Virus record (IMG/VR): IMGVR_UViG_3300002136_000127 | Location: 1-23,432 of that record | Length of the DNA: 23,432 nt | Reading direction: 5' to 3' (one strand) | Source of the DNA: a virus | Shown: positions 1-23,432 of the stretch, in pieces | Layout of the letters: every line of letters begins with the position of its first letter | How positions within the stretch are numbered: the stretch's first letter is position 1 | Position numbers and translations under genes: made by a program | The notes under the pieces: model-generated | The model's input: the letters and a program-made list of their open reading frames with translations, nothing else | Told to the model about the DNA's origin: nothing | The model's database searches: none

Positions 1-905
1 CCGCTGCCGGGCACCGGCGCCAGCGCGGCGCAACCTCCGGAACCTCGACGACCGGCGGATCCGCTGCTGGACACCGGCGCCAGCACGGCGCAACCAGTGG
101 CAGCAGCTCGACCGTAGGAGCGACCGCCGGACGCCGGGTCAGCCACGGCAACGCGGCCGGGATATCGACGACCAGCGCCGCGATCGCCGGGCGCAAACTC
201 GCCCACGGCACCACCGCCGCCGCGTCAGCAACAACCGGCGCGGTGGTCGGGCACCGCATCCAGGCCGGGTCGGTCACCGGCTCGTCGACTACGGCCGGCG
301 CCTCGGCCGGTCACGTCTGGCGCCACGGCAACACCGCCGGCACCACCACCACGACGGGCCAGGCCCAGAGCGGCATCGGGATCCCCCACGGACGGTCCGA
401 GGGAGCGTCCGGCACGACTGGGGCCGCTACGGGACACTGCGACCGCTCCGGGGCGACTAGCGGGACATCCACGACCTCGAGCGCTACCGCAGGGCGCCGA
501 GTCCAGCGCGGCGCAACATCCGGCACCGCGAGCACCCAGGGAGCAGCCGCAGGGCACTGCACCCGCAGCGGGTCCGCTACCGGATCATCGACCTCCTGGG
601 GCGTCGCAGCGGGCCACGCCCGACGCCACGGGACGACCACTGGCATCTCCACGACGTCGGGGGCTGTCGCCGGTCGGCGGCGGCAGCACGGAACCGTGGA
701 CGGCACAGGTGCCACGACCGGCACCAGCGCCGGTCGGCGACACCAGCACGGGACCGCGGTCGGCGACACCACCGTCGGCGGAGCCGTCGCCGGGCATCGC
801 CGACCGCGGTGCACGGTCGTGTCGACCACTTTCACCACAGGTTCAGCATCCGGGCACTGCGTCCGGCGCGGCACGGTCACCGGCACATCCGAGACCGCCG
901 GGGCC
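1..905 (+). repeat. About 15 degenerate 60-bp tandem repeats (coding)
   Basis: Period-60 tandem units encode the 20-residue repeats of the overlapping gene. Copies are diverged at DNA level but share recurring cores such as GCCGG(G/T)C(A/G)CCG and a following GCACGGC-type stretch. One unit, around positions 363-425, is one codon longer. The array runs off the left edge of the window. It is a protein-coding repeat, not an array with separate spacers. Confidence 0.75.
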
Positions 906-1043
906 GCGTTCGGCGGTCTGATCCGCCACTACAGCCTCGTCGGATCGATCGATCCGCCTCGCTGGTCGGCTGCCATCGACGAGCCCACACTCGTGGCGAG
1001 CATCGACCAGGGCTACTGGTCCGCGAGCGTGGAGGAACAGTGA
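1..1043 (+). CDS. Repeat-solenoid protein, probable tail/fibre-associated (5' partial)
   Basis: The reading frame is open from position 3 and enters from outside the window, so the N-terminus is missing; about 346 residues are visible. About 300 of them form fifteen units of 20 residues (one of 21). Each unit pairs an Arg/His-rich decamer of the type xAGHRRQHGT with a Ser/Thr/Gly-rich decamer such as xxGTSTTxGx. The last 45 residues keep the roughly 10-residue rhythm but change composition (LVGSIDPPRW, VASIDQGYW). A regular small/hydrophobic residue and Gly at fixed positions suggest a beta-solenoid. The stop overlaps the next start (GTGA), supporting this frame over the shadow ORFs on both strands. 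Position next to a holin-like gene at the end of the late operon suggests a tail or fibre component, but this is inference; no named family is recognised. Confidence 0.6.
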   Translation, partial: AAGHRRQRGATSGTSTTGGSAAGHRRQHGATSGSSSTVGATAGRRVSHGNAAGISTTSAAIAGRKLAHGTTAAASATTGAVVGHRIQAGSVTGSSTTAGASAGHVWRHGNTAGTTTTTGQAQSGIGIPHGRSEGASGTTGAATGHCDRSGATSGTSTTSSATAGRRVQRGATSGTASTQGAAAGHCTRSGSATGSSTSWGVAAGHARRHGTTTGISTTSGAVAGRRRQHGTVDGTGATTGTSAGRRHQHGTAVGDTTVGGAVAGHRRPRCTVVSTTFTTGSASGHCVRRGTVTGTSETAGAAFGGLIRHYSLVGSIDPPRWSAAIDEPTLVASIDQGYWSASVEEQ

Positions 1044-1342
1044 GCGAAGAGCGGGTCGTGTACCGCGGCACGGTCGAGTTCGTTGGTGCCAAGATCGGCC
1101 CCAACCCCGAACACGACGGGCCCGAGCTAGTCCTCGACACGCAGACCGTTGAGCTCTCGTTCGACGACCGCAAGACGTGGTTGACCGCCGAGTGGATCGG
1201 AGACCCGGGCCCGGTCCGATCGTGCCGGGTACTCGCCGCCGAGGCGAACCTCCCTCGCCGCCGTGAAACCAGGATGTTCGCTCGCGTCCACGGCACCCCT
1301 GAGATCCCGGTGATCTACGCCGGCACCTTGTTCATCGAGTAG
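1040..1342 (+). CDS. Small late protein of unknown function
   Basis: A 100-residue protein starting at GTG, chosen because it overlaps the previous stop (GTGA) and is preceded by GGAGGAA six bases upstream. The product begins VSEERVVYRGTVEFVG and ends IYAGTLFIE, with alternating hydrophobic residues suggesting a small beta-rich fold. There are no cysteines that could form a zinc site, no membrane segment and no signal peptide apart from a single Cys. It is translationally coupled to the repeat protein and followed by a holin-like gene, so it may be a virion accessory or fibre chaperone. No family is recognised and the function is unknown. Confidence 0.7.
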   Translation: MSEERVVYRGTVEFVGAKIGPNPEHDGPELVLDTQTVELSFDDRKTWLTAEWIGDPGPVRSCRVLAAEANLPRRRETRMFARVHGTPEIPVIYAGTLFIE

Positions 1343-1351
1343 GAGCACCTG

Positions 1352-1549
1352 ATGCAGACCCTGATCCCCTACCTGAAGTACGTCGCCAAGGCTGGCTTGG
1401 CTGGGGCGAGCGCGTTCTGCGCTGCTGCGGCCACGGCCAGCTTGGACGGCCAGTTCACCCAGTCCGAGTTCTGGACCGGTGCGGGCGCCGCAGTCGCGGC
1501 CGCCGGCCTGGTCTTCGGGATCAGGAACGGATCGAAGCCGACGAGGTAA
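1352..1549 (+). CDS. Holin-like small membrane protein
   Basis: A 65-residue protein with two short hydrophobic segments, about residues 14-30 (LAGASAFCAAAATASL) and 43-58 (GAGAAVAAAGLVFGI), joined by a polar turn (DGQFTQSEFW), with a basic C-terminus (NGSKPTR). An N-terminus like MQTLIPYLKYVAKA followed by two helices and a turn of the D-G-x-x-T type is typical of small membrane proteins that actinophage annotators call holins or DUF7439-like. AGGAG lies just upstream at the preceding stop. It is the last gene before the attachment-site region. The holin role is inferred from size, topology and position; no endolysin gene is in the window. Confidence 0.6.
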   Translation: MQTLIPYLKYVAKAGLAGASAFCAAAATASLDGQFTQSEFWTGAGAAVAAAGLVFGIRNGSKPTR

Positions 1550-1597
1550 GGCTTCAGCCTTCACTGGTCGACGATAAGTCCACAGCCTCGCGCCGTC

Positions 1598-1633
1598 CTT
1601 TGGTAGCGGTCACGTCCGTGACCAGTACGAAAG
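1598..1633. other. attP: Candidate phage attachment site attP
   Basis: A 36-bp imperfect palindrome. The left arm is CTTTGGTAGCGGTCACG (1598-1614), the central dinucleotide is TC (1615-1616), and the right arm (1617-1633) matches the reverse complement of the left at 14 of 17 positions, including seven consecutive pairs flanking the centre and CTTT/AAAG at the edges. Large serine integrases bind such paired half-sites and exchange strands at a non-palindromic central dinucleotide. The site ends five bases from the integrase stop codon, the kind of position att sites often occupy. The full functional site may extend to about 50 bp (roughly 1591-1640). It is assigned from symmetry and position only. 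Confidence 0.65.
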
Positions 1634-1637
1634 ACAA

Positions 1638-3101
1638 CTACGGTTTCCCTTCGGGCTCCCAGGCGGGAACGATCGTGATCTCCCGACGCGGCGGACGCCC
1701 GGACAGAACCAGGACGTGCTTCAGGAGAGTCTCCAGCACCTGGCGCCGTCGCGCCACCGGGGTGGTCTCCCAGTCCGCCAGTAGGCCCCGGGCGACCTCT
1801 GCCGGGTCGACCACCGCCCGCCGGTGATCGCGGCCGGCAGCGTCGTGGGCCTCACGCATCTGGATGAGCTGGTCGTTCAGCTCGGCATACGCCCTGCGGT
1901 AGACCGCCGGCGGGAGCGGCGTCTCGGCGTGCTGGATTGCCAGGCGACTCAGGGCTTCCTCGCTGCGCTGGATCTGGCGTGCGAGACGGGCTGCGTCGTG
2001 CTGGACGGTGGTGCGGTGGGCCTTCGCCTGGAGTTCGGCGTCACGGCTGCGGTCGACGTCTTCGGCGAGGTCCTGGAGCCAAGCGAAGACAGCGTCCTCG
2101 AGGTAGACGGCGTTCACGTACCCGCCGGTGCACGAGAGCGGTCCTGACTGGTTCGAGGACTTGCACCGGTACTGGGGGCCGCTGCTGGTAACGACCCCGG
2201 CGGTCATCGACCGTTTGCAGCGTCCGCACCTGACCAGCCCGGAGAGCAGGTACTGGGAGCGCTCGCGCCGCGGCGGCGCCGTACGTCGCCGGGCCCTGGA
2301 GTCCTGGTACGCCTGCCAGAGGTCGTCGTCGATCACCGGCTCGTGGATCCCGCGGTGCAGCTCACCGTGGACTATGAAATGGCCGGACCCGAAGCCGGTG
2401 TCCATCACCCGACGCAGCTTGTAGAGCGTCCAGGGTTGGTCGGCTTGGGTGCGGTGTCCGTTGGAGTTCAGCCATCGGACGAGGTTGTAGAACGACTCCC
2501 CCGCGACGTACCGGCGGTAGAGCTCGGCCAGCACCGGCCCGGTCACCGGGTCAACGACGTGGATCTTCTCGGCGGTGTCGTAGGTGTAGCCCCACCGACC
2601 CTTCCCCGAGGCCGGCCGGCCGGAGCTGATCCGTCGCGACTGGGCCTCTTTCCAGCCCTCACCGATGGTCTCGGCGTAGAAGGCGTTCAGCTCGCCCAAC
2701 ATCCCCCGGGCGAACCGACCAGCAGAGGTGCTGGTGTCCAACTGCTCGGTTGCTGACTCGATGCGGCCGCCAGCGGCTTCGACGCGCTCGATCGCGGTGG
2801 CCCACTTCAGGCGTTGCCGGGCGATCCTGGAGTACTTCCAGGTCACCAGCACGTCGTACTCACCGGCTTCGACTGCGGCGACGGCCCGCTCCAGGGTCGG
2901 CCACCACGCCGACCGGGCGCGGGACCCGGACTCGTCGAGCCCTTCGACCTCGTCGAGGATCTCGTAGCCGCGGGCGGCGCAGTAGTCCGCGATCGCGGTC
3001 CGCTGGATCTCCGGGGAGATCGTGCCCTCCCGATCCTTCGAGACCCGGATCAGCGCGAGCGCCCGCTCTGCGTGCTCTGGGACGGCGCGTAGCCGTGCCA
3101 C
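1638..3101 (-). CDS. int: Large serine recombinase (phage integrase)
   Basis: A 487-residue large serine integrase. The N-terminal resolvase-type catalytic domain spans about residues 13-150 with nucleophile Ser21 in LALIRVSKDREG and the conserved Arg cluster near WKYSRIARQRLKW. A recombinase domain follows (about 165-265), then a zinc ribbon with Cys292, Cys295, Cys313 and Cys324, and a helical coiled-coil stretch (about 355-425) before the C-terminus. The start is GTG at 3101, two bases after the upstream gene's stop; the open frame continues upstream through that gene, but residues before VARLRAVPEH are out-of-frame translation. It should catalyse integration between attP and a host attB, with the coiled coil setting directionality. 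No recombination directionality factor is identifiable by sequence. Length is typical of the family. Confidence 0.93.
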   Translation of the reverse strand: MARLRAVPEHAERALALIRVSKDREGTISPEIQRTAIADYCAARGYEILDEVEGLDESGSRARSAWWPTLERAVAAVEAGEYDVLVTWKYSRIARQRLKWATAIERVEAAGGRIESATEQLDTSTSAGRFARGMLGELNAFYAETIGEGWKEAQSRRISSGRPASGKGRWGYTYDTAEKIHVVDPVTGPVLAELYRRYVAGESFYNLVRWLNSNGHRTQADQPWTLYKLRRVMDTGFGSGHFIVHGELHRGIHEPVIDDDLWQAYQDSRARRRTAPPRRERSQYLLSGLVRCGRCKRSMTAGVVTSSGPQYRCKSSNQSGPLSCTGGYVNAVYLEDAVFAWLQDLAEDVDRSRDAELQAKAHRTTVQHDAARLARQIQRSEEALSRLAIQHAETPLPPAVYRRAYAELNDQLIQMREAHDAAGRDHRRAVVDPAEVARGLLADWETTPVARRRQVLETLLKHVLVLSGRPPRREITIVPAWEPEGKP

Positions 3102-3103
3102 GG

Positions 3104-3385
3104 TCAGTCCTCGAAGCCGAGGCGACGGGCGGAGCGCTGCCGGGCGCGTGCGGTTCGAAGCCGGCGGAGACGGCGTACGAGGAGGGCGTCGTACTCCATC
3201 GCCTCGGGCAGGTCGATCAGGTGGTTCAGGCGGGCGTAGAACCGGGTGGAGGAGCAGTCGAACTGCTCGCGGATCATCGCTTCCTTGGCCCCGGCGTGTT
3301 TCCACCACTGGCGCTCGAAGTCGAGCATGGCCAGGTCGGTTTCGGTGAGCTCGGTCGTCGGGGTATCGGTGTGCGTGGTGGGCAT
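3104..3385 (-). CDS. DUF3263 family protein
   Basis: A 93-residue protein matching the actinobacterial DUF3263 pattern: LDFERQWWKHAGAKE, then REQFDCSSTRFYARLNHLID, a PEAMEYD segment and an Arg-rich C-terminus (LVRRLRRLRTARARQRSARR). The middle looks like a helix-turn-helix and the tail is strongly basic, consistent with DNA binding; the family's role is not established. ATG at 3385 is preferred because the family similarity begins soon after it; the GGAG upstream lies unusually close to this start. It sits between the metallopeptidase and integrase genes and ends two bases before the integrase start, so the two are probably co-transcribed and translationally linked. Confidence 0.8.
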   Translation of the reverse strand: MPTTHTDTPTTELTETDLAMLDFERQWWKHAGAKEAMIREQFDCSSTRFYARLNHLIDLPEAMEYDALLVRRLRRLRTARARQRSARRLGFED

Positions 3386-3416
3386 GCTCCGATGATGCAA
3401 CAGGCCCCCGACAGTT

Positions 3417-3842
3417 TCAGGGGAGCCGGAGCTCGCCGTAGTCGAGGCGGGCGTTGAGCTCGCGGACCTCGCCTTCGGACAGCCCCTCGAGGCGGGCCAG
3501 GACGGTCGGGACGTCAACGTGGAGGTGCTCCGCGGCCTCCCAGGGGTCGTAACACCAGAGCAGGGCGTCGGCCAGCTGCTCGAGGGTGATCAGCCGGCGC
3601 GACGCCGCGGCGCAGACAAGGCGTTCCTCGTGGGGTTCGCGCCACCGCGGGTACGCACCGCGCTCCACGTGGATCAGTTCGTGGGTCAGGATCGACCGCC
3701 GCTGGGCTTGCTCCATGCCGTTGCGCATCAGGATCTCGTTGGACTCGAAGATCGTGAGGCCGTCAACGCCGCCGGGGAGCTCGTCGCGCCACACCAAGGT
3801 GACGTGCGAGAGGGCTCGGAGTCGGCGCCACGGGTTCCACAT
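3417..3842 (-). CDS. ImmA/IrrE-type zinc metallopeptidase
   Basis: A 141-residue protein with the zincin motif HELIH at residues 54-58 (His54, Glu55, His58) within RRSILTHELIHVERG, and candidate third ligands Glu72/Glu73 in the downstream helix (PHEERLVCAAASRRL). The rest is helical. This matches small phage and mobile-element ImmA/IrrE-like peptidases. ImmA of ICEBs1 cleaves its cognate repressor to release the element; by analogy this enzyme could cleave the repressor encoded at 5661-6221, but no cleavage site can be read here. It is first of three leftward genes ending with the integrase, with a 31-bp gap to the DUF3263 gene. ATG at 3842 has only a weak ribosome binding site. Confidence 0.75.
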   Translation of the reverse strand: MWNPWRRLRALSHVTLVWRDELPGGVDGLTIFESNEILMRNGMEQAQRRSILTHELIHVERGAYPRWREPHEERLVCAAASRRLITLEQLADALLWCYDPWEAAEHLHVDVPTVLARLEGLSEGEVRELNARLDYGELRLP

Positions 3843-3885
3843 GTCGCTGGACCGTACGGAGGACCACCGACAGACCGAAAATGAC

Positions 3886-3920
3886 GACTGCCTTGGGTGA
3901 CATTGGCACCCAAGGCAGTC
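3886..3920 (-). terminator. 14-bp stem-loop, possible leftward terminator or operator
   Basis: GACTGCCTTGGGTG (3886-3899) is perfectly complementary to CACCCAAGGCAGTC (3907-3920) across a 7-nt loop. Read leftward, the stem is followed by CGTCATTTTCGG, a weak T-rich tail, so it may terminate transcription arriving from the DUF3800 gene. It lies between that gene and the ImmA-DUF3263-integrase operon, so an operator or RNA-control role for the integrase operon is an alternative. The stem is real; its role is inferred. Confidence 0.55.
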
Positions 3921-3931
3921 ATGAGAATGTG

Positions 3932-4045
3932 GGTACTTTCGTACCTTTTCGATCCCAACCGGTGAACCTGTGGTTCGAGTCAGGCTGGCAGCTAGTGAGC
4001 CTGAGGCTCCGGCCGCTCACTCAAGAGAATAGGCGTACGCGCCCA
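3932..4045. repeat. Cluster of short inverted repeats in intergenic region
   Basis: The 217-bp gap between the metallopeptidase and DUF3800 genes is AT-richer than its surroundings and holds several further dyads: GGTAC/GTACC (3932-3936, 3941-3945) with a 4-nt loop and TTTT on its right; the exact palindrome GAGCCTGAGGCTC (3997-4009); AGTGAGC/GCTCACT (3994-4000, 4015-4021), an alternative fold of the same stretch; and a short GGCG/CGCC hairpin near 4032-4043 that, read leftward, is followed by TATTCTCTT just after the DUF3800 stop. They may be operators or terminators; none can be assigned to a protein from sequence. Confidence 0.4.
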
Positions 4046-4059
4046 TTTTCCACAAGTAA

Positions 4060-4803
4060 TCACACGGATCGGAGGTTGGGTTTTTGATCACGCTCGCGGG
4101 CGGGACGGTACGTCGCGATGTTGCACCTTCCCCGGCGGAGATCACGCAGTCCGGGGTTGCCGAAGGCGGTTCCGAGGCGTGCAGCAACCTTACCCTTGGG
4201 GGTCTCCTGGGAGCCTCCTTGACCGGTGATCCGGCGCCGCTCGAACGCGATCGAGCTGGCGACCATGTCAGCGACCTGGAGGAGGTCGTTGCACTTCGAG
4301 TCAAGGCAGATGGCGCTCACGAGCGAGGTCGAGCCGAGCCGTTCGTTGACTAGGGTCCGGATCTTGTCGTCCAGTGCGCAACCCCGCGGGGTCGAGATTC
4401 CGTCGAGGAGCACCGATGCCAGCTCACGGCGATTGATGCAGCCGGCCAGCAGTTTCGCTGCGACCTCGGCGTGGGCTAGCCAGCGGTGGTCGTGAGCCTT
4501 GAACGGGTTGTTTGGGCCCTCGGTGACGACGGTTCCGATCAGGTGGGAGTCGGATCGCTCGATGATGTCGACGAGCTCGTAGTAAAGCGGGAGGGAGTCA
4601 CGGGTGATGCCCCCGAACTTCAGCTCGTGCTTGATGCCGTGCTTATCTCGGAGATCTTGGAGTTCCCGGGCCAGCAGACCTGGGTGACGGACCTTCAGTC
4701 CGCCGACTACGAAAGTGTCCTTGGCCTTGGTTCCGCTCTCGTCGAGGAAGAACGTCGAAGCAGGGTAGGGGTGGGGCACGGTGATGCGGCCTGTGCTGCG
4801 CAT
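4060..4803 (-). CDS. DUF3800 family protein
   Basis: A 247-residue protein with the features of DUF3800: an N-terminal strand ending in Asp-Glu-Ser-Gly (residues 21-24, FFLDESG), a central SVLLDGIS segment, and near residue 185 SKCNDLLQVADMVASSI, equivalent to the family's Leu-x-x-Ala-Asp helix. The acidic residues suggest an RNase H-like metal-dependent fold, but no reaction is established. ATG at 4803 is preferred over in-frame GTG at 4812 because the AAGGGGG stretch upstream has proper spacing only to 4803. It lies in the AT-richer leftward accessory block between integrase and repressor, a usual place for lysogenic-conversion genes. Phage exclusion or defence is possible but unproven. Confidence 0.75.
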   Translation of the reverse strand: MRSTGRITVPHPYPASTFFLDESGTKAKDTFVVGGLKVRHPGLLARELQDLRDKHGIKHELKFGGITRDSLPLYYELVDIIERSDSHLIGTVVTEGPNNPFKAHDHRWLAHAEVAAKLLAGCINRRELASVLLDGISTPRGCALDDKIRTLVNERLGSTSLVSAICLDSKCNDLLQVADMVASSIAFERRRITGQGGSQETPKGKVAARLGTAFGNPGLRDLRRGRCNIATYRPARERDQKPNLRSV

Positions 4804-4858
4804 AGGCGCCACCCCCTTATGAGTCCGATTTCACAGAGGTGTAACTCTAAGGCGCCTA
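4803..4858 (-). promoter_or_regulatory. Inverted repeat over the DUF3800 start region
   Basis: TAGGCGCC (4803-4810) and GGCGCCTA (4851-4858) form an 8-bp inverted repeat bracketing the ribosome binding site and touching the start codon of the DUF3800 gene, with an inner GAGT/ACTC pair (4821-4824, 4844-4847). It could be an operator or a 5'-leader hairpin that sequesters the ribosome binding site. The rest of the 210-bp gap up to 5022 has a TATATA stretch (4915-4920) but no convincing paired -35/-10 boxes. Confidence 0.35.
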
Positions 4859-5022
4859 GTTCGTTAGTGAAAGCCCGCTGTCCACAGGTTCCGCGAAAGT
4901 GGGCCGCTTTGTTGGTATATAGGTCGAAAAATTCATGGCCTCGGCAACTGATCCGCACCCTTGTTGTCCCCAGAGAGTCCTCAGAAATCGGGATCCGGGA
5001 GCTAGTTGGTGGTGTGCTCAGC

Positions 5023-5664
5023 TCAGTAGTCGGCGTTTTCGACTCTGGTCACGGTGGCCTTGAGCTTGGTGGAACTTGATGGTGTCGAAGTGGTCTCTTC
5101 CTCGTCGAAGGAGAACGTTCCATCCTCAAGGTCCATGGTGTTGATCGTTGGACCGTCTTCGGGCCCACTTACCCGGTAGGTGATATCCCAGGTACCGTCA
5201 CCAATATCTTCGACGCCGACGTAATCCGGATCGATCTGGTAGGTGACGTTGCAGCCCGCAGACCCGAAACACTCCTTCTCGCGGATCTTCACCTTGATAG
5301 TGAAATCTGATGGCTTCAACGTTGGAGGCTGGCTGACGACCGGCTCGTCTTGATCCTCGCTGCTGTCGGGAATCGAAGGCAGGGAGGTTGCGCTGGCCTT
5401 CGGCCCGGAATTTGCGGCATCGTCGCTGGTAAGTGCGAGCGTGACGCTAACCGCTAGAACGGCAGAAACAAGCGCCGCGAGCGCGCCGGCCAGGATCGCC
5501 TGCTTGCGGCCTACCTGAGCGACCGTAGAAGGCGACGCAGCGTTGTCTGGCCGGTCTCGGTACTCCTGAGTCCAGCTATCACCCGTCCAGAGCCGCTCTC
5601 GACCCGGGTCGCCCTGAGCTGGGTACCAACCGGCCGGCGGCTTCGCCTTCGAACTATCACTCAT
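5023..5664 (-). CDS. DUF2510 membrane-anchored protein
   Basis: A 213-residue protein. Residues 9-33 fit DUF2510 (PPAGWYPAQGD, then RLWTGDSWTQ), a short Trp-rich module common at the cytoplasmic end of actinobacterial membrane proteins. One transmembrane helix follows (about 56-78, AILAGALAALVSAVLAVSV), then a low-complexity Ser/Asp/Pro linker and a probably extracytoplasmic acidic domain with two cysteines close together (Cys in KECFGSAGC) that could form a disulfide. The start ATG overlaps the repressor stop (ATGA), so it should be made in the lysogen with the repressor. That makes superinfection exclusion or surface modification a reasonable inference. Base composition is lower in GC than the structural genes. 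Confidence 0.75.
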   Translation of the reverse strand: MSDSSKAKPPAGWYPAQGDPGRERLWTGDSWTQEYRDRPDNAASPSTVAQVGRKQAILAGALAALVSAVLAVSVTLALTSDDAANSGPKASATSLPSIPDSSEDQDEPVVSQPPTLKPSDFTIKVKIREKECFGSAGCNVTYQIDPDYVGVEDIGDGTWDITYRVSGPEDGPTINTMDLEDGTFSFDEEETTSTPSSSTKLKATVTRVENADY

Positions 5665-6221
5665 GAGGGCTCCATGCTTCCATCGTCTTGGGACTCGGGG
5701 TCAGGGTCGGGTTTACCGGGGCTGGTGGTACCGGCGGCCTGCGTGACCGGCTGAGCTTGTTCGATCATCGCTGCCCGGCGTGCTTCCAGACGGCTGGCGA
5801 ACCTCGTCTCTTCCATAGCAAGGCGCTCTGCGACGAGCTTGTCGACAAGGCCCTCGACCTTGGCCTCGATGTCGGCGGGTAGCGGATCTGCGGACGGGGA
5901 GAGCTCGGCCGCAAGCGCGTCGCGGCTTTGCTCGACCACAAGTCCGAAGCTGCGGCCGAAGGCGATGACTACTAGGCCTTCGGATACACCTAGGGCGACA
6001 GCAAGCGCTCGGATGGTGTCTGGATTCTTGGGCCACTGGCGAGGCGGTGACGTCGCCAGTTCGGCGAGGGTCTGGTGCTTCAACGGGTAGCCGCTCGCGT
6101 GAGCGCGGTCGGCGATCTTTCGGTACGAGTCACCAGTTCGATCTCGGTGACGCTGGATCAGGTCCTGAATCGTGGGCACGGCGTCAGCATCTTCTGATGC
6201 AGGGCGCTCTCCCGAATCCAC
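5661..6221 (-). CDS. Putative immunity repressor (HTH)
   Basis: A 186-residue protein with an N-terminal helix-turn-helix region (about residues 17-90): IQDLIQRHRDRTGDSYRKIA, then a KHQTLAELA helix, and a TIRALAVALGVSEGLVVIAFG stretch as in actinobacterial XRE-like phage repressors. A charged helical region follows (about 115-155, possible dimerisation coiled coil) with a disordered acidic tail. GTG at 6221 has AAAGGTG at good spacing. It is transcribed away from the Cro-like gene at 6412 across a 190-bp operator-like region, the classic switch layout, and its stop overlaps the DUF2510 start. A candidate TAGATT -10 lies at 6258-6263 on this strand. The immunity role rests on position and fold. 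Confidence 0.72.
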   Translation of the reverse strand: MDSGERPASEDADAVPTIQDLIQRHRDRTGDSYRKIADRAHASGYPLKHQTLAELATSPPRQWPKNPDTIRALAVALGVSEGLVVIAFGRSFGLVVEQSRDALAAELSPSADPLPADIEAKVEGLVDKLVAERLAMEETRFASRLEARRAAMIEQAQPVTQAAGTTSPGKPDPDPESQDDGSMEPS

Positions 6222-6411
6222 CGAAACACCTTTCGTCTACCAGCCCTTGACGGGTGCAATCTACCGCCGCGCCTACAAGAAATTGACACTCACTCACGCT
6301 TATTTGCGCTTACCTGCGGAACTACAACGGCGTGATTTCTTGACACCCGCCTATCAGATCCGCATTCTTGTCCCGTACTGCTTGACACAGGGCGCCTACT
6401 AGGGGACAGTA
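6222..6411. promoter_or_regulatory. Divergent switch promoter/operator region
   Basis: An AT-richer 190-bp gap between repressor and Cro-like genes. TTGACAC occurs three times in the same orientation (6283-6289, 6340-6346, 6382-6388), plus TTGACG at 6247. The middle copy pairs with CATTCT at 6363-6368 (17-bp spacer), a plausible rightward promoter. AAGAAAT (6277-6283) and ATTTCTT (6335-6341) are inverted and abut two of the TTGACAC copies. AGGGGA at 6401-6406 is the ribosome binding site for 6412. The repeated boxes may be -35 elements, operator sites, or both. Confidence 0.6.
6340..6368 (+). promoter_or_regulatory. Candidate rightward early promoter
   Basis: TTGACA (6340-6345) is a perfect -35 hexamer, followed after 17 bp by CATTCT (6363-6368) as a moderate -10. 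It would give a leader of about 35 nt before the Cro-like ATG at 6412 and is the best candidate to drive the long rightward early operon. Confidence 0.5.
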
Positions 6412-6696
6412 ATGACACGACAACGGCGTTGGCCCAAGGGGACATGGATGAAGCTCCGCAATCGACAGATGCTGGTCTTGCTGATGCAACAGCACCAGTT
6501 CTCGCACGCTCGGTTGGCCCGATACGCCGACTGCTCGAAGGGTTTCGTCTCCCACCTCACGTCAGGCCGGCGCGAATCGTGCACTCCCGCTTTGGCCGCC
6601 CGCATCGCGGAGGCCCTTCAGATCCCCGTCGAGGTTCTTTTTGACCCTCGCGTGTCCCCTACTGCGGGACACCTTGAACCCAAGGCGGTGGCGTGA
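6412..6696 (+). CDS. Cro-like HTH DNA-binding protein
   Basis: A 94-residue XRE-type helix-turn-helix protein. Residues about 20-75 read LVLLMQQHQFSHARLARYAD, then CSKGFVSHLTSGRRESCTPA and ARIAEALQIPVEVLF, the usual five-helix arrangement with recognition helix near KGFVSHLTSG. ATG at 6412 has AGGGGA at good spacing; an internal ATG at 6448 (MKLRN) has GGGGA upstream and matches where many homologues begin, so the start is uncertain. As the first gene of the rightward operon, divergent from the repressor, it is the likely Cro-type regulator, or alternatively an excisionase-like protein. Its stop shares one base with the next start (TGATG). Confidence 0.78.
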   Translation: MTRQRRWPKGTWMKLRNRQMLVLLMQQHQFSHARLARYADCSKGFVSHLTSGRRESCTPALAARIAEALQIPVEVLFDPRVSPTAGHLEPKAVA

Positions 6697-6896
6697 TGCC
6701 GACGTACGAGGAGTGCATCGCGAAGGCCGGCGCCCTCCTGGCCGAGGGCGACCTGATCGACGCGACCAAGCCGCCGCGCCAGCTCGCTGAGGAGGCCTAC
6801 AACCCGACCTACCCCGCCGTCACGGTCGACGTGCTCGAGGACCGGATCCGGGTCCAGCGGGGTCTCCCACCGATCCACGTCGACCAGGCGTCCTGA
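6696..6896 (+). CDS. Small early protein of unknown function
   Basis: A 66-residue acidic protein beginning MPTYEECIAKAGALLAEGDL and ending RGLPPIHVDQAS, probably mostly helical with an N-terminal helix and a conserved-looking proline-rich end. The ATG overlaps the preceding stop by one base (TGATG), and an in-frame GTG lies one codon earlier; AAGGCGG upstream serves either. No cysteine pair, membrane segment or known motif is seen. Codon use is high in GC3 like the genes that follow. Function unknown. Confidence 0.7.
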   Translation: MPTYEECIAKAGALLAEGDLIDATKPPRQLAEEAYNPTYPAVTVDVLEDRIRVQRGLPPIHVDQAS

Positions 6897-6911
6897 CCCA
6901 GAAAAGCCAGC

Positions 6912-6946
6912 GGGGCCGGCTCCACCACCACGCGAACACCGGCCCC
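6912..6946 (+). other. 8-bp GC stem-loop before the early operon
   Basis: GGGGCCGG (6912-6919) and CCGGCCCC (6939-6946) form a perfect stem around a 19-nt loop in the 73-bp gap before 6970, and AAAGGA (6955-6960) follows as ribosome binding site. There is no T-tract, so an intrinsic terminator is unlikely; a leader structure, attenuation element or mRNA-stability hairpin fits better. Confidence 0.45.
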
Positions 6947-6969
6947 ACCAACAGAAAGGAATCACCGAA

Positions 6970-7395
6970 GTGACTACCAACAGCAACGCTACCGGGACCG
7001 GTAGCAGCCCGCTCCGGAACCACGTCCGCGCCGCGGACACGATCCTCCAGGCAGCCGACGCCCACGGCCTGCGGCTCCCCTTCAACATCACCGCCACCGA
7101 CGACCGGCTGAAGTTCCAGTTCATGTCCCTCGACGAACTGACCGAGTGGGCCACCTGGGCCGAAGCGGTCATCACCTCCAAGGCTGACGTCGAGGGTGAG
7201 GGGATCCACCACACGGCGACCGGAACTGTGTTCGACCAGGCCATCGACCTCGCCGCGTTCGTCCCGACCCCCTGCCGATGCCGACACGCCAAGCGCGCCC
7301 ACCAGCCGGTCGTCGGCTGCGACACCTACGTCGGCGCCGGTGGAACCTGCCGGTGCGCGTCGTACTCCCCCGCCCCCGAGGCGGTGCCGGCATGA
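6970..7395 (+). CDS. Early protein with Cys/His-rich C-terminus
   Basis: A 141-residue protein from GTG at 6970 with AAAGGA upstream. The first 90 residues look like a compact alpha/beta domain (SPLRNHVRAADTILQAADA; RLKFQFMSLDELTEW). The C-terminus holds a cluster of potential zinc ligands: CRCRHAKRAHQPVVGCD and GGTCRCASYSP, giving Cys-x-Cys-x-His spacing and a second Cys-x-Cys. Such H-x-x-x-x-x-C...C-x-C tails recur in small actinophage proteins. It overlaps the Sak4-like ATPase gene by ATGA, suggesting a linked role in DNA metabolism, but no function is known. Confidence 0.7.
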   Translation: MTTNSNATGTGSSPLRNHVRAADTILQAADAHGLRLPFNITATDDRLKFQFMSLDELTEWATWAEAVITSKADVEGEGIHHTATGTVFDQAIDLAAFVPTPCRCRHAKRAHQPVVGCDTYVGAGGTCRCASYSPAPEAVPA

Positions 7396-8408
7396 GCGCC
7401 CCGGCCCTGCGGACCCGGAAGCCGTCCGGCCTGCCGTCCTGGCCGATCGGCCTGCTCGCCGGGGTCGAGGGCTCCGGCAAGTCCTGGAAGCTCGCCGAGG
7501 CGTCCGCGTCCTCGCTGATCCACCGCACGCTGTGGGTCGGAGCTGGTGAGGACGACCCCGACGAGTACGCCATCATCGAAGGCGCCCGCTTCGAGATCGT
7601 CGAGCACGACGGCTCCTACCGCGGGATTCTCAACGCCCTGATCGCCGCGACCGCCCAGGAGCCCGGCCCGAACGGTGAGCCGAACCTGATCGTTCTCGAC
7701 TCCGGGTCCCGCCTCTGGTCCCTGCTCTCGGGCAACGCCCAGGAGACCGCGAACGAGCGGTGGCGCCGGAAGAACCAGGGCAAGGAGTTCCCCGACACCG
7801 ACGTCCCGATCTCGATGGACCTCTGGAACGTCGCGAAGGACCGGTGGGGCCACATCATCGACGTGCTCCGCGAGCACCAGGGGCCCTCGATCATCACCTC
7901 TCGGCTGGAGCTCGTGACCTTGATGGACGGCGAGAAGCCGACCAAGGAGAAGTTCTGGAAGCCGACGATCGAGAAGAACGCCCCGTACGAGGTCGGATTC
8001 GTCGTGCAGATGCGGGCCTCCTACCCCGAGCAGGAGAACCTGCTCGTGAAGGTGAAGTCGGCCCGGTACAAGCACGAGGTCGACTCCAAGGGCAAGGTCA
8101 AGCCCCAGTCGCTGCCAGACACCTGGACCATCGAGTGGCTCTGGCGGGCCCTCGGTCTCGCTGAGCAGTCCGCGCCGCGGGTGCACACCCAAACGGTGCA
8201 GCAGGGCGCTGAGGCCGAGGCCACCAGCAAGGAGCAGCTACTCCAGCAGGTCGCCGACGCGGCGACCGCGGCCGGCATCACTCTCGGCCAGCTGGCCCAG
8301 GAGTGGCTCGACCAGCACGGCCACATCATCCAGGAGACCACGGACTTCGGCTCGCTCGAGCTGCTCCGTGACGACCTCCGGGCCAAGGCAAGGAGCAACG
8401 CAGCATGA
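7392..8408 (+). CDS. RecA-fold ATPase, Sak4-like recombination protein
   Basis: A 338-residue protein from ATG at 7392 (ATGA overlap with the previous gene); the open frame reaches upstream, but that part overlaps another gene. The Walker A motif is GVEGSGKS at residues 24-31, and NLIVLDSGSRLWSLL near residue 100 serves as Walker B. The core continues with a sensor-like segment (SIITSRLE) and a lysine-rich region (LLVKVKSARYKHEVD), and a helical extension covers about residues 255-338. A single-domain RecA-like NTPase in a phage early operon fits the Sak4 group of single-strand annealing proteins, which act with SSB in recombination. The assignment is to fold and group, not proven activity. 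Confidence 0.72.
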   Translation: MSAPALRTRKPSGLPSWPIGLLAGVEGSGKSWKLAEASASSLIHRTLWVGAGEDDPDEYAIIEGARFEIVEHDGSYRGILNALIAATAQEPGPNGEPNLIVLDSGSRLWSLLSGNAQETANERWRRKNQGKEFPDTDVPISMDLWNVAKDRWGHIIDVLREHQGPSIITSRLELVTLMDGEKPTKEKFWKPTIEKNAPYEVGFVVQMRASYPEQENLLVKVKSARYKHEVDSKGKVKPQSLPDTWTIEWLWRALGLAEQSAPRVHTQTVQQGAEAEATSKEQLLQQVADAATAAGITLGQLAQEWLDQHGHIIQETTDFGSLELLRDDLRAKARSNAA

Positions 8409-9175
8409 GAACCGAACTGAACCTGAAGGACCGGAACCTCCGGATCGCGCTGCTGAAGGCGGTCACCGAGGACATCGCCGACCGGATGGACGCCGAGAAG
8501 GACCTCCACCGCACCGAGCTCGTCGAGCGGTACGAGGACGAGGGCACTAAGTCGTTCGACGTCAAGCTCCCGAACGGTGCGAAGGTCGCCGCCATCAGCC
8601 TGTCGGTGCCGAAGCCGACGACCACGGTGGTCGACGACGAGGCCCTCCTGAAATGGGCCCGGGACAACGCCCCCGAACTGGTGACCGAGGCGGTCATCCC
8701 CGGTGTCCCGGCTCACTTCGTCGAAGCGGTCCCGGAGCGGGTCGAGTTCGTCCTGGACCGCAAGAGGGTCACCGAGCTCCTGGGCCGGGTGAAGCCGGCC
8801 GACGCCGCCGGTGGTGAGGTCGTCGACCCCGACACCGGGTCCCTCGTCGAGGGTGTCGTCTACACCCCGGGTGCTGCACCGAAGTCGTTCTCCGTCCGCT
8901 ACGAGCCCGACGGCCGTGAAGCCTTGGCCCTGGCGTACCGGGCCGGCGAGCTGAACGACCTCCTGGTCGGGACCCCGCTCCCGGCCATCGAAGGTAGTGA
9001 GAGCGACGAGGTCCGCGCCGCTGAGGCCGACGGCGGGTTTGTCGCGTTTGCAACTCTCTGGGACCTGATCGAGAACGCTGCATGGCCTGAAGGCGGCGCG
9101 ACCCGTGCTCAGGTACTCGATCTCCTGGCCGGCACCCCGCTTCCGGCGATCGAGTCCACCGGGAGCGGTCAGTGA
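8405..9175 (+). CDS. Early protein of unknown function, linked to Sak4-like gene
   Basis: A 256-residue acidic protein coupled by ATGA to the Sak4-like ATPase gene. The first 90 residues resemble small recombination-associated proteins (RIALLKAVTEDIADRMDAEK, then NGAKVAAISLSVPKPTTTV), with charged helix and beta-hairpin character. The C-terminal third contains an internal repeat: DLLVGTPLPAIEGS at 185-198 and DLLAGTPLPAIEST at 239-252, 54 residues apart. That repeat looks like a peptide motif for binding a partner, but its role is unknown. Tight linkage suggests it acts with the ATPase or in nucleotide/DNA handling. No named family is recognised. Confidence 0.72.
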   Translation: MRTELNLKDRNLRIALLKAVTEDIADRMDAEKDLHRTELVERYEDEGTKSFDVKLPNGAKVAAISLSVPKPTTTVVDDEALLKWARDNAPELVTEAVIPGVPAHFVEAVPERVEFVLDRKRVTELLGRVKPADAAGGEVVDPDTGSLVEGVVYTPGAAPKSFSVRYEPDGREALALAYRAGELNDLLVGTPLPAIEGSESDEVRAAEADGGFVAFATLWDLIENAAWPEGGATRAQVLDLLAGTPLPAIESTGSGQ

Positions 9176-9513
9176 CGACCTCCACGCCAGCAGCCCTGGC
9201 CGTCCCCGGTCAACGACGTCCCGAGGTCCCCGCCCTCCAGGCCGCGATCGACACCGCGATGGATCACGTCGACGCCCGTGGCCACCAGGGGCGGGTCATC
9301 GTGATGGACCTCGGTCTCGCGAAGGACCTCCTGGACCTGATCGAGGACATGTGCGTCGCTCACCGCCGCTGCGCTTCCTGCGACGACGCTGTGGCCTGCC
9401 TGGCCTGCGGGATCGGCGACCTGACCACGATCGACGACTGGTGTCTGCACTTCGGGCTCTGTCCGAGCTGCCGGGCCAAGGGCTGCCCCGACTGCCGGGC
9501 GGGGGTGGCCTGA
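9172..9513 (+). CDS. Zinc-ribbon-like small protein
   Basis: A 113-residue protein from GTG (GTGA overlap). An N-terminal helix-rich segment (residues 15-60; VIVMDLGLAKDLLDLIEDM) is followed by a Cys-rich half: CASCDDAVACLACG, then a WCLHFGLCPSC and AKGCPDC. Three or four Cys-x-x-Cys pairs suggest two zinc-binding knuckles. Similar small zinc proteins are scattered through actinophage early regions without known function. It may bind nucleic acid or protein. Confidence 0.7.
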   Translation: MTTSTPAALAVPGQRRPEVPALQAAIDTAMDHVDARGHQGRVIVMDLGLAKDLLDLIEDMCVAHRRCASCDDAVACLACGIGDLTTIDDWCLHFGLCPSCRAKGCPDCRAGVA

Positions 9514-9740
9514 TGCTCTCGTTCCTGCTGTTCGTCGCCCTGGTGGGCGCCGTGGTGGTCTGCGCCGCGCTCGGCAGCGCACTGTTCGTCGTGCTGCGCC
9601 GCGAGGCGGACCTGGTGATCAAGGTCGTCGACCGGCTCGAAGCCGAAGCCAACGGTCTGCAGGACCAGTCGAACGACCAGGCCCGGCGTCTGACCCGCCG
9701 CCGTACCCCTATCGTCCCGCCCCAGCGAAAGGCCTCCTGA
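9513..9740 (+). CDS. Small single-pass membrane protein
   Basis: A 75-residue protein from ATG at 9513, sharing one base with the previous stop (TGATG). One long hydrophobic helix occupies residues 2-29 (LSFLLFVALVGAVVVCAALG, then SALFVVL), followed by RRE and a cytoplasmic helical region (about 35-60, VVDRLEAEANGLQDQSND) and a basic tail (RRLTRRRTPIVPP). The charge pattern predicts the C-terminus inside the cell. A role in membrane-associated replication or host modification is possible but not supported directly. Confidence 0.68.
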   Translation: MLSFLLFVALVGAVVVCAALGSALFVVLRREADLVIKVVDRLEAEANGLQDQSNDQARRLTRRRTPIVPPQRKAS

Positions 9741-10081
9741 TGACGGTCACCAAGATCACCCGCCGGCCGAAGGTTGACTCCCAGGATCTCGGCACCTTCC
9801 TACTGATCATCGACCAGTTCCCGCTGAAGTACCCGATCAGCGTGGACATGATCCGCGAGGACCTCGAGGCCGCGCAGATCAGCCCTGCGGCGTATGGCGG
9901 GCTCTTCGCCGCTGCCGTTGCCCGAGGCGTCCTCCGACCGACTGGCCGGGTGATCCGGTCCCGGAAGCCGTCTCGTCGGTCCGGCTGGGCACAGATCTAC
10001 ACCCGTACCCAGCCGAAGGCCGCGCCGAAGACCTCACGGCCGGCCACGAAGCGGACCGACACGAAAGGCCCTCGTCGGTGA
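9740..10081 (+). CDS. Basic winged-helix-like early protein
   Basis: A 113-residue strongly basic protein, ATG at 9740 overlapping the previous stop (TGATG). Residues about 15-85 look like a winged helix: DLGTFLLIIDQFPLKYPIS, a helix, AAYGGLFAAAVARGVLRPTG and a wing ending RRSGWAQIYTRT. The G-LF-A-A-x-x-x-G motif followed by a PS/Gly-rich turn occurs in small phage proteins near recombination and replication genes. The last 30 residues are Lys/Arg/Pro-rich and probably disordered. DNA binding is likely; the exact role is unknown. Confidence 0.68.
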   Translation: MTVTKITRRPKVDSQDLGTFLLIIDQFPLKYPISVDMIREDLEAAQISPAAYGGLFAAAVARGVLRPTGRVIRSRKPSRRSGWAQIYTRTQPKAAPKTSRPATKRTDTKGPRR

Positions 10082-10536
10082 TCCTGCTCGACGTCGACCA
10101 CGAGCTGGTCCTCGACAAGAACTACGCCACCTGCTCGTGCGGCGGATGGTCGGTCGCCGCGACCGCCGAGGAAGCCCCGGAGTTGCACGGCGGCCACGTC
10201 CGGCATGCCGACTCGAAAGGCATGGTCTCCTGCGTCTTCTGCGGCGGCGAGCAAACGACCTGGAACCTGCTAACTAACCACGGCGGCGCGATGGGCTACC
10301 TCCGCGAGGACGGCGCCTGCATGGCGATGCACCTGCGCCAGAACCACGTCCTGTATGCCGCGAAGCAGCCGACCGAGATCCGGCTCCGGGACCTCCCTAA
10401 GTACGTGGCCCTGGCGCGTGAGGTCTGGGCGCGGGCCGGCGCCGGGTGGCTCGACGAGTACGAGGCGCTCTGCCGCCCGCTCGACGCCCCCACCCACCAC
10501 GCACCAGTCGAATCCGAGGAGGTCTCCCTGTGGTGA
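10078..10536 (+). CDS. Zinc-finger-like early protein
   Basis: A 152-residue protein starting at GTG with GTGA overlap. It has two Cys-rich elements: ATCSCGGWSV with a downstream HGGHVRHAD near residues 20-45, and CVFCGGEQTTWNLLTNH near 52-70, followed by further histidines (CMAMHLRQNH) near 85. The spacing fits one or two zinc fingers, the first resembling a Cys-x-Cys-G-W knuckle seen again in the protein at 15332. The C-terminal third is helical and ends in an acidic tail. No catalytic motif is seen; nucleic-acid binding is the most likely role. Confidence 0.68.
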   Translation: MILLDVDHELVLDKNYATCSCGGWSVAATAEEAPELHGGHVRHADSKGMVSCVFCGGEQTTWNLLTNHGGAMGYLREDGACMAMHLRQNHVLYAAKQPTEIRLRDLPKYVALAREVWARAGAGWLDEYEALCRPLDAPTHHAPVESEEVSLW

Positions 10537-11357
10537 ACCGCAACGGACTCGCGGACGGCGACCCCCGCCACGGCACCAACGCCGGGTACGTCGCTGGTTG
10601 CCGCTGCGAGCCCTGCAACCGGGGACGCCTGCGGCAGCAGAAGGCCCACCGCCTCGCCGTTCTCAACGGGAAGCGGTCGTTCTACCCCAACGACGAGGTC
10701 CGGCAGCTGATCGACCCCTGGCTCCGCCTCGGCCTCTCGGTCGCCGCGATCCAGAAAGCCGCCGGCCTGTCCTCGGACAAGGTGAAGATCCTGCACAACC
10801 CGGTCCGGCCGGCCACGTTCCACGCCCTGGCCGCGGTCACCGAGGACGCGTTCGACGCCAAGTCGTTCGTGCACGCCGACCTGACCCGCCGTCGGATCTA
10901 CTCGTTGCAGGCCGCCGGGCATCGGCTGAACGAGATGCCGATCAACCCCCGCGGCCGGTGGCGCGACCGCCCCCGCATCACCGTCGGGACCGCCAGGGCG
11001 ATCCGGGACCACTACCGGGCCCTGGAGTTCGTACCGGGAACCGACCGGCACACCGCTACCCGGGCGCTGAACGCCGGCCACGTGGTCCCGATGGCGTGGG
11101 ACGACCCCGACACTCTGGCCTGGCCGTCGGGAAAGCCTGAGCGGATCGTGGTCGCGTCGGCGCGACCGAGGAAGACCGACGTCGACCACGCTGCGGTCGA
11201 GCGGGCGTTGCGGTACGACTTCAGCCAGGTCGAGACGATGGGTGAGCGGATCGAGATTACCCGTCGTTGGGAGGCGCTCGGGCGCTCCCTGGCCGAGCTG
11301 GAGCGGGTCAGCGGGTGGAAGGCCGACCGGTACGTCGTGCGAGACGGTGCCGCCTGA
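10533..11357 (+). CDS. HTH-like protein with HGT-GCRCxxC motif
   Basis: A 274-residue protein; GTG at 10533 overlaps the preceding stop (GTGA), with another GTG one codon upstream, both served by GAGGAGG. Residues 13-28 form a motif HGTxxxYxxGCRCxxC (His13, Cys23, Cys25, Cys28), a probable zinc knuckle also present in the WhiB-like protein at 14326. A helix-turn-helix follows (about 62-85, LSVAAIQKAAGLSSDKVKIL). The remainder is helical, with a second HTH-like region, ARAIRDHYRALE, and a C-terminal helix. The arrangement suggests a sequence-specific DNA-binding regulator. It ends with a TGATG overlap with the next wHTH gene. Confidence 0.7.
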   Translation: MNRNGLADGDPRHGTNAGYVAGCRCEPCNRGRLRQQKAHRLAVLNGKRSFYPNDEVRQLIDPWLRLGLSVAAIQKAAGLSSDKVKILHNPVRPATFHALAAVTEDAFDAKSFVHADLTRRRIYSLQAAGHRLNEMPINPRGRWRDRPRITVGTARAIRDHYRALEFVPGTDRHTATRALNAGHVVPMAWDDPDTLAWPSGKPERIVVASARPRKTDVDHAAVERALRYDFSQVETMGERIEITRRWEALGRSLAELERVSGWKADRYVVRDGAA

Positions 11358-11596
11358 TGACGACCGAGGTATCCAGTGCCGAGACCGCAGACCGGGTTCT
11401 ACGGCTGCTCGTTGACCACTCGCTGAACGGACTGGTCGCCGCGTCGTACCGAGACATCGCGCTCGAGCTTTCGATCGGCCGGGAGACAGCCGCCCGCGCC
11501 GTCCGCCGGCTCCTGGCCGAGGATCGCATCGTGGTGTCGCGTCGCGGGAGCGGCTACCTGTACCCCACGACGTACGTGGTCGGGGCGATCGACTGA
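11357..11596 (+). CDS. Small winged-helix DNA-binding protein
   Basis: A 79-residue protein from ATG at 11357 (TGATG overlap). Almost its whole length is a winged helix: ADRVLRLLVDHSLNGL, then ASYRDIALELSIGRETAARA with recognition helix RETAARAVRRLL, and a wing RIVVSRRGSGYLYPTTY. It resembles MarR/GntR-type or replication-associated wHTH modules. Position directly before the replication initiator-like gene, with a one-base overlap, suggests a helper or regulator of replication. Confidence 0.72.
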   Translation: MTTEVSSAETADRVLRLLVDHSLNGLVAASYRDIALELSIGRETAARAVRRLLAEDRIVVSRRGSGYLYPTTYVVGAID

Positions 11597-12366
11597 TGCC
11601 GTTCTTCCCTGTAGATGACCACTTCGCGTTCTGCGACAAGGCCGTGCTCGCCGGCAACGCTGCGATCGGCCTGTGGGCCCGCGCCGGGTCAGACTGCATG
11701 CTGCACGCGACCGACGGCATCGTTCGTCGCGAGAAGCTCGCTGGTCTCGGCACGATGGGCCAGGCGAAGAAGCTCGTCGAGGTCCGCCTCTGGCACGACC
11801 ACGGGCACGACTGCGTGCGGTGCCCCCAGCCGCCGAAGGGGTCGTGGATCTTCCACGACTGGACCGACGTCGGGACGATCAAGACTGCTGCGGACATCAA
11901 GGACCGCAGAGAGGCCGGTCGGGAGCGCCAACGCCGCCACCGGTCACGCCAGAAGGAACGCGTTAGTAACGGTGTGACAGACGCCGTGACTAACGCGGGT
12001 GGTAACGGCGTTAGTCACGCACCCCCAGTACCAGTACCAAGACCATCTTCTGGTGTTACCCCTGTCAGTCCCGTCACCCAGGTGCCGCCTGACCTCGGAC
12101 TGACCGAGATCGAGATCGACAGGATCAAGCTCCGCCTGGGCTGCGACTTCCCCCACGCCGTCCGTGTCGCTGCGCTTGTCCTGTCGAGGGCGTCGGGGGA
12201 CGTCCGGGACCGGTTCCGGTACGTCCAGCGGGCGATCGACGACGACCCGGGGTCGTACCGGCCGACGCCGACGGCTGGCCCGGCGTCCGAGCACTGCCCG
12301 ATCCACCCCGGGAGGCCGGCGACGGCGTGCGGTGGCTGCGCAGCTGATGCCAGGGCGGTGGACTGA
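11596..12366 (+). CDS. Phage replication initiator-like protein
   Basis: A 256-residue protein of a type recurring in actinobacterial prophages. The N-terminus MPFFPVDDHFAFCDKAVLAG, then AIGLWARAGSDC and a VEVRLWHDHGHDC segment, forms a wHTH-like domain (about residues 1-95), as in replisome organisers. A basic helix (DRREAGRERQRRHRSRQKE, about 100-120) follows, then a Val/Asn/Thr-rich and Pro/Val-rich linker (VSNGVTDAVTN; PPVPVPRP), a C-terminal helical domain (about 165-215), and a final Cys/His cluster (HCPIHPGRPATACGGC). The linker's codons contain the iteron-like repeats described separately, so gene and origin may coincide as in lambda O. No helicase or primase is visible in the window, so host machinery is probably recruited. 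Confidence 0.65.
   Translation: MPFFPVDDHFAFCDKAVLAGNAAIGLWARAGSDCMLHATDGIVRREKLAGLGTMGQAKKLVEVRLWHDHGHDCVRCPQPPKGSWIFHDWTDVGTIKTAADIKDRREAGRERQRRHRSRQKERVSNGVTDAVTNAGGNGVSHAPPVPVPRPSSGVTPVSPVTQVPPDLGLTEIEIDRIKLRLGCDFPHAVRVAALVLSRASGDVRDRFRYVQRAIDDDPGSYRPTPTAGPASEHCPIHPGRPATACGGCAADARAVD
11960..12018. other. Candidate replication origin: three 11-bp iterons
   Basis: GCGTTAGTAAC (11960-11970), GTGACTAACGC (11986-11996) and GCGTTAGTCAC (12008-12018) are three copies of one 11-mer. The second and third are an exact inverted pair separated by 11 bp; the first has one mismatch. They lie inside the initiator-like gene, and GGTAAC/GTTACC fragments (12002-12007, 12055-12060) and a doubled CCAGTA (12025-12036) continue the pattern. 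Iterons inside the initiator gene recall lambda ori. An operator or purely coding repeat remains possible. Confidence 0.5.
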
Positions 12367-12638
12367 TGCCGAAGAAGACCCCGGACCAGGTCGCCCACGC
12401 CGAGGCCGTGGGCCTCCTGGAGGCGCTCCTGATCCGGAACCACGTCCCGACCGACCTGGCCGCGGCCCAGGCCCAGGAGTACGTCCGGGACCTGGCGATC
12501 GCGGGGTGGCGGCACGTCCGGCCCAGGGTGGATCCGGTGCCGCCGGACGGCCCTCCGGGGGATCCGGCGTACGCCGCCCGGGCTGCGGAGTGGACCCGGC
12601 AGCAGCTTGCTGCCCGTCGTGAGGGTGGTGGGTCGTGA
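12366..12638 (+). CDS. Small early protein of unknown function
   Basis: A 90-residue protein from ATG at 12366, sharing one base with the previous stop (TGATG). The first half is helical (VAHAEAVGLLEALLIRNHVP; AAAQAQEYVRDLAIAGW), followed by a proline-rich turn (PVPPDGPPGDP) and a final helix (AARAAEWTRQQLAARRE). No cysteines, membrane segment or recognised motif. Position between the initiator-like and HNH genes makes a replication-accessory role possible; nothing in the sequence proves it. Confidence 0.68.
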   Translation: MPKKTPDQVAHAEAVGLLEALLIRNHVPTDLAAAQAQEYVRDLAIAGWRHVRPRVDPVPPDGPPGDPAYAARAAEWTRQQLAARREGGGS

Positions 12639-13096
12639 AGCGGACCGAGCTGCGTCGTACGGCGCCGATGCGTCGTACCGGGCCGCCGAATCGGAAGCGT
12701 CCGCCGAAGAAGAAGTCCCGGAACATCGCGACTCCTCGGCCGGATCACCTCGGAGATTTCTGGGTTGGGCAACGCCACGCGATCGCGGCCCGCTGCGGGT
12801 TCACGTGCGAGCGGTGCGGGACGAACCTGAACCGGACGGGCATGGAGGCCCACCACCGGCTGCTGCGCTCCCAGGGCGGAAAGCACGGCTTGGAGAACCT
12901 CGCCGGCTTGTGCCCGGAGTGCCATCGGTGGTGCCACGCGCACCCGACGTTGGCACGGGCGGCGGGCTGGATCGTGCCGTCCGGCGGCGACCCGGCCACG
13001 AGGGCTGTCCTGCTGTGGGACGGCCGAACCGTACGACTCACCGAGGACGGCGGCTACGACGTCGTGTTCGACCAGCCTGAGGAGGCAACAGGATGA
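12635..13096 (+). CDS. HNH endonuclease-like protein
   Basis: A 153-residue protein from GTG (GTGA overlap). The HNH core is clear: Cys58-x-x-Cys61, the His73-His74 pair in GMEAHHRLLRSQGG, Asn88 in GLENLAGLC, and Cys93-x-x-Cys96-His97 with another His at 101. This is the zinc-supported beta-beta-alpha metal nuclease fold. An N-terminal Lys/Arg/Pro-rich arm (residues 3-30) probably binds DNA. Many phages carry an HNH nuclease next to terminase that aids packaging; here the gene is about 4 kb upstream, in the early operon, so a recombination/repair or homing-like role is equally likely. Confidence 0.85.
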   Translation: MKRTELRRTAPMRRTGPPNRKRPPKKKSRNIATPRPDHLGDFWVGQRHAIAARCGFTCERCGTNLNRTGMEAHHRLLRSQGGKHGLENLAGLCPECHRWCHAHPTLARAAGWIVPSGGDPATRAVLLWDGRTVRLTEDGGYDVVFDQPEEATG

Positions 13097-13668
13097 CGAC
13101 CAGCACCCCGCCGCGCACTACGAAGCGGAAGTACGCCCACCAGCTGCACCCGCACGCTGACGAGTGGGAGATCCGACCCCTCGCGGTCGAGGTCCCGTAC
13201 CACTACGCGATCGCGATCGGGTTGAACGTCTGGGACACCGGCTGGCACGACCAGACCGACCCCGGCAAGCCCGAGCACGAGCGCCGTGAGGCCTTCGATC
13301 GCATCAACCACATGGTCCGTGCTCGCCAGCTCGCATTTCTCCTCGATGCCCTCCAGCAGGGCCTGACCAGCGAGGAGGCGTGGATCTGGGCGCAGCAGCG
13401 AGCACAGGAGGAATCTGGAGAGTTCGTGTACGAGCGGGCCGTGCACCACGGGGTCGACGTGGAAGCGATCAAGCCGTACCCGTGCGGTCCCGAGCCGAAG
13501 AGCCACGACCATTACGGCGCCGAGGACTCCCGAGGCATGCGGGTTGCGATCCGGATTCCCTGCCCTGAGTCCGAGTGCACGGATTGCACCGAATGGGCGT
13601 GCACGTGCACGCCCGGCCAGGTCGACCTGGAGTGCGCGTTCCACAACGACCACCCGGACCGACGATGA
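13093..13668 (+). CDS. Early protein of unknown function, Cys-rich C-terminus
   Basis: A 191-residue protein from ATG at 13093 (ATGA overlap). The N-terminal half has HADEWEIRPLAVEVPYHYAI and a helical segment with many acidic/aromatic residues (AFDRINHMVRARQLAFLLDA; EEAWIWAQQRAQEE). The C-terminal 40 residues carry cysteines in IPCPESECTDCTEWACTCTP and end with CAFHNDH, suggesting a zinc site. No catalytic motif or family is recognised. Like its neighbours it is a candidate host-interaction or nucleic-acid-binding protein. Confidence 0.66.
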   Translation: MTTSTPPRTTKRKYAHQLHPHADEWEIRPLAVEVPYHYAIAIGLNVWDTGWHDQTDPGKPEHERREAFDRINHMVRARQLAFLLDALQQGLTSEEAWIWAQQRAQEESGEFVYERAVHHGVDVEAIKPYPCGPEPKSHDHYGAEDSRGMRVAIRIPCPESECTDCTEWACTCTPGQVDLECAFHNDHPDRR

Positions 13669-13934
13669 GCGGCCCGGAGACGGCCCCAATCCGGTCGGGG
13701 TTCTGCAACCCGTCGAACGACAAGGCATCGCATGCCCGGTGCCGCAAGGAGGACTGCCCGTGCGAGCACCACACGGCGGCTGTCGGCCCGGCGCCGTGCC
13801 GGTGCTGGACCCAGCGGGCCCTCCCGCACGAGGGCCACTGCTGCATGCGGGCCCCGGACGGCGACCTCTGCCACCAACTCGAGGGCCTGGCGTTGTACGC
13901 CGCAGCTCAGACCACCGTAGGGAGGGCATCGTGA
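13665..13934 (+). CDS. Small Cys/His-rich protein
   Basis: An 89-residue protein from ATG at 13665, chosen for ATGA overlap with the preceding stop; the frame is open further upstream inside the previous gene. It holds at least eight cysteines and several histidines: FCNPSNDKASHARCRKEDC, PCEHH, PCRCWTQ and EGHCCMR, a pattern suggesting two zinc-binding sites of the C-x-x-x-x-x-x-x-H-x-x-C type common in actinophage small proteins. Function unknown. Confidence 0.62.
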   Translation: MSGPETAPIRSGFCNPSNDKASHARCRKEDCPCEHHTAAVGPAPCRCWTQRALPHEGHCCMRAPDGDLCHQLEGLALYAAAQTTVGRAS

Positions 13935-14329
13935 GCCGCCTGATGTCGGTCGCGATGACCGAGCAGGCCGTGGTCGAGCGCCGGAAGACTGTGACCCGCC
14001 GGAAGGGCTGGTGGGAGGACAAGAACGGTCGACGCCTGCTGAAGGCGGGCGACCAGCTGACTCTCTGCCGGAAGGTGATGGGTCGAAAGAAGGGCGAGCC
14101 TCTCGTCCGGCTCGTCGATGTAGAGGTACTAGACGTGCGACGGGAGCGGCTGGACCGGCTGTGCGACCCGATGACCTGGCCGTACCCGAACTACGGCATC
14201 CGCGAGGTTGCCGCCGAGGGCTTCCCGGGGATGCTCCCGGCCGAGTTCATGGTCCGGTTCTTCCTCGACGCCCAAGGCATCGACCCTCGCGACACGATCA
14301 CCCGCATCGAGTGGAGGTACCTGTCGTGA
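13931..14329 (+). CDS. ASCH-domain protein
   Basis: A 132-residue protein from GTG at 13931 with GGGAGGG upstream and GTGA overlap; a frame upstream of this belongs to the previous gene. It has the ASCH (PUA-like beta-barrel) pattern: MTEQAVVERRKTVTRRKGWW, then LKAGDQLTLCRKVMGRKKGE, LVRLVDVEVLDVRRERLDRL and a C-terminal AEGFPGMLPAEFMVRFF helix. The segment KTVTRR with LKAGDQL marks the family's putative RNA-binding groove. ASCH proteins are thought to bind or process RNA or modified nucleotides; which applies here is not known. Confidence 0.8.
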   Translation: MSRLMSVAMTEQAVVERRKTVTRRKGWWEDKNGRRLLKAGDQLTLCRKVMGRKKGEPLVRLVDVEVLDVRRERLDRLCDPMTWPYPNYGIREVAAEGFPGMLPAEFMVRFFLDAQGIDPRDTITRIEWRYLS

Positions 14330-14862
14330 GCATGACCCGTCCCCCTGACTGGACCGAGGAAGCCGCCTGCGCCGGCCTCGCGACCCGCGACCGCGACCTC
14401 TGGTCCCCCGGCGAGCACCTGACTCCGGAGGAGAAGGCGTTCGAGTGGCACCTGGCCCGCCGGATCTGCTCCGGGTGCCCGGTCCGCACCGAGTGCACCG
14501 TCCAGGCGTTGGAGCTCCTCCCGGTGATGGCCGAGCACTCGATGCGCGGCGGCCTGACCCCCGACGAGCTGGTCGACCTCGCGAAGCACCTCCAGCTGCC
14601 GCACAAGCAGCAGGCCCAGCACGGGACCCGCTCGAAGTACGTCGCTGGGTGCCGCTGCCAGGACTGCCGCGATGCTCACGCGACGTACGAGCACGAGCGC
14701 CGGTTGTGGGCTCCGGCCCGGCGCCGGCAGCGGTTCGCGGACCTGGTCTTCGCGCACCTGACCAAGCCCACCGGTCGCGGGAAGCACCGTGCTGGCGCTG
14801 GGCAGATGTTGCTCTTCACCGATGGGCTTCCGCCCCGACTCTGGAAGGACCCGGCTGCCTGA
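14326..14862 (+). CDS. WhiB-like iron-sulfur regulator with extra C-terminal motif
   Basis: A 178-residue WhiB family protein. GTG at 14326 is chosen for its GTGA overlap and GGAGG upstream; ATG at 14332 is an alternative. Four cysteines (Cys15, Cys48, Cys51, Cys57) follow the C-x(n)-C-xx-C-x5-C pattern that binds a [4Fe-4S] cluster, with SMRGGLTPDEL at 72-82 in place of the usual GVWGG turn. A long extension carries a second motif, HGTxxxYxxGCRCxxC (His99, Cys109, Cys111, Cys114), also found in the protein encoded at 10533. WhiB proteins bind sigma-factor region 4 or DNA; phage members can block host WhiB functions such as septation. The extension is the unusual part. Confidence 0.85.
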   Translation: MSMTRPPDWTEEAACAGLATRDRDLWSPGEHLTPEEKAFEWHLARRICSGCPVRTECTVQALELLPVMAEHSMRGGLTPDELVDLAKHLQLPHKQQAQHGTRSKYVAGCRCQDCRDAHATYEHERRLWAPARRRQRFADLVFAHLTKPTGRGKHRAGAGQMLLFTDGLPPRLWKDPAA

Positions 14863-15335
14863 TGCCGAACTACGTGATGAACGAGCTGCGTGCCGACCCG
14901 GACGTCTTGCACGCCTTACTGACCGAGGCCGGCGTCGAGTTCAACCGCCTGATCCCTCAGCCGGCCGACATCCTGCTCGACCCGTGCAGCCACGGCTACA
15001 CCGCCGAACGCGAGCACCGATGCCCGCCGAACTGCTGGAACGTCTGGAACTCACGGCATTGGGGCACCAAGTGGAACGCCATGCGAACCTCAATGCCGAC
15101 CCCGGACCGGCTGCGATTTGAGACCGCCTGGCACCACCCCGTGCCGATCATCCGTGCCCTTGGCGACAGGTTTCCGCACGACCTGATCCGGGTCCGGTAC
15201 GCGGATGAGGAAACGGGTTACAACCTCGGGGAGTACGAGGTCCGAGGCCCGGCAGAGCTGGAGACGGTGATCGATGAAGGCACCTCCCAGGCCCGAAAGC
15301 TCGCGAAGAAGATCTGGAAGGACCCCGCAGCATGA
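14862..15335 (+). CDS. Api92-like ferredoxin-fold protein (DUF1281 type)
   Basis: A 157-residue protein from ATG at 14862 (TGATG overlap); the open frame upstream is inside the WhiB gene. It matches the small Api92/YubB-like group: MPNYVMNELRADPDVLHALL, FNRLIPQPADI, then the signature WNSRHWGTKWNA, a LRFETAWHHPVPIIRALGDR strand-helix, and GYNLGEYEVRG. The family adopts a ferredoxin-like fold; conserved Trp-Gly-Thr-Lys-Trp-Asn suggests a binding pocket, but the ligand is unknown. Members occur in phages and plasmids, often in early regions, possibly as anti-host factors. It overlaps the next gene by ATGA. Confidence 0.75.
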   Translation: MPNYVMNELRADPDVLHALLTEAGVEFNRLIPQPADILLDPCSHGYTAEREHRCPPNCWNVWNSRHWGTKWNAMRTSMPTPDRLRFETAWHHPVPIIRALGDRFPHDLIRVRYADEETGYNLGEYEVRGPAELETVIDEGTSQARKLAKKIWKDPAA

Positions 15336-15928
15336 CGACCGCGCCGTGCAAACACGTCCGCCCGCTGCACTGGCTGAACTGCATTCGGTGCGGGGCGCCG
15401 CCGGAGGCCGCCGCGCAGCCCGCCCCCGCCACCGTGACCGTGCTGGGTGAGCACCGACGCACCTTCCTCGGGATTTGCTCCTGCGGTTGGCGTTCCAAGC
15501 TCGACAAGTCGATCGACCGTTCCGAGCGCGAGCACGTCGCTGCCGTCCTGGACGCCCACTACGCCGAGCGGGAACGTGCAGCGGTCGAGCGGTTCTGTGA
15601 CGACCTCCTGACTGACCTCAGCCAGGAGTGGGATCGGGACACCCAACTTGGATTGCAGACCTACAGCGAGGCGTACCTGTCCGAGATGAGCCCGGTGTCG
15701 CTGGCCGAGCGCGAACGTGCAGCAGCGGAGAAGGCGCTCCGAGACGCGGCGGATGCCCTGGTCTGGGTCCGCCCGGCCAAGTCACCGTGCGGCGAATCGA
15801 TCCCGGAGTGCTGCGGCGAAGAACGCTACTGCGACGCCATGCGCCCGTCCGTATCCGTCGTCGGAGAGCAGTGGCTCCGAGACCGCGCTGACACCTACCG
15901 CACCGACAAGGAGACCACCGATGGGTGA
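15332..15928 (+). CDS. Zinc-finger and coiled-coil protein
   Basis: A 198-residue protein from ATG (ATGA overlap). The N-terminus has PCKHVRPLHWLNCIRCG, a Cys-x-His...Cys-x-x-Cys element, and a second knuckle ICSCGWRS with His in REHVAAVLDAH. The middle (about 70-145) is a charged helix with heptad-like spacing (YAERERAAVERF; LAERERAAAEKALRDAADAL), probably a coiled coil. The end contains more cysteines (SPCGESIPECCGEERYC). The modular zinc/coiled-coil layout suggests a DNA- or protein-binding dimer. No family is recognised. Confidence 0.65.
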   Translation: MTTAPCKHVRPLHWLNCIRCGAPPEAAAQPAPATVTVLGEHRRTFLGICSCGWRSKLDKSIDRSEREHVAAVLDAHYAERERAAVERFCDDLLTDLSQEWDRDTQLGLQTYSEAYLSEMSPVSLAERERAAAEKALRDAADALVWVRPAKSPCGESIPECCGEERYCDAMRPSVSVVGEQWLRDRADTYRTDKETTDG

Positions 15929-16259
15929 GTGGGACGACATGATGGGCTACGAGCGCCCGGTGCCGAACTGGTGGGACACCGCCGAGGGGCGGGCCCGGCA
16001 CGTCTCCGAGCAGGTAGAGGCAGCCAGGGCCGATCTGGACGAGGAACGCATCGAAGCGAACAATCGCGCCGCTTGGTGGGCGGACAAGGCTCACCGCGCC
16101 GAGGCTGCTGAACGCGCCCTGGTGGAGCGGGCCGCGCAACAAATCCTGAACACGGTTGACCCCATCGGCCCTAGTCACGAGATTCGGATGCGGTGCGTCG
16201 AGGCCGTTCGCGCTCTCGCCCGCCCGGACGCCGACCTGAAAGGATCTCCCCGTGGCTAA
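15921..16259 (+). CDS. Small helical early protein
   Basis: A 112-residue protein from ATG at 15921, which overlaps the previous gene by 8 nt and has AAGGAG nine bases upstream. It starts MGEWDDMMGYERPVPNWWD and continues as a long charged helix (about 28-75; VSEQVEAARADLDEERIEAN), probably coiled-coil. No cysteine pair motif or membrane segment is present. Its 3' end overlaps the next gene by 8 nt. Function unknown; the coiled coil is the only structural clue. Confidence 0.62.
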   Translation: MGEWDDMMGYERPVPNWWDTAEGRARHVSEQVEAARADLDEERIEANNRAAWWADKAHRAEAAERALVERAAQQILNTVDPIGPSHEIRMRCVEAVRALARPDADLKGSPRG

Positions 16260-16479
16260 GAAGAAGGGCCCAACCCCGAAGCGCAGGGTGGTGCACGCTC
16301 TCCCACCCGAGGGGGCAGCGTTCACACCGTGCTGCAACCGGACCCTGTTCGAGCTTCCGGAAACGGACCAGGTGACGTCGACCCGGAAGGACGTGAACTG
16401 CCGGACCCGGGACCGCCAGGAGAAGCGGGACCCGGCCGAACTCGAAGAGCAGATCAAGGCCCGCCTCGGCGACACCTGA
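16252..16479 (+). CDS. Small Cys-containing early protein
   Basis: A 75-residue protein from GTG at 16252 with GAAAGGAT upstream. It contains VHALPPEGAAFTPCCNRTLF followed by ELPETDQVTS and a further Cys in DVNCRTRD. This layout (CC-NRTLFELP then VT...C) recurs in small actinophage proteins and looks like a minimal zinc site. A Lys-rich N-terminus and charged C-terminal helix frame it. It is the last tightly coupled gene of the early operon; a 53-bp gap follows. Function unknown. Confidence 0.6.
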   Translation: MAKKKGPTPKRRVVHALPPEGAAFTPCCNRTLFELPETDQVTSTRKDVNCRTRDRQEKRDPAELEEQIKARLGDT

Positions 16480-16532
16480 TCCTGTCGGTGGTCGGTGCGA
16501 CGCTCGAGGTCCACGCGCAGAAGGAGCCCACC

Positions 16533-16838
16533 ATGGCCGAGAAGAACCCCTGGCACACCGACGTCTTCCACCCCGCCCCCACCGGCTGGCGACTCGTGTA
16601 CGCCGCCCCGTTCGAGGCAGACGACCGCGGCGAGCCCGTCGAGGTCCCGATGCCCGGCTGGGTCACGCAGCGCAACGACCGGACCGGCGCCCGGCGTACG
16701 GTCCCCGCGGTCCACGGCCCCGAGAAGGCGATCGTCCCGGCCGACTACGACCCAGGCTTCCCCGTGGTCGACGTGCTCGCCCCGGGCGAGGAGATCAGCA
16801 AGCTCCACCGGATCCTCGCCCGAGCTGCGACCGCCTGA
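16533..16838 (+). CDS. Small protein of unknown function before packaging genes
   Basis: A 101-residue protein from ATG at 16533 with AAGGAG and 7-nt spacing. It begins MAEKNPWHTDVFHPAPTGWR and has a beta-rich pattern (LVYAAPFEAD; VEVPMPGWVTQR) and a C-terminal helix. The first 50 residues hold several Trp/His/Pro that could line a pocket. There are no cysteines or membrane segments. Its stop TGA lies within the first copy of the CTGACACC leader motif that precedes the next gene. Function unknown. Confidence 0.65.
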   Translation: MAEKNPWHTDVFHPAPTGWRLVYAAPFEADDRGEPVEVPMPGWVTQRNDRTGARRTVPAVHGPEKAIVPADYDPGFPVVDVLAPGEEISKLHRILARAATA

Positions 16839-16862
16839 CACCACCGGTTACACCGTGGTCGC
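16835..16862 (+). promoter_or_regulatory. CTGACACC-N20 leader, copy A
   Basis: CTGACACC at 16835-16842 is followed by exactly 20 bases and then the ATG at 16863. Copies B (19074) and C (23222) have the same spacing and share an A(C/T)CGT core at positions 10-14 of the 20-nt spacer. No Shine-Dalgarno sequence precedes any of the three starts. CTGACA resembles a -35 hexamer at five of six positions, but no standard -10 follows. The function (promoter for a leaderless transcript, operator, or translational signal) is not known. Confidence 0.5.
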
Positions 16863-17060
16863 ATGTACGACCACGCCCGTGACGGCTTCACAGCCACCTT
16901 CCACGCGATCCCGTACGTCGTCGGCGGACTCGCCGCCCTCGCGCTCCTCGCGCTGAACGGCCTCCTCATCGACTTCCTGATCGGCACCATCCAGAAGGCG
17001 CTCAAGCCGTACCGACTCCGCCGCGCCTGGGCCCGCTCCGGCCGCACCACCCCCCGGTAA
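16863..17060 (+). CDS. Small single-pass membrane protein
   Basis: A 65-residue protein from ATG at 16863. Residues about 17-45 form one hydrophobic helix (IPYVVGGLAALALLALNGLL, then IDFLIGT), followed by a strongly basic cytoplasmic tail (KALKPYRLRRAWARSGR). It has no Shine-Dalgarno sequence and follows the CTGACACC-N20 leader. It lies between the early operon and the small terminase gene. Holin, membrane-anchored regulator or host-takeover roles are possible, but none is demonstrated. Confidence 0.6.
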   Translation: MYDHARDGFTATFHAIPYVVGGLAALALLALNGLLIDFLIGTIQKALKPYRLRRAWARSGRTTPR

Positions 17061-17064
17061 ACCG

Positions 17065-17595
17065 ATGCCAGCACCCCTGGACCCGGCGGTCCGGGAAGCC
17101 ATCGAAAACGACATCCGCGCCGGACTGAAACGGAACGAGATCGCACGCAAGCACGAGGTCTCCGGAGCAACCGTCACCAACATCGGCAAGAAGCTCGAAG
17201 CCGACGGAGCTGGACCTGCGTTTGACCGGTCTGGGACAAAACGCGCGACCGAGGCGCGGGAGGTTGATTCGGCGGAGTCCAGGTCGAGGCTGCGGGCGCT
17301 TCTCCTGGCCGATGCTCACCGGCTCCGCGAGCAACTGTGGAAGCCGTGCACGATCCACCACTTCGGCGGCAAGGACAACACCCTGGCCTCGCTCGACTTG
17401 GATCAGCCGACGTTCGCGGACCAGCGGCAGATCATGACCACCGTGGGCATCGCGATCGACAAGATCGTGCGGCTCGATGGTGGGGACCAGGCGGAGCAGC
17501 AAGCCGCTTCGCTGATCCAGTCGTTGGTCGAGGACATCCGGTCTCGGCGTACGCCGGCACCGGATTCGGAGGAGGATCTCGATGCCGCTGGGTGA
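17065..17595 (+). CDS. terS: Terminase small subunit
   Basis: A 176-residue protein directly before the large terminase, overlapping it by 14 nt. The N-terminus is a helix-turn-helix: AIENDIRAGLKRNEIARKHE, then VSGATVTNIGKKL. The C-terminal half is helical (RSRLRALLLADAHRLREQLW; QQAASLIQSLVEDI) and could form the oligomerisation core. This is the usual small-terminase layout: an N-terminal DNA-binding domain recognising pac or cos, and a helical ring core. ATG at 17065 is close to the previous stop and lacks a strong ribosome binding site, so translation may be coupled. Function is inferred from position and architecture. Confidence 0.78.
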   Translation: MPAPLDPAVREAIENDIRAGLKRNEIARKHEVSGATVTNIGKKLEADGAGPAFDRSGTKRATEAREVDSAESRSRLRALLLADAHRLREQLWKPCTIHHFGGKDNTLASLDLDQPTFADQRQIMTTVGIAIDKIVRLDGGDQAEQQAASLIQSLVEDIRSRRTPAPDSEEDLDAAG

Positions 17596-18877
17596 GCAGC
17601 AAGAGCTCTCCCTGATCGAGGCACTAGACGGCGACCAGTTCATCAATCTCTGGGAAGGTGCCGTCCGGTCCGGGAAGACCATGTCGTCGATCCTGGCCTG
17701 GTGCGAGTACGTCCGCTGCATGGCCCCACCCGGCCCGCTCGTCATGATCGGGAAGACCAAGGACACCCTCGGCCGGAACGTGCTCGACGAGATCGACAAC
17801 TACTTCGGCGACGCGTCACCGCTCGTTCACACCCGCGGCGCGAACGAGGGCACCCTCTTCGGTCGCAAGGTCCACATGGTCGGCGCGAACGACGCGAAAG
17901 CCGAAGCCAAGATCCGAGGCCTGACCCTGGCCGGCGCGTACGTCGACGAGAAGACCCTGCTCCCCGGGTTCGGGTACTGGTCGATGCTCGTGACCCGGCA
18001 CGCGACCACGATGCCGCTCGGGGCGAAGATCTTCGCGACCACCAACCCCGACTCCCCAGCGCACTGGGTGAAGCGGGAGATCATCGACAAAGCCGACCAG
18101 GTCAAGGCCAAGGTGTGGCACTTCGGGATCGACGACAACCCGATCCTCACCACCGAAGCGAAGGAACTCCTCAAAGCCAGCCTCTCCGGCCTGTTCTACA
18201 AGCGGTTCATCGACGGACTCTGGGTCGCAGCCGAAGGCGCCATCTACGACATGCTCGACCTCGACGGCCGCCACCGAACCACCTGGGAGCAGCTCCCGAT
18301 CCTCACCGACGCCCGCTGGCTCGGGATCGACTACGGCACCGCGAACCCCTTCCACGCCGTGCTCCTCGGCACCGGGATCGACCGCCGGCTCTATGTGATC
18401 GGAGAGTGGCGGTACGACGGCCGCAAGCAGCAGCGGGCATACGACGACGGCCAGTACGAACGCGAACTCCGGGCCTGGCTCGACTCCGGAGCCGGCGTGA
18501 AGATCCCGACCGCCGACGGGCAACTGCTCGACGCGATCGGGATGTGGCCCCACCGGGTCGCGATCGACCCCTCGGCGGCGTCGTTCCGGGCGTTGCTGCG
18601 GAACCGGCAGTGGGGCGGGCTCGTGTCGGCCGACAACAGCGTGCTGGACGGGATCCGGAACGTCGCGTCGCTGCTCGCCGCGGACCGGCTGAAGTTCGTG
18701 AAGGGCGCCGCACCGGAGCTGGAGCGGGAGATGCTCGGCTACGTGTGGGACCCGAAGCAGCAGGCCCTCGGGATCGACGCACCGTTCAAGGTCGACGACC
18801 ACGGCCCGGACGCGCTCAGGTACGACGTGCAGGCCGCTCGGTCGGAGTGGCGGCCGTGGCTCGGCCTAGCCGCCTAG
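17582..18877 (+). CDS. terL: Terminase large subunit
   Basis: A 431-residue PBSX-type large terminase, the ATP-driven motor and nuclease that packages DNA. Walker A is GAVRSGKT at residues 26-33; Walker B ends AYVDE at 119-123 (Asp122, Glu123), followed by Lys rather than the more usual Ala. A coupling-motif-like TTNP occurs at 163-166. The C-terminal RNase H-like nuclease shows Asp250 (WLGIDYGTANP), Asp329 (RVAIDPSAASF) and Asp405/Asp410 in KVDDHGPDALRY. Start ATG has GGAGGA upstream. The stop TAG shares the tetranucleotide CTAG with the stop of the opposite-strand gene at 18874. Confidence 0.93.
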   Translation: MPLGEQQELSLIEALDGDQFINLWEGAVRSGKTMSSILAWCEYVRCMAPPGPLVMIGKTKDTLGRNVLDEIDNYFGDASPLVHTRGANEGTLFGRKVHMVGANDAKAEAKIRGLTLAGAYVDEKTLLPGFGYWSMLVTRHATTMPLGAKIFATTNPDSPAHWVKREIIDKADQVKAKVWHFGIDDNPILTTEAKELLKASLSGLFYKRFIDGLWVAAEGAIYDMLDLDGRHRTTWEQLPILTDARWLGIDYGTANPFHAVLLGTGIDRRLYVIGEWRYDGRKQQRAYDDGQYERELRAWLDSGAGVKIPTADGQLLDAIGMWPHRVAIDPSAASFRALLRNRQWGGLVSADNSVLDGIRNVASLLAADRLKFVKGAAPELEREMLGYVWDPKQQALGIDAPFKVDDHGPDALRYDVQAARSEWRPWLGLAA

Positions 18878-19056
18878 ATGACGATCGCCGACGGGCTACC
18901 CGGGGACTTCGTGTAGGTCACCTTGAACCAGGCCGTCGGCCCATAGATGGTGACGTTGCTGCCATCGGTGATCCGCAGCTCGCCCGCGTCGCCGATCTTC
19001 AGCGTGCCGGTGGTGGTGGCCGTAGCACCGCTCATCATCTCGATTGTGTACTCCAT
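18874..19056 (-). CDS. Lone reverse-strand 60-residue beta-rich protein
   Basis: A 60-residue protein from ATG at 19056 (MEYTIEMMSGATATTTGTLK to SPSAIVI) with alternating strand-forming residues and many Thr/Gly/Ile. It looks like a small beta-sandwich or barrel. It is supported by high GC3 codon use and an implausible translation of the opposite strand. It is the only leftward gene in the packaging/head operon; its stop and the large-terminase stop share CTAG (18874-18877). This is the arrangement expected of a moron. It lacks a convincing ribosome binding site. An alternative is that it is a fortuitous ORF. No function is recognised. Confidence 0.55.
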   Translation of the reverse strand: MEYTIEMMSGATATTTGTLKIGDAGELRITDGSNVTIYGPTAWFKVTYTKSPGSPSAIVI

Positions 19057-19073
19057 GCTCTGACCGTAGCGGC

Positions 19074-19101
19074 CTGACACCCTCCGGCGCACCGTCAGAT
19101 C
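19074..19101 (+). promoter_or_regulatory. CTGACACC-N20 leader, copy B
   Basis: CTGACACC at 19074-19081, then 20 bases to the ATG at 19102, matching copies A (16835) and C (23222) in spacing. This copy sits in the 45-bp gap between a leftward gene (start 19056) and a rightward gene (start 19102), so it is not simply part of a preceding stop-codon context and may belong to a divergent promoter. Confidence 0.5.
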
Positions 19102-19503
19102 ATGACCACGACACCTCGCGTCGGCCTTCTGGTCGACTACATCCTGAACGCCGACGACGCCGAGCGGATCAACAAGCGCCGCCAGGACGCCCGGAACAGC
19201 CACATCGCGCAGCAGGAGGACGGCGTCGTCGTCCACGTCGGGAACGGGGCCGAGGCCGGTCAGAAGTTCCCTCTGCTGATCACCCGCGTCTGGCCCCGTC
19301 CCGCTGCTGACGCGCCCTACATGGTCAACGGCCAGGTCTTCCTCGACGGGAACGACACCCTCTGGGTCACCTCCGTCGTAGAGGGCGACGGCCGCCGGCA
19401 GTGGGTCTACCCGGGCGAGCTCGTGCCCGGCGTGCACGTCGGTGGCTGCAACGACGGGTGCGTCGGCGGGGAGCACCTGCTCCCGCCTGAGCCGCCCTGC
19501 TGA
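19102..19503 (+). CDS. Conserved-type small protein between terminase and portal
   Basis: A 133-residue protein from ATG at 19102. It has the pattern of a common actinophage protein found near terminase genes: VDYILNADDAERINKRRQD, then an acidic strand VVVHVGNGAEAG, a PLLITRVW core and DGNDTLWVTSVVEGD. The beta-rich middle and a terminal GGCNDGCVGG segment complete it. It starts with the CTGACACC leader and no Shine-Dalgarno sequence. The family has no established function; a packaging or head-assembly role is inferred from location only. Confidence 0.7.
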   Translation: MTTTPRVGLLVDYILNADDAERINKRRQDARNSHIAQQEDGVVVHVGNGAEAGQKFPLLITRVWPRPAADAPYMVNGQVFLDGNDTLWVTSVVEGDGRRQWVYPGELVPGVHVGGCNDGCVGGEHLLPPEPPC

Positions 19504-19505
19504 CC

Positions 19506-19739
19506 ATGGATGCCGCCGCCGTCCCACCGGTGATGATGAACCCGGCCCTGCTCCCACCCGGGCAGGCGTGGGTACAGCGCTGCACGATCGACTTCACCAC
19601 CGTCGACGCTGAAGGCCGTGTCCTGCTGCGGCACCCGTGCGGGTTGGACTGCCAGGGCGGCACCGCTGGTCTCGCCGCGCACCAGCGCCTCGTGCACGGC
19701 GGCGTACAGAGTGCGCTGCCACTGGCGCAGCGAACCTGA
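19506..19739 (+). CDS. Small protein with C2H2-like tail
   Basis: A 77-residue protein from ATG at 19506, two bases after the previous stop. The N-terminus is proline-rich (PPVMMNPALLPPGQAW) and the rest contains RHPCGLDCQGGTAGLAAHQR followed by LVH, giving Cys-x3-Cys-x9-His-x4-His, reminiscent of a C2H2 zinc finger. The single earlier Cys (QRCTI) may also bind metal. It lies between two other small genes before the portal. Function unknown. Confidence 0.58.
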   Translation: MDAAAVPPVMMNPALLPPGQAWVQRCTIDFTTVDAEGRVLLRHPCGLDCQGGTAGLAAHQRLVHGGVQSALPLAQRT

Positions 19740-19744
19740 TCGGT

Positions 19745-19921
19745 ATGTGCGACGTCCTGATCCTGGCCCCCGGCGGCGGCTGGGCCACCGACACCACCGG
19801 CTCCCCCGCCCGCTGCCTCCAGCGGGTCCGTGACCTGGCGGCGTCGACACGTGGCCGGAAGCAGATCACCCGGATCATCGACCGGCGTACGGGCGCGACG
19901 ATCTGGTACCGGGACCGCTGA
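19745..19921 (+). CDS. Small protein of unknown function before portal
   Basis: A 58-residue protein from ATG at 19745, five bases after the previous stop. It reads MCDVLILAPGGGWATDTTGS, then a helical RCLQRVRDLAAS and a strand TRIIDRRTGATIWYRD. Its stop shares one base with the portal start (TGATG), supporting translation of the frame. No motif is recognised. Upstream TGATCGGT directly precedes the start and a nearly identical context precedes the MuF start at 21376. Confidence 0.55.
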   Translation: MCDVLILAPGGGWATDTTGSPARCLQRVRDLAASTRGRKQITRIIDRRTGATIWYRDR

Positions 19922-21369
19922 TGCCGCTCCCGATCGGAGGCAGAGACGCCCAGTGGCCCCCGGCCGACATCAAGCCCTACATCGACCAGGCCAACACCTC
20001 GTTCGCCTGGTGGGCCGGCGACCGCAACGCCCTGAAGACCGGCACCGCCGAGACAGGTGACGTCGGCCGCCGGCGGTTCTGGGCCCGTCGCTCCACCGGG
20101 GACGCCTCGAAAGCCACCCCCACGATCCACGCCCCGCTCGCCGCGGACATCGCCGCGGTGTCCGCGGACCTGCTGTTCGGTGACCAGGTCGGCCTCAACG
20201 TCGAGGACAAGGCAGCCCAGGCCGAGCTGGAGACGCTTGAGGACGAGCTCGGCCTCGCCAACGCGTTCCTCGAAGGCGCCGAGATCTGTGCCGCGTCCGG
20301 CGGCACCTACCTCCGGTGCGCCTGGGACGAGAAGATCGCCAACCACGGCCTGCTCCAGCTCTACGACCAGACCCACGCTGTCCCGGACTTCCGGTACGGG
20401 CGTCTTGTCGGGGTGTCGCTGTGGGAGGACGTCCTGGTCGAGGGCGCGACCGTGTGGCGCCACGTCGAGCGGCACGAACCGGGCCGGGTCCTGCACGGCC
20501 TCTACAAGGGAACCGCCGCGAGCATCGGGACCCAGGCGCCGCTCGGCGACCACCCGATGACCGCCGACCTGGACTCCAAGGTTGTGTTCCAGGGTCGCCT
20601 GGCCGGGAAGCTGCTCGTGGAGTACGTCCCGAACGTGCGCCCGAACAAGCTGAAGCCGATCCGACCGATCGGCAGGGCTGACTGGATCGGGACCGAGGAC
20701 CTCCTCGATGCGGTCGACGAGACCTGGACGTCGGTGATGCGGGACGTCCGTCTCGGCCAGGCCCACGTGTTCGTGCCGCAGGAGTGGCTTCAGGCCTCCG
20801 GCGGGCGGCCGGGGCAGACCCTGACCCTGGACCTGGATCGGGAGATCTTCACCGCGCTGAACGTGGCCGATGCGACCGAGCAGAAGATGGACACCTACCA
20901 GGCCGCCATCCGGGTCTCCGATCACGTCGAGCTGCTCCTCGCGCTGACCGAGCGGATCGTGTCCACCAGCGGGTACGCCCCGCAGACCTTCGGCCTCCAG
21001 ATCGAAGGGTCAGCCCAGTCCGGTACGGCGCTGCGGATCCGGGAGTCCAAGACCGACCGGACCATGTCGAAGAAGCGCCGGTACTGGGCGCCGGGTATCG
21101 GTCGGACGGGGAACAACCTCCTCGACATCGGTGCCGAGATCTTCCGCCGGCCGACCACCGATGACCGGGTCAGTGTGACCTGGCCCGAGCTGAAGCAGGA
21201 CCCGTCCGAGAAGGCCGTGTTCATCAACACGCTGCGACAGGCGCGGGCGATGTCGATCGACCGTGCGGTGAAGACCGCTCAGCCCGACCTGGACGAGAAG
21301 GCTCTCGCTGCCGAGATCGCGCTGATCAAGGCCGAGGACGCCGTGGCGGACCCGTTCCCCCAAGGGTGA
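19921..21369 (+). CDS. Portal protein
   Basis: A 482-residue portal of the SPP1/HK97-like type, identified from order (after large terminase, before MuF), length and conserved features. These include an N-terminal arm, wing region (DFRYGRLVGVSLWEDVLVEG; RVLHGLYKGTAAS), a stem/clip segment near IRPIGRADWIGTEDLLDAVD with TWTSVMRDVRLG, and a C-terminal helix/crown stretch with SGTALRIRESKTDRTMSKKR and LLDIGAEIF. Twelve copies would form the DNA channel and terminase docking ring. ATG overlaps the preceding stop by one base. It is followed by the MuF gene after a 6-bp gap. Confidence 0.85.
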   Translation: MPLPIGGRDAQWPPADIKPYIDQANTSFAWWAGDRNALKTGTAETGDVGRRRFWARRSTGDASKATPTIHAPLAADIAAVSADLLFGDQVGLNVEDKAAQAELETLEDELGLANAFLEGAEICAASGGTYLRCAWDEKIANHGLLQLYDQTHAVPDFRYGRLVGVSLWEDVLVEGATVWRHVERHEPGRVLHGLYKGTAASIGTQAPLGDHPMTADLDSKVVFQGRLAGKLLVEYVPNVRPNKLKPIRPIGRADWIGTEDLLDAVDETWTSVMRDVRLGQAHVFVPQEWLQASGGRPGQTLTLDLDREIFTALNVADATEQKMDTYQAAIRVSDHVELLLALTERIVSTSGYAPQTFGLQIEGSAQSGTALRIRESKTDRTMSKKRRYWAPGIGRTGNNLLDIGAEIFRRPTTDDRVSVTWPELKQDPSEKAVFINTLRQARAMSIDRAVKTAQPDLDEKALAAEIALIKAEDAVADPFPQG

Positions 21370-21375
21370 TGATCG

Positions 21376-23103
21376 GTGACGCCTGAGGAGGCGCTCGCCC
21401 TCGCCAAGACAGTGGCGGACCTGTACGCCCAGGCCACCGCCGACTTGCTCCAGATCATCGCCAGGTCGACGGCCCGGGGTATGGACCGCCCCGAGTGGGC
21501 GGGGCAGCAGCTCGCGCAGATCCTGCCGCTCCGGTTGGAGGCACAGCGGATCGTGTCCCGGATGCAAGCGGCGTCCGCCGTGGAGGTCCAGGCGCTCCTC
21601 CGGGAGGTGTACGACGCCCAGGCCGGGGCCGTGGGCGGGTCGCGGGTCAACAACCGCACTGTGGTCGCGCTCGCCGAAGACCTGATGGGTCGGACCAGCA
21701 CTCTCGGTCCTCGGGTGGTGCGGCGTACCGAGGACATCTACCGCAACGTGATGGCCGAGGTGGTCGCCTCCGGGGTAACCGGTGTAAAGGACCGTCGGGC
21801 GGTCACCGCGGCGGCCCTGGACCGGTTCGCGAAGGCCGGGATCGACGGGTTCACCGACAGCGCCGGCCGGAACTGGAACCTGGAGTCGTACGCCGAGATG
21901 GCCACACGGTCAGCGCTCGGCCGCGCACACCTGGCCGGCACCCTCGACAAGTACCTGGCCGAGGGCCGCGAGTACGTGATCATCTCGGACTCCCCGGAAG
22001 AGTGCCCGACCTGTCGGCCGTACGAGGGGAAGGTCCTGTCGCTGGGCGCCGACATCCCGCCAACCGACCTAGGCGGGCTCCAGTACGCCGGCACCCTCGC
22101 CGCCGCGATCGCGAAGGGTCTGTTCCATCCGAACTGCACCCACCGGGCCAACGTCTTCATCCCCGGTCTGACGGAGCCGACGGACGACACCGAGAACCCC
22201 CTCGGGTACGAGGACCGGCAACGTCAGCGGGGACTGGAGCGTGGTGTCCGGGAGTCGAAGCGGAGGGTCGCAGCGTTACGGCCCATCGGGGACACCCCCG
22301 AACTGCAACGGCAGGAGCGGCTCCTGAAGGTCCGGCAGCAGCGGCTTGCCGACTTCATCCGCGACAACGACCGCAAACCGGGGTCATCCCGGCAACGGAA
22401 GCAGATCCCCGGCGGACTACCGCCCAAGCCGAAGGCGAAGGCCGGTACCCGGGTCGCGGCCGGCAGCCCCGTGTCCGCCGCCCTCACAATCCAGACCGGC
22501 GTACCGGCCCTCGACGTCCGGATGTCGAACGCGCTCGCCGCGATCGACCGGGTGCACAGCGACGGTCGGCTCCCCCGCCTCACCGTGGAGGACCTCCCGG
22601 TGTCGTCGAGCAACCTCGGGGCGTACGCGAGGAAGGGCGCCGACTCGGTGTCGTTCAAGATCAACCCGGCCGGGTCCTGGCCCGAGCTCACGTTCGTCCA
22701 CGAGGCCGGGCACTTCCTCGACCACCAGGGCATCGGCGCCTCGGGGACCATGGAGTCCGCTGTTGTCGGCGGTGCACTCGCCGACGTCATGGCCGCGATC
22801 AACGCCTCATCTGCCGTCCGGGGTCTCCGCGGGTTCAAGGTCGACCGCACCCTGGACCCGGTCGTCGCCCGCGACATCACCGCTTACATCGGGTACCTGC
22901 TGAAGGGCCCCGAGCTGTGGGCCCGCGCCTACGCACAGTGGATCACGCTGCGGTCTGGGGACCCGGTGCTGCGTCGCCAGCTGGAGGCCGCCGTGAACTC
23001 GGGCCGGGGTCGGGGCGTGATGCGACAATGGGACGACGACGATTTCGAGGCGATCGCGGACGCGATCGACGAGGCAGTGAGGAGGCTCGGATGGCTACCC
23101 TGA
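21376..23103 (+). CDS. MuF-type minor head protein fused to zinc metallopeptidase domain
   Basis: A 575-residue protein. The N-terminal 270 residues are MuF-like: a long helical part, then SPEECPTCRPYEGKVLSL with Cys210/Cys213 and FHPNCTHRANVFIPG with His251/Cys254, the usual head-morphogenesis signature. A basic, disordered linker (about 280-380, rich in Arg, Lys, Gln) leads to a C-terminal zincin: HEAGH at 442-446 in LTFVHEAGHFLDHQG, with Glu513 in ELWARAYAQW as likely third zinc ligand. MuF fused to varied C-terminal domains is known for phage polymorphic toxins; a host-acting or virion-processing protease is therefore plausible. It is unlikely to be the prohead protease, which is normally serine-type. 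GTG start is five bases after the portal stop. Confidence 0.85.
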   Translation: MTPEEALALAKTVADLYAQATADLLQIIARSTARGMDRPEWAGQQLAQILPLRLEAQRIVSRMQAASAVEVQALLREVYDAQAGAVGGSRVNNRTVVALAEDLMGRTSTLGPRVVRRTEDIYRNVMAEVVASGVTGVKDRRAVTAAALDRFAKAGIDGFTDSAGRNWNLESYAEMATRSALGRAHLAGTLDKYLAEGREYVIISDSPEECPTCRPYEGKVLSLGADIPPTDLGGLQYAGTLAAAIAKGLFHPNCTHRANVFIPGLTEPTDDTENPLGYEDRQRQRGLERGVRESKRRVAALRPIGDTPELQRQERLLKVRQQRLADFIRDNDRKPGSSRQRKQIPGGLPPKPKAKAGTRVAAGSPVSAALTIQTGVPALDVRMSNALAAIDRVHSDGRLPRLTVEDLPVSSSNLGAYARKGADSVSFKINPAGSWPELTFVHEAGHFLDHQGIGASGTMESAVVGGALADVMAAINASSAVRGLRGFKVDRTLDPVVARDITAYIGYLLKGPELWARAYAQWITLRSGDPVLRRQLEAAVNSGRGRGVMRQWDDDDFEAIADAIDEAVRRLGWLP

Positions 23104-23225
23104 CCGACGCCCAGGAGCAGCGTGCTGCCGAACTCGTCGACGCCCTTGGCATGGATCTGCCGTCGGCCCGTGAAGCTGTGGCGATCGCCGACGGCCTGAC
23201 CCCGGGTTGCCTGACCGAGGGCTGA
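23091..23225 (+). CDS. 44-residue protein after MuF gene
   Basis: A 44-residue acidic helical protein (MATLTDAQEQRAAELVDALG to GLTPGCLTEG), ATG at 23091 overlapping the MuF stop by 13 nt, with GAGGAGG upstream at good spacing. The strong ribosome binding site and GC3 bias support it. Its stop TGA lies inside the third CTGACACC motif. Position between MuF and scaffold suggests a small head-assembly factor, but no function is recognised. Confidence 0.6.
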   Translation: MATLTDAQEQRAAELVDALGMDLPSAREAVAIADGLTPGCLTEG

Positions 23226-23249
23226 CACCGCCGACCTGATCGTGTGGGC
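23222..23249 (+). promoter_or_regulatory. CTGACACC-N20 leader, copy C
   Basis: CTGACACC at 23222-23229 followed by exactly 20 bases and ATG at 23250, the third instance of the arrangement at 16835 and 19074. As at 16835, the TGA of the motif is the stop of the preceding gene. No Shine-Dalgarno sequence precedes the ATG. Confidence 0.5.
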
Positions 23250-23419
23250 ATGACCACGCCCACGTTGAAGCCCGCCCAGATCACCCTCGAGACGCTCCCG
23301 CAGCTGTTCGCGTACAACCGCGAGCGGTTCGGTGGGTTCGTGATGGAGGACCCGGCACCCCCGGCGCCTCCCGCCCCCGGCCCGCCGGCTCCCGCTCCCC
23401 CTGCTCCGCCCGCTCCGCC
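23250..23419 (+). CDS. Probable scaffolding protein, N-terminal fragment
   Basis: The first 57 residues of a protein, cut by the contig end. It begins MTTPTLKPAQITLETLPQLF, then YNRERFGGFVMEDP followed by a Pro/Ala-rich stretch (APPAPPAPGPPAPA). In actinophages the gene after MuF and before the major capsid usually encodes scaffolding protein, with a similar short N-terminal segment and Pro-rich linker before a coiled coil; that is the basis of the call. The last 13 bases of the window are adapter and do not belong to the gene. No Shine-Dalgarno sequence is present. Confidence 0.55.
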
Positions 23420-23432
23420 AGATCGGAAGAGC
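23420..23432 (+). other. Illumina adapter remnant (not biological)
   Basis: The final 13 bases, AGATCGGAAGAGC, are identical to the common start of the Illumina TruSeq adapter. They interrupt the Pro/Ala codon run of the last gene and should be trimmed. The contig's true end is about 23419. Confidence 0.93.

What the first reader, a model, noticed from the sequence alone, without database searches (positions are those of the whole stretch)
21376..23103. MuF minor head protein with C-terminal HEAGH metallopeptidase domain
His442-Glu443-x-x-His446 with Glu513 downstream is a complete zincin-type ligand set in a separate domain after a disordered basic linker. MuF proteins fused to varied toxin domains are a known class of phage polymorphic toxins, and this one carries a protease. 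As a capsid-borne protein it could enter the host with the DNA. No obvious immunity gene follows; the 44-residue protein at 23091 overlaps its 3' end and is the natural candidate for an inhibitor.
Basis: partly seen in the sequence, partly recalled or inferred. Interest (0 to 1): 0.68.

Follow-up and report, generated by a model that had tools for sequence, protein, structure and literature searches.

The report
Phage head protein with injected-protease domain
A phage head protein carries at its end a complete zinc-protease domain, and right behind it, overlapping it, lies a tiny acidic protein that accompanies this protease in phages of many bacterial phyla, which looks like a phage-delivered toxin protease with its own built-in inhibitor.

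Summary
Confirmed: 21376-23103 encodes a 575-aa minor head protein (Phage_min_cap2/MuF, E 5e-48) with a C-terminal zincin domain. The domain folds alone (AlphaFold2 pLDDT 94.7, pTM 0.92). Its best solved match is the zincin catalytic domain of anthrax lethal factor (Z 9.7, 11% identity, fold only). H442, E443, H446 and E513 are invariant in 102 non-redundant relatives; Y507 is in 100. The cassette sits behind different MuF families in hosts of many phyla. Many relatives encode a separate head-maturation protease, so it is unlikely to be that. (1) The 44-residue ORF at 23091 is not isolated: 97 of 99 relatives have a small, usually acidic ORF overlapping the gene's 3' end. Most form one homologous family, absent from Pfam and PHROGs. 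Its start codon is under selection (43/76 GGA at the overlapping Gly, 12 expected). MuF relatives without the zincin lack it. (2) Pfam LPD1, listed in 2017 as function elusive, begins at the third-zinc-ligand helix: 28 of 28 intact LPD1 proteins carry HExxHxxD upstream. Best reading: a capsid-borne effector protease with its own inhibitor, a new variant of MuF polymorphic toxins. Toxicity, substrate and inhibition remain inferred.

The parts
21376..22380 (+). MuF-type minor head protein region (residues 1 to about 335)
   Evidence: PF06152 Phage_min_cap2 residues 2-328, E 4.9e-48; PHROG 581; nearest isolated relatives are Gordonia/Rhodococcus phage Jace and Streptomyces phages, 37-40% identity
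22378..22455 (+). basic disordered linker (residues about 335-360)
   Evidence: pLDDT under 50 at residues 335-355; composition
22456..23103 (+). C-terminal zincin metallopeptidase domain (residues about 361-575) and stop
   Evidence: AlphaFold2 pLDDT 94.7, pTM 0.92 on residues 372-575; structural match Z 9.7 to a zincin catalytic domain; 102 non-redundant relatives; phrog_4529 C-terminus E 8e-9
22699..22713 (+). HEAGH motif, H442-E443-x-x-H446: zinc ligands and general base
   Evidence: invariant in 102/102; on helix 65-81 of the domain model
22894..22896 (+). Y507, candidate transition-state tyrosine
   Evidence: 100/102 conserved
22912..22914 (+). E513, third zinc ligand, in the motif E-x-x-A-R
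   Evidence: 102/102 conserved; start of helix 140-156 of the domain model
23080..23085 (+). AGGAGG ribosome-binding site of the small ORF, inside the 3' end of the MuF gene
   Evidence: sequence
23091..23225 (+). 44-residue acidic partner protein, candidate dedicated inhibitor/immunity protein; ATG overlaps the zincin gene
   Evidence: profile built without it matches at E 5e-7; overlapping small ORF in 97 of 99 relatives; GGA codon kept at G572 so that the ATG exists
19921..21369 (+). portal protein (context)
   Evidence: PF05133 E 1.2e-9, phrog_533 E 1.5e-76
17582..18877 (+). terminase large subunit (context)
   Evidence: PF03237 E 2.3e-6, phrog_2 E 2.6e-37

Best explanation
This is a MuF polymorphic toxin whose C-terminal effector is a zincin metalloendopeptidase. 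The MuF part places a few copies in the head near the portal. On infection the protein, or its C-terminal domain, enters the new host with the DNA and cleaves a host protein. The overlapping, translationally coupled small acidic protein binds the zincin and keeps it inactive in the producing cell or lysogen. Shown by computation: the fold, the complete and invariant active site, the head-module context, module shuffling, and a conserved partner gene with a selected start codon. Inferred: packaging and ejection (from what is known of MuF proteins), proteolysis of a host target, and inhibition by the partner (precedent: other MuF toxins with adjacent immunity proteins, PMC11699363).
For: Zincin fold with high confidence and best solved match to a zincin toxin protease. 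HExGH and E513 invariant in 102 diverse relatives. The domain lies at the C-terminus behind different MuF families: PF04233 in 47 and PF06152 in 3 of 77, VG15 in 1, plus one protein where it follows portal-like and head sequence (L020). Head-module context. Overlapping small ORF in 97/99; held-out small proteins match the profile while 0 of 6234 decoy ORFs do at E 0.01, and 20 of 40 still match at that level after their BLAST partners are removed. Terminal Gly-Trp uses GGA in 43/76 against 12.3 expected, GGA or GGG in 66/76 against 29/105 for internal Gly-Trp pairs. MuF relatives without the zincin lack the partner. The partner's similarity tracks the zincin more than the MuF part (partial r 0.32 against 0.19). 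[quoted passage not shown] MuF ADP-ribosyltransferase Bxa is antibacterial and neutralised by adjacent immunity proteins (PMC11699363). The window encodes a serine-recombinase-like ORF, as a temperate phage would.
Against: No activity, toxicity or binding was measured. The partner is small (44-108 aa in nearly all) and alignable across phyla, whereas immunity proteins usually diversify fast; that would also fit an obligate regulator or chaperone. Its similarity also tracks the MuF part to a lesser degree. The conserved zincin could process phage proteins rather than host ones (PMC5512222). The window ends 207 bases after the partner, so the rest of its own head module is unseen.
Confidence: 0.6

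Rival explanations
1. Processing protease: the zincin cleaves its own polypeptide or other co-packaged phage proteins, before packaging or after ejection, and the small protein times this cleavage.
For: Proposed for metallopeptidases of phage polyvalent proteins (PMC5512222); a flexible basic linker offers a cleavage site; related domains occur in large multi-domain proteins (L012, L019, L021, L130).
Against: In most relatives the MuF region and the zincin are the only recognised parts, so there is little to process; the domain sits at the extreme C-terminus; short standalone versions exist (L132, L120, L124).
Confidence: 0.22
2. Capsid maturation protease of the prohead.
For: MuF proteins with C-terminal extensions are annotated so in some actinophages, e.g. 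Streptomyces phage Piccadilly; PHROG 595 has that name.
Against: Head maturation protease families are found downstream in many relatives (phrog_328 in 14 of 102 downstream ORFs, also phrogs 4523, 133, 3244, 15531, 3894, 976; PF10123 in 12). MuF relatives without the zincin still have normal head modules (Jace, Listeria vB_LmoS_293).
Confidence: 0.04
3. The small overlapping protein is not an inhibitor but a chaperone, secretion or loading factor, or a virion component needed for the zincin-bearing MuF.
For: Only its association and conservation are shown; acidic proteins with helical N-terminal parts fit several roles; faint UBA-like matches in single members.
Against: It follows zincins on unrelated MuF families and standalone versions (L132 partner), which ties it to the enzyme; gene order matches toxin-immunity pairs.
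Confidence: 0.14

Closest known systems
MuF polymorphic toxins of temperate phages (Jamet 2017, PMC5576092; Bxa, PMC11699363)
   Same: MuF N-terminus, C-terminal effector, small ORF directly downstream, temperate phage; metallopeptidase domains already reported in about 20% of MuF toxins
   Different: Here the effector is one defined zincin family with its own conserved partner family overlapping it, a pair for which I found no description
MPTase domains and LPD1 (PF18796) of polyvalent proteins (Iyer 2017, PMC5512222)
   Same: HExxHxxD helix plus Glu helix; profile comparison links the two families (hhalign 91.9%, E 7e-7); LPD1 matches 82 of 97 relatives
   Different: LPD1 was listed as a separate domain of elusive function; the evidence here is that it begins about 14 residues before the third-ligand Glu and is the C-terminal half of the zincin
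Catalytic domain of anthrax lethal factor (zincin, ATLF/M34)
   Same: Overall fold (Z 9.7 over about 150 residues) and the order HExxH, Tyr, Glu (the order in lethal factor from own knowledge)
   Different: 11% identity; no Pfam ATLF match for the window domain; no targeting domain of that toxin; a phage head protein of bacteria. Fold-level likeness only
phrog_4529, 'minor head protein and DNA pilot'
   Same: C-terminal part of the profile (390-531/533) is this domain; 91 of 97 relatives match
   Different: Annotated by its head role; the name does not recognise the protease

Membership tests
MuF polymorphic toxins | MuF/minor capsid N-terminal domain in the head-packaging module | tested here: met
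   PF06152 E 4.9e-48, next to portal and terminase
MuF polymorphic toxins | variable C-terminal toxin domain shared among different N-termini | tested here: met
   same zincin behind PF04233, PF06152, VG15 and other head proteins
MuF polymorphic toxins | small ORF immediately downstream | tested here: met
   44-aa ORF; 97/99 relatives
MuF polymorphic toxins | antibacterial activity neutralised by the immunity protein | not testable with these tools
   needs expression assays
Zincin metallopeptidases | HExxH and third ligand on a following helix | tested here: met
   invariant residues on helices of a confident model
Zincin metallopeptidases | zinc-dependent proteolysis | not testable with these tools
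   needs enzymology
Pfam LPD1 (PF18796) | match over the curated cut-off | tested here: not met
   the window domain alone has no match at E 1; most relatives match below the cut-off, L132/L135 over it (29.7 against 27 bits); related through intermediates
ATLF / lethal-factor family (PF07737, M34) | sequence match over the curated cut-off | tested here: not met
   none for the window; 12 of 97 relatives only at E 0.006 to 1; likeness is of fold

The most novel reading that the evidence does not exclude
A widespread, undescribed two-gene cassette, a head-borne zincin effector plus an overlapping miniature inhibitor, is exchanged among phages of ten or more bacterial phyla, and the polyvalent-protein domain LPD1 is the second half of this enzyme superfamily, so that LPD1 proteins on bacterial chromosomes are unrecognised proteases.
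Probability: 0.5. Interest if true: 0.75.

Novelty: new variant of a known kind. Interest (0 to 1): 0.58.

Why it matters
It turns a loosely annotated class ('MuF with metallopeptidase') into a defined, testable pair with a named candidate inhibitor. Such a pair could reveal a host protein that phages cleave on entry and supply a very small natural protease inhibitor. The LPD1 result gives a likely function to a Pfam family found in 30 of 398 sampled Pseudomonadota genomes and in proteins of over 2,000 residues.

Tried and rejected
Pfam and NCBIfam on the window domain alone gave nothing. PDB sequence search with one sequence gave only chance matches; with the profile, mostly HExxH-helix matches to other zincins. 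Foldseek against PDB gave no hit under 0.001; the realignment gave the clear zincin match. Scans for MuF relatives by N-terminus in IMG/VR found almost none, so annotated phages served as controls. I looked for natural fusions of zincin and small protein: no zincin ORF matched the small-protein profile. I did not model the zincin-partner complex, because the tool folds single chains and returns no interface. A programmed frameshift into the small ORF was considered; the conserved NTG start and the ribosome-binding site favour reinitiation.

Full report
What is there. The 575-residue ORF at 21376-23103 follows the portal gene (19921-21369) and is a MuF-type minor head protein (PF06152 E 4.9e-48, PHROG 581). 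After a basic linker that AlphaFold2 leaves disordered (residues 335-355) comes a domain of about 205 residues. The window is a 23,432-base IMG/VR record that ends 207 bases after the small ORF, in an Illumina adapter remnant.

The domain. Alone it matches only the C-terminus of phrog_4529. Scans of IMG/VR and of genome contigs gave over 100 relatives, and two Akkermansia phages carry it. In 102 non-redundant domains H442, E443, H446 and E513 never vary; D449 is kept in 96 and Y507 in 100. The IMG/VR profile scan selected on the [WF]ARxYxQ stretch, so conservation there (A516, R517, Y519, Q521) is biased; HExxH was not part of any profile search pattern, and E513 only of the genome one. The model of residues 372-575 is confident (pLDDT 94.7, pTM 0.92), with HExxH on helix 65-81 and E513 on helix 140-156. 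The realignment against solved structures puts a run of structures of one zincin toxin catalytic domain at the top (Z 9.7, 150 residues, 11% identity). That is a likeness of fold and of active-site order, not family membership.

Not the capsid protease. Downstream ORFs of 45 or so relatives include head maturation proteases of several families, most often phrog_328 and PF10123. MuF relatives without the zincin have ordinary head modules. The zincin is therefore an addition.

A shuffled cassette. The sequence in front of the domain belongs to PF04233 in 47 of 77, PF06152 in 3, VG15 in 1, and to many PHROGs. Host records span Pseudomonadota, Actinomycetota, Bacteroidota, Verrucomicrobiota, Acidobacteriota, Chloroflexota, Planctomycetota, Armatimonadota, Deinococcota, Spirochaetota and Calditrichota (titles). 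The window's portal and MuF are closest to Streptomyces, Gordonia and Microbacterium phages, whose compared MuFs lack the zincin.

The partner. In 97 of 99 complete relatives a small ORF starts between 37 bases before and 16 bases after the end of the zincin gene, most often at -12, -3 or -9, and in 86 of 97 in the same relative frame. The products are acidic (net negative in 91 of 97) and share a pattern near G-M-x-R-E-x-A-E-x-x-x-A-I-E-x-G-E-x-x-G-D-V. In split-half tests 37-45 of 48-49 held-out proteins matched at E 1, and 26-38 at E 0.01, against 0 of 6234 decoy ORFs at E 0.01. With every BLAST partner removed from training, 32 of 40 still matched at E 1 and 20 at E 0.01. The window's 44-aa protein matches a profile built without it at E 5e-7. 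At the conserved terminal Gly-Trp, GGA, which creates the overlapping ATG, is used 43 times in 76 where 12.3 is expected; with GGG (giving GTG) it is 66 of 76, against 29 of 105 at internal Gly-Trp pairs. In the window only 4% of the gene's glycines use GGA, yet this one does. That is direct evidence of selection for the small gene's start. Pfam and PHROGs do not contain the family. MuF controls lack it, and its similarity tracks the zincin more than the MuF part. Two relatives lack the small ORF and a few have ORFs that do not fit the profile.

LPD1. Pfam LPD1 matches 82 of 97 relatives weakly and one over the cut-off. In all ten intact bona fide members measured, its match begins 13-14 residues before the ExxAR glutamate. 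All 28 intact members retrieved carry HExxHxxD upstream and Y-x(4-7)-E-x-x-A-R; the two others are short ORFs (L138, L161). The two profiles align across both motifs (E 7e-7). Iyer et al. listed LPD1 among domains of elusive function while describing an MPTase clade with Asp three residues after HExxH. The simplest reading is that the two are halves of one catalytic domain.

Mechanism and confidence. Shown by computation: fold, site, context, shuffling, partner. Inferred: packaging, ejection, host substrate, inhibition. Precedents: metallopeptidases in about 20% of MuF toxins and small ORFs after 89% (PMC5576092); Bxa with experimentally tested immunity (PMC11699363). Metallopeptidases as processing enzymes of co-delivered proteins (PMC5512222) remain the main rival.

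Noticed in passing
window 23420-23432: AGATCGGAAGAGC, an Illumina adapter remnant at the contig end; the last codons of the proline-rich ORF there (after about 23419) are artefactual.
   Followed up: yes
window 3-1043 (+): Open-ended ORF made of degenerate repeats of about 17 residues ([AV]xGHRxxHGxxxGxSxTxGA), possibly a tail-related protein.
   Followed up: no
window 1638-3308, 3417-3842, 4060-4812 (-): Apparent serine recombinase, an ImmA/IrrE-like protein with HELIH, and a DUF3800-like protein side by side: a lysogeny/defence-like block (by eye, no family match sought except for 3417-3842, which had none).
   Followed up: no
window about 14338-14862 (+): Frame with a WhiB-like cysteine pattern, as known from some actinophages (by eye).
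   Followed up: no
L012 1010-4423: 1138-aa protein with MuF/VG15 region, by eye ADP-ribosyltransferase-like and RelA/SpoT-like stretches, and the zincin in one chain.
   Followed up: partly
L049 3042-5603; L176 (Rhodococcus phage REQ3) 2995-4773: An intein splicing domain inside a zincin-bearing MuF (Pfam); REQ3's MuF also has an insertion that looks like an intein.
   Followed up: no
L136-L165: Standalone LPD1 proteins of about 260-330 aa on many Pseudomonadota chromosomes, with an intact HE[WFY][FW]H site: likely proteases of unknown role.
   Followed up: partly
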